Positions 1 to 64,000 of a stretch of DNA of 64,000 nt are shown here, in pieces. A program made the translations under genes and the position numbers. Position 1 is the stretch's first letter. Each line of letters begins with the position of its first letter. Source of the DNA: Sphingomicrobium lutaoense (lineage in GTDB: Bacteria > Pseudomonadota > Alphaproteobacteria > Sphingomonadales > Sphingomonadaceae). The DNA lies in NCBI RefSeq assembly GCF_014195685.1, contig NZ_JACICF010000001.1:1187317-1251316 (forward strand). The letters are read 5' to 3'. Below the pieces are notes generated by a model. That model did not search any database and was not told the DNA's origin. It saw only the letters and a list, made by a program, of their open reading frames with translations.

Positions 1-170
1 CCTTCGGCATCATAGCTGTCGGCATTGACCGCGCTGACCGTGCCGATGCCACCGGCGGCAGCCCAGGCACCCGAACTGGCATGATTGGTGGCGCTGACGC
101 CCTTGCCGCCCTCGATCAGTGGCCACACCTCGCGGCCATTGTACATGATGGGCTTGAGACCCTTGAACAA
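1..170 (-). CDS. NAD(P)H-dependent flavin oxidoreductase / nitronate monooxygenase family, N-terminal part (runs off the window)
   Basis: Only the first 56 codons are in the window. The reading frame begins at a TTG codon at 170 with a good ribosome binding site (AGGAGAG at 175-181). The visible residues include GGKGVSATNH and AAAGGIGTVSA, which look like the N-terminal flavin-binding strand-loop of 2-nitropropane dioxygenase-like flavin oxidoreductases, TIM-barrel enzymes that oxidise nitronates or act as FMN-dependent reductases in the cytosol. The family call is from recognition of this N-terminus only, and the substrate cannot be stated. It reads in the same direction as nadC, whose stop lies 45 bases upstream of the TTG. 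Confidence 0.6.
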   Translation of the reverse strand, partial: MFKGLKPIMYNGREVWPLIEGGKGVSATNHASSGAWAAAGGIGTVSAVNADSYDAE

Positions 171-215
171 AACACTCTCCTGAATTCTTCGCCTCGCTAT
201 AAGGCCGTGACTTTC

Positions 216-1070
216 CTACGGCAATTGCTGAAGCGCGTAATCGAGACCGATATCGACGGCCGGAGCCGACTGGGTGATCCGCCCCACCGAAATATAGTCC
301 ACGCCGCTTTCGGCGATGGCGCGGATCGTGTCGAGCCGCACGCCGCCCGAGGCTTCGAGCGGCACCCGTCCCGCGACCAGGGCAACCGCCTCTTTCAGCG
401 TCTCGGGCCCCATATTGTCGAGCAGTAGCCGGTCGGCGCCCGCCTTCAGCGCGGGTTCGATCTGGTCGATGCGGTCCACCTCGACCTGGACTTCGAGACC
501 ATGGTCGGCGGCCTTGGCGCGCCGGACGGTGACGGCGACGTCGCCGCCGTTCACCGCGATATGGTTGTCCTTGACGAGGAGGCCATCGTCCATGCGCATC
601 CGGTGATTGGAAGCGCCGCCCATGCGCGAGGCATATTTGTCGAGGAGGCGCATGCCGGGAAGCGTCTTGCGCGTATCGAGAAGCGTCGCGCCCGTCCCGG
701 CGATCGCATCGACATATTGGCGCGTGACGGTGGCGATACCCGACATATGCTGCATGGTGTTGAGCGCTGATCGTTCGGCGGCGAGCATTGCCCGGGCATT
801 GCCCGCGAGCCGCATCAGGTCCTGCCCCGCCGGAACCGCGTCGCCATCCTCGACCAGTTTCTCGATCCGCACCTCGGGGTCGAGCTTGCGGAAGAAGGCG
901 ATGGCGATGTCGATGCCCGCGACGACGATGGCTTCACGGCTATCCATGATCGCCTCGAAACGCGCATCGCGGTCGATGGTGCTTGCCGAGGTCACGTCGC
1001 CGCCCGACCCCAGATCCTCGGCCAGGACCCGATCGACGAAGTCGGCCAGGTCGAATTGCGCCATGCCCAT
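216..1070 (-). CDS. nadC: Nicotinate-nucleotide pyrophosphorylase (carboxylating)
   Basis: Quinolinate phosphoribosyltransferase: converts quinolinate and PRPP to nicotinate mononucleotide, CO2 and pyrophosphate in de novo NAD synthesis. The 284-residue product has the family length. Visible motifs are DTRKTLPGMR near residue 132, LLVKDNHI near 164 (PRPP and quinolinate binding) and LEASGGV near 245 in the barrel. An upstream in-frame ATG at 1091 exists, but the GGGGAGAG at 1074-1081 favours the ATG at 1070; the ATG at 1064 is also possible. Quinolinate synthase nadA is about 57 kb away in this window and aspartate oxidase nadB is not seen, so the pathway genes are dispersed here. Confidence 0.93.
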   Translation of the reverse strand: MGMAQFDLADFVDRVLAEDLGSGGDVTSASTIDRDARFEAIMDSREAIVVAGIDIAIAFFRKLDPEVRIEKLVEDGDAVPAGQDLMRLAGNARAMLAAERSALNTMQHMSGIATVTRQYVDAIAGTGATLLDTRKTLPGMRLLDKYASRMGGASNHRMRMDDGLLVKDNHIAVNGGDVAVTVRRAKAADHGLEVQVEVDRIDQIEPALKAGADRLLLDNMGPETLKEAVALVAGRVPLEASGGVRLDTIRAIAESGVDYISVGRITQSAPAVDIGLDYALQQLP

Positions 1071-1140
1071 ATGCTCTCCCCGATGATTCACGGGCCGTCC
1101 CTAGGGCTTCCACACCGGTAGTGACAAGCGGGCGCAGCGA

Positions 1141-2007
1141 TCATTCGGCTTCCTGCGCCAATTGGGCGATCACGCTCGCCGCACTGGCCTCGGTAGGCTG
1201 CCAATGCGCTTCGTCATGCTCGCGCACATAGCGGTGCTGGCGCCGCTCGACATAATGGTCGCCATCCCAGCCCATCACGCGGATCGCGCAGTCGAGGCGA
1301 TTGGCGTGGATGATGTTGAAGCTGGGCGGCTCGGTCCGGATGCGGGTGGAAAAGGCCGTACCCGCCTGGATGGCAAGCGCGCTGCCGTCGCCGCGCGGCA
1401 GGTCGAGGGTGCGATGGACGCTCGAAGTATGGTTGTGGCCGGTGAGGATGAGGTCGATGCCTGCATCGTCGGTCGCGGCCACCGCTGCCGCCTGGTTCTG
1501 AATGGCGTCGCCGCGCTCGTCGCCGCGCGGGAGCTTCCACAGGGGATGATGGCAGACGAGGACGCGTAAAGCGTCGGCGGATGCCGTCGCGAAACGTTCG
1601 CGCATCAGGGCGATCTGGTCATCGGAAATCTTGCCATTCTTCACCACCAGCCCGCGCGCGGTGTTGAGCCCGAGGATCGCAAGGCCATCGCGTTCGAGCC
1701 AGGGATTGCGGTCCTCGCCCATGAATCTGTCCCAGCGCGAATGCGGCTTGATGAAGCGCTGGACGAGGTCGCTCGAGGGAACGTCGTGATTGCCGGGAAC
1801 GACGAGGACTTCGTGGCCCCAGCCCTCGATCTTGTCGATCCAGGAGCGTGCCATCTCGAACTCCTCGGGGTCGGCCCACTGGGTGAGATCGCCCGCGCAG
1901 ATCACCATGTCCGCCTCGGTTTTCTCGATGAGGCCTTCGACCGCTTCGACGATCGGCTGTTCGTGAATCCCGAAATGGACGTCGGAAAGATGGATGAATG
2001 TTCGCAT
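1141..2007 (-). CDS. Metallophosphoesterase (calcineurin-like, Icc/CpdA type)
   Basis: A 288-residue two-metal phosphoesterase. The five signature blocks are visible in order: HLSDVHFG (residues 6-13), CAGDLTQ (near 38), VPGNHDVP (near 70), VCHHPLW (near 150) and TGHNHTS (near 190). These supply the Asp, His and Asn ligands of the di-metal centre. Family members include cyclic-AMP phosphodiesterases and other phosphomonoesterases or diesterases; the substrate cannot be decided from sequence. No signal peptide, so cytosolic. It lies head-to-head with the phosphotransferase gene, with a gap of about 60 bases, and is followed by nadC on the same strand. Confidence 0.85.
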   Translation of the reverse strand: MRTFIHLSDVHFGIHEQPIVEAVEGLIEKTEADMVICAGDLTQWADPEEFEMARSWIDKIEGWGHEVLVVPGNHDVPSSDLVQRFIKPHSRWDRFMGEDRNPWLERDGLAILGLNTARGLVVKNGKISDDQIALMRERFATASADALRVLVCHHPLWKLPRGDERGDAIQNQAAAVAATDDAGIDLILTGHNHTSSVHRTLDLPRGDGSALAIQAGTAFSTRIRTEPPSFNIIHANRLDCAIRVMGWDGDHYVERRQHRYVREHDEAHWQPTEASAASVIAQLAQEAE

Positions 2008-2066
2008 GTCCCGTCAACGCATCAAGCGGCCTATCGTTCAGGCAGTGGCTGGTCTAACCAGAGGGC

Positions 2067-3134
2067 ATGGATCGCACCGAGGCCAATAGCGGCACCCGTC
2101 CGGTTTCGGACCGGCTCCGCTTCGACGAGGCGGGGCTGGCCCGCTGGATGGAAGCGAATGTCGAGGGCTTTTCGGGGCCGCTCACCGTTCGCCAGTTCAA
2201 GGGCGGCCAGTCCAATCCCACCTATCGCGTCGAGACGCCGCACGGTGCCTATGTGTTACGCCGGAAGCCGCCGGGAAAGCTGCTTCCAGGCGCGCATGCG
2301 GTCGAGCGCGAATATCGGGTCATGAAGGCGCTGGGCGAGCAGGATTTTCCGGTTCCGCGCGTCCATGGCCTTTGCGAAGACGAAAGCGTGATCGGGACGC
2401 CTTTCTTCATGATGGACATGGTCGATGGGCGGATCATTTGGGAAGCAAGCTTTCCCGACATGGACCCTGCCCCCCGCAGGGCGCATTTCGACGCCATGAA
2501 CGGAGTAATCGCGCGGCTCCATTCGATCGATCCCGAGAAAGCCGGACTGGGCGATTATGGCAAGGGCAAGGATTATGTCGCGCGGCAGGTCGCGCGCTGG
2601 TCAGCGCAATATGAAGGTGACGCGGAGGCCGGGCGGATCAAGGCGATGGACCGGCTGGTGGCGTGGCTGCGCGATCACCTGCCCGAGCGCGACGAGCCGG
2701 TGCGGATCACCCATGGCGATTTTCGCTGTGACAACATGATCTACCATCATGAGCGCCCCGAGGTGCTGGCGGTGCTCGACTGGGAATTGTCGACGCTGGG
2801 CGATCCCGTTGCCGATTTCACCTATCATCTGATGATGTATCGCATGCCCGCGGGGATCTTCACCGGGCTGAAGGGTCTCGACCTCGCGCAGCTCGGCATC
2901 CCTTCGGAAGAGGAATATGTCGAGCTTTATTGCGAGCGCACCGGGCGGGAGCGCTTGCCCGGCAAGGATTATCTGGTCGTCTTCAACCTTTTCCGGCTGG
3001 CGGCCATTCTCCATGGCATCAAGGGCCGCCTTGCGCGAGGCAATGCCTCGAGCGCGCATGCGGCCCAGATGGTAAAGGGCCTCGAACCCCTGGCAGAGCT
3101 AGGATGGTCCGAGGCCCAGAAAGCCACTCTTTAG
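2067..3134 (+). CDS. Phosphotransferase family protein (APH / ACAD10-11 N-terminal type)
   Basis: A 355-residue protein of the aminoglycoside-phosphotransferase-like kinase fold. The catalytic loop ITHGDFRCDNMIYH (near residue 215) holds the catalytic Asp and metal-binding Asn, and VLDWELSTLGDPVADF (near 238) gives the DFG-equivalent metal-binding Asp. The N-terminal lobe has QFKGGQSNPTYRV, a glycine-rich nucleotide loop. This sequence class resembles the kinase domain of ACAD10/11, which phosphorylates 4-hydroxyacyl-CoAs during fatty acid breakdown, rather than resistance enzymes. That specificity is an inference; no fatty-acid genes lie beside it. Confidence 0.85.
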   Translation: MDRTEANSGTRPVSDRLRFDEAGLARWMEANVEGFSGPLTVRQFKGGQSNPTYRVETPHGAYVLRRKPPGKLLPGAHAVEREYRVMKALGEQDFPVPRVHGLCEDESVIGTPFFMMDMVDGRIIWEASFPDMDPAPRRAHFDAMNGVIARLHSIDPEKAGLGDYGKGKDYVARQVARWSAQYEGDAEAGRIKAMDRLVAWLRDHLPERDEPVRITHGDFRCDNMIYHHERPEVLAVLDWELSTLGDPVADFTYHLMMYRMPAGIFTGLKGLDLAQLGIPSEEEYVELYCERTGRERLPGKDYLVVFNLFRLAAILHGIKGRLARGNASSAHAAQMVKGLEPLAELGWSEAQKATL

Positions 3135-3143
3135 AAGACAGGC

Positions 3144-5318
3144 TTACTCGCCGGTGGGGAAGCCCCGCCGTTCGAGCAGCGCCCGCACGTCCGGATCGCG
3201 GCCGCGGAAGGCCCGATAGGCCTCGGCGCGGTCGGTCGCATTGCCGGTCGAGAGGATATGGATGCGGAAGGCATCTGCGATCTTGCGATCATAGACGTCG
3301 CCTGCCGCTTCGAAGGCCGCCCAGGTATCGGCGTCCATCGTTTCCGACCAGAGATAGCTGTAATAACCCGCCGAATAGGCATCCGAGGAGAAGAGGTGAT
3401 TGAACTGCGGCAGGCGGTGCCGCATCACCGTTTCCTCGGGCATATCGAGCAAGGCGAGCGTTTCCCGTTCGAAGGCGTCGATGTCCTCGACCCCGTCGGG
3501 ATCGGTATGGAGCGCCATGTCGACCAGCGCCGACGAGAGATATTGCACCGTCGCATAGCCCTGCCCGAAGGTGGAGGAAGCCTCGATCTTCTGAAGCAGT
3601 TCGGCCGGCATCGGCTCACCGGTCTGGTAATGCACGGCGAAACGCTTGAGGATCGGCTCCGAGAGCAGCCAATTCTCATTCACTTGGCTCGGATATTCGA
3701 CGAAGTCGCGCTGCTGCCCCGCAAGCGAGGGATAGTCCACGTCGACCAGCATATAATGGATGGCATGGCCGAATTCGTGCCACAGCGTCTTGGCGTCATC
3801 CAGGCTGATGAGCACCGGTTCGCCGGGAGCGGGCTTGTTGAAATTATTGTTGTTGGTGAACAGGCCCGGCTCGTCGCCTTCGAGCTTGGTCGAGAAGCGG
3901 AAGGTGTTCATCCACGCGCCCGAGCGCTTGCCGTCGCGAGCGAAGGTGTCGAAATAGAAGAGGCCGATGTTCTCGCCCGTCTTCGCATTGGACACATCGA
4001 AGGTGCGGATGTCCGGGTGATAGACCGGCACCGTTCCCGTATTCTCCGTGAGCTTGATGTCGTAAAGCTGTTCGGCGGACCAGAACATGCCTTCGACCAT
4101 GTTGTTCAGCTCGAAATAGGGCTTCAGCTCGTCGGCCGAGAGGTCATATTTCGCTTCGCGTAGCTTCTCGAGATAGTAGAGATAGTCCCAGGGCTTGATC
4201 TCGCTGAGGCCGTCGGCCTTGGCGAAGGGCATCATTTCCTCGACTTCCTCGTCGACGCGCGCGACCGCTGCGGGCCAGACGCGCATCATCAGGTCCATGG
4301 CGCGCGACGGGGTCTTGGCCATGGTGTCCTGCATCCGCCAGTGGGCGTGGCTTTCGTAGCCGAGAAGGTCGGCGCGCTCGGCGCGCAGCTTCACGATCTT
4401 GGCGATGAGCGCATTGGTGTCATTGCCATCGCCATTGTCGCCGCGATTGACGAAATCGCGCCACACTTCTTCGCGAAGCTTGCGGTCGGTCGCGCCGGTA
4501 AGCACCGGATCGACCATCGAACGGGTGTTCTTGATGGCATACATGCCATCGCCCAGCCCTTCGCTTTGGGCGAGCGTGCGCGCCGCGCTCTTCACATCGT
4601 CGGGAACCCCGGCCATGCGCGCTTCGGGCACTGCGGTATAGGTGCTTTCGTCAGCGAGAACACGCTTGGAAAATTCGGAGAAGAGGCCTGCCAGTTCCTG
4701 GTTATAGGCCGAGAGCTGCTCCTTGCCTGCCGCGTCGAGCAGCGCGCCGTTGCGCACATAGCTTTCATAGCGGCGCGTGAGCACCCGTTCCTGCTGCGCG
4801 CTGAGGTTGAGCGCATTGCGCTTCTCATAGAGTTCCTTGATGCGCGCGAACAGCTTGGGATTGAGCGTGACCTTGTCATAGGCAGCCGACAGGCGGGGGC
4901 TCCACTTGGCTTCCAGTTCCTGCACCTCGGGGGTGGAAAGGTTGCTGGAGTAGAGGCCGCTGATCGCATTCACCCGGTCGAGAAGTTCGCCCGACAGTTC
5001 GAGCGCGTCGATGGTGTTGGCGAAGGTCGGCGCCGCCGGATTGTTGGCGATCGCTTCGATTTCGGCGAGATAGGCATTGATCGCGACCGGATAGGCGTCG
5101 TCGATCATCGAGACTTCATAGTCCTGCCACTGGGGCACGCCGCCATAGGGGCCGGTCCATTCGGCGAGGACGGGGTTCTGTGCCTCGGCCTCGGCTTCCA
5201 TCCGGTCAGCGGCGGCGACGGCAATCGCTTCGGCCGACATGACCGCGGCGTCTTCGCCGATCGTGCCGCAAGCCGAGAGGCCCAGGATCGAGCCTGTTGC
5301 AAGCAAAAGTTTCTTCAA
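3144..5318 (-). CDS. M3 family metallopeptidase, peptidyl-dipeptidase Dcp-like lipoprotein
   Basis: Zinc oligopeptidase of the thimet/Dcp family (724 residues). The HEFGH zinc motif is at about residue 514 with the downstream helical region intact. I place the start at TTG 5318: a strong GGAGGAAATT box precedes it and translation from there gives MKKLLLATGSILGLSAC, a clean lipoprotein signal with lipobox LSAC. A start at the ATG at 5336 would overlap the ribosome binding site and add a charged stretch before the signal. Classical family members are cytosolic, so a lipid-anchored form implies work on peptides in the periplasm or at the outer membrane. The gene converges with the phosphotransferase; the two stops are about 10 bases apart. 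Confidence 0.88.
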   Translation of the reverse strand: MKKLLLATGSILGLSACGTIGEDAAVMSAEAIAVAAADRMEAEAEAQNPVLAEWTGPYGGVPQWQDYEVSMIDDAYPVAINAYLAEIEAIANNPAAPTFANTIDALELSGELLDRVNAISGLYSSNLSTPEVQELEAKWSPRLSAAYDKVTLNPKLFARIKELYEKRNALNLSAQQERVLTRRYESYVRNGALLDAAGKEQLSAYNQELAGLFSEFSKRVLADESTYTAVPEARMAGVPDDVKSAARTLAQSEGLGDGMYAIKNTRSMVDPVLTGATDRKLREEVWRDFVNRGDNGDGNDTNALIAKIVKLRAERADLLGYESHAHWRMQDTMAKTPSRAMDLMMRVWPAAVARVDEEVEEMMPFAKADGLSEIKPWDYLYYLEKLREAKYDLSADELKPYFELNNMVEGMFWSAEQLYDIKLTENTGTVPVYHPDIRTFDVSNAKTGENIGLFYFDTFARDGKRSGAWMNTFRFSTKLEGDEPGLFTNNNNFNKPAPGEPVLISLDDAKTLWHEFGHAIHYMLVDVDYPSLAGQQRDFVEYPSQVNENWLLSEPILKRFAVHYQTGEPMPAELLQKIEASSTFGQGYATVQYLSSALVDMALHTDPDGVEDIDAFERETLALLDMPEETVMRHRLPQFNHLFSSDAYSAGYYSYLWSETMDADTWAAFEAAGDVYDRKIADAFRIHILSTGNATDRAEAYRAFRGRDPDVRALLERRGFPTGE

Positions 5319-5399
5319 AATTTCCTCCGCATTCAAAAGTTTGACGGCAGGCTTAGGAAAAGCCGCCTGAATATTCCATGCATCGTTCGACGAACGACA

Positions 5400-5894
5400 T
5401 CAGGTCCAGCACATGAGGCGGACATCCATGCCGACATTCTCCTGCCGTTTGCGCTCGATGAAGCGCGAAACTTCGCTCAAGGGGACCTTGTGAACGGTGA
5501 TGTCCTCGCTGTCGGTTCCCCCGCCCTCGCCCACTTTCACGCAGTCATGGGCGCGCACGAGGTGGAAGCTTTCGCCCATCACGCCCGAGGAGGAATAGAA
5601 TTCGCCCAAGCGCTGGATCCGGCCCGGGCGGTAGCCGGTCTCCTCCTCCAGTTCGCGCGCGGCGGCATCCTCGACACTGTCTTCCTTGCCATCATCGTCG
5701 CCGATCAGACCCGCGGGCAGTTCGAGGCAGTTGCGGCCCACGGGGACACGGAATTGCTCGACGAGAAGGAGATGGTCGTCGATCTCGGCAATGATCACCA
5801 CCGCGCTCATCCCGCTGGTGCGGGTGACGAACTCCCAGCCGTCTTTCTGCCGCATCTCCAGATAACGGCCCTTCCATGCAATTTCGTCGCTCAT
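5400..5894 (-). CDS. Nudix hydrolase (ADP-ribose pyrophosphatase-like)
   Basis: A 164-residue Nudix protein. The second half of the Nudix box is intact (REL-EEETGY, residues 80-88, the metal-binding glutamates). The first half reads GLIGDDDGKED and lacks the canonical spacing from glycine to the first glutamate, with an Asp in place of the Glu. The N-terminal part and the phrase LPAGLIG resemble ADP-sugar pyrophosphatases. Its ATG overlaps the stop of the preceding TPM gene (ATGA), so it is the last gene of the lemA-TPM-TPM operon and is probably translationally coupled. Substrate not determinable. Confidence 0.82.
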   Translation of the reverse strand: MSDEIAWKGRYLEMRQKDGWEFVTRTSGMSAVVIIAEIDDHLLLVEQFRVPVGRNCLELPAGLIGDDDGKEDSVEDAAARELEEETGYRPGRIQRLGEFYSSSGVMGESFHLVRAHDCVKVGEGGGTDSEDITVHKVPLSEVSRFIERKRQENVGMDVRLMCWT

Positions 5895-6562
5895 AGCTCG
5901 ATCAGCTTGTCCGGGATTTCGTTGGTGTCGTCGGACGACTTGGGGAAATGCTGCGCGAGCACTTCGCCGATTTCGGCGATAGCAGCGCTGATGCCGTCGA
6001 CGATGCGCCCCTCCTTTACCGGGCCGAGCAACGCGATCATCGCTTCGGCCCAGGCGTCGGGTTCGACGACCTCGGTAATGGCATCGTCATGGACGATCTC
6101 GGCGCGATGTTCGCCCAGCGACAGGTAGATGAGGATGCCGGTTCGCCCGATGGTGCGCCGTTCCGCGCCCGATTTATAGACCTGGATCGCCTTGCGACGG
6201 ACCCTTCGCGTCTTGGTCGATCCAGGGGTCAGCGCCATCCGCAGCGGCATCCAGCGCATCAGGAAGAGGACGAGAAGAAAGGTCGCGAGCGCGAGGCCCA
6301 GAAGCAGCGTCAAAAGCCCCTGAAGCGAGGGATCGGACCAGCTGTCGAACAGCCAGCCGTAAATTCGTTCGAGCCAGGTCGGAAAAAGCGCCATCAGGCC
6401 GATGACGAGGAATGCGCCGAGCGCCGACCAGTGGAGCGCGACGTCATGGTAGCGATCCGAATAATCGGTGGTCACGGCGATGATCTCGCCGTCCGATTTT
6501 TCCTCGGCGAGCGCGATCGCTTCGGAAACGCGGCGATGATCTTCCGCGGACAATTTCTGCAT
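5891..6562 (-). CDS. TPM-domain membrane protein, second of the pair
   Basis: 223 residues. An N-terminal TPM/YgcG-type domain (SDGEIIAVTTDYSDRY near residue 20) is interrupted by two hydrophobic segments, roughly residues 45-65 and 85-110, followed by a cytosolic basic stretch (KTRRVRRKA) and a C-terminal TPM-like portion. Translation probably begins at the ATG that overlaps the previous stop (TAATG at 6560-6564). TPM proteins are associated with phosphatase-like activity and with photosystem II repair in plants; the bacterial role is uncertain. Third gene of an overlapping operon with lemA, the first TPM gene and a Nudix gene. Confidence 0.8.
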   Translation of the reverse strand: MQKLSAEDHRRVSEAIALAEEKSDGEIIAVTTDYSDRYHDVALHWSALGAFLVIGLMALFPTWLERIYGWLFDSWSDPSLQGLLTLLLGLALATFLLVLFLMRWMPLRMALTPGSTKTRRVRRKAIQVYKSGAERRTIGRTGILIYLSLGEHRAEIVHDDAITEVVEPDAWAEAMIALLGPVKEGRIVDGISAAIAEIGEVLAQHFPKSSDDTNEIPDKLIEL

Positions 6563-7428
6563 TACCATCCCCCCGATGCGCCGCCGCCGCCAAAGGAACC
6601 GCCCCCGAAGCCGCCTCCGAAGCCGCCGCCCCCGCCGCCGAAACCGCCACCGAAGCCTCCTCCGCCCCGCGTCGCCGAGCGGGTGATGGCGTCGAGGCCC
6701 CAAAGAAAGACCGCCATGTCGCCCGCGTCCATCCCGCGGCCGCGACGGCGGCGTCCCTTCTTGCCCTTGTAGCGCTTCCCGCCCGCGCGGCGCGCGATGG
6801 CGAGAAAGATGAACATGAAGACGAGAATATTGACGATGACACCCATCGCCGCCGCGCCCTTGGCGTCGCCCGACATCTCGTCACGCTGCGCCGCCAGTTC
6901 GTCGGCGCGCCGCTGCGCTTCCTCGGGGCTGAGTGCGAGAGCTTCGAGCATGCTGTCCACGCCTGCATCGATGCCGGCGGCGAACTGCCCCTGCTTGAAC
7001 AGCGGCGTAATGTCGTTACGGATGATCCTGCCCGCGATGATGTCAGGAAGGAAAACACGGGCGCCATAGCCCGTGTCGATGCGCATCCGCCGCTCTTCGC
7101 GCGCGATCGTCAGGAGGACGCCATTGTCCTCCTCGGCATCGCCGATCCCCCATTCGCGCCCCAGCCGATAGCCATATTCCTCGATGGTGCGGCCCTGGAG
7201 GTTGGGAACGGTGACGATGTAGATGGGCCGCCCGCTGGCATCAAAGCTGGCCTGCAATTTGCGGTTGAGCGCGAGTTCCTCGGCATCGGTGAGAAACTGG
7301 CCCTGGTCGAGGATCCAACTGTTCTCGGGCGTCGGCGGAAAGTCGATATCCTGCGCATATGCAGGCTGGCCGAGCGCTGCCAGAAGCAGCGCCCAGCCCG
7401 CAAGCAAGGCGCCGAGCGGCCTATTCAC
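6562..7428 (-). CDS. TPM-domain protein with glycine-rich C-terminus (YgcG-like)
   Basis: 288 residues. The start is taken as GTG 7428, which lies inside the end of lemA and gives an n-region, a hydrophobic core and a cleavage site AYAQ: an exported protein. A TPM domain follows (NSWILDQGQFL, then RLGREWGIGD and LLTIAREERRMRIDTGYG), then a single membrane helix (about residues 190-210), basic residues, and a tail built of GGGFGGG units ending ASGGW. This layout (signal, TPM, one helix, Gly-rich tail) is standard for YgcG-type proteins encoded next to lemA. The 8-base overlap with lemA suggests coupling. Confidence 0.87.
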   Translation of the reverse strand: MNRPLGALLAGWALLLAALGQPAYAQDIDFPPTPENSWILDQGQFLTDAEELALNRKLQASFDASGRPIYIVTVPNLQGRTIEEYGYRLGREWGIGDAEEDNGVLLTIAREERRMRIDTGYGARVFLPDIIAGRIIRNDITPLFKQGQFAAGIDAGVDSMLEALALSPEEAQRRADELAAQRDEMSGDAKGAAAMGVIVNILVFMFIFLAIARRAGGKRYKGKKGRRRRGRGMDAGDMAVFLWGLDAITRSATRGGGGFGGGFGGGGGGFGGGFGGGSFGGGGASGGW

Positions 7429-8017
7429 CGAAATCGACGGTCGGGGCCTCGGTCGCGCCTTCGGCGGCTTCGAACGGGACCTTGGGCTCCGCATCGTAGA
7501 AGATCTTGGCACCGATCGCGTCAGGGAAAGTGCGGATCGTGGTGTTATAGGAGCGGACCGCCTCGTTATAGTCGCGTCGCGCAACGAGAATGCTGTTTTC
7601 GGTGCCTTCGAGCTGGACCATCAGGTCCGAATAGCGCTGCTGCGACTGGAGCTGCGGATAGCGTTCCATGATGACATTGCCGATGAGGCTGCGCGCTCCG
7701 GCCAATTGGGCCTGCGCATTGGCATAGGTGCGCACCGCATCGGGATCGGACAGCTGGTCGGGTGAAAGCTGGACGCTGGTGGCGCGGCTGCGCGCTTCGA
7801 CGACCTGGGTGAGGATATCCTCTTCGCTGCCTGCAGCGGCCTTCACCGTCTCGACGAGATTGCCGATCAGGTCGTTGCGGCGCTGATATTCGGCCTGCAG
7901 GTTACCGAACTCGGCATTCACCTGTTCCTCGGCGGTCGGCACACTGTTGAGGCCGCAGCCCGTGAGGCTCAGCGCGGCAACCGGGGCGAGAAGCCCGTAA
8001 CGTCGAAACATGGTCAT
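7421..8017 (-). CDS. lemA: LemA family lipoprotein
   Basis: 198 residues with a lipoprotein signal (lipobox LTGC near residue 21) followed by the all-helical LemA domain; the characteristic stretch AEYQRRNDLIGNLVETVK is present near residue 42. LemA proteins are membrane-anchored with a long helical periplasmic or extracellular part and unknown biochemical role, and are almost always encoded next to TPM proteins as here. First gene of a four-gene operon (lemA, TPM, TPM, Nudix). A GGGGGA box lies about 8 bases before the ATG. Confidence 0.9.
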   Translation of the reverse strand: MTMFRRYGLLAPVAALSLTGCGLNSVPTAEEQVNAEFGNLQAEYQRRNDLIGNLVETVKAAAGSEEDILTQVVEARSRATSVQLSPDQLSDPDAVRTYANAQAQLAGARSLIGNVIMERYPQLQSQQRYSDLMVQLEGTENSILVARRDYNEAVRSYNTTIRTFPDAIGAKIFYDAEPKVPFEAAEGATEAPTVDFGE

Positions 8018-8139
8018 GGAATCATTCCCCCAAAGATGACTGTATTACCATGATAGGTAGGTATTTTGCCCGCCCCTTTCAATGACGGGCGAATGACCTA
8101 AGATGGATTTTCCAAGGGATATCATCGGGGGGATCATCC

Positions 8140-8568
8140 ATGCTCAAGGAATTCAAGGCCTTCATCGCGAAGGGCAACGTCATCGACCTGGCCGTCGCGG
8201 TCATCATTGGCGGGGCCTTCGCGCTGATCACCGCCAGCTTGACCGACGACATCATCATGCCGGTTGTCGGCGCCCTGTTCGGCGGCGTCGATTTTTCCAA
8301 CTATTTCACCCTGTTGGGGCCGATTCCCGAAGGGTTCGAAGGCAATCCCAACAGCTATGCCGACCTCAAGGAAGCGGGTGCAGCGGTGATGGGCTGGGGC
8401 CAGTTCATCACGGTGGTAATCAACTTCCTCATCCTCGCCTTCATCATCTTCATCATGGTGCGGCAGGTGAACCGCTTCACGGCGAAGGAAGAAGAGAAGA
8501 AGCCTGCCGGTCCGAGCGAAAAGGACCTGCTGGCCGACATTCTGGCCGAATTGAAGAAGCGGCCCTGA
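8140..8568 (+). CDS. mscL: Large-conductance mechanosensitive channel
   Basis: 142 residues, typical MscL length. The N-terminal amphipathic helix and pore helix (FKAFIAKGNVIDLAVAVIIGG, seen from residue 4) are diagnostic, with the glycine-spaced TM1; TM2 is near residues 85-110, followed by a charged cytoplasmic helix. MscL forms a pentameric inner-membrane pore that opens at high membrane tension to release solutes on osmotic downshock. Monocistronic, followed by a strong terminator at 8591-8628. Confidence 0.96.
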   Translation: MLKEFKAFIAKGNVIDLAVAVIIGGAFALITASLTDDIIMPVVGALFGGVDFSNYFTLLGPIPEGFEGNPNSYADLKEAGAAVMGWGQFITVVINFLILAFIIFIMVRQVNRFTAKEEEKKPAGPSEKDLLADILAELKKRP

Positions 8569-8590
8569 CGCCAGCCTGAGCGATCAAAGG

Positions 8591-8628
8591 GGGCGCCGCT
8601 TCTACGAGGGAAGCGGCGCCCGTTTTCC
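8591..8628 (+). terminator. Intrinsic terminator after mscL
   Basis: A 12-bp perfect stem (GGGCGCCGCTTC paired with GAAGCGGCGCCC) with a 7-base loop, followed by GTTTTCC. It lies between mscL and the convergent amidohydrolase gene; the U-tract is better on the plus strand. Confidence 0.8.
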
Positions 8629-10661
8629 TACTGGGGCATGCCCGAAAAGCCCGCTGCACGGCGCAAGTCGTCGCCATCCATGACATAGCCGTCGCTGATC
8701 ACCGTCACCACGCGGCGGAGCGCGCCGAGATCCTCGCTGACATCACCGTCGACGAGCAGGAGGTCGGCTTCCTTGCCCACCGCGATCGAGCCGGTGCGAT
8801 CGTCGACGCCGACGAGCCGGGCGACGTTGATGGTAGCGGTCTGAAGCGCCGCGGCCTTGCTCATCCCCGCCTGTTCATACAGCTCGATCTCGCGCACCAG
8901 TTCGAGACCGTAGCCATCGGTCCCGGCGACGATCGGAATGTCATGCTCGTAGAGCTTGCCGATGAGGTCGAGCATCTTCTTGTAGCTGGCGCGCATGTCG
9001 TCGCGGGTGACGTCGCCGAACAAGGGATAGCCGCCTGCCGTCAGGCTGCGCTCGAATACCGCGGGCAGGGTGCCGGCATAGGGTTGGTAGGCCGGGGCCA
9101 GCTGGGGATCGGTATAGGTGAAGCTCCCTTCGAAGAGCATGATGGTGGGATCGACCCAGGTGCCCTTTTCCTTCAGGAGAGCGAAGAAATCGCGCATCAC
9201 CGGGCTGTCGAGATCGACGTCCTTGGCATATTGGGCGGGCCCTTCGAAGCGTGCGGCGGTGTTCGAGACATCGACCACACTTCTGGGCAAGTCTTCCATG
9301 ATGATGAAGTTGAGATGGGTGACTTCGTCATAGCCCGCCTTCACCGCTTCGGAAGGGCGCATGGTGGCGGGGACATGACCGAGCACGTTGAGGCCGAGGC
9401 GATGGGCCTCGGCGGCAGCGGGGGCAATCCATTCGGGCTTCATCGAGGTGTAGAATTTTACGCCCCACAGCCCGTTCTCGGCGGATTTCCGGACCGCCGC
9501 GATCGCTTCTTCCTCGCTTGAAACCAGGTCGGCGCCCTGCGCCGATAGGGGATGCTTCTGGTCGATGATGATCGTGCCATAGATTTCGGGCGCGACGATC
9601 CGGCCTTCGGCGCGCGCTTCGGTCGCGCCGAGTAGTTCGCGCAGGCCGTTGCCGGGGCTGCGGATGCCCGTCATCCCGGTTGCGACATTGGCGAGCAGGT
9701 CATAGCCGTTCGAGAAATGCTTGTGCGCGTCCCACAGGCCCGGTGTGAGCGTCTTGCCCGCACCGTCGATGCGCCGCGCGCCTTCGGGAAGAGTAAGCGA
9801 TCCGGCAAGGCCGATGGCGGCGATGCGGCCATCCTTCACCAGCACCGAGCGGCCTTCGAGAAATTGCCCGCGATCGGCATCGAACATCGCGACATTGTCG
9901 ATGAGCACGGGCGCGCGCGCTTCCTCGGTCAGAAAGCGCTTGGCGATATCGGCGGTGGCCTGGGCAGCAGCCTCTTCCTGCACTTGCTGAAGCGCGAGGA
10001 AATGTTCCTCATAGCCTGCGCGCATCAAGCCCATATAGTCGATGGTCGCGAAGTGGCGGCCCTGCTCGTCGAGCCAGATCGGCACGGGCGTGGCCTGAAG
10101 CCCTTCGATGAACATTAGCCGCGCACGGACATCGCCGTCGCTGTCCTCGATGGGAACCACCGGGCCTTCGACAAGGCGCGCCTTGCCCGACGGCAGGAGA
10201 TCGACCTCGCCACTTTCCCGGACCAGATATTCGGCGAGCAGGCCGAGCATCGACTGCGGCCCTCCGCGCGACAGATAGAAACCTTCGCCATCTTCGGCGG
10301 AGCCGCGATCGGCGCCCGAATCCCAGACGAGCCGTCCGTCATTGCTTCGCAGGCTTTCGGCCGCATCCCCCGCAGGGGTGATGCCGCGGATCGTGATCGC
10401 GCAGGGACGGCGATCCTCGCAGAGAGTCACCGCCGCGTCGGTCTGGGTGATCCAGCCGCGCAGGCTCTGTGCCTTGCGGAAGGCGATGGCGCCGTCCTCG
10501 CGCACCCAGCGCCATTCGTCGCCATGCGTATTGCTTTCCGAAACGATCACGAAGCGATCGGCATTTTCGGGCGGCCTCATTAACTGGTCGGCGGGCACGG
10601 GCGCGGCATGGGCCGTTCCCGCAAGCAGCATGGTAGCAAGAAGGAAAGGCCGTCGTGTCAT
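8628..10661 (-). CDS. Exported amidohydrolase family protein
   Basis: 677 residues starting at ATG 10661 (GGAGA box 8-12 bases upstream). The signal peptide ends near ATMLLAGTAHA. The first 220 residues after the signal are not a domain I recognise; the rest is an amidohydrolase barrel: HKH metal ligands near residue 312, VKFYTS with the bridging lysine near 402, LGHVP, and VAGTDGYG with the catalytic Asp near 580. A C-terminal ADLLLVDGD strand closes the small beta domain, as in imidazolonepropionase/dipeptidase-like enzymes. Periplasmic hydrolysis of a cyclic amide or peptide is the likely activity, but substrate is unknown. Monocistronic. Confidence 0.85.
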   Translation of the reverse strand: MTRRPFLLATMLLAGTAHAAPVPADQLMRPPENADRFVIVSESNTHGDEWRWVREDGAIAFRKAQSLRGWITQTDAAVTLCEDRRPCAITIRGITPAGDAAESLRSNDGRLVWDSGADRGSAEDGEGFYLSRGGPQSMLGLLAEYLVRESGEVDLLPSGKARLVEGPVVPIEDSDGDVRARLMFIEGLQATPVPIWLDEQGRHFATIDYMGLMRAGYEEHFLALQQVQEEAAAQATADIAKRFLTEEARAPVLIDNVAMFDADRGQFLEGRSVLVKDGRIAAIGLAGSLTLPEGARRIDGAGKTLTPGLWDAHKHFSNGYDLLANVATGMTGIRSPGNGLRELLGATEARAEGRIVAPEIYGTIIIDQKHPLSAQGADLVSSEEEAIAAVRKSAENGLWGVKFYTSMKPEWIAPAAAEAHRLGLNVLGHVPATMRPSEAVKAGYDEVTHLNFIIMEDLPRSVVDVSNTAARFEGPAQYAKDVDLDSPVMRDFFALLKEKGTWVDPTIMLFEGSFTYTDPQLAPAYQPYAGTLPAVFERSLTAGGYPLFGDVTRDDMRASYKKMLDLIGKLYEHDIPIVAGTDGYGLELVREIELYEQAGMSKAAALQTATINVARLVGVDDRTGSIAVGKEADLLLVDGDVSEDLGALRRVVTVISDGYVMDGDDLRRAAGFSGMPQ

Positions 10662-10859
10662 CGCAGGGTCTCCACTGGATCCAGGTGTTCGGCGGGGACG
10701 ATGGACCGGGTTTGGCGGGGTGGCAATGGCTGTTTCGTGCGCCCCGCCCGCTGCCTCTTTGCCTTGACGACCGGCAATCTTCCAAAGGGGGATGTTCACC
10801 TGTGTTAATTTTTTGTATAACGCGCGGCTTCGAGAGGAAGATTGCAGGGGACGAAGGTC

Positions 10860-11120
10860 ATGGTGAAAAAAATTCTCGCAGCGGCGAGCGGCGTGGCGAT
10901 GATGTCGGCGATGGTCGTGAGCAGCGCCAATGCCTCGGTGCGCCCGGCGGCGGCAGTGCCGGTGATGGCCAGCAGCAGCGCAACCGTCCAGGTGCATGAC
11001 GATGATGGCCATGACGAAATCTACTGGATCATCGGCGCAGGCATATTGATCGGGGCAATCCTGCTCGTCCTCGCCTTTGATGACGATGATGACGAGGATC
11101 TGCCGCTCAGCCTCGCCTGA
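10860..11120 (+). CDS. Small exported or membrane protein with acidic tail, unknown function
   Basis: 86 residues beginning at ATG 10860 (GGGGACGAAGG upstream). A signal-like N-terminus (MVKKILAAASGVAMM) is followed by a short linker with HDDDGHDE, one clear membrane helix (IYWIIGAGILIGAILLVLAF, about residues 54-73) and a DDDDDED tail. I do not recognise a family. A possible -10 element TATAAC lies in the AT-rich leader near 10817, but no convincing -35 matches it. It reads toward the tmRNA gene, which is on the opposite strand. Confidence 0.65.
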   Translation: MVKKILAAASGVAMMSAMVVSSANASVRPAAAVPVMASSSATVQVHDDDGHDEIYWIIGAGILIGAILLVLAFDDDDDEDLPLSLA

Positions 11121-11148
11121 GGGGCGCCTGCCTGTCGTGATGGAAAGT

Positions 11149-11503
11149 GGAGGGTTTCTGTTGCCCGGTACCCTCCGGACCGCTGGAATCCCCTTCTGTT
11201 GCCCGGTGGGGTCCGACCGCGCTTAATACCTTGTAACCTTAGTCGTTAGACCGTCGGTTACGCAGCAATAGCGAGCGCCTCGTTATCGTTGGCACTTGTG
11301 AAAATGAGCCGTCGCGGTGGTCTCATACCGATCGGCAACCGAGCCTTTACTGCATTCGTCGATCCTGTTTCGCCCCCATCAGCAACCGCGTCCGGGCCTT
11401 CGAAGGCCTCGCGGCTGGTGGTGGAGGCGCCGGGGTACTGCCCCCCGGGTCCGATATGCCTATTCCACTCGATACTCTACCGACATAGCCGGAAAACCGG
11501 CAC
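11149..11503 (-). ncRNA. ssrA: Transfer-messenger RNA, two-piece circularly permuted (alphaproteobacterial)
   Basis: tmRNA rescues stalled ribosomes and tags the product for proteolysis. On the minus strand the acceptor piece comes first and ends CGCCTCC-A-CCA at 11429-11419. A roughly 41-base spacer follows, then the coding piece begins GGGGGCG at 11377, which pairs with the acceptor strand over 7 bp with a G3-U70 wobble, the alanine identity element. The tag frame at 11293-11258 reads ANDNEALAIAA then TAA. The coding piece ends in two hairpins that share one 14-nt loop (11149-11176 and 11190-11211). Outer ends are approximate. The 5-prime end is inferred from the promoter, giving an acceptor piece of about 85 nt. 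Confidence 0.95.
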
Positions 11504-11508
11504 CTCCA

Positions 11509-11537
11509 GAGATAGGGATTGCGCTTCGTCCGCGCAA
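11509..11537 (-). promoter_or_regulatory. Probable ssrA promoter
   Basis: TTGCGC at 11537-11532 and TATCTC at 11514-11509 with a 17-base spacer. Transcription would start near 11503, which yields a plausible acceptor-piece length. Match to consensus is moderate. Confidence 0.5.
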
Positions 11538-11641
11538 GATGCAGCCTGCATCGTTTCGGGGGGAACCATGCCCTTCGCGTTTCGTTGGAAACGCCTTGAA
11601 GGGGGAGGAAAACTAGCCCCGCTGATACGAGAGGGACTGAA

Positions 11642-11887
11642 ATGAAGAAATTTTCGATCGCCATCATGACGGCATCCGCTTTCGCGCTCGCCGCGTGCAA
11701 CCCGGCCGAGGACGAAGCGGGCGACGTGGTCGCCGAGGAAACCGAAGACCAGGTCGAAATGCTTGAAGATGCTGCCGATAACGCCACGACCGAGCAGGCG
11801 GAAGAAGCGTATGAAGACGCCGCCGAGAAGGTCGAGGATCATGGCGAACATCTTGAAGAAGTCGCCGAGGGCGATGCCGCGCAGTAA
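11642..11887 (+). CDS. Small acidic lipoprotein, member 1 of a four-gene array
   Basis: 81 residues. Signal MKKFSIAIMTASAFALAAC with lipobox LAAC (Cys19), then almost only Asp, Glu and Ala in a predicted coiled-coil helix (QVEMLEDAADNATTEQAEE and so on). I recognise no functional domain. The lipid anchor plus helical acidic body recalls small abundant envelope lipoproteins, but homology to Lpp is not claimed. Followed closely by two more lipoprotein genes before a terminator at 12382, so the three probably form one transcript. Confidence 0.8.
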   Translation: MKKFSIAIMTASAFALAACNPAEDEAGDVVAEETEDQVEMLEDAADNATTEQAEEAYEDAAEKVEDHGEHLEEVAEGDAAQ

Positions 11888-12074
11888 TTGCGGTATGCCC
11901 GCGGTCGCCATCGCAGCGCTTGCGCTGCCTCTCGCCGCATGTGGCGAAGTGCCCGGCGACCAGACCATCGAGATTGAAGATGGCTATGACGAGACCATCG
12001 ACAATCTTGAAACCGTATCACGCGAAGCCGATGAAAAAGCGGCAAGCGAGATGTCCAACAGCTTGAATAACTAG
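11874..12074 (+). CDS. Small lipoprotein, member 2 of the array
   Basis: About 66 residues from ATG 11874; ATG 11841 or 11895 are also possible and none has an ideal ribosome binding site. From 11874 the n-region carries an arginine, the core is VAIAALALPLAAC (lipobox LAAC) and the mature part is short and acidic (GDQTIEIEDGYDETIDNLE). It overlaps the end of the first lipoprotein gene by 14 bases, suggesting coupled translation. Ends 11 bases before the third member. Unknown function. Confidence 0.65.
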   Translation: MPRSNCGMPAVAIAALALPLAACGEVPGDQTIEIEDGYDETIDNLETVSREADEKAASEMSNSLNN

Positions 12075-12085
12075 AGGGAAATATC

Positions 12086-12370
12086 ATGAAAAAAGTCAGT
12101 TTTGCGATTGTTGGTGCTGCGTCCCTGGCTCTGGCCGCTTGCGGCGGTTCGGGTGACGATGCGCTGGGCGACGAATATGAAGATGCCGGTGAAGCCCAGG
12201 CCGACGCCCTCGAAGACATGGCGGACAACGCCACCAGCGAAGCCGAGGAAGAGCGCCTTGAAGCCGCTGCCGACCGTGCCGAAGAGCGCGGCGAAAAGAT
12301 GGAAGAAGCCATCGATGAAGCCGACGTCAACGCCGATGGCGGCGCGACGGCCGACGTCGAAGGCATGTAA
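12086..12370 (+). CDS. Small acidic lipoprotein, member 3 of the array
   Basis: 94 residues. Signal MKKVSFAIVGAASLALAAC (Cys19), then GGSGDDALGDEYEDAGEAQ and a Glu/Ala-rich helix with heptad character (SEAEEERLEAAADRAEERG). Strong GAGGGAAATATC leader before the ATG. The mature N-terminus GG(S/E)GDDAL is shared with member 4, so these two are clear paralogues. Ends just before the intrinsic terminator at 12382-12422. Confidence 0.8.
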   Translation: MKKVSFAIVGAASLALAACGGSGDDALGDEYEDAGEAQADALEDMADNATSEAEEERLEAAADRAEERGEKMEEAIDEADVNADGGATADVEGM

Positions 12371-12381
12371 CTGCGTACAGG

Positions 12382-12422
12382 TTGGCCGGGTGCACCTTCG
12401 GGTGCGCCCGGCCAATTTCTTT
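12382..12422 (+). terminator. Intrinsic terminator after lipoprotein 3
   Basis: A 15-bp stem (TTGGCCGGGTGCACC with GGTGCGCCCGGCCAA, one mismatch) closed by a TTCG tetraloop and followed by TTTCTTT. It separates the first three lipoprotein genes from the fourth. Confidence 0.85.
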
Positions 12423-12465
12423 CAATCGAGCGTTTGATCGCGCTCCAGGTCAGAGGGGACCCACG

Positions 12466-12717
12466 ATGAAACGCTTGATGATCAGCTTGCCCGCCAGTTT
12501 TGCTCTCGCGCTTGCCGCTTGCGGTGGCGAAGGCGATGATGCGCTCGCCGAGGATGTCGAGGAACGCTATGAAGAGCGTGCCGACCAGCTCGAGGAAATG
12601 GCCGATGCTGCGGAAGAACGCGCCGACCAGCTCGAGGAACGTGCCGAGCAGGTGGACGACATGGGTGAAGCCATGGGCGATGCCATCGACGAAGCGGACG
12701 TGGTCGTCGAACAATAG
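12466..12717 (+). CDS. Small acidic lipoprotein, member 4 of the array
   Basis: 83 residues from ATG 12466 (AGAGGGGACC leader). Signal MKRLMISLPASFALALAAC (Cys19), mature start GGEGDDAL as in member 3. The helix contains a 14-residue internal repeat beginning ERADQLEE, repeated at the DNA level 42 bases apart (near 12578 and 12620), with heptad spacing. It has its own leader and its own terminator (12739-12773), so it can be expressed separately from the other three. Unknown function. Confidence 0.8.
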   Translation: MKRLMISLPASFALALAACGGEGDDALAEDVEERYEERADQLEEMADAAEERADQLEERAEQVDDMGEAMGDAIDEADVVVEQ

Positions 12718-12738
12718 ACGACCCCATTTGCAAGCAAG

Positions 12739-12773
12739 AAGGCCGGTCCCGACAAGGTCCGGCCTTTTCTTTT
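12739..12773 (+). terminator. Intrinsic terminator after lipoprotein 4
   Basis: AAGGCCGG paired with CCGGCCTT around a 12-base loop, followed by TTTTCTTTT. Confidence 0.8.
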
Positions 12774-12798
12774 GCCTGCCGCACGCAAATATAGCCCG

Positions 12799-13449
12799 AT
12801 GACCCAACGCCCCGTCCGACCTGCCGCCACCTTGATCCTGCTTCGTGAAACCGAGGCCGGGCCGCCCGAGATGCTGATGGTCCGGCGCACGCGGGCAATG
12901 GCCTTTGCCGCAGGTGCCTGGGTCTGGCCTGGCGGGCGGGTCGATCCCGAAGATGAGGAAGCCGCCGAGGGCAGTCCGTTCGACGATGCCGCCTTCCGGA
13001 TCGCCGCGATCCGCGAGACCGAGGAAGAGGTCGGCCTGTCGCTGGGCCGGAACCTGGAAGCGCTCGTTCCCTTTGCCCGCTGGCTACCCAAGTTCAATGT
13101 CGAGCGGCGTTTCGACACTTTCTTCTACCTTGCCCGCGCGCCCGAGGGTGCCCGTGTCAAAGGCCTCCAGGACGAGGAAATCTGCGAGGCCTGCTGGACC
13201 AGCGCACGTGCGATGCTCGACCGGATCGAGGCAGGCGAAGCCAGCGCGATCTTCCCCACCAAACGCAATCTTGAAAGGATTGCGCAGTTCCGGACGCTTG
13301 AAGAGCTGTTCGAGGATGCGGCGCGCCATCCCATCGAACCGATCACGCCCTGGGTCGAGAAGAAAGAGGGCGTCGACCATGTCGTGATCCCCGAAGGCAT
13401 CGGCTATCCCGTCACTGCCGAACCGCTGACCAGTGCCATCCGCGCCTGA
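12799..13449 (+). CDS. Nudix hydrolase (NUDT19/RP2p-like)
   Basis: 216 residues. The N-terminus has VRRTRAMAFAAGAWVWPGG and then GGRVDPEDEE, typical of the NUDT19-like Nudix subgroup, with the catalytic RETEEEVG near residue 80. In eukaryotes this subgroup cleaves CoA and acyl-CoA; bacterial substrates are unproven. Cytosolic. Its 3-prime end overlaps the start of the extensin-like gene by 17 bases. Confidence 0.85.
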   Translation: MTQRPVRPAATLILLRETEAGPPEMLMVRRTRAMAFAAGAWVWPGGRVDPEDEEAAEGSPFDDAAFRIAAIRETEEEVGLSLGRNLEALVPFARWLPKFNVERRFDTFFYLARAPEGARVKGLQDEEICEACWTSARAMLDRIEAGEASAIFPTKRNLERIAQFRTLEELFEDAARHPIEPITPWVEKKEGVDHVVIPEGIGYPVTAEPLTSAIRA

Positions 13450-14185
13450 GGCCCGGACGAAGCGATGGGGCTGCTTGCTGGTCCTGCTGCTGGTATCGGG
13501 CGTGCTCTATCTGGGCTGGGACCGGTTCAGGGCTTTCGAGGCCGAACATCCCGAATATTTCCCCTGGACGCCGCTTTCACTCGGCGATCCGGTGGGCGCC
13601 TTTACCGATGACAAGCTTGCCGCGCTTGCGGACGATGCGCCGCATTGCCGGTCGCTGCTCGCCAAGGCCAGGACCGGCGACCGCCCTGCCCCGCCGCGCC
13701 GCCTGTCCGAACCGGCCTGCGGCTATGAGGACGGGATCGAGATCGGATCGGCGGAGGGTACGCGCCTTGCTTATGGGCGATTGGTGACTTCATGCCCGGT
13801 CGCGGCGGCACTCGCTTTGTGGGAGCGCGAGACGCTCCAGCCCGCGGCCCAAAAGCATTTCGGCGAACGGGTGGTCGCGATCGACCATTTCGGGAGTTTT
13901 TCCTGCCGTCGTCTCTATGGCCGAGACGAGGGCCCCTTTAGCGAACATGCCACCGCCGATGCGGTCGATATCGCGGGGTTCCGGATGGAGAGCGGAGCCA
14001 CGATCCCTATTGTGCGGGACTGGCCGGGCGACGGCCGCGAAGCGCGCTTCTTGCGCGAGGTGCGCGACGGAGCGTGCGACCTGTTCAGAACCGTGCTTTC
14101 GCCCGATTATAACGAGGCTCATGCCGACCATTTCCATTTCGACATGGCCGCGGGGCGGCCGGCGGGATGGTCGATGTGCCGCTAG
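13433..14185 (+). CDS. Extensin family protein, membrane-anchored
   Basis: 250 residues with a GTG start at 13433 inside the Nudix gene. A single N-terminal membrane helix (CLLVLLLVSGVLYLGW, about residues 14-29) precedes an extensin-like C-terminal domain: a conserved Cys near LADDAPHC, SEPACGY, SCPVAAAL, then FGSFSCRRLYG, SEHATADAVDIAGF and the terminal DHFHFD. The last two blocks carry His and Asp residues reminiscent of metal-dependent D,D-peptidase folds, so a periplasmic cell-wall role is plausible but unproven. Four or more cysteines could form disulfides. Confidence 0.85.
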   Translation: MPSAPEARTKRWGCLLVLLLVSGVLYLGWDRFRAFEAEHPEYFPWTPLSLGDPVGAFTDDKLAALADDAPHCRSLLAKARTGDRPAPPRRLSEPACGYEDGIEIGSAEGTRLAYGRLVTSCPVAAALALWERETLQPAAQKHFGERVVAIDHFGSFSCRRLYGRDEGPFSEHATADAVDIAGFRMESGATIPIVRDWPGDGREARFLREVRDGACDLFRTVLSPDYNEAHADHFHFDMAAGRPAGWSMCR

Positions 14186-14215
14186 GGCCTGCGTGCCTGC
14201 GCTTCGATTCGCGGC

Positions 14216-14246
14216 AAAAAAAGGGCCGCAGCCTAGGCCGCGACCC
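14216..14246 (-). terminator. Intrinsic terminator after the SWIB gene
   Basis: On the minus strand a 10-bp stem with two G-U pairs and a CTAG loop is followed by seven T residues. Confidence 0.8.
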
Positions 14247-14281
14247 CATTTTCCCATCATCCCTGTGAAGGGACGAACTGC

Positions 14282-14542
14282 CTAGCTGAGATGCTTCGAC
14301 AGATGTTTGTTCATTTCGAACATGGTGCAGCGGTCGGTGCCGAACACCTTCTGCAGCTTGTCGTCAGCCAGAATTTCCCGCTTATTCTGCGGATTCTGGA
14401 GGTTGTTGGCCTTGATGTGGGCCCACACCTTCGACACGACTTCGCTGCGCGGCAGCGGATTGGGTCCAACGATTGCCGCCAATTCGGGCGACGGGGTCAC
14501 CGGACGCGCAAGACCACCACCAGCTTTTCTCTTCTCTGCCAT
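14282..14542 (-). CDS. SWIB/MDM2 domain protein
   Basis: 86 residues, nearly all a SWIB domain: SPELAAIVGPNPLPRSEVV, KVWAHIKANNLQNPQNKR and DKLQKVFGTDRCTMFEMNKHL follow the usual order. SWIB domains are protein-protein interaction modules best known in eukaryotic chromatin remodellers; stand-alone bacterial copies exist in chlamydiae and alphaproteobacteria with unknown partners, possibly chromosome-associated. The basic N-terminus (AEKRKAGGG) fits nucleoid association. Monocistronic with its own terminator. Confidence 0.9.
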   Translation of the reverse strand: MAEKRKAGGGLARPVTPSPELAAIVGPNPLPRSEVVSKVWAHIKANNLQNPQNKREILADDKLQKVFGTDRCTMFEMNKHLSKHLS

Positions 14543-14647
14543 TACTACTGGCCCTCCCTGTTAAGTTCGGAGGGAAATAGAGCAGTCCCCGAGGCACTCC
14601 GCAAGGGCAATGACGGCCATTCATCGCTTTTTTTCGCCTCTGGGGGA

Positions 14648-15454
14648 TCAGAGAGGGAAAGGAACCACCCGGTTGTCGGCGTCGTGCCCGATCTCGGCAC
14701 TGCCGCCATCGACGATGCCGGAGCGGCGGCACCAGTCCGAAAAGATGGCCGCGGGCTCGCTTCCGAACGGGCGGTCATTTTCGGGAATGTCGCTCATCCT
14801 TCCGCGCCGCAGGCGGGCGACCTTGCGGACCGAGGCCTGCCCCGTGACATGGAACATCGCCCGGTCGATCCGATAGTCATGCTCGGCCACCTCCTCGACC
14901 ATCAGGTCGACGCCCGTGAAATCGGGTTCGAGCGCGGTACCGAGCAGATGCGAAAGCACGGTGAGGTTGAAGGCCATCGCGGGCTTGCCTTCGCGAAGGC
15001 CCGGTTCGAGCGCGGCGGGATGGCGGCGCACCATCCACGCCAGCGCCCGCTCGAGCGCCGCCTCACCGTCATCGCGAACGCCGTCCTGCACCATCGGGCC
15101 ATGCACGGCCTGGCAACCCGATTTGCACAAGGCGGCGAGCAGGAAACCCGCATCGGAATAGCCCATGTAGAGCTTTTGCCTTGCGGCGGATGGGAGGTCC
15201 TCGACCGCCCGCTCGGCGATGCGGTTGGAGCCATAGCCCCCGCGCGCCATCCAGACGGCATGGATGGTTTCGTCGGCCATCACGTCGCGCAGCGCGGCGA
15301 GCCTTTGTTCGTCGGGCCCTGCGAAGTGGCCGTCGGACGCGAAACATTGGTCGTGGACGAACAGCTCGGCACCCATCGCCGCAGCCCGCTCGCGCGCCTT
15401 GTCAGCGGCAGTCGGATCAATCGGGCAGCTCGGCGCGACGACGGCAATCTTCAA
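14648..15454 (-). CDS. ldcA: LD-carboxypeptidase (peptidase family S66)
   Basis: 268 residues. Cytosolic enzyme that removes the terminal D-Ala from muropeptide tetrapeptides, needed to recycle murein. The nucleophile is Ser100 in MGYSDAGF; ARGGYGSNR near residue 70 and LMVEEVAEHDYRIDR near 200 match S66 blocks (the second bears the catalytic Glu). Slightly shorter than E. coli LdcA. It is divergent from the Mpl-like Mur ligase, with 48 bases between starts, and both belong to peptidoglycan recycling; AmpG is encoded further along. Confidence 0.88.
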   Translation of the reverse strand: MKIAVVAPSCPIDPTAADKARERAAAMGAELFVHDQCFASDGHFAGPDEQRLAALRDVMADETIHAVWMARGGYGSNRIAERAVEDLPSAARQKLYMGYSDAGFLLAALCKSGCQAVHGPMVQDGVRDDGEAALERALAWMVRRHPAALEPGLREGKPAMAFNLTVLSHLLGTALEPDFTGVDLMVEEVAEHDYRIDRAMFHVTGQASVRKVARLRRGRMSDIPENDRPFGSEPAAIFSDWCRRSGIVDGGSAEIGHDADNRVVPFPL

Positions 15455-15501
15455 AGGTCCCTCCGTTGTAAGCGCGGTAGCAATCGCATAGGGCAGCAGC
15501 G

Positions 15502-16884
15502 ATGACCAACCACTATTTCTTCTGCGGAATCGGCGGCAGCGGCATGTTGCCGCTCGCTGCGATCCTTCGCGCCCGCGGCATGCGGGTTTCGGGCTCGGAC
15601 CGCTCGCTCGATGCGGGGCGTACCGCGCCCAAGTTCGATTATCTCAGGTCGCTCGGCATCGAGCTCTTTCCCCAGGACGGATCGGGAGTGCGCGAAGGCA
15701 TGACGATGGTCGCCTCGGCGGCGGTCGAGGACAGCGTTCCCGACATGGTGGCAGCGCGCGAACATGAACTGCCGCGCATGACGCGGCCCGACCTTCTCGC
15801 CGAACTTCTGAACGGCGCGGACCGGTCGATCGCGGTCGGGGGTACCTCGGGCAAGTCGACCGTGACGGGCATGATCGCCTGGATGCTGGTCGCCGCCGGA
15901 CGCCAACCGACGGTGATGAACGGCGCGGTGATGAAGAATTTCGCATCGCCATCGGCGCCGTTTGCCAGTGCGCTGGCAGGCGATCCCGAACTGTTCGTAT
16001 CCGAGGTCGATGAAAGCGACGGGTCGATCGCTTATTATCGCCCGACCATCGCGCTGGTGAACAACATCAGCCTCGACCACAAGTCGATGGAGGAATTACG
16101 CTCATTATTCGGCGGCTTTCTCGACGCCGCCAAGAAGGGTGTGGTCAATCTCGACGACGAGGAAAGCGCGGCTCTTGCGGAAGGGCGCGACAATCTGGTC
16201 ACCTTCGGCTTCGACGCCGAGGACGCCGATCTCAAGGGCGAAGATCTCAATCTTGGCGACATGGGCACCAACTTCATTGTCTCGGTCGACGGCGAGCGGA
16301 TTGCCGTCGCCCTGCCGATGCGAGGCAGGCACAATGCATCGAACGCGCTTGCCGCGCTCGCGGCGGTCCATGCGCTGGGGGTGCCGCTTGCCCCTGCGGC
16401 GGCGTCGCTAGCCCGGTTTGCGGGCCTCAAGCGGCGGCTCGAACTGATCGGCGAGAGCGGCGGCGTGCAGGTCTATGACGATTTCGGGCACAATCCCGAC
16501 AAGGTCGCCGCGACCCTCGAGACGATGAAGGATCACCGGCTGCGGATCATGTTCCAGCCGCACGGCTATGGACCGCTTCGCCAGATGGGCGAGGAACTGG
16601 CGAGGGTCTTCGCGCGTCACCTCAAAGATGGTGACTGCCTCTACCTTTCGGACCCCGTCTACCAGGGCGGAACGGTGGACCGCAGCCGCGGATCGGGATG
16701 GCTGGCCGATGCCATCCGCCAGGCCGGGGGCGATGCCACCCATATCGCCGACCGCGATGTCATCGCCGCGCGCATGGTGCGCGAAGCCGAGCCAGGAGAT
16801 GTGCTGATGGTGATGGGCGCGCGCGACGACAGTCTCATTGCCTATGCGCAGGGCCTGGTCGCCGAGCTGGAGGCGCGCGGCTGA
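15502..16884 (+). CDS. mpl: Mur ligase family protein, Mpl-like (UDP-MurNAc tripeptide ligase type)
   Basis: 460 residues with the three Mur-ligase domains. FCGIGGSGM at residues 7-15 begins the Rossmann UDP-binding domain; the ATP loop GGTSGKST is at 113-120; SEVDESDGS and NNISLDHKSM lie in the central domain, and YDDFGHNP near 320 in the C-terminal domain. It may attach recycled tripeptide to UDP-MurNAc (Mpl) or L-Ala (MurC). I favour Mpl because a recycling LD-carboxypeptidase is the divergent neighbour and no division cluster genes are near. Overlaps the next gene by one base (TGATG). Confidence 0.75.
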   Translation: MTNHYFFCGIGGSGMLPLAAILRARGMRVSGSDRSLDAGRTAPKFDYLRSLGIELFPQDGSGVREGMTMVASAAVEDSVPDMVAAREHELPRMTRPDLLAELLNGADRSIAVGGTSGKSTVTGMIAWMLVAAGRQPTVMNGAVMKNFASPSAPFASALAGDPELFVSEVDESDGSIAYYRPTIALVNNISLDHKSMEELRSLFGGFLDAAKKGVVNLDDEESAALAEGRDNLVTFGFDAEDADLKGEDLNLGDMGTNFIVSVDGERIAVALPMRGRHNASNALAALAAVHALGVPLAPAAASLARFAGLKRRLELIGESGGVQVYDDFGHNPDKVAATLETMKDHRLRIMFQPHGYGPLRQMGEELARVFARHLKDGDCLYLSDPVYQGGTVDRSRGSGWLADAIRQAGGDATHIADRDVIAARMVREAEPGDVLMVMGARDDSLIAYAQGLVAELEARG

Positions 16885-17258
16885 TGGCGCGTCCGGTTGG
16901 CTGGATCCTGAAAGAAGATGACCGCGAACGGCTGCTCGCGGCCTTTCCCCCACGCTATTCCAAGGTCATCGCCCATCATGTGACCCATTGGGGCCGGAGC
17001 GGCAAACCGACCGCGCCCCCCTCGCCTGCGTCTTTCAAGGTCGTCGGCCATGCCGATGACAAGCGCGGGATCGAGGCCCTGGTGGTGAGCGTCGACGGCG
17101 ATTGCGACCGGCCCGACGGTTCGATCTACCATGTGACCTGGTCCCTGGATCCCGCATCGGGTTGCAAGCCGGTCGATTCCAACCGGCTGATCAAGGAAGC
17201 GGGGTGGACCGAGACGCATATGCCCCACCCCTTCGAGGCGGAGCCGGGATGGCTGTGA
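16884..17258 (+). CDS. Conserved hypothetical protein
   Basis: 124 residues from the ATG that overlaps the stop of the Mur ligase gene. Blocks DRERLLAAFPPRYSKVIAHHVTH near the N-terminus and IYHVTWSLDPASGCKPVDSN near the C-terminus look conserved; two histidines in each half could be catalytic or metal-binding, and the pattern hints at a ligase or phosphoesterase-like fold, but I do not recognise the family. It sits between the Mur ligase and an HAD nucleotidase with overlaps on both sides, so it is co-translated with them. Confidence 0.65.
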   Translation: MARPVGWILKEDDRERLLAAFPPRYSKVIAHHVTHWGRSGKPTAPPSPASFKVVGHADDKRGIEALVVSVDGDCDRPDGSIYHVTWSLDPASGCKPVDSNRLIKEAGWTETHMPHPFEAEPGWL

Positions 17259-17728
17259 CGCGGCAATTGTTTCTCGATGTAGATGGCGTGCTGGCCGATT
17301 TCGACAAGGGCGTCGAACGGGCCACGGGGCTGTCGCCGCGCGCGCTGGAGAAGCAGCGCGGACTGGGCGGTTTCTGGAAAGCGCTGGCGCGGACCGAGGG
17401 CTTCTATGCCGAACTCGACTTGCTTCCGGGCGCCGCCGAGATGGTCGAACGGGTTCGGCATCTCTCGCCGGTGCTCCTGACCGGACTGCCGATGGGAAAT
17501 TGGGCGGCGCCGCAAAAGGAAGTCTGGGCCGCGCGGCATTTTCCCGACCTCAAGCTCATCACCTGCATGGCGCGGGACAAATGGCGCTTCGGATCGCCGG
17601 GCGATGTCCTGGTGGATGACCGGCTGAAAGCGCGCCAGCCCTGGGAAGAAAAAGCGAGCGGGGTGTTCGTTCACCACCGCTCGCCTGATCGGACATTGAA
17701 GGAGTTGGAAAGCTACTTTCCGCTTTAG
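17249..17728 (+). CDS. HAD-superfamily 5-prime(3-prime)-deoxyribonucleotidase-like phosphatase
   Basis: 159 residues from ATG 17249. The HAD nucleophile motif FLDVDGVLADFD (residues 8-19) is intact, with motif II threonine in LLTGLP and motif IV Asp pair in VLVDDR. The DVDGVLADF form is typical of NT5C-type deoxyribonucleotidases, which strip phosphate from dNMPs. Overlaps the previous gene by 10 bases; third gene of the Mur-ligase operon. Its stop overlaps the stop of the convergent gene. Confidence 0.78.
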   Translation: MAVTRQLFLDVDGVLADFDKGVERATGLSPRALEKQRGLGGFWKALARTEGFYAELDLLPGAAEMVERVRHLSPVLLTGLPMGNWAAPQKEVWAARHFPDLKLITCMARDKWRFGSPGDVLVDDRLKARQPWEEKASGVFVHHRSPDRTLKELESYFPL

Positions 17729-18288
17729 GCCGCGGCCACGTCGACCTTTTCGACCCATTCCGGCCAGAAGACCGGTTCGCGCGTGGACCAGCCCGGCGCG
17801 GTCGCGGCGCTTTCGCTGATCGACTGGAGAAGCACGCGGCGCGTGTCGGGGTGGAGGTGCGGAAGTGCTGCCGCCGAACAGAAAGCCGCAGGCAGCCAGG
17901 GCCGCACCGCCGCGCCCAGCAGGCGCTCGTAGAGAAAGCGGAACGAGGCGAAGTTCGGCAGGCGGTCCTGCCCGAGATCGAACGCCGCCAGCGTCGTCAG
18001 CATCCCGAGGAAGGGTTCGAGCATGTCGAGCCCGCTGTCATCGGGGATCTGCAGGCGCAGATGTTCGAGTTGCTTGTAGAAACGGCCCTGCGCGGTGATC
18101 GAAGCGGCTTCGATCTCGTCGCGCGCCCAGGTCGCGATCGGATCGGTCCGGCCGATGCCCACGTCCAGCGAACGGCGGATATAGCGCTGCGTCGCCTTGT
18201 CGAAACTCGCAAATTCCTTCATTTCGCTGATCAGCATCGCGCCGCCAGCGTTCATACTCGAGCCGTTATTGTTGCCATTCTCCGACAT
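17725..18288 (-). CDS. Hypothetical protein
   Basis: 187 residues from ATG 18288, preceded by GGAGATGAG. The first 15 residues are Asn/Gly/Ser-rich and disordered. The rest is mostly helical and soluble (QRYIRRSLDVGIGRTDPIA, RFYKQLEHLRLQIPDDSG) with no motif I can name and no signal or membrane segment. Convergent with the HAD gene, stop codons overlapping. Function unknown. Confidence 0.65.
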   Translation of the reverse strand: MSENGNNNGSSMNAGGAMLISEMKEFASFDKATQRYIRRSLDVGIGRTDPIATWARDEIEAASITAQGRFYKQLEHLRLQIPDDSGLDMLEPFLGMLTTLAAFDLGQDRLPNFASFRFLYERLLGAAVRPWLPAAFCSAAALPHLHPDTRRVLLQSISESAATAPGWSTREPVFWPEWVEKVDVAAA

Positions 18289-18499
18289 GCTCTCATCTCC
18301 TTTTGCCCGGATGAGATCATAGACCCCCCATGGTTGACCGACGGTTAACCAGGGGCCCCACCCGATTCGAATTGAATCAAAGGCTTGCACCCCATGCAAC
18401 CGCAAAGGGCGGAGATGCGCCACTTGTCGGCGCCCTGTGGGATTTTGGCAACGATGCGCCGATTTTCGTTGCGTCGGCGCATCGTTTGGCCGTTCGCCC

Positions 18500-18697
18500 C
18501 TATTTCTTGTGCGGGCGGGGCAGATCTTCCTCATGGTCGCTACCCGGCTGGACGACCGAGGGCGGATCGGAAGCATCCATCGATTCATCGCTGCCCAGAT
18601 CAACCTTCACATTTTCATCCTCGGGGTGGCGTTTGACCTTTTCCTCAAGTTCCTTGCTAGGCTCATCGGCGCTGACGTGGCGGTCGTGATGGCTCAT
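18500..18697 (-). CDS. Small hydrophilic hypothetical protein
   Basis: 65 residues, start ATG 18697 with an AGAGGAA box. Extremely charged and Pro/Asp/His-rich (MSHHDRHVSADEPSKELEE), with no hydrophobic segment; probably intrinsically disordered. No family recognised. The 211 bases between it and the gene ending at 18288 hold no evident gene. Confidence 0.55.
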   Translation of the reverse strand: MSHHDRHVSADEPSKELEEKVKRHPEDENVKVDLGSDESMDASDPPSVVQPGSDHEEDLPRPHKK

Positions 18698-18849
18698 GGG
18701 ATATTCCTCTCCGGCTACAGGCGATTTTCCCTGTAACGGATGGTGCTGCCACGCTGTTCCGCGCGCCTTATCGACCAGCGGCACGACCCCTTCTACCAAT
18801 GTGCGCTGCGCTTATGGTGCGAAACGACCCGGAGGAGTAAGGCAGAATC

Positions 18850-20076
18850 ATGCGCCATTCGTCCATCAAGCCCGCCGAGGCCGGTCACCCCTATGGCGGG
18901 CTGGGCTTTGCCATCAAGACGATCCTGGTCTTCTGGCTGATCTACCTTGTCACCGTGCTCGTGCGCGCGGGCCTGTCGGGCGATTTTTCGGGCGTCGTGA
19001 TGAACCGCGCGCCGACGATGCTGAGCGGGATGGTGCTGACTTTCGGCATCTATCTCGTCATCCACTCGGTTCGCGAGGGGAGCGGGACGCGCCGTCGGGC
19101 AATCGTCGCGACCATCGCCTCGATCAGCGCGGCGATCCTCCAGGGCATCGCTATCCTGATCGCCGCGCCGCTCAATAGCGACACCAAGGCCGAATATCGG
19201 GTTCAGGCGCGCGAAGGCGCGGTAATCGTGCAGAAGGGGCGCGAGATCAAGATCGAGCGCAACAGCGGCGAGCCGCTCGTATTCACCCTGCCCAAGCTCA
19301 ATGAATTGGGCACCAACGAAAAGGTGCGCTTTGCCGCCGATGCCGCAGTGGTCTGGCTCTTCTTTTTCGCGGCGTGGAGCGCGGTATATATCGCGGGCGT
19401 TTCGGCGGGACAGGTCGCGGTATCGCGGCGCAGGCTCGCCGAAGCCGAAGCCGCCGAGCAGGCCGCGCAGGTCCGCGCGCTGCGTTACCAGGTCAATCCG
19501 CATTTCCTGTTCAACACGCTCAACAGCCTTTCCTCGCTGATCATGAGCGGGCGCCACGAGCGGGCCGAAAGCATGCTGATGGCACTGTCGACCTTCTTCC
19601 GCACTTCGCTGTCGCTCGATCCGGCGGAGAATGTCACGCTGGCCGAGGAAATCGATCTGCAGCGGCTCTATCTCGAAATCGAAAAAGCGCGCTTTCCCGA
19701 GCGGCTGACGGTCGAGATCGAAGTGCCTGACGATGTGGCGAAAACGCGCGTACCCGCGCTCATTCTCCAGCCGATCGTCGAGAATGCGATCAAATATGGC
19801 GTCTCGACCACCCGCGCCAATGTGACGATCAAGATCCATGCCGAGCGGCTGTTCGACGGCCGCGTCCAGATCGACATCGTCAACAGCATGCCCGAAGGCT
19901 GCCAGGTGTCGAGCCGCCCGCGACCGGCGGGCACCGGGACGGGCCTGACCAATGTCTGCCAGCGTCTCGCCGCGCAGTTCGGCAGTGCCGCCGATTGCCG
20001 TTTCGGACCCATCGAAGGCGGCTTCAAGGTATCGCTGGCCGTACCCTCCACAGTCGAAGAGGAAGATGATGACTGA
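18850..20076 (+). CDS. Sensor histidine kinase, LytS/YehU type
   Basis: 408 residues. Four hydrophobic segments (about 20-40, 58-73, 86-107 and 166-190) form the membrane sensor, with a roughly 55-residue extracytoplasmic loop between the third and fourth. The His-kinase domain has the phosphoacceptor in YQVNPHFLFNTLNSL (His218) and the N box LQPIVENAIKYG; the G box reads AGTGTGLTNV. The His-kinase domain type pairs with LytTR regulators, and the next gene, overlapping by 8 bases, is one. Signal sensed is unknown. Confidence 0.9.
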   Translation: MRHSSIKPAEAGHPYGGLGFAIKTILVFWLIYLVTVLVRAGLSGDFSGVVMNRAPTMLSGMVLTFGIYLVIHSVREGSGTRRRAIVATIASISAAILQGIAILIAAPLNSDTKAEYRVQAREGAVIVQKGREIKIERNSGEPLVFTLPKLNELGTNEKVRFAADAAVVWLFFFAAWSAVYIAGVSAGQVAVSRRRLAEAEAAEQAAQVRALRYQVNPHFLFNTLNSLSSLIMSGRHERAESMLMALSTFFRTSLSLDPAENVTLAEEIDLQRLYLEIEKARFPERLTVEIEVPDDVAKTRVPALILQPIVENAIKYGVSTTRANVTIKIHAERLFDGRVQIDIVNSMPEGCQVSSRPRPAGTGTGLTNVCQRLAAQFGSAADCRFGPIEGGFKVSLAVPSTVEEEDDD

Positions 20077-20818
20077 ACCGCTCAAGGTCCTCATTGCCGA
20101 TGACGAACCACTGGCTTCCGAACGGCTCGAAATCCTGCTTGGCCGGATGGACGGCGTGAAGCTGGTCGGGGTCGCCGAGGATGGCGACGAGGCCGTTGCC
20201 AAGACCGCCGAGCTCGAACCCGATGTACTGCTTCTCGACATCGCCATGCCGGGGCCTGACGGGATCGAGGTGGCGCGCAAACTTTCGCGGCAGGACAATG
20301 CCCCCGCGGTCGTCTTCGTCACCGCCTTCGACCAGTTCGCGGTGGCCGCTTTCGAAGTCGCGGCGGTCGATTATCTGATGAAGCCGGTCGAGCAGACCCG
20401 CCTCGATACCGCGATCCAGCGCGCCCGCGCCGCGCTGGCCGCGCGCGAGGAAGAAGGCGACAGTGCCAAGCGCGAAAGCGAAAGCGAATATCTCGAAGAA
20501 TTCTGGGCGTCCGACCTGTCGGGCCTCGTCCGCATCGCGGCCTGCGACATCGAGCGGGTTTCGGCCGAGCGCGACTATATGCGCCTTCATGTCGGCCCCA
20601 AGAGCTGGCTCATCCACCATTCGATGACCGCGCTCGAACAGGGGCTCGATCCCAAGATGTTCGTCCGGCTGCACCGATCGGCGCTGGTCCGGCGCGATTT
20701 CATCGCGGGGTTCGCTCGCAATTCGTCGGGGCGTTGGGTCGCCCGCCTCGCCGACGGCACCGAACAGCCTGTCGGTCGCATCTATTCGGACAAGGTGCGC
20801 GAAATCGCGGCGCGCTGA
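20069..20818 (+). CDS. LytTR family response regulator
   Basis: 249 residues. Receiver domain 1-120 with acidic pocket IADDEP (9-14), phosphoacceptor Asp57 in LLLDIAMPG and the conserved lysine in LMKPVE near 105. After a linker the C-terminal LytTR DNA-binding domain begins near 150 (RIAACDIERVSAERDYMRL) and holds the usual MFVRLHRSALVRRDFI block. It binds imperfect direct repeats upstream of targets; none was identified here. ATG 20069 is preferred over 20066 for its spacing from GAGGAAG. Co-transcribed with the kinase. Confidence 0.9.
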   Translation: MTEPLKVLIADDEPLASERLEILLGRMDGVKLVGVAEDGDEAVAKTAELEPDVLLLDIAMPGPDGIEVARKLSRQDNAPAVVFVTAFDQFAVAAFEVAAVDYLMKPVEQTRLDTAIQRARAALAAREEEGDSAKRESESEYLEEFWASDLSGLVRIAACDIERVSAERDYMRLHVGPKSWLIHHSMTALEQGLDPKMFVRLHRSALVRRDFIAGFARNSSGRWVARLADGTEQPVGRIYSDKVREIAAR

Positions 20819-20833
20819 CGCGCCCTAGCCTGC

Positions 20834-21586
20834 CTATTCGGGTTTGACGTAGAGGTGCATGAAGCGGTCTGTATTGCCGCGCACCTTTTCGTCGAACACG
20901 CTCACCGAACGGTCGTCCTCGGGGTTGGCGAGAAGATCGCTCGTTTCCATCAGCCGAAGGCCCGCACGACCGAACAGAGCGGCGACGACATCGGGATCGA
21001 TACGATGCGTGGCCTCGACTTGCGCGCGGACATCCTCTCCCGCATTGCCGCGATGGTCGATCACCAGCAAGCGCCCGCCGGGAGCGAGGGCATCGGCCAG
21101 TTCGACAGCGATGCGGTCGGGGTCCATTTCGGGAATGCCGAACCTTTCGCTCGACCACCAGAAGTCGTGGACGTTGAGATTGACGAGGATGAAGTCATAG
21201 GCGTCCTCGCCCAGCGTGATGCCCTCGAAGGGCGTGGAGACGATGCTCACATTGGGCTGGCTGCCGAAAAAGGCGCCTGCCGCCTCGCGTGCGCCGGGCT
21301 GGAAGAATTGGGTCGGCTGCCAGATGGTGAGATGGCCCTCTTCACCCACGGCAGGCGCGATGATTTCACCCCAGTAGAGATTGCCGCCGAAGAGATCGAG
21401 CACGCGGTCGCCTTTCTCGAGACCTGCCCAGCTCAGCACCTCGACCGGCATCCGCTCCGCGTCGCGCGCTTCATTTTCGTCGATCCGGTCATCGTTGGCG
21501 ACAGCGGCGGCGATATTTGCAGGTTCCGCCTGGGCAGCACTCGAAACGGCCAGCGACGCGGCCAAGCTCCATGCGATCAGTTTCAT
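20834..21586 (-). CDS. Exported class I SAM-dependent methyltransferase-like protein
   Basis: 250 residues. A signal peptide (MKLIAWSLAASLAVSSAAQA) precedes a Rossmann methyltransferase fold: motif I is GDRVLDLFGGNLYWGE near residue 60, motif II acidic strand near VSIVSTPFEG, and motif post-I NVHDFWW. The glycine-rich loop is DLFGGN rather than the usual DxGxGxG. SAM is normally cytosolic, so an exported member of this fold is odd; either it has another activity or SAM reaches the periplasm. Related exported proteins occur in other proteobacteria. Convergent with the LytTR gene. Confidence 0.78.
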   Translation of the reverse strand: MKLIAWSLAASLAVSSAAQAEPANIAAAVANDDRIDENEARDAERMPVEVLSWAGLEKGDRVLDLFGGNLYWGEIIAPAVGEEGHLTIWQPTQFFQPGAREAAGAFFGSQPNVSIVSTPFEGITLGEDAYDFILVNLNVHDFWWSSERFGIPEMDPDRIAVELADALAPGGRLLVIDHRGNAGEDVRAQVEATHRIDPDVVAALFGRAGLRLMETSDLLANPEDDRSVSVFDEKVRGNTDRFMHLYVKPE

Positions 21587-21683
21587 GACGGTCCCCTTTC
21601 ACGCTTGTGGAAGGCCAATTTACCCCAGCCTGGAAGGCGCGCCCAGTGTGTTTCGACGAGGCGGGCCCTTCTGCCCAGCGCCC

Positions 21684-21718
21684 AAAAGAAATGGGGACCA
21701 GCATCGCTGCTGGTCCCC
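21684..21718 (-). terminator. Intrinsic terminator of the candidate structured RNA
   Basis: A perfect 10-bp stem (GGGGACCAGC with GCTGGTCCCC, 6-base loop) followed on the minus strand by ATTTCTTTT. Confidence 0.85.
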
Positions 21719-22180
21719 ACTGCGCCGAGCCGAGGATCTGCCGGTGTTCGCTTCATCATTGTTCCGAAGAACAACATCTCCACGATCCTTGCGCACCCGC
21801 TCAGGCGTCGCTTCCTTCCCGATGTCCTCCCGAAGGAGCCGGTCTTCGCTTCCGACCGCGCCGACATCCCGGAGGATGCCCCGCTTGTCTTCCGCTCCGT
21901 CCGGCCCGAACATCCGAAGACATTCGCAGCCATCAGGTTTTCGGCGGCCCTTCTTGGGCTGGTTTCCTTCGCGCCGCCTGCATCCCCGGAGGAACACCGC
22001 GTTTCGCGTCAGGAAGATCCAGCTCTTCCGGCGCCTCTGACCGGCTGGTCTTTGGCTGCCCCCACCTCCGCTCCCGGAGGAGCAGTGCGGGTTGAATGGC
22101 AACCCAGTCGCCTGCCGGCGGAGATCGGAACTTGCGTTCCCTTCCTTCCCTGGGGAAGGCCGGGCGCTTCGTCCCGATCA
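21684..22180 (-). ncRNA. Candidate structured non-coding RNA with an array of UNCG hairpins
   Basis: No convincing protein is coded here. Reading the minus strand 5 to 3 prime there are hairpins at 22142-22157, 22127-22140 (GGAAC-GCAA-GUUCC, a GNRA loop), 22089-22105, 22068-22085, 22012-22029, 21980-21997, 21943-21979, 21908-21925, 21863-21880, 21827-21838 and 21758-21775, then a terminator. Six of them are closed by C(UUCG)G or C(UCCG)G, and five of these have 7-bp stems. Eight pairs in these stems are G-U on the minus strand, which would be A-C mismatches on the plus strand, so the RNA is minus-sense. It does not show the conserved elements of RNase P RNA, 6S RNA or SRP RNA. Identity unknown; ends approximate. 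Confidence 0.6.
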
Positions 22181-22187
22181 CAGTTTC

Positions 22188-22216
22188 AATATGAGGCGGA
22201 AATCCCTGCGATACAA
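22188..22216 (-). promoter_or_regulatory. Candidate promoter of the structured RNA
   Basis: TTGTAT at 22216-22211, a 17-base spacer, and CATATT at 22193-22188 on the minus strand; start expected near 22180. Partial match to the sigma-70 consensus. Confidence 0.4.
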
Positions 22217-22238
22217 CGCGAATTTCCAGCAAATTGCC

Positions 22239-22265
22239 TGTGGAAAACGGGGATATCGTGGATAA
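22239..22265 (-). other. Two DnaA-box-like 9-mers
   Basis: TGTGGAAAA at 22239-22247 and CGTGGATAA at 22257-22265 each differ by one base from TGTGGATAA, the reverse of the DnaA box TTATCCACA. They are in the same orientation, 18 bases apart. Confidence 0.4.
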
Positions 22266-22323
22266 GCGGGCCCGTTCGGGAGCATGCCGCCATTTCAGCC
22301 GCGCCCCTAGCCCGGGGCCAGCC

Positions 22324-22362
22324 GATTCGCAACCCGAATCACGCCGGGAATCGATTCGAATC
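22324..22362. other. Cluster of five GANTC (CcrM methylation) sites
   Basis: GATTC or GAATC occurs at 22324, 22336, 22348, 22353 and 22358, with start-to-start spacing 12, 12, 5 and 5. GANTC is the target of the cell-cycle methyltransferase CcrM in alphaproteobacteria and is expected only every few hundred bases at this GC content. Confidence 0.6.
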
Positions 22363-22371
22363 GCGGACGGA

Positions 22372-22779
22372 TCAACTGTCGGGGAAGCGATCGTGAGCGG
22401 GAATATGGTCGAGGTTGCGCACCCAATGCACCGCCTCCGCCATCTGCACCCGCGCGACGGGATCGGGAAGTTCGCCCGGATCATCGAAAGTCATCGCCTG
22501 CACGTCGATGCGTCCTTCGGAGGATGCGTTCCGATAGAACAGGCCGGTTCCGCAGCGCGGGCAGAATTGCCAGCGCACCCCGGGCGAGGAGCAATGCTCG
22601 CCCGGATCGCCCGTGACCGAGAGGCCGCCTTCATCGACGAGGGCCCATGCGACCATCGGCGCGCCCGAATGGCGCTGGCAATCGCGGCAGTGGCAGATCG
22701 CCTGGCGCCGCACTGCCGCGGCGTCGAGCCGGTAGCGCACCGCGCCGCAATGGCATCCCCCTTCGAGCATCTTCGTCAT
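22372..22779 (-). CDS. GFA family protein (glutathione-dependent formaldehyde-activating enzyme-like)
   Basis: 135 residues with the zinc-binding cysteine pattern of the GFA fold: GGCHCGAVRY (Cys9, Cys11), AICHCRDCQRHSG (about 28-40) and FCPRCGTGLFY (about 72-82). The founding enzyme adds glutathione to formaldehyde, but most family members have no proven activity. Start could be Met1 or Met4. It is divergent from uvrD; the shared intergenic region is about 60 bases. Confidence 0.88.
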   Translation of the reverse strand: MTKMLEGGCHCGAVRYRLDAAAVRRQAICHCRDCQRHSGAPMVAWALVDEGGLSVTGDPGEHCSSPGVRWQFCPRCGTGLFYRNASSEGRIDVQAMTFDDPGELPDPVARVQMAEAVHWVRNLDHIPAHDRFPDS

Positions 22780-22838
22780 GCCGCTTTCTTACGCCTCCCC
22801 GCTTGCCCCGCCAAGCGATGTTCCCTACCTGTTCACGC

Positions 22839-25142
22839 GTGACCGAATCCGCCCCTCCCGTTCCCCAGTCCGAACCGCCCTATATCAAGGGACTGAACCC
22901 GCCCCAGCGCGAAGCCGTGCTCACGACCGAGGGGCCGGTGCTGATGCTGGCCGGGGCCGGAACGGGCAAGACCGCCGCGCTCACGGCGCGGCTTGCGCAT
23001 CTCATCGCCAGCCGCCTTGCCTGGCCGAGCCAGATCCTCGCGGTGACCTTTACCAACAAGGCCGCGCGCGAGATGAAGGAGCGCATCTCGCAGATCACCG
23101 GCGGCGCGGTGGAGGGCATGCTCTATCTCGGCACCTTTCACGCGGTGTGCGCGCGGATGCTGCGCGTCCATGCCGAGCTGGTGGGGCTGCAATCCAATTT
23201 CACGATCATCGACCCCGACGACCAACTGCGCCTTCTGAAGCAGCTCATCCAGGCGGCCAATGTGGATGACAAGCGCTTTCCCGCGCGCCAGCTGGCCGGC
23301 CTGATCGACCAGTGGAAGAACAAGGGCCTCACCCCAGACAAGGTGAGCGCCGCCGATGCGGAGGCCTATGCCAATGGCAAGGGGCAGGAACTCTATGCCC
23401 AATATCAGGAGCGGCTGCGCGCGGTGAATGCCGCCGATTTCGGCGACCTGCTTTTGCATATGCTGACCATCTTCAAGGCGCATCCCGATGTGCTGGAAAG
23501 CTATCGCGACCGGTTCCGCTACATCCTCGTGGACGAATATCAGGATACCAATGCGAGCCAGTATGAATGGCTCAAGCTGCTCGCCGCGCCGCGCAACAAT
23601 ATCTGCTGCGTGGGTGATGACGACCAGTCGATCTATTCGTGGCGCGGGGCCGAAGTGGCCAACATCCTCCGTTTCGAGAAGGATTTTCCCGACGCCACGA
23701 TCATCCGGCTCGAGCAGAATTACCGCTCGACCGGCCATATTCTCGCCGCGGCAGGCGGAGTGATCGCGCATAATTCGGGCCGGCTGGGCAAAGAATTGTG
23801 GACCGAGGCGGGCATGGGCGAGAAGGTCCGCGTGATCGGTGTCTGGGACGGCCCCGAGGAAGCGCGGCGCGTCGGCGAGGAAATCGAGAACCATGTCTCG
23901 AAAGGCGGCAGCCTCAACGATTGCGCGATCCTCGTACGCGCGCAGCACCAGACGCGCGAGTTCGAAGACCGCTTCATCGCGATCGGGATCGACTATCAGA
24001 TCATCGGCGGTTTCCGTTTCTACGAGCGCGCCGAGATCCGCGACGCCATCGCTTACCTCCGCCTCGTCAACCAGCCTGCCGACGACCTGGCGTTCGACCG
24101 GATCGTCAATACGCCCAAGCGCGGGCTGGGCGACAAGGCCGTGGCGACCATCCACCGCTATGCGCGGGCGGCGGGCGAGCCCCTGCTGATGGCGGCGGCG
24201 AACATCCTCGACACCGACGAATTGCGACCCGCGGCGCGCAATGCGCTGGCCCGTTTCGTGGGCGATATCGCGCGCTGGCGACAGATGGCGGGCGAGCTTC
24301 CCCATGCCGAGCTGGCGCGGATCATCCTCGATGAATCGGGCTATACGGCGATGCTGCAGGCGGACAAGTCGGCCGAGGCGGCGGGGCGTCTCGACAACCT
24401 TTCCGAACTTACCCGCGCGATGGAGGAATATGAGACGCTCGAGGCTTTCCTCGAGCATGTCAGCCTGGTGATGGACAATGACGCCAGCAAGGACGGCGAA
24501 CGGGTGACGATCATGACCATCCATGCCGCCAAGGGCCTGGAATTCCCGCTGGTTTTCCTTGCCGGCTGGGAGGAAGGGCTGTTCCCGTCGCAGCGCGCGC
24601 TCGACGAAGGCGGGCTGGCGAGCCTCGAGGAAGAGCGCCGCCTTGCCTATGTCGCGATCACCCGCGCGCGTGAAAAGGCCATCATCTTCCATGCCGCCAA
24701 CCGCCGCATTTATGGCCAGTGGACCAGTTCCATTCCCTCGCGCTTCGTCGAAGAGCTTCCCGAGGATCATGTCGAGGAAGAAACCACCATGTCGGGCGGT
24801 GAAAGTCTGTGGCGCGCGCAGTGGAGCGAACATGACGATCCCTTCGCCCATGTCGCCCGTCCCGGCCGCCGTGGCCCCGGCTTCCAGCGCGCGATGAACA
24901 GCAGCGGCTCAGCCGCTAGCCGCGCCGACCGCATCCGCTCCGCCAAAGGCCCCATCGAAGCCAAGGGAAGCGCCGTCAGCCTCGGCAACAAGGGCCGCGG
25001 CGACCTGGAAGTGGGCCAACGCGTGTTTCACGAGAAGTTCGGATACGGGACGGTCGAGGCGATCGAAGGCAACAAGCTTGAAGTTGAGTTCGAGCATGCC
25101 GGGAAGAAGCGAGTGCTGGACAGTTTCGTCAGCGCGGGCTGA
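22839..25142 (+). CDS. uvrD: ATP-dependent DNA helicase UvrD/PcrA
   Basis: 767 residues from GTG 22839 (an ATG at 22818 is the alternative). Superfamily 1A 3-to-5-prime helicase used in nucleotide excision and mismatch repair. Helicase motifs are visible in order: Q motif LNPPQREAV, motif I AGAGTGKTAAL (about 37-47), Ia VTFTNKAAREM, II VDEYQDTN, III DDDQSIYSWRGA, IV RLEQNYRST, V TIHAAKGLEFP, and VI YVAITRAREKA. The C-terminal 60 residues form the beta-rich Tudor-like tail (VFHEKFGYGTVEAIEGNKLEVEF region) that contacts RNA polymerase in UvrD and PcrA. Confidence 0.96.
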   Translation: MTESAPPVPQSEPPYIKGLNPPQREAVLTTEGPVLMLAGAGTGKTAALTARLAHLIASRLAWPSQILAVTFTNKAAREMKERISQITGGAVEGMLYLGTFHAVCARMLRVHAELVGLQSNFTIIDPDDQLRLLKQLIQAANVDDKRFPARQLAGLIDQWKNKGLTPDKVSAADAEAYANGKGQELYAQYQERLRAVNAADFGDLLLHMLTIFKAHPDVLESYRDRFRYILVDEYQDTNASQYEWLKLLAAPRNNICCVGDDDQSIYSWRGAEVANILRFEKDFPDATIIRLEQNYRSTGHILAAAGGVIAHNSGRLGKELWTEAGMGEKVRVIGVWDGPEEARRVGEEIENHVSKGGSLNDCAILVRAQHQTREFEDRFIAIGIDYQIIGGFRFYERAEIRDAIAYLRLVNQPADDLAFDRIVNTPKRGLGDKAVATIHRYARAAGEPLLMAAANILDTDELRPAARNALARFVGDIARWRQMAGELPHAELARIILDESGYTAMLQADKSAEAAGRLDNLSELTRAMEEYETLEAFLEHVSLVMDNDASKDGERVTIMTIHAAKGLEFPLVFLAGWEEGLFPSQRALDEGGLASLEEERRLAYVAITRAREKAIIFHAANRRIYGQWTSSIPSRFVEELPEDHVEEETTMSGGESLWRAQWSEHDDPFAHVARPGRRGPGFQRAMNSSGSAASRADRIRSAKGPIEAKGSAVSLGNKGRGDLEVGQRVFHEKFGYGTVEAIEGNKLEVEFEHAGKKRVLDSFVSAG

Positions 25143-25148
25143 TCCGCC

Positions 25149-25763
25149 TCAGTTGGGCGACCTCGCGTAAGGGGGCAGCCGGGACATTCCCCATGCCAGC
25201 AGGAAGAAGGCGAAGCTGAGGGCGAGCAGGCTGACCGACATCCCGCCCAGGCCCTGCTGTTCGGGGTCGAGAAACCAATAGGCATACCAGTCGTCATTCG
25301 CGCCTCGCAGCAGGGCGTAACCTGCATAGCCAAGCGGCCAGCCCATTGCTGCGGCAGCGTCACGAGTGCGCAGATTGCCGTCATGCATTCGCCACCAGAG
25401 CAAAGCGAAGAGGATCGGCTGGAGCGTGTGGAGGATGATGTCGGCGACCAGTTGCCAGCCCGTGGGCTGCCACAGGCCTGCGAGCAGCGCCCAATAGGCC
25501 GCGCCGACGAAAATGATGGCGGCGGTGAAGACGAGCCGCGCGCGGGCTCGCGTCAATGCGCCTCGATGGCCGAGCGCGAGGAGACTGGCGACGACGGCGA
25601 CGCCGATATTGGTGAGAATGGTGAAATAGCCGAGGAAGCGCCACAGCCCCTCGCCGAGGCCCATCTGGCCGACGAGCAGCCATGCCTGCAGCAGGAGAGC
25701 GGTCCAGCCCATCAGGGCGATGAGGCCCGCGAAGATCTTCACCCCTTTCATCGACCCACGCAT
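25149..25763 (-). CDS. Pr6Pr family integral membrane protein
   Basis: 204 residues from ATG 25763 (25751 also possible). Six hydrophobic segments separated by short loops, with the block YFTILTNIGVAV near residue 45 and ILHTLQPILFALLWW near 115, as in the Pr6Pr (FAR-17a/AIG1-like) membrane family. Function in bacteria unknown. It converges with uvrD, stops 7 bases apart. Confidence 0.75.
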   Translation of the reverse strand: MRGSMKGVKIFAGLIALMGWTALLLQAWLLVGQMGLGEGLWRFLGYFTILTNIGVAVVASLLALGHRGALTRARARLVFTAAIIFVGAAYWALLAGLWQPTGWQLVADIILHTLQPILFALLWWRMHDGNLRTRDAAAAMGWPLGYAGYALLRGANDDWYAYWFLDPEQQGLGGMSVSLLALSFAFFLLAWGMSRLPPYARSPN

Positions 25764-25863
25764 CGCCCAGCCGTCCCGCTCGGGCAAGCCCTCCTTTGCC
25801 CAAAAGGAAAGCGGGCCGACCTTTCGGTCCGCCCGCCTTGTCCTGTTCAGCGATGAAAAGGCG

Positions 25864-26097
25864 TCAGGCCTGCGCGAGTTCGCCTTCCTTCTTGGCCTCG
25901 GCTTCGGCGCGCATCTTGGCCTTGCGCTGTTCCTCGGCGGCGCGAAGTTTGTCGGCGGCAATCGCCCGGTTCGCCAGTTTTTCCCAACTGCGCGCGGCGC
26001 GCTCGTGCAGGGCCCTTACGCGTACCAGCGTCGCAGCTTTTGCCTTGGCGCGTTCCTCTTTCATACGGTCGATCAGGAATTCGGTCTGGTGGGCCAA
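25864..26097 (-). CDS. Small basic, Ala/Lys/Glu-rich hypothetical protein
   Basis: 77 residues from TTG 26097, chosen because GAGGAG (26103-26108) sits 7 bases before it. The product is a charged helix (RMKEERAKAKAATLVRVRAL, KLRAAEEQRKAKMRAEAEA) resembling the small DUF6481-like proteins common in sphingomonads, though I cannot confirm the family. A strong intrinsic terminator (26115-26142) lies just upstream of the ribosome binding site, so transcription of this gene may be controlled by read-through. Confidence 0.6.
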   Translation of the reverse strand: MAHQTEFLIDRMKEERAKAKAATLVRVRALHERAARSWEKLANRAIAADKLRAAEEQRKAKMRAEAEAKKEGELAQA

Positions 26098-26113
26098 ATG
26101 GCTTCTCCTCAAA

Positions 26114-26142
26114 CAAAAAACGCGAACCCGGGCGGGCTCGCG
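26114..26142 (-). terminator. Intrinsic terminator directly upstream of a ribosome binding site
   Basis: CGCGAGCCC paired with GGGTTCGCG (one G-U) on the minus strand, followed by six T residues at 26120-26115. It lies 7 bases before the GAGGAG of the gene starting at 26097, an arrangement typical of a transcription attenuator. Confidence 0.75.
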
Positions 26143-26217
26143 TTGGCGTGGCTTCAGACAGGCAGTCGGGCATGAACGCCCGGAACGCGACCTGTCACTG
26201 TGGGAAAGTCGCACAAC
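26143..26217 (-). promoter_or_regulatory. Possible leader / attenuator region
   Basis: Between the two terminators the minus strand carries nested pairing: outer GACAGG with CCTGTC (26191-26196 and 26157-26162) enclosing CGGGC with GCCCG. With the terminator at 26114-26142 this could form a regulated leader of the small gene at 25864-26097. Ligand or trigger unknown. Confidence 0.35.
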
Positions 26218-26277
26218 AAAAAGCCGCGGTCGCGGCGCATGGCATGAAGCCTGGGGGGAAGTGTGCTTCTCTCGATG
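26218..26277 (-). ncRNA. Candidate small RNA of about 60 nt with C-rich loop
   Basis: Minus-strand transcript predicted from the promoter at 26284-26312 to a terminator hairpin GCCGCG-AC-CGCGGC followed by TTTTTG (26236-26218). The 5-prime part contains CUUCCCCCC, a cytosine run of the kind alphaproteobacterial sRNAs use to pair with Shine-Dalgarno sequences. No protein frame is evident. Read-through would continue into the leader of the small basic gene. Confidence 0.4.
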
Positions 26278-26283
26278 GAAACC

Positions 26284-26312
26284 ATCTTAAAGGAAAACCG
26301 AAAAAAACGCAA
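26284..26312 (-). promoter_or_regulatory. Candidate sigma-70-type promoter
   Basis: TTGCGT at 26312-26307, 17-base T-rich spacer, TAAGAT at 26289-26284; predicted start near 26277. It drives the candidate sRNA and possibly the small basic gene. Confidence 0.45.
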
Positions 26313-26350
26313 AAATCTGCCAATTTCGGGATTCCTTTACGCGAGCGAAC

Positions 26351-26386
26351 CAAAGAAAGGGGGCCTGCCCGGCAAAGGCAGGCCCC
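26351..26386 (-). terminator. Intrinsic terminator after the L,D-transpeptidase gene
   Basis: A 10-bp stem GGGGCCTGCC / GGCAGGCCCC with a 7-base loop, followed on the minus strand by CTTTCTTTG. Confidence 0.85.
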
Positions 26387-26451
26387 TCGAAGGCAAAAAA
26401 TACTGCCTTATTCCGGCCCGATTCGCGCGACGGCAAAGGGGCGCGGCGGGC

Positions 26452-27417
26452 TTAGAGGAATTCGACCTTGGTTCCTTGGCTGACCGCCTTGGCGAGCCGC
26501 TGTGCATCCCAATTGGTCAAGCGCACGCAGCCATGGCTGGCGGTCTTGCCGATCTTGGCCGGATCGGACGAGCCGTGGATGCCATAGCCATCCTTGGCAA
26601 GATCGATCCAGATGCCGCCGACCGGATTGTTCGGGCCCGCGGGGATGACCAGGGTCTCGTCCCCTCCCCATTGCTGGTCGGACGGGTCGAAGGTGTAATT
26701 GGCTTCCGGCGCGACGGCATTGACCGTCATCGAGCCCGAGGGACTGGGAAATTCGCTCGACCCTACGGTGGCGGGGAAGGATGCGAGGATCTTTCCGTCC
26801 TCGTCAAAGGCGCGCAGTTCGTTGGCCGATCCCTCGATCTCGATCCGCGCGACATCGCCGATGCTGCCCGGCTGCTGGGCGACCACGACGATGCTCTTTC
26901 CTTCGCCATATTTCACGCCCGGGTTGAGCGCCTTCAGAAGGCCCTCGCTCATGCCAAATTTCTCGGCGAGCTTCTCGCTCAGCGAGGCATAACCGACGCG
27001 GCCGGTCTCGGCCATTTTCTTCATCGAGGAAGCCGGCGAACGGAAATCGCCCGAGGCATCCTCGGCGCTGATTTCATATTTTTCGAGAAGCGGGCTGCCC
27101 GTGTTGCTGCGGAGCGCCGACAGGGTCTTGTCGTCGAGCTTGCCGGTGACGTCGAGGCCCTTGGCTTTCTGGAAGGAACGGATCGCCCGCTCGCTATTGC
27201 CGCCGGGGTAGCCATCGATCACGCCTGGCGAATGCTGGGCCGCTGCGAGCATGATCTGGGCGGCGAGCATCTGCTGGTCGCGCTTGCCCGCGAAGGGGCC
27301 CGACGGAAGGCTCACGCCCCATTGAGGCGAGGCGTTCGCATCGGATTGCTGGGTGGCGGTGGAGGGAGCGGCAAGCACAAGGCTTGCCGCGGCGAATGCG
27401 GGGATCAATGTTTTCAT
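26452..27417 (-). CDS. L,D-transpeptidase (YkuD) with peptidoglycan-binding domain
   Basis: 321 residues. Signal peptide (MKTLIPAFAAASLVLAAPS), a peptidoglycan-binding-1 motif near 75-105 (SERAIRSFQKAKGLDVTGK), then a YkuD catalytic domain from about 195 to the end with HGSSDPAKIGK and the nucleophile Cys near 296 in ASHGCVRL. Periplasmic enzyme that makes 3-3 crosslinks or attaches proteins to murein. Own terminator downstream. A second, shorter YkuD gene is at 55928. Function of family known; the exact acceptor here is not. Confidence 0.92.
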   Translation of the reverse strand: MKTLIPAFAAASLVLAAPSTATQQSDANASPQWGVSLPSGPFAGKRDQQMLAAQIMLAAAQHSPGVIDGYPGGNSERAIRSFQKAKGLDVTGKLDDKTLSALRSNTGSPLLEKYEISAEDASGDFRSPASSMKKMAETGRVGYASLSEKLAEKFGMSEGLLKALNPGVKYGEGKSIVVVAQQPGSIGDVARIEIEGSANELRAFDEDGKILASFPATVGSSEFPSPSGSMTVNAVAPEANYTFDPSDQQWGGDETLVIPAGPNNPVGGIWIDLAKDGYGIHGSSDPAKIGKTASHGCVRLTNWDAQRLAKAVSQGTKVEFL

Positions 27418-27463
27418 GCTCTTTCAACGCCTTGGGAGGCGTCGAAGTTGCAATTACGGAGGA

Positions 27464-28693
27464 TCAGCCCTTGTCGATCTCCAGCCAGTCGCGATGTTCG
27501 AGCTGGTAGGCAAGGTCCATGAGCTCGAACTGGAGACCGGTGGGCTTGCCCGCATTGCTGTTCCACATCGCGACCACGCCGGTCTTCATCTCGGGATCGA
27601 AAAGGATGAGCGAGCGATAGCCATCCACCCCGCCGCGATGGCCAACGAGCCGTCGACCCGCATAGTCGTAGATGCGCCAGCCGAGGCCGTAGCGCGGATC
27701 GCCGACACGTTCGCGGAAGTTGCGCAAGCGGCGATTTTCGTTGGGCGTGGCGACGCGCGGTTCATGCGCCAGCGACAAGGCCTTGCCTGACAGGACATCG
27801 GGGAAGAGGCCCATCTGCGCCTGGAGCCAGGTCGCCAGATCCTTGATATTGCTGTTCACCCCGCCTGCGGCCGGAACGCGATAATAGGCTTCCTGCACTT
27901 CAAGCGGACGTCGTCCTGCGCTGTGCGGACGCGCCCAATTCGGCGAATTGACGAGCCCTTCACGGTCGAGCGAGGCCGAGCGCATCCCCAAGGGACGGAA
28001 CAGCTCGTTCTTCACCGCGGTCGCATAGGTGCGGCCCGTGATTTTCTCGACCACGTCGGTGGCCGCATCGAAAGCGACATTCTGGTAGGACCAGCAGGTA
28101 CCGGGCGCGCAGGTCAGCTGGGTACCCATCAGGTCGCGGCGGATCTGGTCGGGGTCCTGCCCGTCCTCGAGCCGGTCGTCATAGGCATTGCGCCACAGGC
28201 CGAGCCGGTGGGAAAGCACGTCCTCGATCCGCGCCTGGCGCTGGGCGCCTTCGGGGAGCAGGAGATTGGCCGAATAGCGGGCAATGCTTTCATCGAGGCG
28301 CAACTTGCCTTCGTCGGCGAGCTTGGCGGCGAGGCTGCCCGCCACGCCCTTGGACACGCTGGCCCAGCGGAAGACGGTTTCGGGTGTGACCGGCTCGTCG
28401 CTTCCCGCCTCGGTGACGCCATAGCCCTTGAGGAAGGTGATCTCGCCATTTTCGACGACGCCCACCGCCATGCCGACCATATAGGGCTTTTCCATCAGCT
28501 GCCGGAGGCGCCGGTCGAAGCGGTCATAGTCGATCTGGTGCTGGTGAACGGGCGCGGCGATGCTCGCTTCGGCCCGAATGGGCGGAGGCGCGGGCGGAGT
28601 GTCACTGCCACTGGAGTGCTGGGGCAAGGCAAGTGCCAACCCGGCTGCGGCAACCAGGCCGCCGGCCCCTAGAAACGCACGGCGTTTCATCAT
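27464..28693 (-). CDS. Serine hydrolase, class C beta-lactamase / penicillin-binding family, probable Tat substrate
   Basis: 409 residues from ATG 28693 (GTG 28705, with a GGGAGAGG leader, is possible). The N-terminus KRRAFLGAGGLVAAAG has a twin-arginine motif. Catalytic motifs: SVSK (nucleophile Ser, near WASVSKG), WSYQN (Tyr-x-Asn) and GHRGG as the HxG equivalent of KTG. This pattern is that of beta-lactamase-fold esterases and D,D-peptidases; beta-lactam hydrolysis is not implied. Periplasmic after Tat export. Its start is divergent from lapA. Confidence 0.88.
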   Translation of the reverse strand: MMKRRAFLGAGGLVAAAGLALALPQHSSGSDTPPAPPPIRAEASIAAPVHQHQIDYDRFDRRLRQLMEKPYMVGMAVGVVENGEITFLKGYGVTEAGSDEPVTPETVFRWASVSKGVAGSLAAKLADEGKLRLDESIARYSANLLLPEGAQRQARIEDVLSHRLGLWRNAYDDRLEDGQDPDQIRRDLMGTQLTCAPGTCWSYQNVAFDAATDVVEKITGRTYATAVKNELFRPLGMRSASLDREGLVNSPNWARPHSAGRRPLEVQEAYYRVPAAGGVNSNIKDLATWLQAQMGLFPDVLSGKALSLAHEPRVATPNENRRLRNFRERVGDPRYGLGWRIYDYAGRRLVGHRGGVDGYRSLILFDPEMKTGVVAMWNSNAGKPTGLQFELMDLAYQLEHRDWLEIDKG

Positions 28694-28861
28694 GACATTT
28701 TGCACTCCCTCTCCCTGCCTTTTCCGGTGGCAAAGACCGGCCCGCGAAGCAAGATGGCAATTGCGAGGGGGCGGACGGGGCGAATCCTCCGTGCGACGAA
28801 CCGCATGACTGGAAACATGCGCCGCTTGCGCCTAATGCGGGGCCAAGGGAGGCACGCCGAC

Positions 28862-29182
28862 ATGCAATTTCTGAAAACCATCTTCTGGGTGATCCTTGCC
28901 GTCGCGATCGCCATTTTCGCGACCGCCAACTGGCATGACGTGATGGTCGACCTGTGGGGCGACCTACGGATGGCGATCAAATTGCCCATCCTGCTCGGCC
29001 TCGTCTTTGCCGCGGGCTTCCTGCCGACGATGTTCTATTACCGCGCGCGCCTGTGGCGGCTGCGGCGGCGGCTCGAGCTTACCGAGCGCAACGTGGTGCA
29101 GGCACCGATGACCCCTCGCCCGCCTTCCGCGCCGCCCCGCGAAAGCGCGCCCCAGCCCTCCAGCCCCTTCGAGGCCAATTGA
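28862..29182 (+). CDS. lapA: LapA domain (DUF1049) membrane protein
   Basis: 106 residues, ATG 28862. Two hydrophobic helices (about 3-22 and 38-58) with a short loop containing NWHDVMVDLWG, then a basic cytosolic helix (RARLWRLRRRLELTERN) and a Pro-rich tail. LapA with LapB regulates lipopolysaccharide synthesis through LpxC/FtsH in enterobacteria; in alphaproteobacteria the role is not settled. Overlaps pyrF by one base, a pairing seen in related genomes. Confidence 0.8.
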   Translation: MQFLKTIFWVILAVAIAIFATANWHDVMVDLWGDLRMAIKLPILLGLVFAAGFLPTMFYYRARLWRLRRRLELTERNVVQAPMTPRPPSAPPRESAPQPSSPFEAN

Positions 29183-29856
29183 TGTCCGGACCAGTTTACG
29201 TTGCGATCGACACGCCCGACATGGAACGCGCCCGGGCCATCGGCTCGGCGGTGCTCCGCCATGCCGGCGGGCTCAAACTGGGGCTGGAATTCTTCGTCCA
29301 CAACGGGCGCAGGGGCGTGATGGAGATGGCCGAACTGGGCCTGCCCATCTTCCTCGATCTCAAGTTTCACGACATTCCCAACACGGTCGCCAAGGCGATC
29401 CACGCGATGTCGCCGCTCGTCCCGGCAATCCTCACCGTCCATGCGGGCGGGGGCCGCGCGATGATGGAAGACGCCAAGGCCGCGGCGCCAGAGGGCACCA
29501 AAGTCGTCGGCGTGACCGTGCTTACCAGTCTCGACAGCGACGATCTGGCAGCGGTGGGCTGCAAGGACGACCAGGACGGCCAGGTCGAACGGCTGGCCCG
29601 GCTGGCGCGCGAATCCGGGCTCGACGGCATCGTCTGTTCGGGCCGCGAAGTGGGGCAGGTTCGCAAATGGTGGGACGATGGCTTTTTCGTTGTTCCGGGC
29701 GTGCGGCCCGAGGGCTCGGCCAGCGCCGACCAGAAGCGCGTGGTCACCCCGCGCCGGGCGATGGACGATGGCGCATCGATCCTGGTCATCGGACGGCCCG
29801 TGACGCAGGCCGAGGATCCCGACCGCGCACTGCGCGAAATTGCCGCGACGCTGTAG
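29182..29856 (+). CDS. pyrF: Orotidine 5-prime-phosphate decarboxylase
   Basis: 224 residues. Last step of UMP synthesis. The catalytic array FLDLKFHDIPNT (residues 57-68; Asp59, Lys61 and Asp64) is exactly conserved; VYVAIDTPD at the N-terminus and VPGVRPEGS near 173 (phosphate loop) complete the signature. Start ATG overlaps the lapA stop (TGATG), so the two genes are probably co-translated. Confidence 0.96.
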   Translation: MSGPVYVAIDTPDMERARAIGSAVLRHAGGLKLGLEFFVHNGRRGVMEMAELGLPIFLDLKFHDIPNTVAKAIHAMSPLVPAILTVHAGGGRAMMEDAKAAAPEGTKVVGVTVLTSLDSDDLAAVGCKDDQDGQVERLARLARESGLDGIVCSGREVGQVRKWWDDGFFVVPGVRPEGSASADQKRVVTPRRAMDDGASILVIGRPVTQAEDPDRALREIAATL

Positions 29857-29910
29857 ACAGGCCGCCCTTCCCCGGTCTACCCGCACCCCGATCAACAGTT
29901 GAGGTAAGAG

Positions 29911-30765
29911 ATGAGCTGGATCGACAAGGTTCGCAATGGCATTCCCTTTCTGCCCAAGCGGCAGGCCGAGGACCAGCTGTGGCACAAGTGCAAGAAGTGC
30001 GATGCCATGGTGTTCCTGCGCGAATGGGAAGGCAATGCCCATGTCTGCCCGCGCTGCGATTTCCATGATCGCATCGGCGTGAAGGAGCGGTTCGAACTGC
30101 TGTTCGACGACGGCAAGTGGGAAGAGTTGCCGAGCCCTGAGGTCCGCGAGGACCCGCTCAAGTTCCGCGATACCAAGAAATATACTGACCGCATGAAACA
30201 GGCCCGCGCCAAGACCCAGCGCAAGGACGCCCTCATCAATGCCAAGGGCAAGATCGACGGGCGGCCGGTCGTCGTCGGCGTACAGGACTTCGCTTTCATG
30301 GGCGGGTCGATGGGCATCGCGGTGGGTGCCGCCGTGGTCGCCGGCCTGCGTGCCGCGATCGAGGCGAAACGTCCCTACATCCTGTTCACCGCCGCGGGCG
30401 GCGCACGCATGCAGGAAGGCATCCTGTCGCTGATGCAGATGCCCAAGACCACGGTCGCGCTCCAGGAAATGAAGGATGCGGGCCTCCCGTACATCGTCGT
30501 CCTCACCGACCCGACCACCGGGGGCGTCACCGCCAGCTACGCGATGCTGGGCGACGTGCAGATCGCCGAACCCGGCGCATTGATCGGATTTGCCGGCCAG
30601 CGCGTCATCGAGCAGACCATCCGCGAGAAATTGCCCGAGGGCTTCCAGCGCGCCGAATATCTGCTCGAGCATGGCATGATCGACATGGTCGTGCATCGCC
30701 ATGCGCTGAAGGAAAAGCTCGCCGGTCTCGTCGGCTATCTGACCGGGAACAAGGACGCCGCCTGA
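29911..30765 (+). CDS. accD: Acetyl-CoA carboxylase carboxyltransferase subunit beta
   Basis: 284 residues. Forms the transferase with AccA, passing the carboxyl group from biotin to acetyl-CoA for fatty acid synthesis. An N-terminal four-cysteine zinc ribbon (Cys27, Cys30, Cys46, Cys49) precedes the crotonase-fold domain with [13 protein letters not shown] and the oxyanion glycine pair in [12 protein letters not shown], and [11 protein letters not shown]. Overlaps folC by one base, the common accD-folC arrangement. Confidence 0.97.
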
Positions 30766-32072
30766 TGGCCGACGGCGCGCGCTCGTCCCATGGGGGCGTG
30801 CAGGCGCAGCTCGACCGGCTGTCAGCCCTGGGCATGGGCGGCGATATCCTCGGGCTCGAGCGGATTGGCGAATTGTGCCGTCGGCTTAATGATCCGCAGG
30901 ACCGCTTGCCACCGGTCTTCCATGTCGCGGGAACCAACGGCAAGGGCTCGACCATTGCATTCCTGCGTGCTGCATTCGAAGCGGGCGGGCGTCCGGTCCA
31001 TGTCTTTACATCACCGCATCTCGTCCGCTTCAACGAGCGGATCCGCCTGGCTGGCGAATTGATCGGCGACGCGCCGCTGGCCGACTTGCTCGAAGAGGTG
31101 ATCGACGCCGCCGCAGGCATGAAAGCGAGCTTTTTCGAGATCAGCACCGCGGCGGCTTTTCTCGCCTTCTCCCGGACGCCTGCCGACGCCTGCCTCATTG
31201 AAGTAGGATTGGGTGGTCGGCTCGATGCGACCAATGTCATTCCGGCGCCTGCCGCAACGGGGATTGCCGGGCTCGGCCTCGATCATCAGGCTTTTCTTGG
31301 CGACCGGCTCGACAGGATCGCGTTGGAAAAAGCGGGGATTGCCAAGCGCGGGGTGCCGCTGGTGATGCAATCCTATCCCCCCGAGATCGAAAGCCTGATC
31401 GTCGATCATGCCCTGTCAGTGGGCGCGAAACCCGTCATCCAAGGCCGCGACTGGGATATCGAACGAGTGGGCGCAGAACTTGTTTTCGAAGGGAAGACAA
31501 ACCTCACTCTGCCGCTGCCTCGCCTTGAAGGCGCGCATCAATTTGCCAATGCGGGTCTTGCCGCGGCGATGCTTCAATATCAGGACGCACTTTCGATCGA
31601 GCCTGAAGCGGTCGCGTCCATGACCGAGCGGGCAAGCTGGCCCGCGCGTCTCCAGAAACTCGACAAGGGCAACCTTGCAGGGCTTCTTCCGAACCATGAA
31701 TTATGGCTCGACGGCGGGCATAATGAGGATGCGGCAAGGGCGCTGGCGCGTTTCTTCGACGGCAGGAAGCTGCACCTCGTCTTCGGATTGCTGGCGAACC
31801 GCGATCCGTCCGTACTGCTTGCTCCTTTCGAGGGACTAGTGGAGGGCGTGACGGCCCTCCCCATCCACAGCCATGAGCATCATGAGCCGGCCATGCTCGC
31901 GGACGAGGCCCGACGGATCTTGGGCATCGAGCACGTCGGGACGGCGAGCGATGCGGAGCAAGCCATTTCTCTGCTGTCGACCGACATCGCCGGTGACCAC
32001 GCCGTGTTGGTCTTCGGCTCGCTTTACCTTGCGGGCGAAGTTCTCGAGGCCAACGGCACCCTGCCCGACTAG
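30765..32072 (+). CDS. folC: Bifunctional dihydrofolate / folylpolyglutamate synthase
   Basis: 435 residues. Mur-ligase relative that adds glutamate to dihydropteroate and to tetrahydrofolate. ATP loop AGTNGKGST near residue 55, VFTSPHLVRFNERI near 80, EVGLGGRLDATN near 147 and LDGGHNEDAARAL near 310 are all diagnostic. Translation probably coupled with accD by the TGATG overlap. Ends against the convergent ampG stop (4-base overlap). Confidence 0.95.
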   Translation: MADGARSSHGGVQAQLDRLSALGMGGDILGLERIGELCRRLNDPQDRLPPVFHVAGTNGKGSTIAFLRAAFEAGGRPVHVFTSPHLVRFNERIRLAGELIGDAPLADLLEEVIDAAAGMKASFFEISTAAAFLAFSRTPADACLIEVGLGGRLDATNVIPAPAATGIAGLGLDHQAFLGDRLDRIALEKAGIAKRGVPLVMQSYPPEIESLIVDHALSVGAKPVIQGRDWDIERVGAELVFEGKTNLTLPLPRLEGAHQFANAGLAAAMLQYQDALSIEPEAVASMTERASWPARLQKLDKGNLAGLLPNHELWLDGGHNEDAARALARFFDGRKLHLVFGLLANRDPSVLLAPFEGLVEGVTALPIHSHEHHEPAMLADEARRILGIEHVGTASDAEQAISLLSTDIAGDHAVLVFGSLYLAGEVLEANGTLPD

Positions 32073-33775
32073 GCGAATTCGGGTTCGGGCGGCGGGGCGT
32101 TGCGTTCGGCGAGGCCGATCTTGTGCTGGCGCCACCATTCGACGAGGCACAGCACCACCGCGATGCCGCCGATCGCCATGGTCAGCACGAAGACATAATA
32201 ATAGCCCCGTTCCTCGATCATCTGGCCGAGTGCGCCGCGCCCCAGCGTGCCGACGAGCAGGGTAAGCGACGACAAGAGGGCATATTGCACCGCGCTATAG
32301 CCCTTCGCGACGATCGAGGAGAGGTAAGCGACGAAGGCCGCCCCCGCGAGACCGACCGCGATATTTTCGCCCGCAATGGCCATCATGAGCTTGGCAAGGC
32401 GCGGATCGCCGCCGAGGTTGGTCACCAGCCAGCTGAAGCCCGTGGCGTCGGACACGGCCTGCATGGTCGCCCCGCCTATCGCGAGATCGGCGTAGAGAAG
32501 ATTGGTCGCGGCCGCGAGCACGGCGCCAAGCGTGAGAGCCGCCATGCGCCCGATCAGCGTGAGCAGAATGCCGCCGAGTACCAGCCCGAGCATCAGCGCG
32601 CCGACCCCGAAGAATTTGGACGCCACCGCGACCTCGTCCTTCGAATATTGGAGTTCGCCCAGGTAGAAAGGATAGGCGAAGCTGCCCCAGATCGCGTCGG
32701 TGATGCGATAGGTCAGGACCAGTCCGATGACGATGATCGTCGCCCAGCCGAGCCGACCGATGATTTCGGCAAGCGGGAGCACGAGCGCGCGATAGCCGAA
32801 ATCGAGCGCACGGTCGGCGCTCGATTGCGCGGGCATGGCCTCGGTGAGGACATGGCGGCCCTTCTTCCGTAGGCCATTGAGCCAGGCCGCGATAAGCGCC
32901 GGGATAACCACCGTGGCGATGACGATGAGCGGTCCCTGCGTCGCGATGAAGGCGACGCTGTCGGGACGGGTTCCGGGGTCCGAGCCGAGCGAGCGCACCA
33001 TGAAGATGCCGACATTGAGGAGCGCCCAACCCCATAATAGCGCGATCGCGAGCAATGCCCATTTGCGCACTGAGGGGTGGATCTGCCCCGCTTCGCGCAG
33101 GGTCGAGAGTTCCTTGCGCTCCTCCTCGATCCGCTCGGCGCTGCGTTCCGCGTCGGGCGCGAACAGGCCGAGCGCGCCGACGACCAGCATCGTCCCGCCG
33201 AAGGCCGCATAGGTCACGGGCCAGCCGAGCCGCTGCGCCATGAACAGTGCGAGCGCGCCACCCGCCAGCGCTGCCAGGCGATAGCCCATCTGGTAGACGG
33301 TCGAGAGAATGTCGATCGTCGCCACTTCGTCGGCGACATCGACGCGCCACGCATCGATCACGACATCCTGCGTCGCCGAAGCGAAGGCCCCGAGCCCCGC
33401 AAGCAGCGAAAACCAGCCAAGCGCGGTCTGCGGATTGAGCGTCGAGAGAATGACGAGGATCGCGCCCAGGAGAAGTTGCGCGGTGACGATCCACTGCTTG
33501 CGCTTGCCCAGCTTGCGCAGGATCGGAATGTCGACCCGGTCGAGCGCGGGCGACCAGAGAAATTTGAAGGCATAGGCCAGGCCGATGAGCGAGAAGACGC
33601 CCATCGTTTCCAGATCGACCTGGGCGTCCGAGAGCCAGGCGTAAAGCGTGCCAAGAAGAAGCGCATAAGGCAGGCCAGCCGCAAAACCGAACAGGAGCAT
33701 ATAGCCCGTCTTCTTGTGACGGATCGAACGCGCCAGCGTCCGCCAGCCCGGTTTGGTCTTCGCTTCTGCCGTCAT
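32069..33775 (-). CDS. ampG: AmpG-type muropeptide MFS permease
   Basis: 568 residues with about 12-14 hydrophobic segments in the major facilitator arrangement. The N-terminal block GYMLLFGFAAGLPYALLLGTL, FKFLWSPALDR near residue 70 and GAFASATQDVVIDAWRVD near 128 are characteristic of AmpG, which imports anhydro-muropeptides from the periplasm for murein recycling. A charged central loop near residue 215-230 (ERIEEERKELSTL) separates the halves. Longer than E. coli AmpG by about 75 residues. Fits the nearby recycling genes ldcA and mpl-like. Confidence 0.9.
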   Translation of the reverse strand: MTAEAKTKPGWRTLARSIRHKKTGYMLLFGFAAGLPYALLLGTLYAWLSDAQVDLETMGVFSLIGLAYAFKFLWSPALDRVDIPILRKLGKRKQWIVTAQLLLGAILVILSTLNPQTALGWFSLLAGLGAFASATQDVVIDAWRVDVADEVATIDILSTVYQMGYRLAALAGGALALFMAQRLGWPVTYAAFGGTMLVVGALGLFAPDAERSAERIEEERKELSTLREAGQIHPSVRKWALLAIALLWGWALLNVGIFMVRSLGSDPGTRPDSVAFIATQGPLIVIATVVIPALIAAWLNGLRKKGRHVLTEAMPAQSSADRALDFGYRALVLPLAEIIGRLGWATIIVIGLVLTYRITDAIWGSFAYPFYLGELQYSKDEVAVASKFFGVGALMLGLVLGGILLTLIGRMAALTLGAVLAAATNLLYADLAIGGATMQAVSDATGFSWLVTNLGGDPRLAKLMMAIAGENIAVGLAGAAFVAYLSSIVAKGYSAVQYALLSSLTLLVGTLGRGALGQMIEERGYYYVFVLTMAIGGIAVVLCLVEWWRQHKIGLAERNAPPPEPEFA

Positions 33776-33869
33776 AAGGGCTCCCTTGTCATGGCCATGC
33801 GCTGTTTTCGGCTGTCGCCGGCGATGCCGACGCTAGCAGCTTGTGCGCTAGGGGAAAGAGGCTGAACGC

Positions 33870-33901
33870 AACTTGACCTGATTTTCGCAAAACTTGACTT
33901 G
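33870..33901. repeat. Direct repeats, possible operator
   Basis: AACTTGACCTG (33870-33880) and AACTTGACTTG (33891-33901) repeat with a 21-base period, two helical turns, in the divergent gap between ampG and the Rieske oxygenase gene. A TATAA-like element follows at 33904-33909. Could be a regulator site; regulator unknown. Confidence 0.4.
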
Positions 33902-33928
33902 CGTTATAAAAAGAGGAGGCGCACCATC

Positions 33929-35095
33929 ATGTGCATGGCCGTCCCCAAGCCCGCTCGTCACCCCACCGAAGGACAAGTTGCCCTGGCCGAAGCCCTCGCG
34001 CGGGGCGAGACATGGCAGGGCGAGGAAATCCATCGCCTGTCGACTGCCCGCTATACCGATCAGGCAAGGCACGAGCTGGAGCGGGAGCTGATTTTCGGCA
34101 AGCGGCCGGTACCGCTCATTCCCTCCGCGCTCTTGCCCCATCCCGACATGGCGGTCGCGCATGACGATTATCGACGGCCGCTCGTGATCACCCGCGATTC
34201 CGAGGGCGAGGTCCATGTGCTGGCCAATAGCTGCGCGCATCGCGGGACCCGCCTCGTCGATGAGCGGCGCCCGATTCCCGCACGCAAGATCGTATGCCCC
34301 TATCACGCCTGGGTCTATCGTTCGGACGGAAGCCTTGCGGGCCTGCCCCGGCAGGACAGCTTTCCGGGTCTGTGCAAGGATGATCACAATCTCGTGCGCT
34401 ACGCCGCGCATGAATGTGGCGACATCATCTGGGGAGCGTTCGGCAAAGATCCCGATTTCTCGCGCCTCGATGCGCTATGCGAGGATCTCGAAGCGCTCGG
34501 ACTGGGCGACATGGCACTCTACAAGAGGCGCACGCACCGCGTGAAAGCCAATTGGAAGATGGTGATGGACGCGTTTCTTGAAAGCTATCATGTCAAGCGG
34601 CTGCACCAAGACACGATCGCCGAATACTTCGCCGATGCGGTCGCGACGGGCGACGTCATGGGCGACCATCAGCGATTTGCCGTCGGACGCACCGAATATG
34701 CCGCGCAGGTCGATACGAGCGACTGGCAGCAGGTTCGCGAAGTCGCAACCTTCACCTACCAGATCTTCCCTAACGGCGTGCTGGTGGTCAGCCCCGACTA
34801 TGCCAATCTTCTGGTCGTGATGCCGGGCCGCAAGGTCAATCGCTGCCGGGTCGAGAATTTCATGCTCGTCCCCGGCGATGCCGACCCGGGCGAATTCGCG
34901 CCGCGCTGGGAGAAGAGCTGGCGACTGCTCGATGAAGGCACCTTCGGGAAGGAGGATTTCGGCGCGGCGGCACTGTGCCAGGCGGGGGTCGATGGCGGGG
35001 TTCAGACCGAAATGCTGGTCGGCACGCTGGAGGCAGGCATGACTCGTTTTCACGACCTCATCGACAGGGAAATCGGCATTCAGGCGTCCGAATAA
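33929..35095 (+). CDS. Rieske non-heme iron oxygenase, alpha-subunit type
   Basis: 388 residues from ATG 33929 with GAGGAGG about 9 bases upstream. Rieske [2Fe-2S] ligands are Cys102, His104 (SCAHRGT) and Cys123, His126 (CPYHAW). The catalytic domain has the mononuclear-iron histidines His221 and His226 in ESYHVKRLHQD. This is the architecture of aromatic-ring hydroxylases and choline/carnitine-type oxygenases. No ferredoxin, reductase or beta subunit is nearby, so partners must be encoded elsewhere; substrate unknown. Its last 16 bases overlap the convergent response regulator gene. Confidence 0.88.
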   Translation: MCMAVPKPARHPTEGQVALAEALARGETWQGEEIHRLSTARYTDQARHELERELIFGKRPVPLIPSALLPHPDMAVAHDDYRRPLVITRDSEGEVHVLANSCAHRGTRLVDERRPIPARKIVCPYHAWVYRSDGSLAGLPRQDSFPGLCKDDHNLVRYAAHECGDIIWGAFGKDPDFSRLDALCEDLEALGLGDMALYKRRTHRVKANWKMVMDAFLESYHVKRLHQDTIAEYFADAVATGDVMGDHQRFAVGRTEYAAQVDTSDWQQVREVATFTYQIFPNGVLVVSPDYANLLVVMPGRKVNRCRVENFMLVPGDADPGEFAPRWEKSWRLLDEGTFGKEDFGAAALCQAGVDGGVQTEMLVGTLEAGMTRFHDLIDREIGIQASE

Positions 35096-35508
35096 AGCGT
35101 GAGGCCGGTCGGCGCCTTGGGAGATTCGCCCGCGAGCAGGCGATCGACCGTGTCGATCGCATCGCGCAATTGCCGGTCGCTATAGGGCTTTACCAGCGAA
35201 CCGAGCGCATAGGCGGCACATTGCTTGGGCGGATTGCCGGTCGCGAAGAGAACGGGCACTCCGGCTTCATGCGCCGCGGCGGCGACGTCGATGCCGCTCT
35301 TCTCGCTCGCCAGCTTGACGTCGCAAAGGACCAGGTCGACTTCGCTTTGCTCCAGGTCGGCGATCGCATCGTCATAATTGTCGCGCGTTCCCACGACCTC
35401 ATAGCCCAGCCGTTCGAGCCGCTGTTCATTGTCAAACGCCACCAACGGCTCATCCTCGACGATGAGCACGCGCTTGATCAGCCGCTTTTTCTTTCCGAAC
35501 AGCACCAT
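35080..35508 (-). CDS. Response regulator receiver protein
   Basis: 142 residues from ATG 35508 (AGGGGAC box). A stand-alone receiver domain after a short basic N-terminus: acidic pair VEDEP (17-21), phosphoacceptor Asp63 in LVLCDVKL, and the switch lysine in LVKPYS near 115. No output domain, so it acts by protein contact. The sequence resembles small receivers of sphingomonads linked to stress or motility phosphorelays; no kinase is adjacent. Confidence 0.85.
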   Translation of the reverse strand: MVLFGKKKRLIKRVLIVEDEPLVAFDNEQRLERLGYEVVGTRDNYDDAIADLEQSEVDLVLCDVKLASEKSGIDVAAAAHEAGVPVLFATGNPPKQCAAYALGSLVKPYSDRQLRDAIDTVDRLLAGESPKAPTGLTLYSDA

Positions 35509-35528
35509 GTCCCCTAAGAGCCAGACCC

Positions 35529-36347
35529 GTGACACAGGATAAGCGCCAGAAGCGGCCCGGCGGTTCCCGCCGGAAGCCCCCGACCGATAAAAAAAGTCGC
35601 GCGCCGCGGAGCGCGCCTGCCCCGCGCGAGACCGGACCGCAGCGGATCGCCAAGCTGCTCGCTCGCGCGGGCGTGGCATCGCGTCGCGAAGTCGAGCGGA
35701 TGATCGCCGACGGCCGGATCGCGATCAACGGCACCCGGGTCGAAACGCCCGCGACCCTCTTGGAGACGATCGAGGGGGTGACGGTCGACGGAAAACCGGT
35801 CGAGAAGCCCAAGGCGACCCGGCTCTACCTTTTCTACAAGCCCAACCTCTGCCTGACCGCCGCACGCGATCCCAAGGGGCGCAAGACCATCTATGACGTG
35901 CTGCCCGAAGGGCTGCCGCGCCTGATGCCGATCGGTCGACTCGACTATAATACCGAGGGCCTGCTGCTCCTCACCAATGATGGCGAGTTCAAGCGGCAGA
36001 TGGAATTGCCATCCACCGGCGTAGTGCGCAGCTATCGCGCCCGTGCTTTCGGCACCGTCAGCCAGGCGCAACTTGAAGAACTTGCCGAGGGCGTGACCGT
36101 GGACGGCGTTCGCTATGGCCCGATCGACGCCAATCTGGAGCGGCGGACCGGGCGCAACTGCTGGATCGAACTCAGCCTCAAGGAAGGCAAGAACCGCGAA
36201 GTGCGCAACGTGCTCGCGCATCTCGGCCTGCAGGTCTCGCGCCTCATCCGGACGAGCTATGGACCCTTCCAGCTGGGCGGAATGCAGCCGGGCCAGATCG
36301 GCGAAGTCGAACGCAACGCGCTGTTCCGTTACCGGAAGACCCTGTGA
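35529..36347 (+). CDS. Large-subunit rRNA pseudouridine synthase, RsuA/RluB family
   Basis: 272 residues, GTG start at 35529. A basic disordered N-terminus (residues 1-36) precedes an S4 RNA-binding domain (38-85) and the catalytic domain with PIGRLDYNTEGLLLLTNDG (Asp139 is the nucleophile) and the family C-terminal block GKNREVRNVL. Most like RluB, which modifies the peptidyl-transferase region of 23S rRNA, but target cannot be fixed from sequence. Overlaps rsmD by 4 bases. Confidence 0.9.
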   Translation: MTQDKRQKRPGGSRRKPPTDKKSRAPRSAPAPRETGPQRIAKLLARAGVASRREVERMIADGRIAINGTRVETPATLLETIEGVTVDGKPVEKPKATRLYLFYKPNLCLTAARDPKGRKTIYDVLPEGLPRLMPIGRLDYNTEGLLLLTNDGEFKRQMELPSTGVVRSYRARAFGTVSQAQLEELAEGVTVDGVRYGPIDANLERRTGRNCWIELSLKEGKNREVRNVLAHLGLQVSRLIRTSYGPFQLGGMQPGQIGEVERNALFRYRKTL

Positions 36348-36892
36348 GGGTCATCGCCGGACAATATCGGGGCCGACCTCTTGCGGCCCCCGAAGGTCGT
36401 GCGACCCGCCCGACCGCGGACCGCACGCGCGAAACGCTTTTCTCGATGGTGACCAGCCGGATCGGGAGCATGGGGGAATTGTGGGTGGCCGACCTTTATG
36501 CGGGTTCGGGCGCGCTCGGCATCGAAGCGCTGTCACGCGGCGCGGCCAAGGCGGTGTTCGTCGAGACCGACCGGGCCGCAATCGCCGCCATCCGCGCCAA
36601 TCTTGCGACCTTGCAGATCGGCCATCTCGCCGAGGTGCGCCAGCTTTCGGCCGCGGCGCTCCCGCCCTTGTCGGGGCGGCCCTACGACCTAGTGCTTGCC
36701 GACCCGCCTTATGCGCCGGGAAGCGGCAGCGCAGTGATCGAAGCGGTCGAAAAGGCCGACTGGCTCGCGCCCGGCGGCTGGATGGCGGTCGAGACCGACG
36801 CCAAGGAGAGCTGCGAACCGGGCGGGTTTGCCCTCGAGGCCGAGCGCAAGGTGGGGCGCGCGCGCCTTACCCTTTTACGCCGCCCGGCCTGA
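36344..36892 (+). CDS. rsmD: 16S rRNA (guanine-966 N2)-methyltransferase
   Basis: 182 residues, GTG start overlapping the pseudouridine synthase stop. The N-terminal MRVIAGQYRGRPL and TRPTADRTRETLFS blocks are typical of RsmD; the SAM motif is DLYAGSGALGIEALSRGA and the catalytic motif is LADPPYAPG. Modifies 16S rRNA at G966 during small-subunit assembly. Forms a ribosome-modification pair with the upstream gene. Confidence 0.93.
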   Translation: MRVIAGQYRGRPLAAPEGRATRPTADRTRETLFSMVTSRIGSMGELWVADLYAGSGALGIEALSRGAAKAVFVETDRAAIAAIRANLATLQIGHLAEVRQLSAAALPPLSGRPYDLVLADPPYAPGSGSAVIEAVEKADWLAPGGWMAVETDAKESCEPGGFALEAERKVGRARLTLLRRPA

Positions 36893-37357
36893 TCAATTCT
36901 CGTCGTCGTCGCTTTCCTCGCGGCGGGCTTTTGCTTCCTCGAATTCGGCCATCAGCCGCTTGCCAATCGCCGCCGCAGCTGCCGCACCGGCCAATTTGAG
37001 CGCTTCCTTCGAGCCGGTGGACTTGCCCCGCGCGCTGGTGACCTTCTTTTCTGCCAGGGCGCCGACCGCAGCCACCGCGCCTGCCGCGACGAGATCGGCA
37101 ACGAGGGGATGGTCGGCCAGCTTGCCGAGCGCATCCAATCCCTCTTCCTTGATCTTGCCTTTTTTGCCCTTCTTCTCGCTGGTGCCTTCGGTCTCTTCCT
37201 CGATCGCGACGGCGACGCGGACCTTCTTTTCCTTCTTGGCCTTCTTCTTCTCTTTCTTGGCCTTCTTGGTTTTCTTGGCTTTCTTGGGCTTCACCTCTTC
37301 GGCCGTACCGGCGTCTGCCACGGCGTCGCCGACCTCTTTCTTCTTCTTCGTCGCCAT
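36893..37357 (-). CDS. Lysine-rich, histone-H1-like N-terminus protein of unknown function
   Basis: 154 residues. Residues 1-47 are mostly Lys with KKAKK-type repeats, followed by an acidic patch, a second Lys patch (EKKGKKGKIKEE) and a hydrophobic-helical C-terminal part (LADHPLVADLVAAGAVAAVGAL, AGAAAAAAIGKRL). The composition suggests nucleic-acid or membrane-surface binding. I recognise no domain. Stops next to the rsmD stop; convergent. Confidence 0.65.
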   Translation of the reverse strand: MATKKKKEVGDAVADAGTAEEVKPKKAKKTKKAKKEKKKAKKEKKVRVAVAIEEETEGTSEKKGKKGKIKEEGLDALGKLADHPLVADLVAAGAVAAVGALAEKKVTSARGKSTGSKEALKLAGAAAAAAIGKRLMAEFEEAKARREESDDDEN

Positions 37358-37369
37358 CTTTCGGGCCTC

Positions 37370-37975
37370 CTAGCTGATCTGGATCATGTCGGTGTCGGGG
37401 TAAGGCTGCGCAAGGGCTTCGACATCCTCGAACCCTCCTTCGAGCCAGCGGTCATGGTCGCGGGGCGCCAGCATCACGGGCATGGCCTTGGGATGCACCT
37501 CGCCCACGATCCTGTTGGGGGCACAGGTCAGGAATGCCATGTAATTTTCTTCCCCGCCCGGCCGCCAGATTCCGGCAAAGGCGAACAGCGGGTCTTCCCC
37601 GCCCTTGGCCTCGCCGGTTCCGAACCAATGCTTGACCTTTCGCCCGGTGGCGGGATCGGGGGCCTGGCTCCATTCGCAGAAGCGCGTGACCGGCACAAGG
37701 CAGCGCCGTTCGGGGTTGTTGAGCGCCGATCGCCAGAAGGGCGAGGTAAGATTGCGCACGTTCGTTACCGGCCTGCCTTTCGCCGCCTGCGGGCCGGGAA
37801 AACCCCAGGTCATCAACGAATAGGTCAGTTCGCTTTCCTCGCGGTGCAGGACGGGGGCCTTCTGGCCAGGATAGATTTCCGGAAAAGCCAGCAAATTGGC
37901 GCGGTCGCCTTTGAAGGGACCGAACAATTGGCGCATCGCATCGACGCTCGCGGTCATGCTGTAAAGATTGCACAT
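37370..37975 (-). CDS. SRAP domain protein (HMCES/YedK family)
   Basis: 201 residues. Cys2 directly after the initiator Met is the catalytic residue that crosslinks to abasic sites in single-stranded DNA; TRFCEWSQ near 100 gives the glutamate and VHPKAMPVML near 167 the histidine. Protects abasic sites during replication. Conserved length and motifs. Upstream of the Lys-rich gene on the same strand with a 12-base gap, which may be an operon. Confidence 0.92.
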   Translation of the reverse strand: MCNLYSMTASVDAMRQLFGPFKGDRANLLAFPEIYPGQKAPVLHREESELTYSLMTWGFPGPQAAKGRPVTNVRNLTSPFWRSALNNPERRCLVPVTRFCEWSQAPDPATGRKVKHWFGTGEAKGGEDPLFAFAGIWRPGGEENYMAFLTCAPNRIVGEVHPKAMPVMLAPRDHDRWLEGGFEDVEALAQPYPDTDMIQIS

Positions 37976-38121
37976 ACCAGGCCTTTCTTCTCACCCCCCG
38001 ATCCGCAACGCTTCATCGTTAACCATGCTCCCCTCGGTTAATCTGACATCCCTGTTGCCAGCGGTTCAGCATCAAAGGCGCACGCCTGTTGCCAGTGAAG
38101 TTTAACCAAGGGAGACCTCCC

Positions 38122-38454
38122 ATGAAGAATGCCATGTTGATCGCCATTTCCGCCGCCACGCTGACTGCGCCGATGGCCGCGACTCCGGCCTTTGCCGACC
38201 ATGACCGTTACGAGCGCCAGTCGCGCTATTATGACGGCCCGGTATGGCAGGACCGCCGCGGCTATTATCGCTGCAAGCGGACCAACGGCACCACCGGCAT
38301 GCTCTTCGGCGCGGCCAGCGGCGCGCTCATCGGTCGCGCGATCGATACGCGCGGCGAACGGGCCACCGGCACGATCATCGGCGCTGCCGTCGGCGCGCTT
38401 CTCGGCCGCGAAGTGGAAAAGGGCCTCAAGTCCAAGCGCTATCGCTGCCGCTAA
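38122..38454 (+). CDS. Exported glycine-zipper (2TM) domain protein
   Basis: 110 residues from ATG 38122. Signal peptide (MKNAMLIAISAATLTAPMAA, cleavage near TPAFA-D), an Arg/Tyr-rich stretch (HDRYERQSRYYDG) and a glycine-zipper segment GMLFGAASGALIGRAIDTRG / GTIIGAAVGALLGREVEKG that can insert in a membrane. Similar small proteins are outer-membrane or periplasmic, function unclear. A long hairpin at 38461-38507 follows. Confidence 0.8.
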   Translation: MKNAMLIAISAATLTAPMAATPAFADHDRYERQSRYYDGPVWQDRRGYYRCKRTNGTTGMLFGAASGALIGRAIDTRGERATGTIIGAAVGALLGREVEKGLKSKRYRCR

Positions 38455-38460
38455 CAGTAA

Positions 38461-38507
38461 GGCCGGTGTCGTCACCCAGTCCCCCCATTTACGGGACGGC
38501 ACCGGCC
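38461..38507 (+). terminator. Large hairpin, weak terminator candidate
   Basis: GGCCGGTG paired with CACCGGCC, continuing inward with CGTC/GACG and CCC/GGG; only CTTATT follows, so termination is uncertain. Confidence 0.4.
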
Positions 38508-38584
38508 GCCCTTATTGCCCTGCTGTATTGACACATTAATACACCTCTGTCTATGCTCTCTCCAACTTCCCCGGGAGAGCATGC

Positions 38585-39709
38585 ATGTATAGCCAGCAGG
38601 AACTCGACGACGCCGTGGCGGCCGGAGCGATCAATCGCGAAGCCGCCAATTCGCTACGCGCTTTCGTTGCCGCGCAGCGCTCCGCGCCCGCGGTCGACGA
38701 AGAACATTTCCGCCTGATCACGGGCTTCAACGACATCTTCGTGGCGCTGGCCAGCATCATCCTTCTCGTAGCGGTGGGCTGGATCGGACAGGCGATCGGA
38801 CAGGGATTGAATTTCGCCCTGCCCGGTGGCGGCCCCTCCCCGCTTGCCGGTGCCGCGGTGGCTGCAGCCGCTTGGGGGCTGGCGACCTATTTCACCGCCA
38901 AGCGACGCATGGCGCTTCCTTCCATTCTCCTCATGCTCGCCTTTGTCGGCGGGACATTCTGGGCGGTCGGTAGCCTTCTGGCCGTCATCGTGGCGGCCTC
39001 GATTGCCGAGCCCAGCGAGCAGATCGGCGGCTTCCTTGCCGCCCTCGCCGCGGCAATCACCGCAGGCGCGGCCTGGCTGCATTGGAAGACCTTCCGCGTG
39101 CCGATCACCGTGGCCGCCGGGGCCGCAGCTGTGGCGGGGATCGTCGCGGGTATCACCGCGGGCGTACTTGCGGGGTCGATCGGCGATGAAGCTCTCAAGA
39201 CGGTGATGCTGACCGTGGTACTGCTGCTCGGCCTCGGCATCTTCGCCTATGCGATGCGCTGGGACATGAGCGATCCGGGCCGAGTTACGCGCCGCTCTGA
39301 TGTCGCATTCTGGCTGCATCTTCTTGCCGCGCCGATGATTGTCCACCCGGTCTTCACCCTCCTTGGACTGAATGACGGGCATGCGACGATCGGCGAAGGT
39401 CTGCTCGTCATTGCGCTCTACATCGCTCTCGGTATCGCGGCTCTGGCAATCGACCGGCGCGCGCTTCTCGTCTCGGGGCTGGCCTATGTGATCTGGGCCC
39501 TGTCGGACATGTTCGAACAGTTCGGCGCGATCGAACTCAACATCGCGCTCACCGCGCTGGTGATCGGGTCGGCGCTGCTGCTTCTGTCGGCATTCTGGCA
39601 CCAGGCCCGGTCGTCGATTATCGCCAGGCTGCCCGAAGGATGGCAAGCGCGGCTGCCGCATCCCAGCCGTCTTGCGGTGGCGGAGGCTAGTCCCGAACCA
39701 AGCGCATGA
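38585..39709 (+). CDS. Polytopic membrane protein of unknown function (DUF2157-like)
   Basis: 374 residues, ATG 38585. The first 45 residues are soluble and start with a short helix (QQELDDAVAAGAINREAANS) of the type preceding DUF2157 membrane domains; the remaining part has about 10 hydrophobic segments rich in Ala and Gly. No catalytic motif. Its last 23 bases overlap the convergent DUF2794 gene. Confidence 0.7.
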   Translation: MYSQQELDDAVAAGAINREAANSLRAFVAAQRSAPAVDEEHFRLITGFNDIFVALASIILLVAVGWIGQAIGQGLNFALPGGGPSPLAGAAVAAAAWGLATYFTAKRRMALPSILLMLAFVGGTFWAVGSLLAVIVAASIAEPSEQIGGFLAALAAAITAGAAWLHWKTFRVPITVAAGAAAVAGIVAGITAGVLAGSIGDEALKTVMLTVVLLLGLGIFAYAMRWDMSDPGRVTRRSDVAFWLHLLAAPMIVHPVFTLLGLNDGHATIGEGLLVIALYIALGIAALAIDRRALLVSGLAYVIWALSDMFEQFGAIELNIALTALVIGSALLLLSAFWHQARSSIIARLPEGWQARLPHPSRLAVAEASPEPSA

Positions 39710-40022
39710 GCCGCCGTTCGAGCGGGGCCAGCACCTGATGGAGCTCATGGCCCCGCTTGAGCGTCTGCCCATGCTCGGCAATCAAGGCGAACGCCCCCTG
39801 CTTTCGTGAAAGCGCGGGGCGTTTTTCGATGCGGATTTCGGGATTTTCCGACGTCCGGCGAAAAGCCGCGAACACTGCGACATCGGCTTCCATGCGGATG
39901 GCATAGTCGCGCCAATGACCCGCCGCGACCATCCGCCCGTAAAGGTCGATGATCGTCATGAATTCGCGTCGGTCGAAAGATGCCGCCGGCTGCCGGTCAG
40001 GCCGTCGGGGGAACAGCGTCAC
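39687..40022 (-). CDS. DUF2794 family protein
   Basis: 111 residues from a GTG at 40022, just after the cysE stop. Blocks FDRREFMTIIDLYGRMVAAG, WRDYAIRM and RRTSENPEIRIEKRP are those of DUF2794, a small alphaproteobacterial family with no known function. It probably shares a transcript with cysE. Confidence 0.82.
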   Translation of the reverse strand: MTLFPRRPDRQPAASFDRREFMTIIDLYGRMVAAGHWRDYAIRMEADVAVFAAFRRTSENPEIRIEKRPALSRKQGAFALIAEHGQTLKRGHELHQVLAPLERRLMRLVRD

Positions 40023-40027
40023 GACGC

Positions 40028-40708
40028 TCAAGCGCTGCGACTCCGCCGTTCTTCCGCGGCATCGCGCGCGGCCTTGATCTGAGCGCGCAATCGCTCGATC
40101 TCGCGCTCGAGCTCGCACAGCTTGGCCTGCACGGGATCGGTCAGTTCCTCGCAAGGCGTGCCATAGGGCACGAACCCGCTGCTCGTTTCGGCATCCACCG
40201 GAATGGGCCGCGCGACGGGGCCGACCATCGTCGCGCCCGGCGCGACATTCTTGGTGACGACCGCATTGGCGCCGACGCGCGCTCCCTTGCCGACCGTGAT
40301 CGGGCCGAGAATCTGCGCCCCCGAACCCACCACCACGTCATCCTCCAGAGTCGGGTGGCGCTTGCCACCGATGCCGTCGAAAGGGCTTGTGCCGCCCAGC
40401 GTGACGCATTGGTAGATGGTGACGCGGTCGCCGATGTCGGCGGTTTCGCCGATCACCGTGAAGCCATGGTCGATGAACAGGTTTCGCCCGATCCGGGCGC
40501 CGGGATGGATGTCGATCGCCGTGATCGCCCGGCTGAGATGATTGACCATCCGCGCCAGGAAATAGAGCCTTCCGCCCCACAGCCAGTTGGCGAGGCGATG
40601 CAGCCCCAGTGCGAGGACACCGGGATAGAAAAGCACTTCCCAACGGCTGCGCGCCGCAGGGTCGCGTGCCTTGATGCTGTCCAGATAGGCGATCAGCCCG
40701 TTAGCCAA
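40028..40708 (-). CDS. cysE: Serine O-acetyltransferase
   Basis: 226 residues from TTG 40708 (AAAAGGAA box 5-10 bases upstream). Makes O-acetylserine for cysteine synthesis. Left-handed beta-helix hexapeptide repeats are visible from residue 55 ([51 protein letters not shown]). Catalytic His in [10 protein letters not shown]. The N-terminal helical region is much shorter than in E. coli CysE, as in the short EpsC/SrpH subtype. A C-terminal charged helix follows. Confidence 0.88.
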
Positions 40709-40804
40709 GGAAGTTCCTTTTCTCTGCCTTACACCTGTCAATGTAGGCATCCGCAGCGCACAAGAAAAGCCGCGCCCGATAAGACGCGGCTTTCCTTTGC
40801 GAAA

Positions 40805-41326
40805 TCAAAGCGTTGGATGCACCGTCGCAATCGCTTTCATGACCGAGGCGATGCGCACCGCTGTCTGGATCGCGTCGGCTTTTATGCCATGCTGGACGAG
40901 GATCTTTTCATGGCTGTCGATGCATAGGCCGCAGCCGTTCATTGCCGACACCGCCACGCTGAACAGCTCGAAATCGACCTTTTCGACACCATGCGTTGCG
41001 ATGAAATTCATGCGCAGGCGCGCAGGCATCGCGGCATATTCCTCGTTCCCGGCAAGATGGGTGAAGCGATAATAGACATTGTTCATCGCCATCACCGCCG
41101 CCGCGCCGCGAGCGGCATCGGCAAACTTGGGATCGAGACGATCGGCAACTTCGGCTTCGGCGGCATCGACGAGCGGCTTGTAACCGCTGCCATGCGCACA
41201 GGCGAGGATGAGCCCGAGCTTGCGCTCCTCGGCAAGCGACTGGTCGTTGAGAAGGCTGGACAGGTTGAGCTTCAGATCCTTGGCGTAGGACGGAAAATTC
41301 TCGGTAAGCGCCTTGAGGGCGGACAT
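40805..41326 (-). CDS. ahpD: Alkylhydroperoxidase AhpD-like (carboxymuconolactone decarboxylase family)
   Basis: 173 residues, ATG 41326. The redox motif NGCGLCIDSHEK (Cys132, Cys135, His139) is that of AhpD, which reduces AhpC using lipoamide-linked electrons in organisms without AhpF. The second conserved block ACAHGSGYKPL also matches. Downstream of ahpC with a 113-base gap and on the same strand, so AhpD likely serves as the AhpC reductant here. Confidence 0.92.
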   Translation of the reverse strand: MSALKALTENFPSYAKDLKLNLSSLLNDQSLAEERKLGLILACAHGSGYKPLVDAAEAEVADRLDPKFADAARGAAAVMAMNNVYYRFTHLAGNEEYAAMPARLRMNFIATHGVEKVDFELFSVAVSAMNGCGLCIDSHEKILVQHGIKADAIQTAVRIASVMKAIATVHPTL

Positions 41327-41439
41327 GGGCACGGCTCCCTTGTGGCAAGGACGGTCGGGAAAAGCGGGTTTTCGCAAAAAAATGTGGCGGGGACGCGGGG
41401 GGTCTGGGGGGAGAAATCCGCCTCCCCGCCACGGCTGGA

Positions 41440-41985
41440 TCAGGCGGCGGCGGGTTTGAGAACCTCTTCGCCTTCGGTCCAGTTGCAGGGACACAGTTCG
41501 TCGGTCTGCAGCGCATCGAGAACGCGCAGCGTCTCGGTGGGATTGCGGCCAACGTTAAGGCCATTGACCGTGACATGCTGGATCACATTGTCCGGGTCGA
41601 TGATGAAGGTCGCGCGATAGGCCACGCCTTCTTCCTCGTTGAGGATGCCGAGAGCTTCGGCGAGCTTCTTGCTGTTGTCGGCCAGCCAGGGGAAGTCGGC
41701 ATTGGCCAGCTGCTCGTCCGAACGGCGCCATGCGAAGTGGACATGGCTGGTGTCGGTCGAAGCGCCGATCAGCACGGCATCACGGTCGGCGAAATCGTCC
41801 TTCAGCTCGCCATAGCCGACGATTTCGGTCGGACAGACGAAGGTGAAGTCCTTGGGCCAGTAGAACAGGATCTTCCACTTTCCATCGGTTTCGCCGAGGT
41901 CGTACATTTCATCGGCGGGAAGCTGCGACGTCCCCTGCTGAACGGGAATCTTGAGGGCGGGAATCTTGTCGCCAACGCTAAGCAT
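41440..41985 (-). CDS. ahpC: Alkyl hydroperoxide reductase, 2-Cys peroxiredoxin
   Basis: 181 residues from ATG 41985 (AGGAG five bases upstream). Peroxidatic Cys51 lies in FTFVCPTEI and the resolving cysteine in DELCPCNW near 166. Reduces H2O2 and organic hydroperoxides in the cytosol. Divergent from oxyR, the peroxide sensor expected to activate it; a palindrome in the shared gap is a candidate operator. Confidence 0.95.
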   Translation of the reverse strand: MLSVGDKIPALKIPVQQGTSQLPADEMYDLGETDGKWKILFYWPKDFTFVCPTEIVGYGELKDDFADRDAVLIGASTDTSHVHFAWRRSDEQLANADFPWLADNSKKLAEALGILNEEEGVAYRATFIIDPDNVIQHVTVNGLNVGRNPTETLRVLDALQTDELCPCNWTEGEEVLKPAAA

Positions 41986-42068
41986 GCTCACTCCTGTTTC
42001 TTTCGGTTTTCATGATTTGCTGCAACGCAGCATCGTGGTTGCCGAGGCGATGTAGGTAGGCGTTGCTT

Positions 42069-42083
42069 ATCGTTCAAGACGAT
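42069..42083. promoter_or_regulatory. Candidate OxyR operator between ahpC and oxyR
   Basis: Inverted repeat ATCGT-TCAAG-ACGAT, which contains a LysR-type T-N11-A core, in the divergent ahpC-oxyR gap 30 bases before the oxyR start. ATCGAT follows at 42088-42093. Deviates from the E. coli ATAG-N7-CTAT consensus. Confidence 0.4.
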
Positions 42084-42112
42084 TATATCGATGGCGCTGA
42101 CAGGATAAATCG

Positions 42113-43030
42113 ATGATTGTGCACCTACCGACGATCAAGCAGCTGCAATATCTGGTGGCGCTGCGCGAACATGGACATTTCGGCCGCGCCGCCGAGCATG
42201 TGTTCGTCACGCAGAGCACGCTTTCGGCAGGCATCCGCGAACTGGAATCGCTGCTGGGCACCACGCTGGTCGAGCGCACGCGGCGCGTGGTCCGCTTCAC
42301 CCCGCTGGGCAACAAGATCGCCGACAAGGCGCGCCAGGTGCTGGCCGAAACCGAGGCGCTGGCCGCCCTTGCCCGCGCCGAGGGCAAGCCCCTGTCGGGC
42401 GAGTTGCGGATGGGCGTCATCCCCACCATCGCGCCCTTCATCCTGCCCAGCCTTTTGCCGCGCCTGCGCTCCAACTGGCCCGAGTTGAAGCTGTTCCTGC
42501 GCGAGGAAACCAGCCAGGCGGCGTGCGAAGCGCTGCACAGCGGTCGGCTCGACTGCGTGTTGCTCGCAATGCCTTATGCATGCGGTGATGTCGAACAGGC
42601 GGCGATTTTCGATGATCGGCTGTTCGTCGCCTTTCCCGCGGGCGAAGCCCCCGACGTCAAGGCGATCCACCCCGACGAGATTGAGGAAGGGCGCCTCCTC
42701 TTGCTCGAGGACGGCCATTGCCTGAAGGACCATGCCCTGTCGGCGTGCAACCGCCCTGAAATCCGCGCCTCGGCGGCGATGATGGGCACTTCGCTCCATA
42801 CGCTGGTGCAGATGGTCGACAATGGTCTCGGGCTGACCTTCGTGCCCGAAATGGCGCTGCGTGCGGGCATCCTCGATCACACGGGGATCGAGGCGCGCCC
42901 CCTCGATACCGCCAATGCCGCGCGCAAGGTGGCGCTGGCCTGGCGCCGCAACAGTCCGCGCGAAGAGGAATTCCAGATGCTGGCGGAAACCCTACGGACG
43001 CTCACTGCCCAATTGGTCGAGGCCGAGTAG
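42113..43030 (+). CDS. oxyR: Peroxide-responsive LysR-type regulator OxyR
   Basis: 305 residues. N-terminal winged helix (residues 5-65: QYLVALREHGHFGRAAEHV). The effector domain has GHCLKDHALSAC, with Cys203 and Cys212 in the positions that form the peroxide-induced disulfide in OxyR. That pair and the divergent ahpC-ahpD neighbours support OxyR over other LysR proteins. The 3-prime end overlaps the next gene on the opposite strand by 39 bases. Confidence 0.93.
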   Translation: MIVHLPTIKQLQYLVALREHGHFGRAAEHVFVTQSTLSAGIRELESLLGTTLVERTRRVVRFTPLGNKIADKARQVLAETEALAALARAEGKPLSGELRMGVIPTIAPFILPSLLPRLRSNWPELKLFLREETSQAACEALHSGRLDCVLLAMPYACGDVEQAAIFDDRLFVAFPAGEAPDVKAIHPDEIEEGRLLLLEDGHCLKDHALSACNRPEIRASAAMMGTSLHTLVQMVDNGLGLTFVPEMALRAGILDHTGIEARPLDTANAARKVALAWRRNSPREEEFQMLAETLRTLTAQLVEAE

Positions 43031-43303
43031 CCAGCGGTCGAGCCGCACCGCCGCGACCGGCGCTTCGGGCAGCGAAAGATTGAGCGCGGCGCGATGCTCC
43101 ATGATCCAGCGCAGACATTCGGGGCGGCTGTCGAAGGTCGGGAAACGCGTGCGGCTGGGCTTTAGCGACCGCCGGTCCACGAGGAAGCGCGCGCCTTTGC
43201 GGCAACCCGGCGCGCCCGCCCAGTCGCGGCGCGGCGCAGTTACTGCGGGCACCCAATAGGTGCGCGCCGGATCGAGCATATCCACATCGCGTCGATGCAT
43301 CAT
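42992..43303 (-). CDS. Conserved hypothetical protein
   Basis: 103 residues, start at one of two adjacent ATGs (43303 or 43300) behind GGAGAGAA. The sequence is basic with YWVPAVTAPRRDWAG, CRKGARFLVDRRSLKP and a C-terminal VRLDRWLLGLD, a composition that looks like a conserved soluble domain, but I do not recognise it. It overlaps oxyR by 39 bases, which lowers confidence slightly. Confidence 0.55.
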   Translation of the reverse strand: MMHRRDVDMLDPARTYWVPAVTAPRRDWAGAPGCRKGARFLVDRRSLKPSRTRFPTFDSRPECLRWIMEHRAALNLSLPEAPVAAVRLDRWLLGLDQLGSERP

Positions 43304-43361
43304 TTCTCTCCGGGGCCGTCACGGCCCGGGAAAGACTAGTCGATCTTGCCGCTTTGTCGAA

Positions 43362-43934
43362 TCAGTCCATGTGCTTGAGGCCGACGCGCAGATAGTCGTA
43401 GCCCGTGATGAGGGTGAGGATCGCGGCGCCCCACAGGCTGGCGATGCCGACCTGATGGATCCAATAATGCGCGGGTATGGCCCCGCCGAGGATGAGTGCG
43501 CCGAGCGCCACGAGCTGCAGCGTCGTCTTCCATTTTGCGAGGCGGCTGACCGGAACCGAGACATTGAGCGGGCCCAGAAATTCGCGCAGCCCCGACACGA
43601 TGATTTCGCGAAGAAGGATCACCAGTGCGGGAATGATCGACAGTCCCGCGATCACCGGCTCGGGCTCGTCGGCGACGCGCCGCGTGGCGACCAGCATGAT
43701 GATCACCGCGACCACCATGATCTTGTCGGCGATGGGATCGAGAAATTGGCCCAGCCGGCTGATCTGTCCATGCGCCCGTGCGAGATAGCCGTCGAAATAG
43801 TCGGTAAAGCCGACGATCGAATAGAGGATGAAAGTGATCGCATAGTCGATCGGGCTGGGCTTCCAGAGCAGCCAGACAAGGATCGGTACCGCGAGGATGC
43901 GGGACAGGGTCAGGATGTTGGGCAGCGTCAGCAT
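43362..43934 (-). CDS. pgsA: CDP-diacylglycerol-glycerol-3-phosphate 3-phosphatidyltransferase
   Basis: 190 residues, ATG 43934. Multi-pass inner-membrane enzyme of phosphatidylglycerol synthesis. The CDP-alcohol phosphotransferase motif is complete: Asp45, Asp48, Gly49, Ala52, Arg53, Gly62, Asp66 and Asp70, within FTDYFDGYLAR and GQFLDPIADK. N-terminal LPNILTLSRI is the usual start. Divergent from the LplT-like transporter. Confidence 0.93.
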   Translation of the reverse strand: MLTLPNILTLSRILAVPILVWLLWKPSPIDYAITFILYSIVGFTDYFDGYLARAHGQISRLGQFLDPIADKIMVVAVIIMLVATRRVADEPEPVIAGLSIIPALVILLREIIVSGLREFLGPLNVSVPVSRLAKWKTTLQLVALGALILGGAIPAHYWIHQVGIASLWGAAILTLITGYDYLRVGLKHMD

Positions 43935-44078
43935 GCACTCCTGCCTATTCGATTGGCACGGAAAGGCCAAAAGATTTTGCCGTTGCTGGCAGGCGCGCGG
44001 CTGTTATGTCTGGTCGGCGCATTGGCAGGAAGGGGGTCCGATCGTGCAGTTCGCCATGACAGGTCCGGCCCGCGCCTG

Positions 44079-45377
44079 ATGCAGGACAGCATGCACCTCA
44101 TGCGCACGCGGCGGTTCGCTCCGCTGTTCGCCACCCAGTTCGCGGGTGCATTCAACGACAATCTCTATCGCACCGCGATGGTCCTGCTGGTGATCTACGG
44201 CATCTATGGCGATGCCACGCGCGAAGCGACCTTCAGTGCACTGGCGGGCGGACTGTTCATCCTGCCCTTTTTCCTTTTCTCGGCCTTCGCGGGCCAATTC
44301 GCCGACAGCCATGACAAGGCGATGATCGTCCGGCGGGTCAAGAATGCCGAAATTCTCATCATGGCGCTCGGCGCGGCGGGCCTCCTGCTTCAAAATGTCA
44401 CCCTGCTGCTTGCGATGCTATTCGCCACGGGGCTGCAATCGACGATCTTCGGCCCGATCAAATATGCGGTCCTTCCTCAGCATCTCGAAAAGGGCGAAGT
44501 GCTGGGTGGGACCGGACTGGTCGAAGCGGGCACTTATCTCGCCATTCTTCTCGGCACGATCGCGGGTGGGCTGGTGATCGTCGCCGAACCCGATGGCAGC
44601 CTTCATGCCTTCTGGGGTGCGGGGCTGGTGGTGTTCATCGCGCTACTGGGACGACTGGCGGCAGGCGCCATCCCCCCTGCCCCGCCTGAGAAGGACATGG
44701 CGGATGCGCCGATGGACTGGAACGTCCTTCGGTCATCGATCGCCCTTGTCCGGACCTCGATGCACCGCCCCCGGGTGCGGCTCGCAATCATCTCGATCAG
44801 CTTCTTCTGGGCGATGGGCGCGGTGCTCGCCGCGCAATTCCCGCCACTGGTCAAGAATGCGCTGCAGGCCGACCAGCAGGTCGCGACCATCTTCCTCGGC
44901 GCTTTCTCGGTCGGCGTTGCGACCGGCTCGGTGCTGGTGAACCGGCTTCTGCGCGGCAAGGTGAGTGCGCGGTACAGCCCGCTTTCCGCGCTACTGATGG
45001 GTCTGTTCGTGCTCGATCTCTACCGCCGCGTACGTGCGTTCGACCCGGGCCAGGAAGGCCTGCTCAGCATTTCGCAATTCCTCTCGCACCCGCACGGCGG
45101 GCTGGTCATCCTCGACCTGTTCGGCGTGGCCGCGATGGGGGGAATGTTCGTGGTGCCTCTTTATGCCTATCTCACCACCCATGTCGGCAAGAACGAGACC
45201 GCGCGCACCATTGCCGCCAACAATATCGTGAACAGCGGTTTGATGGTGCTGGCGACGCTCATCCTCACCTTGTCGGTACAGCTAGGGGTGACCGTGGCCG
45301 ACAGCCTGCTCATCGTCGCGGTTGCGACGGTCGTATCGGCATGGTTCGGGTGGCGGCTGCACCGCGTGGCGGACTAG
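44079..45377 (+). CDS. MFS transporter, LplT-like lysophospholipid transporter
   Basis: 432 residues from ATG 44079 (44091 possible). Twelve hydrophobic segments. The N-terminus RRFAPLFATQFAGAFNDNLYRTA is the conserved LplT/2-acyl-GPE-acyltransferase transporter signature, and GLQSTIFGPIKYAVLPQHL near residue 128 and ARTIAANNIVNSGLMV near 380 match. LplT flips lysophospholipids inward for reacylation by Aas; here no acyltransferase domain is fused. Next to pgsA, so a phospholipid-related role is consistent. Confidence 0.85.
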   Translation: MQDSMHLMRTRRFAPLFATQFAGAFNDNLYRTAMVLLVIYGIYGDATREATFSALAGGLFILPFFLFSAFAGQFADSHDKAMIVRRVKNAEILIMALGAAGLLLQNVTLLLAMLFATGLQSTIFGPIKYAVLPQHLEKGEVLGGTGLVEAGTYLAILLGTIAGGLVIVAEPDGSLHAFWGAGLVVFIALLGRLAAGAIPPAPPEKDMADAPMDWNVLRSSIALVRTSMHRPRVRLAIISISFFWAMGAVLAAQFPPLVKNALQADQQVATIFLGAFSVGVATGSVLVNRLLRGKVSARYSPLSALLMGLFVLDLYRRVRAFDPGQEGLLSISQFLSHPHGGLVILDLFGVAAMGGMFVVPLYAYLTTHVGKNETARTIAANNIVNSGLMVLATLILTLSVQLGVTVADSLLIVAVATVVSAWFGWRLHRVAD

Positions 45378-45556
45378 GCGAGCATCAGACTCATGAAAAG
45401 AAAACCGCCCGCAAAGGTGGTCATGAACAGACGGACATCATCGCCCGCCTCGCTTTTCCGGGCGCGGCGTTCGGACGCGGCGACAAAGGCAGCGCGGCAC
45501 GCCTGCCGAAGGCGGCGTACGAATAGGTCGAAAGAGCGGCGTGTCGCGAGTTCCAT
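45374..45556 (-). CDS. Small hypothetical membrane protein
   Basis: 60 residues; an Arg-rich N-terminal half (MELATRRSFDLFVRRLRQA) and one C-terminal hydrophobic segment (FMTTFAGGFLFMSLMLA). The stop overlaps the MFS stop. No strong ribosome binding site before the ATG. It looks like a tail-anchored small protein but may be spurious. Confidence 0.35.
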   Translation of the reverse strand: MELATRRSFDLFVRRLRQACRAAFVAASERRARKSEAGDDVRLFMTTFAGGFLFMSLMLA

Positions 45557-45640
45557 GGCAAGGGCTTAACATTGCTTTTACCATGAAGGAACGGGCCGGG
45601 CCCGAGTTGGTGCCTCCTGTCCCGTATCAGGACATCGATG

Positions 45641-47257
45641 TCAGGCCGATGCGCTTTTGGCTGCCGGGGTCGAGACGTCCGGCGTGTCGCTGGTGCGCAG
45701 GAGCTGGTCGGCCTGATGGGCCGGAACCGGCTTGCCGAAGAACCAGCCCTGGCCAAGCGTGCAGCCGAGAGTGCTGACCTTCTCATGCGTCTCGGCATTT
45801 TCGATGCCTTCGACCGTCACGGGGATCTTGATCGCCTCGGCGAGCGTGGTGACCGCGCGCACGATTGCCTCGGCTTCGCGATCCTCGTGAATGGTGCGCA
45901 CGAAGGTGCGATCCATCTTGATCGAATTGAACGGCAGTTCACGAAGGTGCGACAGCGACGAGAAACCGGTCCCGAAATCGTCGAGCGCGAGGCGGATGCC
46001 CTGGTTCTTGAGGCTGTTGACGATCGCCCGCGCCATTTCGAGATCGGAGAAAAGCGAGCTTTCGGTGATTTCCACCGTGAGGCGGTTGGCGGGAAAACCG
46101 GTTTCGGTGAGGATGCGTACGAGTTTCTGCGCGATCCAGCTGTCGGCGAGCTGGCTCGGTGAGATGTTGATCGACAGCTGGATGTCGCTCGGCCAGTCGG
46201 CGGCATGCGAAAGCGCCTGGCGGAAGATTTCCTCCGACAGCTGGTCGATGAGGCCATGCTCTTCGGCGACCGGAATGAAACGGCCGGGCTGGACCACGCC
46301 CGAAATGGGATGATGCCAGCGCGCCAGCACCTCGAAGCCGCGAATCTGCCCCGTCTTGAGATCCACCTGCGGCTCGAAATAGGGCAGGAACTGGCCATGT
46401 CCGAGGCCCGCGCGGATGCCCTGCTCGATCTCGTTATGGACGAACAGTTCGCGCTCCATCGCATCGTTGAACCAGACGGGGCGCGCCATTCGGCCCTGCC
46501 GTCCATGCGCCTGGGCGATATCGGCGCGGCGCAGGAGATCGCGCACGCCCACCTCTTCGGGGCCCGCCGCTGCGATGCCGATGAACGCCCCGACATTGAC
46601 GAGGGTCTTGTCGATCATGATCGGGGCGGTCGCAACGCCCAGCATCGCCCCCGCAAGCGCATTGGCTTCCTCGCGGCCGTCAGCCTGGATTGTCGAGATG
46701 ACGGCAAATTCATCACCGCTGATACGTGCCAAGGCCCGTTCGGGCCCGACCGTGTCGGACAATGAGGTGGCGATCCGCCGCAACAGTTCGTCGCCAACGT
46801 CGAAGCCATGCCGGTCGTTGACCTGCTTGAAACGGTTGAGCTGCATCGAGATGACCGCGAGTTGCAGCCCCTCGTTCATCGCCGTTTCGCGCAGCAATTC
46901 GGCGCGCTCGGAAAATCCGCGCCGGTTGAGAAGCCCGGTCATGCCGTCGGTCGAGGCCATAATCGCGGCCCGCTCCTCGCTTTCGGCACGCTTGGCGATT
47001 TCCTGCTGGAGATCGACATAATAACGCCAGCCGAACAGGATCAGCGCGACATTGAGCGTCAATGTCGTCGAGGAAATCTGGAGTTCGCCCGTGAAACCGC
47101 CCTCGGCACGGCTGAGATAGCCGAAGAAATAGCTCCCGTTCCACATCAGCAGTGCAACCGCACTGACGAGAATGCCCAGCACGAACATGTCGCGCGGCAC
47201 ACGCCCCGTGCGGGGCACCTTCGCATTGAGCGAAGATAGAAGCTTCTTCCTGGTCAC
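45641..47257 (-). CDS. Membrane-bound GGDEF-EAL protein (cyclic-di-GMP turnover)
   Basis: 538 residues. Two N-terminal helices (about 24-45 and 62-78), a short coil, a GGDEF domain (about 98-255) whose signature is SGDEF, and an EAL domain (about 275-525). The EAL motif reads EVLAR, with later blocks INISPSQLADSWI, DDFGTGFSSLSHLRELPFN and KPVPAHQAD preserved, so the phosphodiesterase half is probably active; the cyclase half may be active or regulatory. Controls biofilm or motility through c-di-GMP. Monocistronic. Confidence 0.92.
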   Translation of the reverse strand: MTRKKLLSSLNAKVPRTGRVPRDMFVLGILVSAVALLMWNGSYFFGYLSRAEGGFTGELQISSTTLTLNVALILFGWRYYVDLQQEIAKRAESEERAAIMASTDGMTGLLNRRGFSERAELLRETAMNEGLQLAVISMQLNRFKQVNDRHGFDVGDELLRRIATSLSDTVGPERALARISGDEFAVISTIQADGREEANALAGAMLGVATAPIMIDKTLVNVGAFIGIAAAGPEEVGVRDLLRRADIAQAHGRQGRMARPVWFNDAMERELFVHNEIEQGIRAGLGHGQFLPYFEPQVDLKTGQIRGFEVLARWHHPISGVVQPGRFIPVAEEHGLIDQLSEEIFRQALSHAADWPSDIQLSINISPSQLADSWIAQKLVRILTETGFPANRLTVEITESSLFSDLEMARAIVNSLKNQGIRLALDDFGTGFSSLSHLRELPFNSIKMDRTFVRTIHEDREAEAIVRAVTTLAEAIKIPVTVEGIENAETHEKVSTLGCTLGQGWFFGKPVPAHQADQLLRTSDTPDVSTPAAKSASA

Positions 47258-47289
47258 CCCCGCGGGGCTAATGCAAAATGTTTAATTAA

Positions 47290-47298
47290 TTATCCACA
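47290..47298 (+). other. Perfect DnaA-box 9-mer
   Basis: TTATCCACA in the AT-rich gap between the GGDEF/EAL gene and tRNA-Leu, preceded by TTAATTAA. Single site; function unproven. Confidence 0.35.
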
Positions 47299-47318
47299 GT
47301 TGCTGCTCTTCAGCAGGC

Positions 47319-47404
47319 TGGTGCGGACGGCGGGACTTGAACCCGCACTTCCTTTCGGAAAGCCGATTTTAAGTCGGCAGCGTCTACCATTCCGCCACGT
47401 CCGC
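47319..47404 (-). tRNA. tRNA-Leu (anticodon TAA)
   Basis: 86-nt class II tRNA on the minus strand with encoded CCA. The acceptor stem GCGGACG pairs with CGTCCGC; the anticodon stem GCCGA/TCGGC encloses the loop CTTAAAA, anticodon TAA; a long variable arm is present; the T loop TTCAAGT is standard. Confidence 0.96.
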
Positions 47405-47448
47405 TTGCAGCCTCTCGCCAGCAGAGCCAGCCAAAGAAGGCGCGGCGC

Positions 47449-47748
47449 TTAATCGTCGTTCGCGCTCGCGCCGAGATTTAACCGCTCGCGCATTTCCTTG
47501 CCCGGCTTGAAATAGGGCACGCGCTTGGCCGCAACGTCGACCGGCTCGCCCGTGCGCGGGTTGCGACCGACGCGCGCATCGCGCTGACGGGTGGAGAAGG
47601 CCCCGAAACCGCGCAGCTCCACGCGGCCGCCTTCGGCGAGTTGATCGGTGATGCTGTCGAACAGGGCGCTGACGACGCCTTCGACCTCACGCTGGGTGAG
47701 ATCGGGAAAATCATGGCAAATCTTCTGCACCAGTTCGGAACGGATCAT
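47449..47748 (-). CDS. ihfB: Integration host factor subunit beta
   Basis: 99 residues starting [10 protein letters not shown] at ATG 47748. HU/IHF fold DNA-bending protein; [30 protein letters not shown] is the conserved beta-arm region, with RNPRTG at the arm tip (shown as part of the domain at residues 46-75). Partner is IhfA, not in this window. Follows rpsA and cmk on the same strand, the usual proteobacterial order cmk-rpsA-ihfB. Confidence 0.95.
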
Positions 47749-47900
47749 CGGGCCCCCCGGGGAATTCTCTTGCAAAAAAACGGCCTGTCGAAGCGGCCGG
47801 AACTAAGGTCTAGGATTGTCAGGAAAAAATGGGCGGCGCAACCCCATTGGGGCAGGCTTTTTCGACCAGCGGCGGCATTTTTCCATCCCGGGCCGCTCCA

Positions 47901-47936
47901 AAGGAAAAGGGGCGGCGTACCTTCGCACGCCGCCCC
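47901..47936 (-). terminator. Intrinsic terminator after rpsA
   Basis: A 10-bp stem GGGGCGGCGT / ACGCCGCCCC with an 8-base loop and TTTTCCTTT on the minus strand; it separates rpsA from ihfB. Confidence 0.85.
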
Positions 47937-47961
47937 ACTTTTTCAGACCGGAACCGATCGC

Positions 47962-49851
47962 TTATTCGGCGTCGTCGGCCTTTTCCTTCTTGGTCGTCTT
48001 CTTGGCAGCAGCTTTCTTGGGCTTTTCCTCGCCCTCGTTGGCCTTGTCCGCCTTCTTGGCAGCTGCCTTCTTCGGCTTTTCCTCGCCTTCGTCGGCCGTG
48101 TCGGCCTTCTTGGCGGCAGCCTTCTTGGCCGGCTTCTTGGCTTCGGTCGAAGCTTCATCGCCGCCCTTCTGCTTCAGGGCTTCACCAAGGATGTCGCCGA
48201 GCGAAGCGCCCGAGTCCGACGAACCATATTGCGCAACGGCCTGCTTCTCTTCGGAGATCTGCAGCGCCTTGATCGAGAAGTTCGGCTTCTTCGACCGGTC
48301 GAAACCGGTGACCATGGCATCGAACTTCTGGCCGACCTGGAAGCGCTCCGGACGCTGCTCGTCGCGGTCGCGGCCGAGGTCCGAACGGCGGATGAAGCCG
48401 ATCGGGCCATCTTCGCCGGCCTGCACTTCGAGACCGCCGTCGCGCACGTCGAGGACGTTGACGGTGGCGATGTCGCCCTTCTTGACACTCGAACCGTCGG
48501 CGGTGACGCCGCCGCGCTCGAGCTGCTTCATGCCGAGGCTGATGCGTTCCTTCTCGACATCGACGTCGAGGACCACAGCCTTGACCTGCTCACCCTTGTG
48601 GTGAAGGCCAAGCGCTTCCTCGCCCGACACGCCCCAAGCGATATCCGACATGTGAACCATGCCGTCGACATCGCCCGGAAGGCCGATGAACAGGCCGAAT
48701 TCGGTGGCGTTCTTGACTTCGCCTTCGACTTCGGTGCCGACCGGGAACTTCTCCGCAAAGTCGCTCCAGGGGTTCGACTGGGCCTGCTTGAGGCCAAGCG
48801 AGATGCGACGCTTTTCCTCGTCGACCTCGAGAACCTTCACGTCGACTTCCTGGCTGGTCGAGACGATCTTGCCCGGGTGGACGTTCTTCTTGGTCCAGCT
48901 CATTTCCGAAACATGGACGAGGCCTTCGATGCCCGGTTCCAGTTCGACGAAGGCACCATATTCGGTGATGTTCGTCACGCGGCCCTTGAACAGGCCATCG
49001 ACCGGATATTTGGCGACCGCGCCTTCCCAGGGATCGGCTTCCAGCTGCTTCATGCCGAGGCTGATGCGCTGGGTCTCGCGGTTGATGCGGATGATCTGCA
49101 CCTTCACCTTGTCGCCGATGTTGAGGACTTCGGACGGGTGGCCGACGCGCTTGTAGCTGATGTCGGTGACGTGCAGCAGACCGTCGATGCCGCCGAGGTC
49201 GACGAAGGCACCATAGTCGGTGATGTTCTTGACCACGCCTTCGATGACCTGGCCTTCATGCAGCGACTGGATGAGGTCGCTGCGCTGTTCGGCGCGGGTT
49301 TCCTCGAGGATGGCGCGGCGCGACACGACGATGTTGCCGCGGCGGCGATCCATCTTGAGGATCTGGAACGGCTGGGGGATGTCCATCAGCGGGGTGACAT
49401 CGCGCACCGGGCGAATGTCCACCTGGCTGCCCGGCAGGAAGGCCACGGCGCCGCCGAGATCGACGGTGAAGCCGCCCTTCACGCGGCCGAAGATCGTGCC
49501 TTCGACGCGGGCATCGCCTTCGAATTCCTTTTCGAGCGTGTCCCAGGCGGCTTCACGGCGCGCACGGTCGCGCGACAGCATGGCTTCGCCCTGGGCATTT
49601 TCGACGCGGTCGACATAGACTTCGACTTCGTCGCCGACGCTGAGATCGGCCTTCTGGCCCGGCGCCGCGAATTCACGCAGCGGCACGCGGCCTTCGGATT
49701 TCAGGCCAACATCGATGACCGCGAGGTCGTTTTCGATGCCGGTGACCTTGCCGGTGACGACCTTGCCTTCAAAGCCTTCGTCTTCACCACCAAGTTTTTC
49801 ATTGAGAAGTTCCGCGAACTCGTCGCGGGTAGGAAATGCCGTATCGGCCAT
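47962..49851 (-). CDS. rpsA: 30S ribosomal protein S1
   Basis: 629 residues, start MADTAFPTRDEFAELL at ATG 49851. Six S1 RNA-binding repeats can be followed (for example VIEGVVKNITDYGAFVDLGG, LFKGRVTNITEYGAFVELEP and EVEGEVKNATEFGLFIGLPG, each ending in a LHVTDIS or VHVSEMS type strand). It recruits mRNA to the ribosome. The C-terminal 50-55 residues carry three near-repeats of an acidic-lysine unit (EGEEKPKKAAAKKA), an unusually long basic tail for S1. Confidence 0.96.
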   Translation of the reverse strand: MADTAFPTRDEFAELLNEKLGGEDEGFEGKVVTGKVTGIENDLAVIDVGLKSEGRVPLREFAAPGQKADLSVGDEVEVYVDRVENAQGEAMLSRDRARREAAWDTLEKEFEGDARVEGTIFGRVKGGFTVDLGGAVAFLPGSQVDIRPVRDVTPLMDIPQPFQILKMDRRRGNIVVSRRAILEETRAEQRSDLIQSLHEGQVIEGVVKNITDYGAFVDLGGIDGLLHVTDISYKRVGHPSEVLNIGDKVKVQIIRINRETQRISLGMKQLEADPWEGAVAKYPVDGLFKGRVTNITEYGAFVELEPGIEGLVHVSEMSWTKKNVHPGKIVSTSQEVDVKVLEVDEEKRRISLGLKQAQSNPWSDFAEKFPVGTEVEGEVKNATEFGLFIGLPGDVDGMVHMSDIAWGVSGEEALGLHHKGEQVKAVVLDVDVEKERISLGMKQLERGGVTADGSSVKKGDIATVNVLDVRDGGLEVQAGEDGPIGFIRRSDLGRDRDEQRPERFQVGQKFDAMVTGFDRSKKPNFSIKALQISEEKQAVAQYGSSDSGASLGDILGEALKQKGGDEASTEAKKPAKKAAAKKADTADEGEEKPKKAAAKKADKANEGEEKPKKAAAKKTTKKEKADDAE

Positions 49852-50042
49852 AAAAATATGTCTTTCGTCTCTAGGTTCGGCCGCCGGTGCTTCACCATGA
49901 AGCGCCTTCCGCAAGCGGTCTTGGTCAAACCCTGATTGCGAGGACGGGCCCATCCCGCCATCGCATCCCCGGTTGCGAAAGGTCGTGGAAGTGAAAACAA
50001 GCGAAAAAGCGCGTCAGGGCCGGAGCGAACTCCTTGAAAACC

Positions 50043-50705
50043 CTACGCGCTCGCCTGGAGACGGGCTTCCACGAGCGCGATCGCCCGTTGGACAGCGCGC
50101 TCTATAGAGAGATCGGACGTGTCCAGCAAGTCCGCATCCTCGGCCTTCAGGAGAGGCGCCGCGGCCCGGTCCGCATCGCGCGCATCGCGTGCCACGATGT
50201 CGGCCAGCACCTCCTCATAATGCACCTCGACGCCGCGTGCCCCCAATTCCTTGAAGCGGCGCATCGCGCGGACGTCGGGGCTGGCCGTGACGAACAGCTT
50301 GGCCCGCGCTTCGGGAGCGATCACCGTCCCGATGTCGCGCCCGTCTAGGACTGCCCCGCCATCCTGCGCGGCAAAGGCGCGCTGGCGCTCGAAAAGGGCC
50401 TTTCGGACCGCCGGATAGGCCGACACCCGGCTGGCCAGTTCCCCCACGGTTTCGCTGCGCAATTCCTCGTCGTCGGGATCGATCTTGTCGATTTCGCCCG
50501 CGGCACGGACCGCTTCGAAGGGATTGCCGGCATCTCCGCCGAAGCGCCACAGCGAGAGGGCGACCGAGCGGTAGAGAAGCCCCGTGTCCATGTGCGGAAG
50601 GTCGAAATGGCGCGCCAGCGCCTTGGCGATCGTGCCCTTGCCGCTGGCGGCGGGACCGTCGACGGCGATCACGAGCGGTGCGGAAGACTGGGATGGGGAT
50701 GACAT
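50043..50705 (-). CDS. cmk: Cytidylate kinase
   Basis: 220 residues, ATG 50705. Phosphorylates CMP and dCMP. P-loop DGPAASGKGT near residues 16-25, DTGLLYRSVAL near 40, and VLDGRDIGTVIAPEA near 120 are diagnostic. Upstream of rpsA on the same strand; about 190 bases between them hold nothing evident. Confidence 0.95.
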   Translation of the reverse strand: MSSPSQSSAPLVIAVDGPAASGKGTIAKALARHFDLPHMDTGLLYRSVALSLWRFGGDAGNPFEAVRAAGEIDKIDPDDEELRSETVGELASRVSAYPAVRKALFERQRAFAAQDGGAVLDGRDIGTVIAPEARAKLFVTASPDVRAMRRFKELGARGVEVHYEEVLADIVARDARDADRAAAPLLKAEDADLLDTSDLSIERAVQRAIALVEARLQASA

Positions 50706-50800
50706 GGGCCAATGCTTTGACAGCGCCCCCGCCCTATGGCAAGGCGCGCGCCGATTGGCGGTAATCCATTTATCGCATAACCCAGACAAGGACGATGTTC

Positions 50801-51118
50801 ATGGTCAAACCCGAATGGGGTTCGAAGCGGACCTGCCCCAAATGTTCGACCCGCTTTTACGATCTCGGCAAGGAAGATCCGGTGACCTGCATTGAATGCG
50901 GCGAAGCATGGATTCCGGAGCCGGTGCTCAAGTCGAAGCAGCCGATGCCCTTCGAATCGGATGACGACAAGAAGAAGAAGGACGACGATCTCGCGGCCGA
51001 CGATCTCGACGTCGATGAGGACGATGAGCCCAGCGCCGATGATGAAGTCGACCTCGACACCGGCGATGACGACCTCAAGGTTGCCAAGACCAGCGACGAG
51101 GATGACGACGAAAATTGA
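50801..51118 (+). CDS. TIGR02300 / FYDLN-acid family protein
   Basis: 105 residues from ATG 50801 (AAGGA upstream). Two CxxC pairs (CPKC and CIEC) form a zinc ribbon, separated by TRFYDLGKEDPVT, the family hallmark. From residue 45 onward the chain is almost entirely Asp/Glu/Lys (a disordered acidic tail). Alphaproteobacterial, function unknown. Divergent from cmk; tRNA-Ala follows. Confidence 0.9.
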   Translation: MVKPEWGSKRTCPKCSTRFYDLGKEDPVTCIECGEAWIPEPVLKSKQPMPFESDDDKKKKDDDLAADDLDVDEDDEPSADDEVDLDTGDDDLKVAKTSDEDDDEN

Positions 51119-51189
51119 TTTCGATGCGCCGGTCGTGAAATTTTCCGTTTGCAAGCACCGGAATATTTCCTAAAGGGCGCCTCGACCGT

Positions 51190-51265
<76 letters not shown>

Positions 51266-51278
51266 TTCACCAAAAAGG

Positions 51279-51311
51279 GCGCCGCTTCTTCTCGGAAGCG
51301 GCGCACTTTTT
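51279..51311 (+). terminator. Intrinsic terminator after tRNA-Ala
   Basis: GCGCCGCTTC paired with GAAGCGGCGC, 6-base loop, then ACTTTTTC. Confidence 0.85.
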
Positions 51312-51362
51312 CGTTTCCGGTTCATGCGCCCGTCTGGCAGGCATGCCGCCTGTCTCTGGCGC

Positions 51363-51399
51363 ACAAAAGAAGACGGCGCCGCCCGGGGGCGACGCCGTC
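51363..51399 (-). terminator. Intrinsic terminator after the Flp pilin gene
   Basis: GACGGCGTCGCCC paired with GGGCGGCGCCGTC (one G-U) on the minus strand, then TTCTTTTGTG. Confidence 0.8.
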
Positions 51400-51423
51400 C
51401 TTGGTCCTTCGTGTTCGAACGAC

Positions 51424-51582
51424 TTAGAGTTCGTTCGAAACGTCAGTGAAGGTCGCGCTGAGCGAGTCACCGATGCCCTGCATCGCGCCGATAGCGGCAA
51501 CGGCGATCAGAGCGGCAATCAGGCCGTATTCAATCGCGGTGGCACCTTCAGTGTTCTTAATCAGCTTAACAAACTTCGCCAT
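51424..51582 (-). CDS. Flp family type IVb pilin
   Basis: 52 residues from ATG 51582. Short leader MAKFVKLIKNTEG, prepilin-peptidase cleavage after Gly13, mature start ATAIEYGLIAALIAV with Glu at +5, hydrophobic helix, and a short Ser/Thr tail. This is the Flp/Fap pilin class used for tight adherence. No tad/cpa assembly genes or prepilin peptidase are in the window, so it depends on machinery elsewhere. Has its own terminator. Confidence 0.93.
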   Translation of the reverse strand: MAKFVKLIKNTEGATAIEYGLIAALIAVAAIGAMQGIGDSLSATFTDVSNEL

Positions 51583-51754
51583 GACTGGTCTCCTTTGGCT
51601 CCACAAATTCGCGGGGGTTGGCCCCGTGATCCCGACGAGAGTTTCCCCGCGTTGGATGCTTCCAGATACGCGCCAAGGAGTTGATAAAGTTTTAAAGCGA
51701 CCGGTATTTTCGCGTTAACCACGAAAAATTTTTCGAGAACCGAATCCGGCTTGC

Positions 51755-53758
51755 CTAGAGCCCCAGGAAGATCTTTTCAATCTCCCGCGCAATCCGGCCG
51801 AGTGGACTGGACCGATGCTCTTCGATCGGCGCGGGCAGGACGGGCGGCGGCGGCGGCGGTGCGGGTCGGAAATCGCGAGGCAGTCGCGGTCCGCGCGAGC
51901 CATCGACCTGCAGGGCCGCCTGCATGAAATTACGGAACACGCGCGCGGGCGCGTCCCCGCCCGACATGCGACCGAGCGATTCATTGTCGTCATGGCCGAC
52001 CCACACGCCGACCACGAGATTGCCCGCGAAACCGATGAACACCGCGTCGCGATTTTCCTGCGTCGTGCCGGTCTTGCCGAAGGTGGGAACGCGCAAGGCC
52101 GCACGGCGTCCGGTACCATGGTTGGCCGCTGCATAGAGAAGGTCGAGCATCGGCTCCCACTCCTCATGGGGATGCATCCGCGCCTGGCGATGGAGCATCC
52201 GGCCGCTCGCGGCGGCCGCGGCCGGGGTTTCGGCCTGAAGCGCGGCGGCTTCGACCGGGTAGCTTCCCGAGTAGATGGCTGCATAGGCGGCAGTCATTTC
52301 GAGAAGACTGATCCCCGCGGTCCCCAGGGCGAGGCTGGGGCTGTCGTTCAACTTTGACGTAATACCCAGTTCGCGCGCGGTACGGATGATACGGTCACGT
52401 CCGACCTCCTGCGCGAGACGCACCGTTGCGGCGTTGGACGAGCGGGCGAAGGCTTCGCGCAGGCTGATTGGCCCGCGATAACGCCCGTCGCTGTTCGAAG
52501 GGGTCCACCCATCGATGCTGATCGGCGAATCGTCGATCATGTCGTCGGGCGACCACCCCGAACGCAGCGCCGCGAGATAGACGAGTGCCTTGAAGGCGCT
52601 GCCCGGCTGGCGCTTGGCCTGCGTCGCGCGGTTGAAGGGCGATTTCTTGTAGCTGCGGCCGCCGACCATCGCGACCACTTCACCCGTGGGGCGCATCGCG
52701 ACGAAGGCGATCTGCGCATCGCCGATCGGCGCGTTGATCACGCTTCGCACCGCGATCCTTTGCAGCCGCGAATCGAGCGTGGTGGGCACGCGGACCAATC
52801 CATAGTCGGGCGTCAGCGCGCGCGCCGCGCGCTTGGCGGCCCAATCCGCGAAATAGGTCCCGCTAGGCAGGCTCGCCCCCTGCCCTGTCGGCCTTGCGGG
52901 TCGGACCGCCGCGGCTTCGTCAGGCGTGATGATCTGTTCGTCGACCATCGCGTCCACCACCAGCTCGGCCCGCTCCCGCGCACCGGAAAGGTCGCGTGTG
53001 GGCGCAAGCCGCGAAGGCGCCTTGACGATGCCCGCCAGCATCGCGGCCTGGCCGATGGAAAGCTCTTCGGGTTCCGATCCGAAATAATGGCGGGACGCTG
53101 CACGCAGGCCGTAGACGCCGTCGCCGAAATAGATGGACGAAAGATAGCGCGACAGGATCTCGTCCTTGCTCAGCCATGCTTCGAGCCAGAGCGCGATGAT
53201 CGCTTCCTGCGCCTTGCGCTCGATCGACCGTTCGGCGGAAAGAAAGCTTGTCTTGGCAAGTTGCTGGGTGATGGTCGATCCGCCTTGGGTCACCCCGCCT
53301 GCCTTGGCATTGGCGACCGCCGCGCGACCGATGCCATAGGGATCGATGCCCCAATGGTCGCGGAAGCGACGATCCTCGATGGCGATGAACGCCCCTGTCA
53401 CATGGTCCGGAAGGCTGGCGGCATCGACCGGCTCGTCCTTGATTGCCCCGCGCCGGGCGATCGGCTGGCCATCGGCGCTCACGAACAGCATCGCGGGATC
53501 GTCGAGCGGCTCGAGCGCGCGGCCGAGCGGAGCAGTCACGATCAGCCAGATGAGCGTCGCGAGAAAAAGAAGCGAGACGATACCGAATCCCCAGCGCCAC
53601 CAGTGGCGCCGCGAGGAAGTTTGCGGCGGCGGCGTGTCGCCGCCGTCAGCGCCGGGCGCAGGTCCGCTGTCACCCGCGCCCTGCCATTCGCCGTCATATT
53701 CGGGAAGGTGCCAGGGCGGAGGCGCGTCATTTTCCTTCCGGTTGAAGAAAAATCCCAT
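51755..53758 (-). CDS. Class A penicillin-binding protein (bifunctional murein synthase)
   Basis: 667 residues, ATG 53758. A Pro-rich cytoplasmic N-terminus (about 1-50), one membrane helix (about 55-77), a GT51 transglycosylase domain (about 100-280; AIEDRRFRDHWGIDP, GGSTITQQLAK, KAQEAIIALWLE) and a transpeptidase domain with GSAFK (nucleophile Ser), SSN and GKTGTTQ. The C-terminus has a run of prolines. Polymerises and crosslinks peptidoglycan. Divergent from a solute-binding lipoprotein. Confidence 0.93.
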   Translation of the reverse strand: MGFFFNRKENDAPPPWHLPEYDGEWQGAGDSGPAPGADGGDTPPPQTSSRRHWWRWGFGIVSLLFLATLIWLIVTAPLGRALEPLDDPAMLFVSADGQPIARRGAIKDEPVDAASLPDHVTGAFIAIEDRRFRDHWGIDPYGIGRAAVANAKAGGVTQGGSTITQQLAKTSFLSAERSIERKAQEAIIALWLEAWLSKDEILSRYLSSIYFGDGVYGLRAASRHYFGSEPEELSIGQAAMLAGIVKAPSRLAPTRDLSGARERAELVVDAMVDEQIITPDEAAAVRPARPTGQGASLPSGTYFADWAAKRAARALTPDYGLVRVPTTLDSRLQRIAVRSVINAPIGDAQIAFVAMRPTGEVVAMVGGRSYKKSPFNRATQAKRQPGSAFKALVYLAALRSGWSPDDMIDDSPISIDGWTPSNSDGRYRGPISLREAFARSSNAATVRLAQEVGRDRIIRTARELGITSKLNDSPSLALGTAGISLLEMTAAYAAIYSGSYPVEAAALQAETPAAAAASGRMLHRQARMHPHEEWEPMLDLLYAAANHGTGRRAALRVPTFGKTGTTQENRDAVFIGFAGNLVVGVWVGHDDNESLGRMSGGDAPARVFRNFMQAALQVDGSRGPRLPRDFRPAPPPPPPVLPAPIEEHRSSPLGRIAREIEKIFLGL

Positions 53759-53887
53759 CGCGCGCCTGTGCTCCTGTCCTTGTTGCCGGGTCAAGCTGGC
53801 ATTGGCCAACCGTTTTATATATGTAATACAGTTCGGCCAATAATCCACCCCCCTTGCTGAATGACCATTGAAGAGTAGGTAGGATAG

Positions 53888-55375
53888 ATGCTCCGCACGC
53901 CCACGAAGTTCCTTCTGCCTATCCTGGCCCTGTCGCTCGCATCGTGCGGCGACGACAATCCGGGCGAGACGCATATCGCGCTGATCGACGAGCGGGCCGA
54001 GTTGACCGATCCCGCTACCGGGCGAGCGGACCGTGGCGACGAATATCTGTTGGGCGCACTGGCGCAGGGACTGGTGCGCTTCGATGCGCGTGGCCAGATC
54101 GAGGGCGCGCTGGCCGAGCGTTGGCATGTGTCCGACGATGGTCGCAGCTATATTTTCCGGCTGGCCTCGGGTAGCTGGCCCGACGGCGAACCGATCGAGG
54201 CCGATGACGTGGCCCGCGCGCTGCGTCGCCAGATCGCAGCGCGGCGCAATCCGCTCCACGACACGATGGGCGTCGTCGAGGATGTGGTCGCGATGACCGA
54301 CCGGGTGATCGAGCTGAGGCTCTCCTCCCCCCGCCCCGACCTTCTATCGCTTCTCGCCCAGCCCGAAATGGCGATCCTCAAGGGCGAGGTTGGCGCCGGC
54401 CCTTTCCTTCTTTCGGAAGCTGACGACGATGCCAATGCGCTTCATCTCAGCCGCCTCGTCCCCAATCGGCGCACCGACGAAATGCGCGAGGAAATGCTGC
54501 ACCTGACCGCCGCGAGCGCGCAGCGCGCCGTCGGGCTGTTCTCGGCGGGAAGCGTCGAGCTGGTGCTGGGCGGGACCTTCACTGACCTTCCGCTGGCACG
54601 AGGCGCCGATCTCAGCCGCGGCGAGTTGCGCTTCGATCCGGTGCTTGGCCTGTTCGGCCTGCTCCCGCGCCGCGAAAAGGGACCTCTGGCCGATCCCTCG
54701 ATACGGTCGATCCTATCGCGCGCGATCGATCGCGAGGCCTTTCTCGCCGATCTCGCGGTGCCCGGATTGGTGCCAAGAGCGCGCATCCTGCAGGCGGGTC
54801 TCGATATCGAACAGGCGGCCCAGCCCCCGGCTTGGCTCGAACTGCCGCTGACCGAACGGCAGGACATGCTGGCGCGCAATCTGCGCAGCCTTGTCGATGA
54901 TGATGCGCAATCGGAAGGCGGGCCGGTCCTGCAGGTCGCGCTGCACCTGCCCGATGGCCCGGGCGGCGACATGCTTTTCAATCGCCTCAGCACCGATTGG
55001 GGCCGTATCGGCGTCGAGGCGCGCCGCGTCGAGGACCGGGCCGATGCCGATTTCACGCTCATCGACCAGGTCGCGCCCTCACGTTCAGGCGAATGGTTCA
55101 TCCGCTTCTTCCGCTGCGGTTCGGTGCGCCTTTGCAGCAAGGACGCCGACGCGCTCATGGACGATGCCCGCGCCGCTCCCACCGTGGAGGAGCGGCACGA
55201 TCTCCTGACCCGTGCGGCGATGATGCTCGACGAGGCCGAACTGTTCATCCCCATCGCAGCGCCGGTTCGCTGGGCGCTTGTGGGGCCTTATGTGACGGGC
55301 TTTTCGCCCAATAGCCTTGCCCGCCATCCGCTGATGGGGCTCAAGGGACCGCTCAGCCCGGAGAATGCCCCGTGA
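53888..55375 (+). CDS. Peptide/nickel-type ABC transporter substrate-binding lipoprotein (SBP family 5)
   Basis: 495 residues. Lipobox LASC (Cys20). Family 5 features: GLVRFDARGQIEGALAERW, YIFRLASGSWPDGEPIEADD, then a large C-terminal lobe ending with the typical VRWALVGPYVTGF block. Such proteins bind oligopeptides or murein peptides, but no permease or ATPase genes lie nearby, so it may be an orphan receptor or work with a distant transporter. Next gene starts within its stop. Confidence 0.85.
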   Translation: MLRTPTKFLLPILALSLASCGDDNPGETHIALIDERAELTDPATGRADRGDEYLLGALAQGLVRFDARGQIEGALAERWHVSDDGRSYIFRLASGSWPDGEPIEADDVARALRRQIAARRNPLHDTMGVVEDVVAMTDRVIELRLSSPRPDLLSLLAQPEMAILKGEVGAGPFLLSEADDDANALHLSRLVPNRRTDEMREEMLHLTAASAQRAVGLFSAGSVELVLGGTFTDLPLARGADLSRGELRFDPVLGLFGLLPRREKGPLADPSIRSILSRAIDREAFLADLAVPGLVPRARILQAGLDIEQAAQPPAWLELPLTERQDMLARNLRSLVDDDAQSEGGPVLQVALHLPDGPGGDMLFNRLSTDWGRIGVEARRVEDRADADFTLIDQVAPSRSGEWFIRFFRCGSVRLCSKDADALMDDARAAPTVEERHDLLTRAAMMLDEAELFIPIAAPVRWALVGPYVTGFSPNSLARHPLMGLKGPLSPENAP

Positions 55376-55767
55376 CCGATGATTCCGCCCCCCGACCCGG
55401 CGCCTTTTCCGGCCGCACCGATCCCGCCGCGATCCGCCGCCGCGTCGAAGCGCTCGAAAAACTGCTCGAACGGCTGGTCGTCGTGCCGGGTATCAACCAG
55501 CCCCTCGGCCTGGACGCGATCCTCAGCCTCATTCCGGGGGTCGGCACGCTCTCGGCCACCGCGCTCGGCAGCTATATCATCTGGGAAGCGCGAAACCTCG
55601 GCCTCAGCAAGTGGCAAATGGCGCGGATGAGCCTCAACACCGGCTTCGACATGCTATTGGGCGCGATACCCGTAATCGGGGTGGTTCCCGACTTCTTCTT
55701 CCGCTCGAACAGCCGCAATCTGCGCATCATCCGCAAGCATCTCGACCGCCACCATCCCGCGCCATGA
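55372..55767 (+). CDS. DUF4112 family membrane protein
   Basis: 131 residues, GTG start overlapping the previous stop. Core blocks DAILSLIPGVGTLSATALGS and GFDMLLGAIPVIGVVPDFFF are the DUF4112 signature with two Gly-Pro-rich membrane hairpins; basic C-terminus. Function unknown. Confidence 0.88.
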   Translation: MTDDSAPRPGAFSGRTDPAAIRRRVEALEKLLERLVVVPGINQPLGLDAILSLIPGVGTLSATALGSYIIWEARNLGLSKWQMARMSLNTGFDMLLGAIPVIGVVPDFFFRSNSRNLRIIRKHLDRHHPAP

Positions 55768-55927
55768 CGAGCAAGAAAATCCCGCCTTTCGGTGCCTTTC
55801 GGCGCGTAAGCATCCGTTAAGGCAAAGCGACATATCCGCACGATTAATGCGACGGAAGTCAGGAACCCGACTCGCAGCCAGGCCGTTGTAAAGGCAAAGC
55901 GAATTTAGATTTGGAAAGACCGTTCCC

Positions 55928-56479
55928 ATGAAGATGCTAGCCCTTGCGCTGGCAGCGGGCGCGCTCACCCTGACCGCCCCCGCCAGTGCTCTCACCGGAG
56001 CCAACACGATTGAAACCCCCGAGGCCAAGGCCGCGTCGGCGGAATTGGCACAGGACGCCTATGCCGATTTCGTGAAGAAGTTCGACCGCACCTCGCTCAA
56101 GCCCAACCAATATGTCTGGAACGACAAGGGCGCGAAGGGCGAGCCGCGGATCGTGGTGTCGCTCGAAAAGCAGATGGCCTTTGCCTATCGCGGCGACACG
56201 CTCGTCGGTGCCGCATCGGTTTCGACCGCCAAGGAAGGCAAGATCACGCCGACCGGGATCTTCCCTGTCTGGCTGAAGAAGCCGATGCATTATTCGAAGA
56301 AGTATGACAACGCGCCGATGCCCTACATGCAGATGATCGACCAATATGGCATCGCGCTGCATGCCGGCCATAACCCCGGCTATCCGGCGAGCGCAGGCTG
56401 CATTCGCCTGCCCAAGGATTTCGCCAAGAACATCTATGCGATGACCAATATCGGCACCACCGTTCACATCGGTGCCTGA
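55928..56479 (+). CDS. L,D-transpeptidase (YkuD), single domain
   Basis: 183 residues. Signal peptide MKMLALALAAGALTLTAPASA, a linker, then YkuD from about 75: VVSLEKQMAFAYRGD, TPTGIFPV, and the catalytic motif HAGHNPGYPASAGCIRLP with the nucleophile Cys near 158. No binding domain, unlike the transpeptidase at 26452. Periplasmic. A strong terminator follows at 56493. Confidence 0.93.
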   Translation: MKMLALALAAGALTLTAPASALTGANTIETPEAKAASAELAQDAYADFVKKFDRTSLKPNQYVWNDKGAKGEPRIVVSLEKQMAFAYRGDTLVGAASVSTAKEGKITPTGIFPVWLKKPMHYSKKYDNAPMPYMQMIDQYGIALHAGHNPGYPASAGCIRLPKDFAKNIYAMTNIGTTVHIGA

Positions 56480-56492
56480 TCCGTTGCTCCCG

Positions 56493-56530
56493 AAACGCTC
56501 CCGGATTCAGGTCCGGGAGCGTTTTGTTTT
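56493..56530 (+). terminator. Intrinsic terminator after the short L,D-transpeptidase gene
   Basis: A stem of about 13 bp AAACGCTCCCGGA / TCCGGGAGCGTTT with a 5-base loop, followed by TGTTTTG. Confidence 0.88.
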
Positions 56531-56578
56531 GCGATTCTGCTTGTGAAAACACTCACTTGCGACCATGGGGGCGCCCTC

Positions 56579-58309
56579 ATGAAAATTCCTCACCTCCCAG
56601 CGCTTCTGTCCGAAGCCCTCTCCGCGCGCGGCTATGACGCGCTGACCCCCGTCCAGGCTGCGGTGACCCGCCCCGAGGCGCGGGGTCGCGATCTCATCGT
56701 TTCGGCGCAGACCGGTTCGGGCAAGACCGTCGCTTTCGGCCTCGCCATGGCGGACCAATTGCTCGGCGAGCATGACCGGCTGCCGCGGCCCGGCGCGCCG
56801 GTCGCGCTCGTCATCGCACCGACCCGCGAACTCGCGCTGCAGGTCAGCCGCGAATTGTCGTGGCTTTATGAAAAGGCCGGGGCGGCAGTGGCAACCTGCG
56901 TCGGCGGCATGGATCCCTCCCGCGAGCGGCGCAACCTGCGGCACGGCGCGCATATCGTCGTCGGCACGCCCGGGCGCCTGCGCGACCATCTCGAACGCGG
57001 CGCGCTTGACCTGTCGGCGCTCAAGGTCGCGGTGCTCGACGAAGCTGACGAGATGCTCGACATGGGTTTTCGCGAGGACTTGGAAGAAATCCTCGACGCG
57101 ACGCCCGACCAGCGCCTCACCTATCTCTTCTCGGCGACCTTGCCCCGCCCGATCGTGGCGCTGGCCAAGCGCTACCAGAAGGACGCGATGCGCATCTCGA
57201 CCATCGGCGAGGACCGGGGCCATGGCGACATCGAATATCAGTGCGTCACCGTCTCGCCCGCCGAAATCGAGCATGCGGTCGTCAATCTCCTCCGTTTCCA
57301 CGAAGCCGAGACCGCGATCCTTTTCTGCGCGACGCGCGAAAATGTCCGGCATCTGCACGCCATCCTCGTCGAGCGGGGCTTTTCGGCAGTGGCAATCTCG
57401 GGCGAACATTCGCAGTCGGAGCGCAACCATGCGATGCAGGCGCTCCGCGACCGCCGGGCTCGCGTGTGCGTGGCGACCGACGTAGCCGCGCGCGGCATCG
57501 ATTTGCCGAGCCTCAGCCTCGTCATCCATGTCGAATTGCCCCGTGATGCCGAGGTGCTGCAGCATCGTTCGGGCCGCACGGGCCGCGCCGGGAAAAAGGG
57601 CACTGCGATCCTGATCGTCCCCTATCCGCGCCGCCGCCGCGTCGATTCCATGCTGCGCGCCGCCAAGATCCCCGCCAAGTGGATCGAGCCCCCCTCGGCG
57701 GAGATGATCAAGGAGCGCGACCGCGAGCGTCTTCTCGAGAAACTGGCGGAGCCGGTCGAGGCATCCGACGCCGATCGCGAAATGGCCAAGGCGCTCCTTG
57801 AAAAACAGTCGGCAGAGGAAATCGCTCTATCGCTGATTGCCGCACATCGCTCGAAACTGCCTGCGCCCGAGGAACTGCTGGGTGGCCGCAAGGGCGACCA
57901 GCCTCCCGAGAAGAAGCGGCGCGAGGGCTTCGACGATTGCGTCTGGTTCAGGATGAACATCGGTCGCCGGCAGAATGCCGATCCGCGCTGGCTTCTCCCC
58001 CTCATCTGCCGTCGCGGTCATGTCACCAAGAATGAGATCGGTGCGATCCGCATCGCTCCCAACGAGACCTATTTCCAGATCCCGGTGGCGATCGCCGACC
58101 GCTTTGCCGAAGCGCTCCAGCGCACCGGACGCAAGGGCGGAGAGGATGATGCGGGCGTGGTGATCGAACCCGCGCCGCATGGCAGTTCGCCGAGCCCGCA
58201 CCAGCCTGCGCATCGCGGGCAGATCAAGCCCGTGCACCGTGCCAACAAGGGGCGGCCCGGCGGAAAGCCGCACCGCAAGGGAAGCCCGAAGAAGCATCGC
58301 GGGCGCTAG
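56579..58309 (+). CDS. DEAD-box RNA helicase with DbpA-type C-terminal domain
   Basis: 576 residues, ATG 56579. Helicase core: Q motif near LTPVQAAV, Walker A AQTGSGKT (about 43-50), PTRELALQ, VGTPGRL, VLDEADEMLDMGF (about 152-164), FSATLPRP, RAARGIDLP-type motif V (VATDVAARGIDLP) and HRSGRTGRAG. A long basic linker leads to a C-terminal DbpA RNA-binding fold (VWFRMNIGRRQNADPRWLL, KNEIGAIRI). Probably works in 50S assembly or cold adaptation. Ends with a Lys/Arg/His-rich tail. Confidence 0.93.
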   Translation: MKIPHLPALLSEALSARGYDALTPVQAAVTRPEARGRDLIVSAQTGSGKTVAFGLAMADQLLGEHDRLPRPGAPVALVIAPTRELALQVSRELSWLYEKAGAAVATCVGGMDPSRERRNLRHGAHIVVGTPGRLRDHLERGALDLSALKVAVLDEADEMLDMGFREDLEEILDATPDQRLTYLFSATLPRPIVALAKRYQKDAMRISTIGEDRGHGDIEYQCVTVSPAEIEHAVVNLLRFHEAETAILFCATRENVRHLHAILVERGFSAVAISGEHSQSERNHAMQALRDRRARVCVATDVAARGIDLPSLSLVIHVELPRDAEVLQHRSGRTGRAGKKGTAILIVPYPRRRRVDSMLRAAKIPAKWIEPPSAEMIKERDRERLLEKLAEPVEASDADREMAKALLEKQSAEEIALSLIAAHRSKLPAPEELLGGRKGDQPPEKKRREGFDDCVWFRMNIGRRQNADPRWLLPLICRRGHVTKNEIGAIRIAPNETYFQIPVAIADRFAEALQRTGRKGGEDDAGVVIEPAPHGSSPSPHQPAHRGQIKPVHRANKGRPGGKPHRKGSPKKHRGR

Positions 58310-58330
58310 GCCCGCGCGCTTCGCGCCGGA

Positions 58331-59326
58331 TCAGCGCATCTGGGGCTGGCCGACGTCGCCTTGGCCGACCGTGCGGCCCGCCATGTCGAGCATGCGCTCG
58401 AGGGGCTTGCGCGCGGCGTCCATCAGCTCCTCGGACATTTCGATCCGCGGTTCGAGGTCACGCAGCGCGACATAGAGCTTCTCGAGTGTGTTGAGCGCCA
58501 TGTAGGGGCACATGTTGCAATTGCAGTTCCCGTCGCCGCCGGGTGCACCGATGAAGGTCTTCTCGGGCGCGGCCTTTTCCATCTGGTGGATGATGTGCGG
58601 CTCGGTGGCGATGATGATCACCTCCGAAGGGTTGGTCTTGGCAAAATGAAGAATCGAACTGGTCGAGCCGACATGATCGGCATGATCGATAATGTGCGGC
58701 GGGCATTCGGGATGCGCGGCGACCGGCGCATCGGGATGCTCGGCCTTGAGCTTCAACAATTCGGTTTCGCTGAACGCCTGGTGGACGATGCAGATACCCG
58801 GCCAGAGCAGCATGTCGCGTCCCGACTTGCGCGAGAGATAGCCGCCGAGATGGCGATCGGGCCCGAAGATGATCTTCTGGTCCTTGGGAATCTGGTCGAG
58901 GATGACCTGCGCCGAGGATGAGGTGACGATGATGTCCGACAGGGCTTTCACTTCGGCCGAACAATTGATGTAGGTCAGCGCGATATGGTCGGGATGCGCA
59001 TCGCGAAAGGCCTTGAACTGGTCGGGCGGGCAGCTGTCCTCGAGGCTGCATCCGGCATCCATGTCGGGAAGGATGACGATTTTCTCGGGCGAGAGGATCT
59101 TGGCCGTCTCCGCCATGAAGCGCACGCCGCAAAAGGCAATCACCTCGGCATCGGTCGCCGCGGCCTTGCGCGAAAGATCGAGGCTGTCCCCGACGAAATC
59201 GGCGAGGTCCTGGATTTCGGGTTTCTGGTAATAATGGGCAAGGATCACCGCATTCCGCTCTTCCTTGAGCCGCTGGATTTCAGCCAGCAACTCTTCCCCC
59301 TGGGGCGGGCGTTGGGGTGCGTTCAC
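58331..59326 (-). CDS. nadA: Quinolinate synthase
   Basis: 331 residues. Condenses iminoaspartate with dihydroxyacetone phosphate. Signature elements: [18 protein letters not shown] near 28, Cys66 in [29 protein letters not shown] and the last cluster cysteine in [17 protein letters not shown]. Three of the cysteines hold the [4Fe-4S] cluster. nadC is about 57 kb away; nadB is not visible. Confidence 0.95.
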
Positions 59327-59389
59327 GAATGATCCTCCACTGTGGTTACGCGGGCTATATGGCTATCGCAGGGCCGCTTGACCAGAGGG

Positions 59390-60280
59390 TCAGGCCGCTT
59401 CCCACTCCTCGCCGCTCTTTCTCACCATGCCCTTGCGCTCGAGAAAGACGAGATGGGCATGCACCGATCCTCCCGCCGCCGGGACCAGCCGCTCGTCGAG
59501 GCCGGGATAGCAATTGGCGACCAGCTCTTCGATCGACCGATCGCCTGCCTTGAGCCGGTTGACGATCTGCCGTTCGCGCTGGAGGCGATGCCCGATCATG
59601 TGCCGGACGAGGCGCTGGGGCTTCTCGATGGCGGGGCCATGGGCGGGATAATAGACCTGGTCGTCGCGCTGGCGCAGCTTTTCCAGGCTGGCCATATAAT
59701 CTTCCATGTCCCCGTCGGGCGGCACGACCACCGTGGTGGACCAGCCCATCACATGATCTCCGGTAAGCAGGGCCCCGTCGGCGGCATAGCAAAGATGGTT
59801 CGACGTGTGGCCGGGAGTGGCGACCGCCACCATCTCGACCGACCCGGCGCGCAGGCTCTCGCCATCCTCGAGGATGCGGTCGGGGGCATAATCGCTGTCG
59901 AAGGACGCATCGGCGCGCGGTCCCGTCGCCTCGATCGACAGTGGCGCGCAGCCGATGATGGGTGCGCCGAGCCGCTCCTTGAGCGGGCGCGATGCCGGGC
60001 TGTGGTCGCGGTGCGTGTGGGTGCAACTGATCGCCACCAGTTCGCGCTTTCCGATTGCCTCGACGATCGCATCGACATGCTCGTCCATGTCGGGGCCGGG
60101 GTCGACGACGATCACCGCATCCTTGTCACCGACCAGATAGGTCTGCGTTCCACTATAGGTATAGGGGGAAGGATTGCGGGCGAGCAGGCGCGCGATCCCG
60201 GGGCGCAGCGCTTCCAGCGATGAATAAGGGGCATCCACGGCCTCTCCCTGCCATGGACGCCCCTGCCACGCAAAGGCCAT
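59390..60280 (-). CDS. MBL-fold metallo-hydrolase (LACTB2-like)
   Basis: 296 residues. Metal motif CTHTHRDHS (His88, His90, Asp92, His93), VATPGHTSNHL and TGDHVMGWS are present, as is a C-terminal winged-helix-like region (residues 240-290). This layout resembles LACTB2-type hydrolases, some of which cleave RNA or thioesters. Cytosolic. Follows the M56 gene on the same strand with a gap of 24 bases. Confidence 0.87.
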   Translation of the reverse strand: MAFAWQGRPWQGEAVDAPYSSLEALRPGIARLLARNPSPYTYSGTQTYLVGDKDAVIVVDPGPDMDEHVDAIVEAIGKRELVAISCTHTHRDHSPASRPLKERLGAPIIGCAPLSIEATGPRADASFDSDYAPDRILEDGESLRAGSVEMVAVATPGHTSNHLCYAADGALLTGDHVMGWSTTVVVPPDGDMEDYMASLEKLRQRDDQVYYPAHGPAIEKPQRLVRHMIGHRLQRERQIVNRLKAGDRSIEELVANCYPGLDERLVPAAGGSVHAHLVFLERKGMVRKSGEEWEAA

Positions 60281-60304
60281 TTGGCCGATTGCGCCGCTTC
60301 GAGC

Positions 60305-61879
60305 CTATTGCTGGCGGGCGCGCTCCATCTTCTCGATCGAGTGGCGAAGGCCCGCTTCGGCAGCATCGAGACTGGTTTCGACGACATCCAGATCGACCGA
60401 CTTCATCGCGTCGTCGATGATCTTGTCCATGTCCATGCCGTCGAGCGCGTCCTGCGCGGTGCGCAGCGACATGATGATCATCTTGGGATCCTTGCCGTTA
60501 GCCCGCAGCTTGTCTGCATCGCGCTCGACGATGCGAATTTCCTTCTCGATTTCCTGCCGCGCTTCGTCGAGGTCACGGCGCGCCTTCACCCTGTCGATCT
60601 GGACCTGGCGCATCGATTCGCGCATTTCCCGGCGCATCTCGCCCCGCTCCGACCGCATTTCCGCGAGCGCCTTGCGCATTTCTGCGAGGCCGCGGTCGAA
60701 CTCCTCACGCTGCTCGGGGGTCATTTCGCTATATTTCATGCGCTTTCCATCCACGACGAAATGGCGCTCGATCTTGTGATCGTGGGAATGCGCCTCGGGG
60801 GCCGGTGCAGGCTCGGGAGCAACCGGTGCCACGGGCTGCACGGCGACCGCGGGAACCACCGGTGCGGCAGGCGCAACGCTGGCAGCGGCGGGAAGCGCGG
60901 CGCGCTCGACCGGGGTCGGCGCCACCGGCACGTCGATGAAGGATACCGCCTTGGTCGCGGTCAGCGGCAAGGCCAAGCCCAGCGCGCCGAGGACGATCAG
61001 GCGTCCCGCGAGGCGCTGCCCCGTCGAATGATGGTTCATCATGCTTTTCAATCTCCGTTTGAGGGTATCAGGACGATCGAGCGCGCTGGCGAACAGCAGC
61101 GCCCGGCCCGAAGCGGCCTTGGCAATGGCCCGACCATAGGACGCGCGGTCCTCGGAGGGCCCAGGCCCCGTCTTTTCCAGTACCCGGGCATCGCACGCGG
61201 CTTCCTGGTCGAAGCGGAAAGCGGCGTAGGAAATCCAGGCAAGCGGATTGAACCACTGGAGAGAGAGAAAGACGAAAGCGAACATGTTGACATGAAGATC
61301 GCCCGACCGGTGGTGAGCGAGTTCATGGGCAAGCGCCAAACGGCGCTCGCGCGGAGTGAAATCGGCGGTAAAGCCGGGGGGAACGGCAATCACCCGGTCG
61401 ATGATACCAAAGGCAAGCGGTCCTTGCGCGGCATCGCTGCGCACGATCCGCACCCCGCCCACCCGGGCCAGCGTGCGCGAAGAAGCGAGAATCTCGCGAC
61501 GCATCCGGTGGTAGGCGATCAGCCGGTTGGTGAAGAGTCCGAGCGCACCCGACACCCAGATCATCGCCAGCAGGACCGGCCAGCCACCGATACTATCTAT
61601 GAGAGCGGGCTGGCCCGAACCTTGCGCGACCTGCGCGGCTACGATCGGGAGATATTGCGGAGCGACCGCTCCCGTGGCTTCGCTCGCGGCGGGCAGCATC
61701 GGCACCGTGCGCTCGACGGTTTCGGTAAGCGTGGGCATCAGCGCGCGCGCCGCCGGAATGGCCCAGAGCGCATAAGCCGCTCCCGCCCCGAAATGGCGGC
61801 GCACCGGTTCGCGAACCAGGAGGACGAGGATCATCAGCCCGCTGGTGGCGATGAGCGTATCGACCAGCCAGGCACTCAT
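60305..61879 (-). CDS. M56 family (BlaR1-type) integral-membrane metallopeptidase
   Basis: 524 residues. Four N-terminal hydrophobic segments span roughly residues 5-130; the zinc motif HELAHH is near 185 with a downstream Glu/Asp region (DQEAACDARV near 220). A hydrophobic segment near 300 leads to a Pro/Val/Ala linker and a long, highly charged helix-rich C-terminal part (about 370-510) with no penicillin-binding domain. In BlaR1 the protease cleaves BlaI after sensing. The gene overlaps the BlaI gene by 4 bases. The sensed signal is not evident. Confidence 0.88.
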   Translation of the reverse strand: MSAWLVDTLIATSGLMILVLLVREPVRRHFGAGAAYALWAIPAARALMPTLTETVERTVPMLPAASEATGAVAPQYLPIVAAQVAQGSGQPALIDSIGGWPVLLAMIWVSGALGLFTNRLIAYHRMRREILASSRTLARVGGVRIVRSDAAQGPLAFGIIDRVIAVPPGFTADFTPRERRLALAHELAHHRSGDLHVNMFAFVFLSLQWFNPLAWISYAAFRFDQEAACDARVLEKTGPGPSEDRASYGRAIAKAASGRALLFASALDRPDTLKRRLKSMMNHHSTGQRLAGRLIVLGALGLALPLTATKAVSFIDVPVAPTPVERAALPAAASVAPAAPVVPAVAVQPVAPVAPEPAPAPEAHSHDHKIERHFVVDGKRMKYSEMTPEQREEFDRGLAEMRKALAEMRSERGEMRREMRESMRQVQIDRVKARRDLDEARQEIEKEIRIVERDADKLRANGKDPKMIIMSLRTAQDALDGMDMDKIIDDAMKSVDLDVVETSLDAAEAGLRHSIEKMERARQQ

Positions 61880-62247
61880 TTGCGGAGCTCCTTCAACAGC
61901 TGTTCGATTTCCTCCACATCCTCGGGAGAAAGCGCATCATCCTCGGCAAGGCGAGCGACCATCGGCGACAGGCGGCCGCCGAACATCCGGTCGACGAGCC
62001 GGCGCGACTCATGGCCGACGGCGGCGGCACGATCGACCGCGGCAGAATAGAGATAGCGACGCCCCTGCCGGCGATGGGTGACCGCGCCCTTGGCCGCGAG
62101 CCGCGACAGCATGGTCTTGACCGTCGCAAGGCTCCACTGGCGCTCTTCGGGCACCTTTACCGATACATCGGCGGCAGTCAGCGGTTCCGGCGACGCCCAC
62201 AGCGCCTCCATGATTTCCCACTCGGCTTCGCTTACTCGCTTGTCCAT
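61876..62247 (-). CDS. BlaI/MecI/CopY family transcriptional repressor
   Basis: 123 residues. Winged helix (residues 5-70): SEAEWEIMEALWASPEPLTA, QWSLATVKTMLSRLAAKG and RRQGRRYLYSAAV are the family blocks; the C-terminal helices form the dimer interface. It pairs with the overlapping M56 protease gene. Two palindromic operators sit 18-50 bases upstream of the start. Confidence 0.93.
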   Translation of the reverse strand: MDKRVSEAEWEIMEALWASPEPLTAADVSVKVPEERQWSLATVKTMLSRLAAKGAVTHRRQGRRYLYSAAVDRAAAVGHESRRLVDRMFGGRLSPMVARLAEDDALSPEDVEEIEQLLKELRK

Positions 62248-62265
62248 CGGACCTCCCTTTTTCGA

Positions 62266-62298
62266 TTACAGATGTAACCGAAACGATTACAGCTGTAA
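62266..62298. promoter_or_regulatory. Twin BlaI-type operators
   Basis: TTACAGATGTAA (62266-62277, one mismatch in the palindrome) and TTACAGCTGTAA (62287-62298, perfect), start-to-start 21 bases. They match the TACA-N2-TGTA operator pattern of BlaI/MecI and lie just upstream of the BlaI gene. Confidence 0.82.
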
Positions 62299-62335
62299 AC
62301 AGAGAGTCCCGCCGTTGGTCGAAAAGAGCGGACCG

Positions 62336-62824
62336 TTAGCCGTCTTCGTCGGCGATCGTCCGGCTGATTTCCGCATCGAGGTCGGCAATGATCGCGGCGC
62401 GGCTTTCCTCGCTGATCTCTTCGGCCAGCGCGATCTTCTTCTTGGCGCTGATCAGCGTCTCGACCCAGGCATCGTCATTATCCTTGTCACCGCACAGCTT
62501 GATGCGGGTCTTGCGGACCTCGCCTGCCTCATTCTTGACCATCGCCTCGGTCTCGAAGCTGCGCCCGGCGCAGTCGGACATCATCCGGCGTGCCCGGGCT
62601 TCCATTGCGCCTTCCTTGGCGCCCTCGCCCTTCCGGATTTCCTTTTTGATGACGACATGCTTCTTGCCGTCCATTTCGCTTTCCTCGAGCGCGCCGAGCG
62701 GATCGTGGTCGCCTTTCGAGACGATCTCGACCTCTTCGACTTCCTTGACCACTTCCTTGTCCTGGGCGGCGAGCGGCATGGCCATAGCGGCCGATGCCAG
62801 GCATGCGAAAATCATCGTCTTCAT
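62336..62824 (-). CDS. Exported hypothetical protein, charged
   Basis: 162 residues. Signal peptide MKTMIFACLASAAMAMPLAA-QD, then a strongly charged chain (KEVVKEVEEVEIVSKGDHD, VVIKKEIRKGEGAK) with two cysteines (SDCAGRSF and IKLCGDK) that could form a disulfide. No family recognised. It reads toward the BlaI operator and repressor gene; whether it belongs to their regulon is not shown. Confidence 0.65.
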   Translation of the reverse strand: MKTMIFACLASAAMAMPLAAQDKEVVKEVEEVEIVSKGDHDPLGALEESEMDGKKHVVIKKEIRKGEGAKEGAMEARARRMMSDCAGRSFETEAMVKNEAGEVRKTRIKLCGDKDNDDAWVETLISAKKKIALAEEISEESRAAIIADLDAEISRTIADEDG

Positions 62825-62999
62825 AAGGGTCCCTCGTGCTCTTCCTGTCCTTCGAGGAGCAACCTAGACCCGCGAGCCCGCGAATCCAAATGGCTCGCGA
62901 CGGCTAGTGCGGCAAATCTGTCGGGATTTTTTACGGGTAGGCGCGCAGCCTGCTCGATCCCAAACTTATTTAGCGCAGTTTTTCGGGGTTTTTCAAAAT

Positions 63000-63015
63000 T
63001 GGCACGGGGTGTGCA
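63000..63015 (+). promoter_or_regulatory. Sigma-54-like -24/-12 promoter element
   Basis: TGGCACGGGGTGTGCA: the GG (63001-63002) and GC (63013-63014) dinucleotides have the exact spacing of the TGGCAC-N5-TTGC(A/T) consensus, with one deviation in the -12 block. The start would be near 63026. Confidence 0.5.
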
Positions 63016-63025
63016 ATGTATTGGC

Positions 63026-63105
63026 TGTCCACACACTGGTTCCACAAACCAGCAAAAAGGACGGTGAAGCAATTTTCTGGTCTTGCTTCACCGTCCTTTT
63101 TCTTT
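63026..63105 (+). ncRNA. Candidate small RNA behind the sigma-54-like element
   Basis: About 80 nt. A 6-bp hairpin CTGGTT-CCACA-AACCAG (63036-63052), a short A-rich linker, then a long terminator stem. No open frame of note. The terminator is also used by grxD from the other side, so the hairpin alone does not prove an RNA here. Confidence 0.4.
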
Positions 63106-63106
63106 T
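63054..63106. terminator. Bidirectional intrinsic terminator
   Basis: A stem of up to 19 bp: AAAAAGGACGGTGAAGCAA pairs with its complement at 63083-63101, loop TTTTCTGGTC. T-runs follow on both strands, so it can end both grxD and a plus-strand transcript. Confidence 0.88.
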
Positions 63107-63141
63107 TCCGGCAATGTCGCGGGCTCGTCAGCCCCTCGCCG

Positions 63142-63459
63142 TCAGGCTTTCTCGACCGACAACAGCGCCTGCAGTTCGCCGCTTTCAAACATTTCCATCA
63201 TGATGTCCGATCCGCCGACGAATTCGCCCTTCACGTAAAGCTGGGGGATGGTCGGCCAGTCCGAATATTCCTTGATGCCCTGACGGATTTCCTGGTCCTG
63301 CAGCACGTCGACGGTTTCGAATTCGACATTGCTACGGTCGAGGATCGCCACCGCGCGGCTCGAAAAGCCGCACTGGGGGAAAAGCTTCGACCCCTTCATG
63401 AAAAGGACGACATCATTGTCCTTCACCAACTGGTCGATCCGTTCCTTCACATCGCTCAT
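63142..63459 (-). CDS. grxD: Grx4-family monothiol glutaredoxin
   Basis: 105 residues, ATG 63459. CGFS active site near residue 30 (FPQCGFSSRAV), and SDWPTIPQLYVKGEFVGGSDI gives the glutathione site. CGFS glutaredoxins carry [2Fe-2S] clusters, often with BolA, whose gene lies immediately upstream. Fe-S delivery or iron regulation is the likely job. Confidence 0.95.
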   Translation of the reverse strand: MSDVKERIDQLVKDNDVVLFMKGSKLFPQCGFSSRAVAILDRSNVEFETVDVLQDQEIRQGIKEYSDWPTIPQLYVKGEFVGGSDIMMEMFESGELQALLSVEKA

Positions 63460-63477
63460 AATCATTCCTTGCCGGGG

Positions 63478-63720
63478 CTATTGGCCCTCGTCTCTGGTTT
63501 TCGTGGTCAGCTGCAAAGCGTGCAGCTCGCCCCCCATGCGTCCCCCGAGCGCGGCATAGACTTTCTGGTGCTGGCGCACGCGGGGCATTCCCTTGAAGCT
63601 GTCGCTGACGACGACCGCCGCCCAATGGTCATTGTCGCCGGCAAGATCGGTCATCTCGACTTCGGCGTCGGGAATCGCGGCCTTGATGAGGGCGATGATA
63701 TCGTCGGCGGCCATCGGCAT
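63478..63720 (-). CDS. bolA: BolA family protein
   Basis: 80 residues from ATG 63720 (63714 possible). BolA/IbaG fold: DDIIALIKAAIPDAEVEMTD at the N-terminus, HWAAVVVSDSFKGMPRVRQHQ in the centre (invariant His) and VYAALGGRMGGELHALQL at the C-terminus. Partners the CGFS glutaredoxin encoded next. The gap to the zeta subunit gene is 4 bases. Confidence 0.93.
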   Translation of the reverse strand: MPMAADDIIALIKAAIPDAEVEMTDLAGDNDHWAAVVVSDSFKGMPRVRQHQKVYAALGGRMGGELHALQLTTKTRDEGQ

Positions 63721-63724
63721 GGGA

Positions 63725-64000
63725 TCAGTCCATGCTCTCGATGAAGTGGCGGCGTGCTTCGACGGCCTTGTGCTCGAGCGCTTCGCGGATATCGGCATCC
63801 TCGATCTCGACACCCGCCGAGGTCAGGTCGCCGAGCACCTTGCGAATGACGTCTTCGTCGCCCGCTTCCTCGAAGTCGGCGCGCACCACGTCCTTGGCAT
63901 AGGCCTCGGCTTCGACGTCCGACAGGCCCATCTTCTCGGCCGCCCACATGCCCAGCAGCCGGTTGCGCCGGGCCGTGATCTTGAACTGCATTTCCTCGTC
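63725..64000 (-). CDS. DUF1476 protein: F1-ATPase zeta inhibitor-type subunit (partial)
   Basis: The gene enters from the right edge; codons read DEE then MQFKITARRNRLLGMWAAEKMGLS. The usual family protein is about 105 residues, so roughly 15 N-terminal residues, the part that inserts into F1 to block hydrolysis in Paracoccus, lie beyond the window. The visible four-helix segment is typical. Internal ATG 63991 is not the true start. It precedes bolA and grxD, an arrangement found in other alphaproteobacteria. Confidence 0.9.
   Translation of the reverse strand, partial: DEEMQFKITARRNRLLGMWAAEKMGLSDVEAEAYAKDVVRADFEEAGDEDVIRKVLGDLTSAGVEIEDADIREALEHKAVEARRHFIESMD

Follow-up and report, generated by a model that had tools for sequence, protein, structure and literature searches.

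A minus-strand segment at positions 21684-22180 of the window, the 64,000-nucleotide stretch of Sphingomicrobium lutaoense DNA analysed here, was originally predicted to specify a structured RNA rich in UNCG-capped hairpins. The locus raises the question of whether it is a gene for a selected RNA, how widely such an RNA is distributed and what it might do. Bacteria have few large structured RNAs, of which several still lack an explanation. The genome sequence analyses described below predict that the segment is almost certainly a free-standing gene for a selected structured RNA, preceded by sequence resembling a promoter and closed by a terminator, and show it to be conserved in relatives, covarying and without an Rfam match at gathering score.

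Results

The six UNCG-capped hairpins of the original prediction were all found in place, five with 7-bp stems and one with a 4-bp stem (Table 1); exactly eight of their stem pairs are G-U on the minus strand, corresponding to A-C on the plus strand. A further hairpin closed by a GCAA loop (GGAACGCAAGUUCC) is also present. Allowing stems of at least 4 pairs, six UNCG hairpins were counted on the minus strand and none on the plus strand (shuffle mean 0.055, maximum 2 in 1000), and the richest of 1272 window tiles were those over the RNA locus, the next unrelated tile containing 2 hairpins. Folding of positions 21684-22200 placed the minus strand 4.1 s.d. and the plus strand 3.0 s.d. below dinucleotide shuffles, so that fold energy by itself discriminates the strands only modestly. 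The predicted strand asymmetry is borne out by the hairpin counts here and by a sense-over-antisense bias in homologues, where UNCG/GNRA hairpins numbered 3.72 per RNA in the sense and 0.44 in the antisense orientation, the sense count being the higher in 86 of 93 homologues and the lower in three. These 93 RNAs, also used for the word enrichment below, comprise 41 genus RNAs and 52 distant RNAs. The distant set was drawn from 80 loci, of which 4 were too short and 8 lacked a hairpin, and 16 of the remaining 68 were left out (7 genus repeats, 2 from Pseudomonas and 7 with a hairpin unlike a terminator). The closest relative is 85% identical and forms several of the UNCG hairpins from different bases; GUGUUCC-UCCG-GGGAUGC is replaced by GUCUUCC-UCCG-GGAAGGC, and CAUCC-UCCG-GGAUG by CAAUC-UUCG-GAUUG.

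The predicted RNA begins with GUGAUCGGG, which is conserved, and finishes with the tail of the terminator; its boundaries are good, as homologue alignments begin at GTGATCGGG (22181) and stop at the terminator (21684); the exact transcription start within this framework we infer. The strong intrinsic terminator expected at the end of the RNA corresponds to a hairpin of 14 pairs. Longest closed ORFs on the sense strand ranged from 20 to 172 aa across 41 homologues, a variation in length which argues against a conserved frame, and judged by ORF length no conserved protein frame was found. The idea of a cis-regulatory leader was dropped, since the RNA has a terminator of its own at its end and its neighbours differ among lineages: one type of upstream ORF cluster was present at 29 of 93 loci and another at 38 of 93. 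The first of these is probably uvrD, as judged from shadow ORFs, and part of the second set contains a cupin-like gene, named by eye. Elsewhere in the window, positions 18850-20818 (plus strand) encode a LytS-like histidine kinase paired with a LytTR response regulator.

Table 1. Predicted features of the RNA locus, in window coordinates
Feature	Positions	Strand	Remarks
Large structured noncoding RNA, ~498 nt	21684..22181	minus	homology, alignment, covariation, fold z-score -4.1
Three head-to-tail DnaA-box-like 9-mers, TTATCCACG, ATATCCCCG, TTTTCCACA	22239..22265	minus	
Putative -35, TTGTAT	22211..22216	minus	by eye; 17-bp spacer to -10
Putative -10, CATATT	22188..22193	minus	by eye; CA (near-)invariant and T common in 30-locus alignment
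5' domain, closed by GUGAUCGG/CCGAUCUC	22115..22181	minus	predicted in alignments
UCCG-capped 7-bp hairpin	22068..22085	minus	not found as such in closest relative
Core strand 1, GGCGCCGGAAGAG	22023..22035	minus	invariant in 13 RNAs; also in some other genera
UCCG-capped 7-bp hairpin, arm A	21980..21997	minus	re-paired in closest relative
Core strand 2, CCCAAGAAGGGCCGC	21944..21958	minus	CCCAAGAAGGGCCG invariant in 13 RNAs; similar in six non-genus RNAs
UUCG-capped 7-bp hairpin, arm B	21908..21925	minus	re-paired in closest relative
UCCG-capped 7-bp hairpin, arm B	21863..21880	minus	re-paired in closest relative
UUCG-capped 4-bp hairpin, arm B	21827..21838	minus	
Core strand 3, GCGACGCCUGAGC	21799..21811	minus	near-invariant in 29 genus RNAs and six non-genus RNAs
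UUCG-capped 7-bp hairpin, arm C	21758..21775	minus	shorter re-paired UUCG hairpin in closest relative
Core strand 4, GGCUCGGCGCAG	21720..21731	minus	near-invariant in 29 genus RNAs
Intrinsic terminator hairpin, 14 pairs	21690..21721	minus	stem pairs covary

Compensatory changes of the kind that mark a structured noncoding RNA gene were observed in five alignments of homologues, two of them from outside the genus. Among 13 genus RNAs (alignment A2, in which 92.6% of cells pair) two-sided changes were present at 53 of 155 pairs, compared with 28.0 in shuffles and 14-23 in slid versions of the structure; none of 500 shuffles reached 53, although the shuffles ignore relatedness and this figure is hence not a probability. 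The corresponding values for observed, shuffled and slid changes were 23 of 128 pairs, 10.0 and 1-7 in seven short RNAs (A3), 36 of 128, 20.9 and 6-16 in eight RNAs including the window locus (A4), 38 of 106, 19.4 and 10-18 in 11 Sphingobium-type RNAs outside the genus (A6) and 41 of 107, 19.9 and 7-16 in seven further Sphingomonas-type RNAs outside the genus (A7), the structures being favoured over their slid versions by having been predicted on the same alignments as tested. For one covariation measure, further pair types, shuffles reached the observed value in 2 of 500 cases for A4 and 5 of 500 for A6. L012 was omitted from alignment A1, and L001, on account of its length, from A5. Covariation within the RNA requires that the RNA itself be functional. 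The folds predicted for the A6 and A7 groups are unlike the genus fold.

An Rfam scan returned no family at gathering score at the locus or in 20 homologous loci, in keeping with the original remark that it lacks the hallmark motifs of RNase P, 6S and SRP RNAs. RNase P RNA (RF00010), 6S RNA (RF00013), bacterial small SRP RNA (RF00169) and tmRNA (RF01849) gave no match at the locus and were located elsewhere in the genome. The RNase P copy is at G000:C1:742825-743198 (294 bits), the 6S match at G000:C1:986359-986511 (40.7 bits, below the gathering score of 46.4), the SRP RNA scored 67.9 bits and a permuted alphaproteobacterial tmRNA lies at window 11185-11541 on the minus strand (217.6 bits). 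BjrC68 (RF02353) matched the 3' 69 nt of the RNA, by eye mostly the terminator hairpin, at 28.3 bits (E 3.8e-5), below its gathering score of 39.

The alignments predict a 5' domain followed by a core, GGCGCCGGAAG / CCAAGAAGGGCCG / GACGCCUGAG / CUCGGCGCA, which joins three variable arms not only within the genus but also in certain other lineages, among which are Sphingomonas quercus, S. colocasiae, S. changbaiensis and Sphingobium boeckii. Six non-genus core RNAs were picked by exact GGCGCCGGAAG plus a 3' motif (L010 failed), so that strands 1 and 4 are invariant in them by construction. Pairing predicted at the junction consists of GCGCC/GGCGC, GGGCCGC/GCGACGCCU and GAGC/GCUC; these pairs barely vary, and covariation therefore speaks neither for nor against them, just as it is silent on the barely varying closing pairs of the 5' domain. 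The three arms vary in length and sequence, yet fold closed in the ten RNAs examined, with the reservations that arm B of the window RNA is branched and that arm C of L006 folds differently alone. Arm C of L012 (genome G002) is enlarged by about 180 nt of inserted sequence in which CCTTCGGGCGG-type hairpins recur, a pattern that would fit growth by duplication, and in the longest homologues, L092 and L095 (about 900 nt), near-repeated hairpin modules seen by eye likewise suggest duplication. The core was unrecognised in most distant homologues, at least three of the four motifs being found in 12 of 68, 7 of these genus repeats; strands 1, 2 and 3 were present in 10, 3 and 16 of 52 non-genus RNAs, respectively, when one or two mismatches were permitted. 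Recognition of the distant RNAs as the same RNA thus depends on the promoter, the boxes and the 3' hairpin. Purine content across the 93 RNAs was 58%, with words such as CGGAAG and GGAAAC enriched over shuffles, and GGA-containing words were enriched in the same set, as in the idea of CsrA-type titration.

Homologues were sought in relatives by blastn and with R1, a model covering the 3' 121 positions and partly driven by the terminator hairpin. With blastn, the region matched 32 of 61 relatives, all of them among the 37 genomes of the same genus. The RNAs of the genus, 41 in number, measure 366 to 731 nt from GTGATCGGG to the terminator. R1 matched 146 of 296 genomes of the order, comprising 146 of the 213 from the family Sphingomonadaceae and none of the 83 from other families; 67 of the 213 family genomes gave no R1 match, and one genus genome (G002) gave none although its RNA is visible. 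When the class was searched, 12 of 289 genomes matched. Nine of these belong to other families and scored 31.0-35.2 bits, so that an isolated match of about 35 bits or less is not proof; the highest R1 score outside the family, 35.2 bits, is exceeded in 74 family genomes. A DnaA-like box with at most one mismatch was present in the stretch of about 1.5 kb examined for 17 of 20 R1 matches of 32-44 bits, hand-chosen from 19 family genera, and for none of the seven weak R1 matches outside the family, the background being 0.07 boxes per 1.55 kb in genome G018 and 0.21 in flanks of the named loci. The pattern TTATCCACAN{15,45}CTTNGNGCGACTC matched 16 of the 296 order genomes, its reversal matching none. 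In a set of 84,980 species genomes it matched 89 stretches. Among the 80 of these 89 matches listed, 73 were labelled as sphingomonads, 4 as Pseudomonas/Stutzerimonas, 1 as a Bacteroides MAG and 2 as other MAGs, the Pseudomonas/Stutzerimonas matches resembling by eye dnaA coding sequence. Taken from these searches, the RNA appears to be common to the Sphingomonadaceae.

The three 9-mers upstream of the RNA match TTATCCACA at 8, 6 and 8 of nine positions, none perfectly; 9-mers of this kind are the sequence mark of a DnaA-regulated promoter, and their presence makes the region a candidate one. A 9-bp period recurs in homologues, with at least 6 of 9 positions matching in 92 of 109 loci at offset -9 and in 43 at -18, compared with at most 8 of 109 loci at other upstream offsets; the count omitted 12 of the 80 named loci, and since named loci were chosen by exact TTATCCACA the match at offset 0 is by construction. 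The usual spacing of DnaA boxes is looser than this back-to-back period, and the tightness of the period means that a protein other than DnaA could bind. In some genera (L190-L192, L195, L196, L199-L203 and L206) the head-to-tail array gives way to a pair of DnaA-like boxes facing each other at a distance of 25-36 bp, or to one reversed box upstream of the promoter. The sole perfect TTATCCACA in the window is at 47290-47298 (plus strand), and a tRNA gene (47322-47404) lies 24 bases away. A promoter consensus scan found none at the upstream region of the RNA, the putative -35 and -10 elements having been assigned by eye. The motif CTTNGNGCGACTCG occurred once per genome, always at the RNA locus, in 14 of 20 genomes hand-chosen among those with earlier matches, six lacking the exact motif; a same-strand R1 match followed about 200-610 nt downstream in 13, and in the fourteenth (G216) a similar terminator, seen by eye. 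The reversed control gave 12 matches in the same 20 genomes, so that the count of CTTNGNGCGACTCG is not above chance and only the placement of the 14 is telling.

Sites of the GANTC type are frequent in the same promoter region. Within 70 nt after the box, GACTC was present in 31 and GA.TC in 36 of the 41 genus RNAs, the position of GANTC within the promoter spacer being judged by eye. GACTC was absent at this place in the window genome and in nine of the 40 other genus RNAs, and GANTC over the same 70 nt in five of the 41, again including the window genome, whose promoter has a TTG-type -35 and CATATT in place of GANTC. Within the spacer the site can vary at N (GAATC in L011 and L014, GATTC in L054). 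The GANTC of L002 and L045, at position -53, falls beyond the spacer. Distant box-bearing loci carried GANTC in 11 of 17 cases (GACTC 8, GAATC 2, GATTC 1) against an expectation of 0.06, with L192 scored as a miss where the script took a box other than that beside CGACTCG. As GANTC is missing in some homologues, a gate based on it would not be universal. GcrA was found in 39 of 41 genomes, the window genome included. In the window genome (G000:C1:1065807-1066448) and genus genomes GcrA frames are 220-401 aa long, compared with 138-210 aa in other families of the order, and in several genus genomes the GcrA Pfam match is split into two separated parts.

Discussion

The joint explanation that best accommodates these data, a family-wide structured RNA whose transcription is tied to replication and which would bind protein in trans, serving as a scaffold or as a competitor, has about an even chance of being correct as a whole. 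DnaA bound to the tandem 9-mers just upstream of the promoter would tie synthesis of the RNA to replication, and CcrM methylation together with GcrA would act as a gate on the promoter in those lineages whose GANTC lies between -35 and -10. Such coupling of transcription to replication is slightly favoured, given the conserved sites and a parallel in Caulobacter. In Caulobacter, transcripts whose promoters have GANTC in the interval from -10 to -35 switch on at a set time, 40-60 minutes (PMC4287350), and GcrA is proposed there to stimulate sigma-70 at promoters adjoining a methylation site (PMC7987155). The weakest step is the last, in which the RNA would work in trans by binding protein and not as an antisense RNA. 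It is suggested by arms that change sequence while remaining paired, by many rigid UNCG/GNRA caps and by conservation mainly in the junction; as a guess from anatomy, protein binding could equally well prove right or wrong. The broader proposition, that this is a new family of large RNA, (near-)universal in Sphingomonadaceae, with synthesis set directly by DnaA and, in most lineages, by CcrM methylation, and part of a ribonucleoprotein linking replication to the rest of the cell cycle, is tentative and, on present evidence, rather doubtful. The case as a whole is lowered by the reversed CTTNGNGCGACTCG control and the narrow spread of the core, and raised by the covariation outside the genus.

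Three other explanations deserve consideration. The strongest holds that this is a large trans-acting base-pairing sRNA, which would bind mRNAs through a purine-rich stretch left exposed, probably aided by Hfq, its hairpins doing no more than protecting that stretch. A free-standing gene with its own terminator would suit such an RNA, as would the purine content and the enriched words, and cell-cycle noncoding RNAs are known in the class, namely CcnA (PMC8959179) and EcpR1 of Sinorhizobium, a trans-encoded RNA modulating the alpha-rhizobial cell cycle (PMC4414408). However, conservation within the genus falls mostly in the paired junction and not in a free seed, UNCG/GNRA caps close many of the loops, and arm sequences differ between lineages with folding kept, so that base pairing as the main activity seems unlikely, if a serious competitor.

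That the DNA is the functional element and its transcript secondary, the tandem 9-mers forming a DnaA-binding or titration site or an origin, is far less probable. DnaA-binding or titration sites such as datA and DARS are familiar; few stretches of the locus are as well conserved as the 9-mer array, and the preponderance of sphingomonads among the pattern matches listed fits such an element, but covariation internal to the RNA demands a functional RNA. A replication origin was moreover rejected for genome G018, where GC skew sampled in 20 stretches of 20 kb places the locus mid-arm, off the skew minimum. Least credible of all, and very improbable, is a diverged copy of RNase P, 6S, SRP, tmRNA or BjrC68: the sub-threshold BjrC68 match at the 3' end is all that recommends it, and against it stand the copies of the first four encoded elsewhere in the genome (6S below threshold), the gathering score that BjrC68 does not reach and the lack of any threshold match in the homologous loci. 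A selected structured RNA, possibly protein-binding and made in step with replication, hence remains the preferred reading.

No description of such an RNA was found in the open-access literature among the titles and abstract starts of the matches listed, which include papers on Zymomonas sRNAs. It is the family of this RNA that is likely to be new, as large structured RNAs in general are already known. The genus provides an Rfam-unmatched RNA with a core that can be tested, and the sites upstream give the hypothesis of an RNA made in step with replication, in sphingomonads that are common and culturable.

Several known systems invite comparison. BjrC68 (RF02353) likewise ends in a 3' hairpin terminator, but its model is 82 nt long and so without the core and three arms of the window RNA. 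CcnA of Caulobacter is similar as an alphaproteobacterial noncoding RNA tied to the CtrA/GcrA cell-cycle circuit, and differs in that it modulates CtrA and GcrA; the likeness is one of description. EcpR1, described as a small RNA, is likewise similar by description. The GcrA-CcrM promoters of Caulobacter and Brevundimonas (PMC7987155 and PMC4287350) have GANTC in the spacer as do many of the homologues, whereas the window genome's own promoter is without it. The OLE, ROOL, GOLLD and raiA RNAs are likewise long and elaborately folded and were initially of unknown function; from these the window RNA differs in its distribution, in having no threshold match in Rfam and in the DnaA-box-like array that lies upstream of it.
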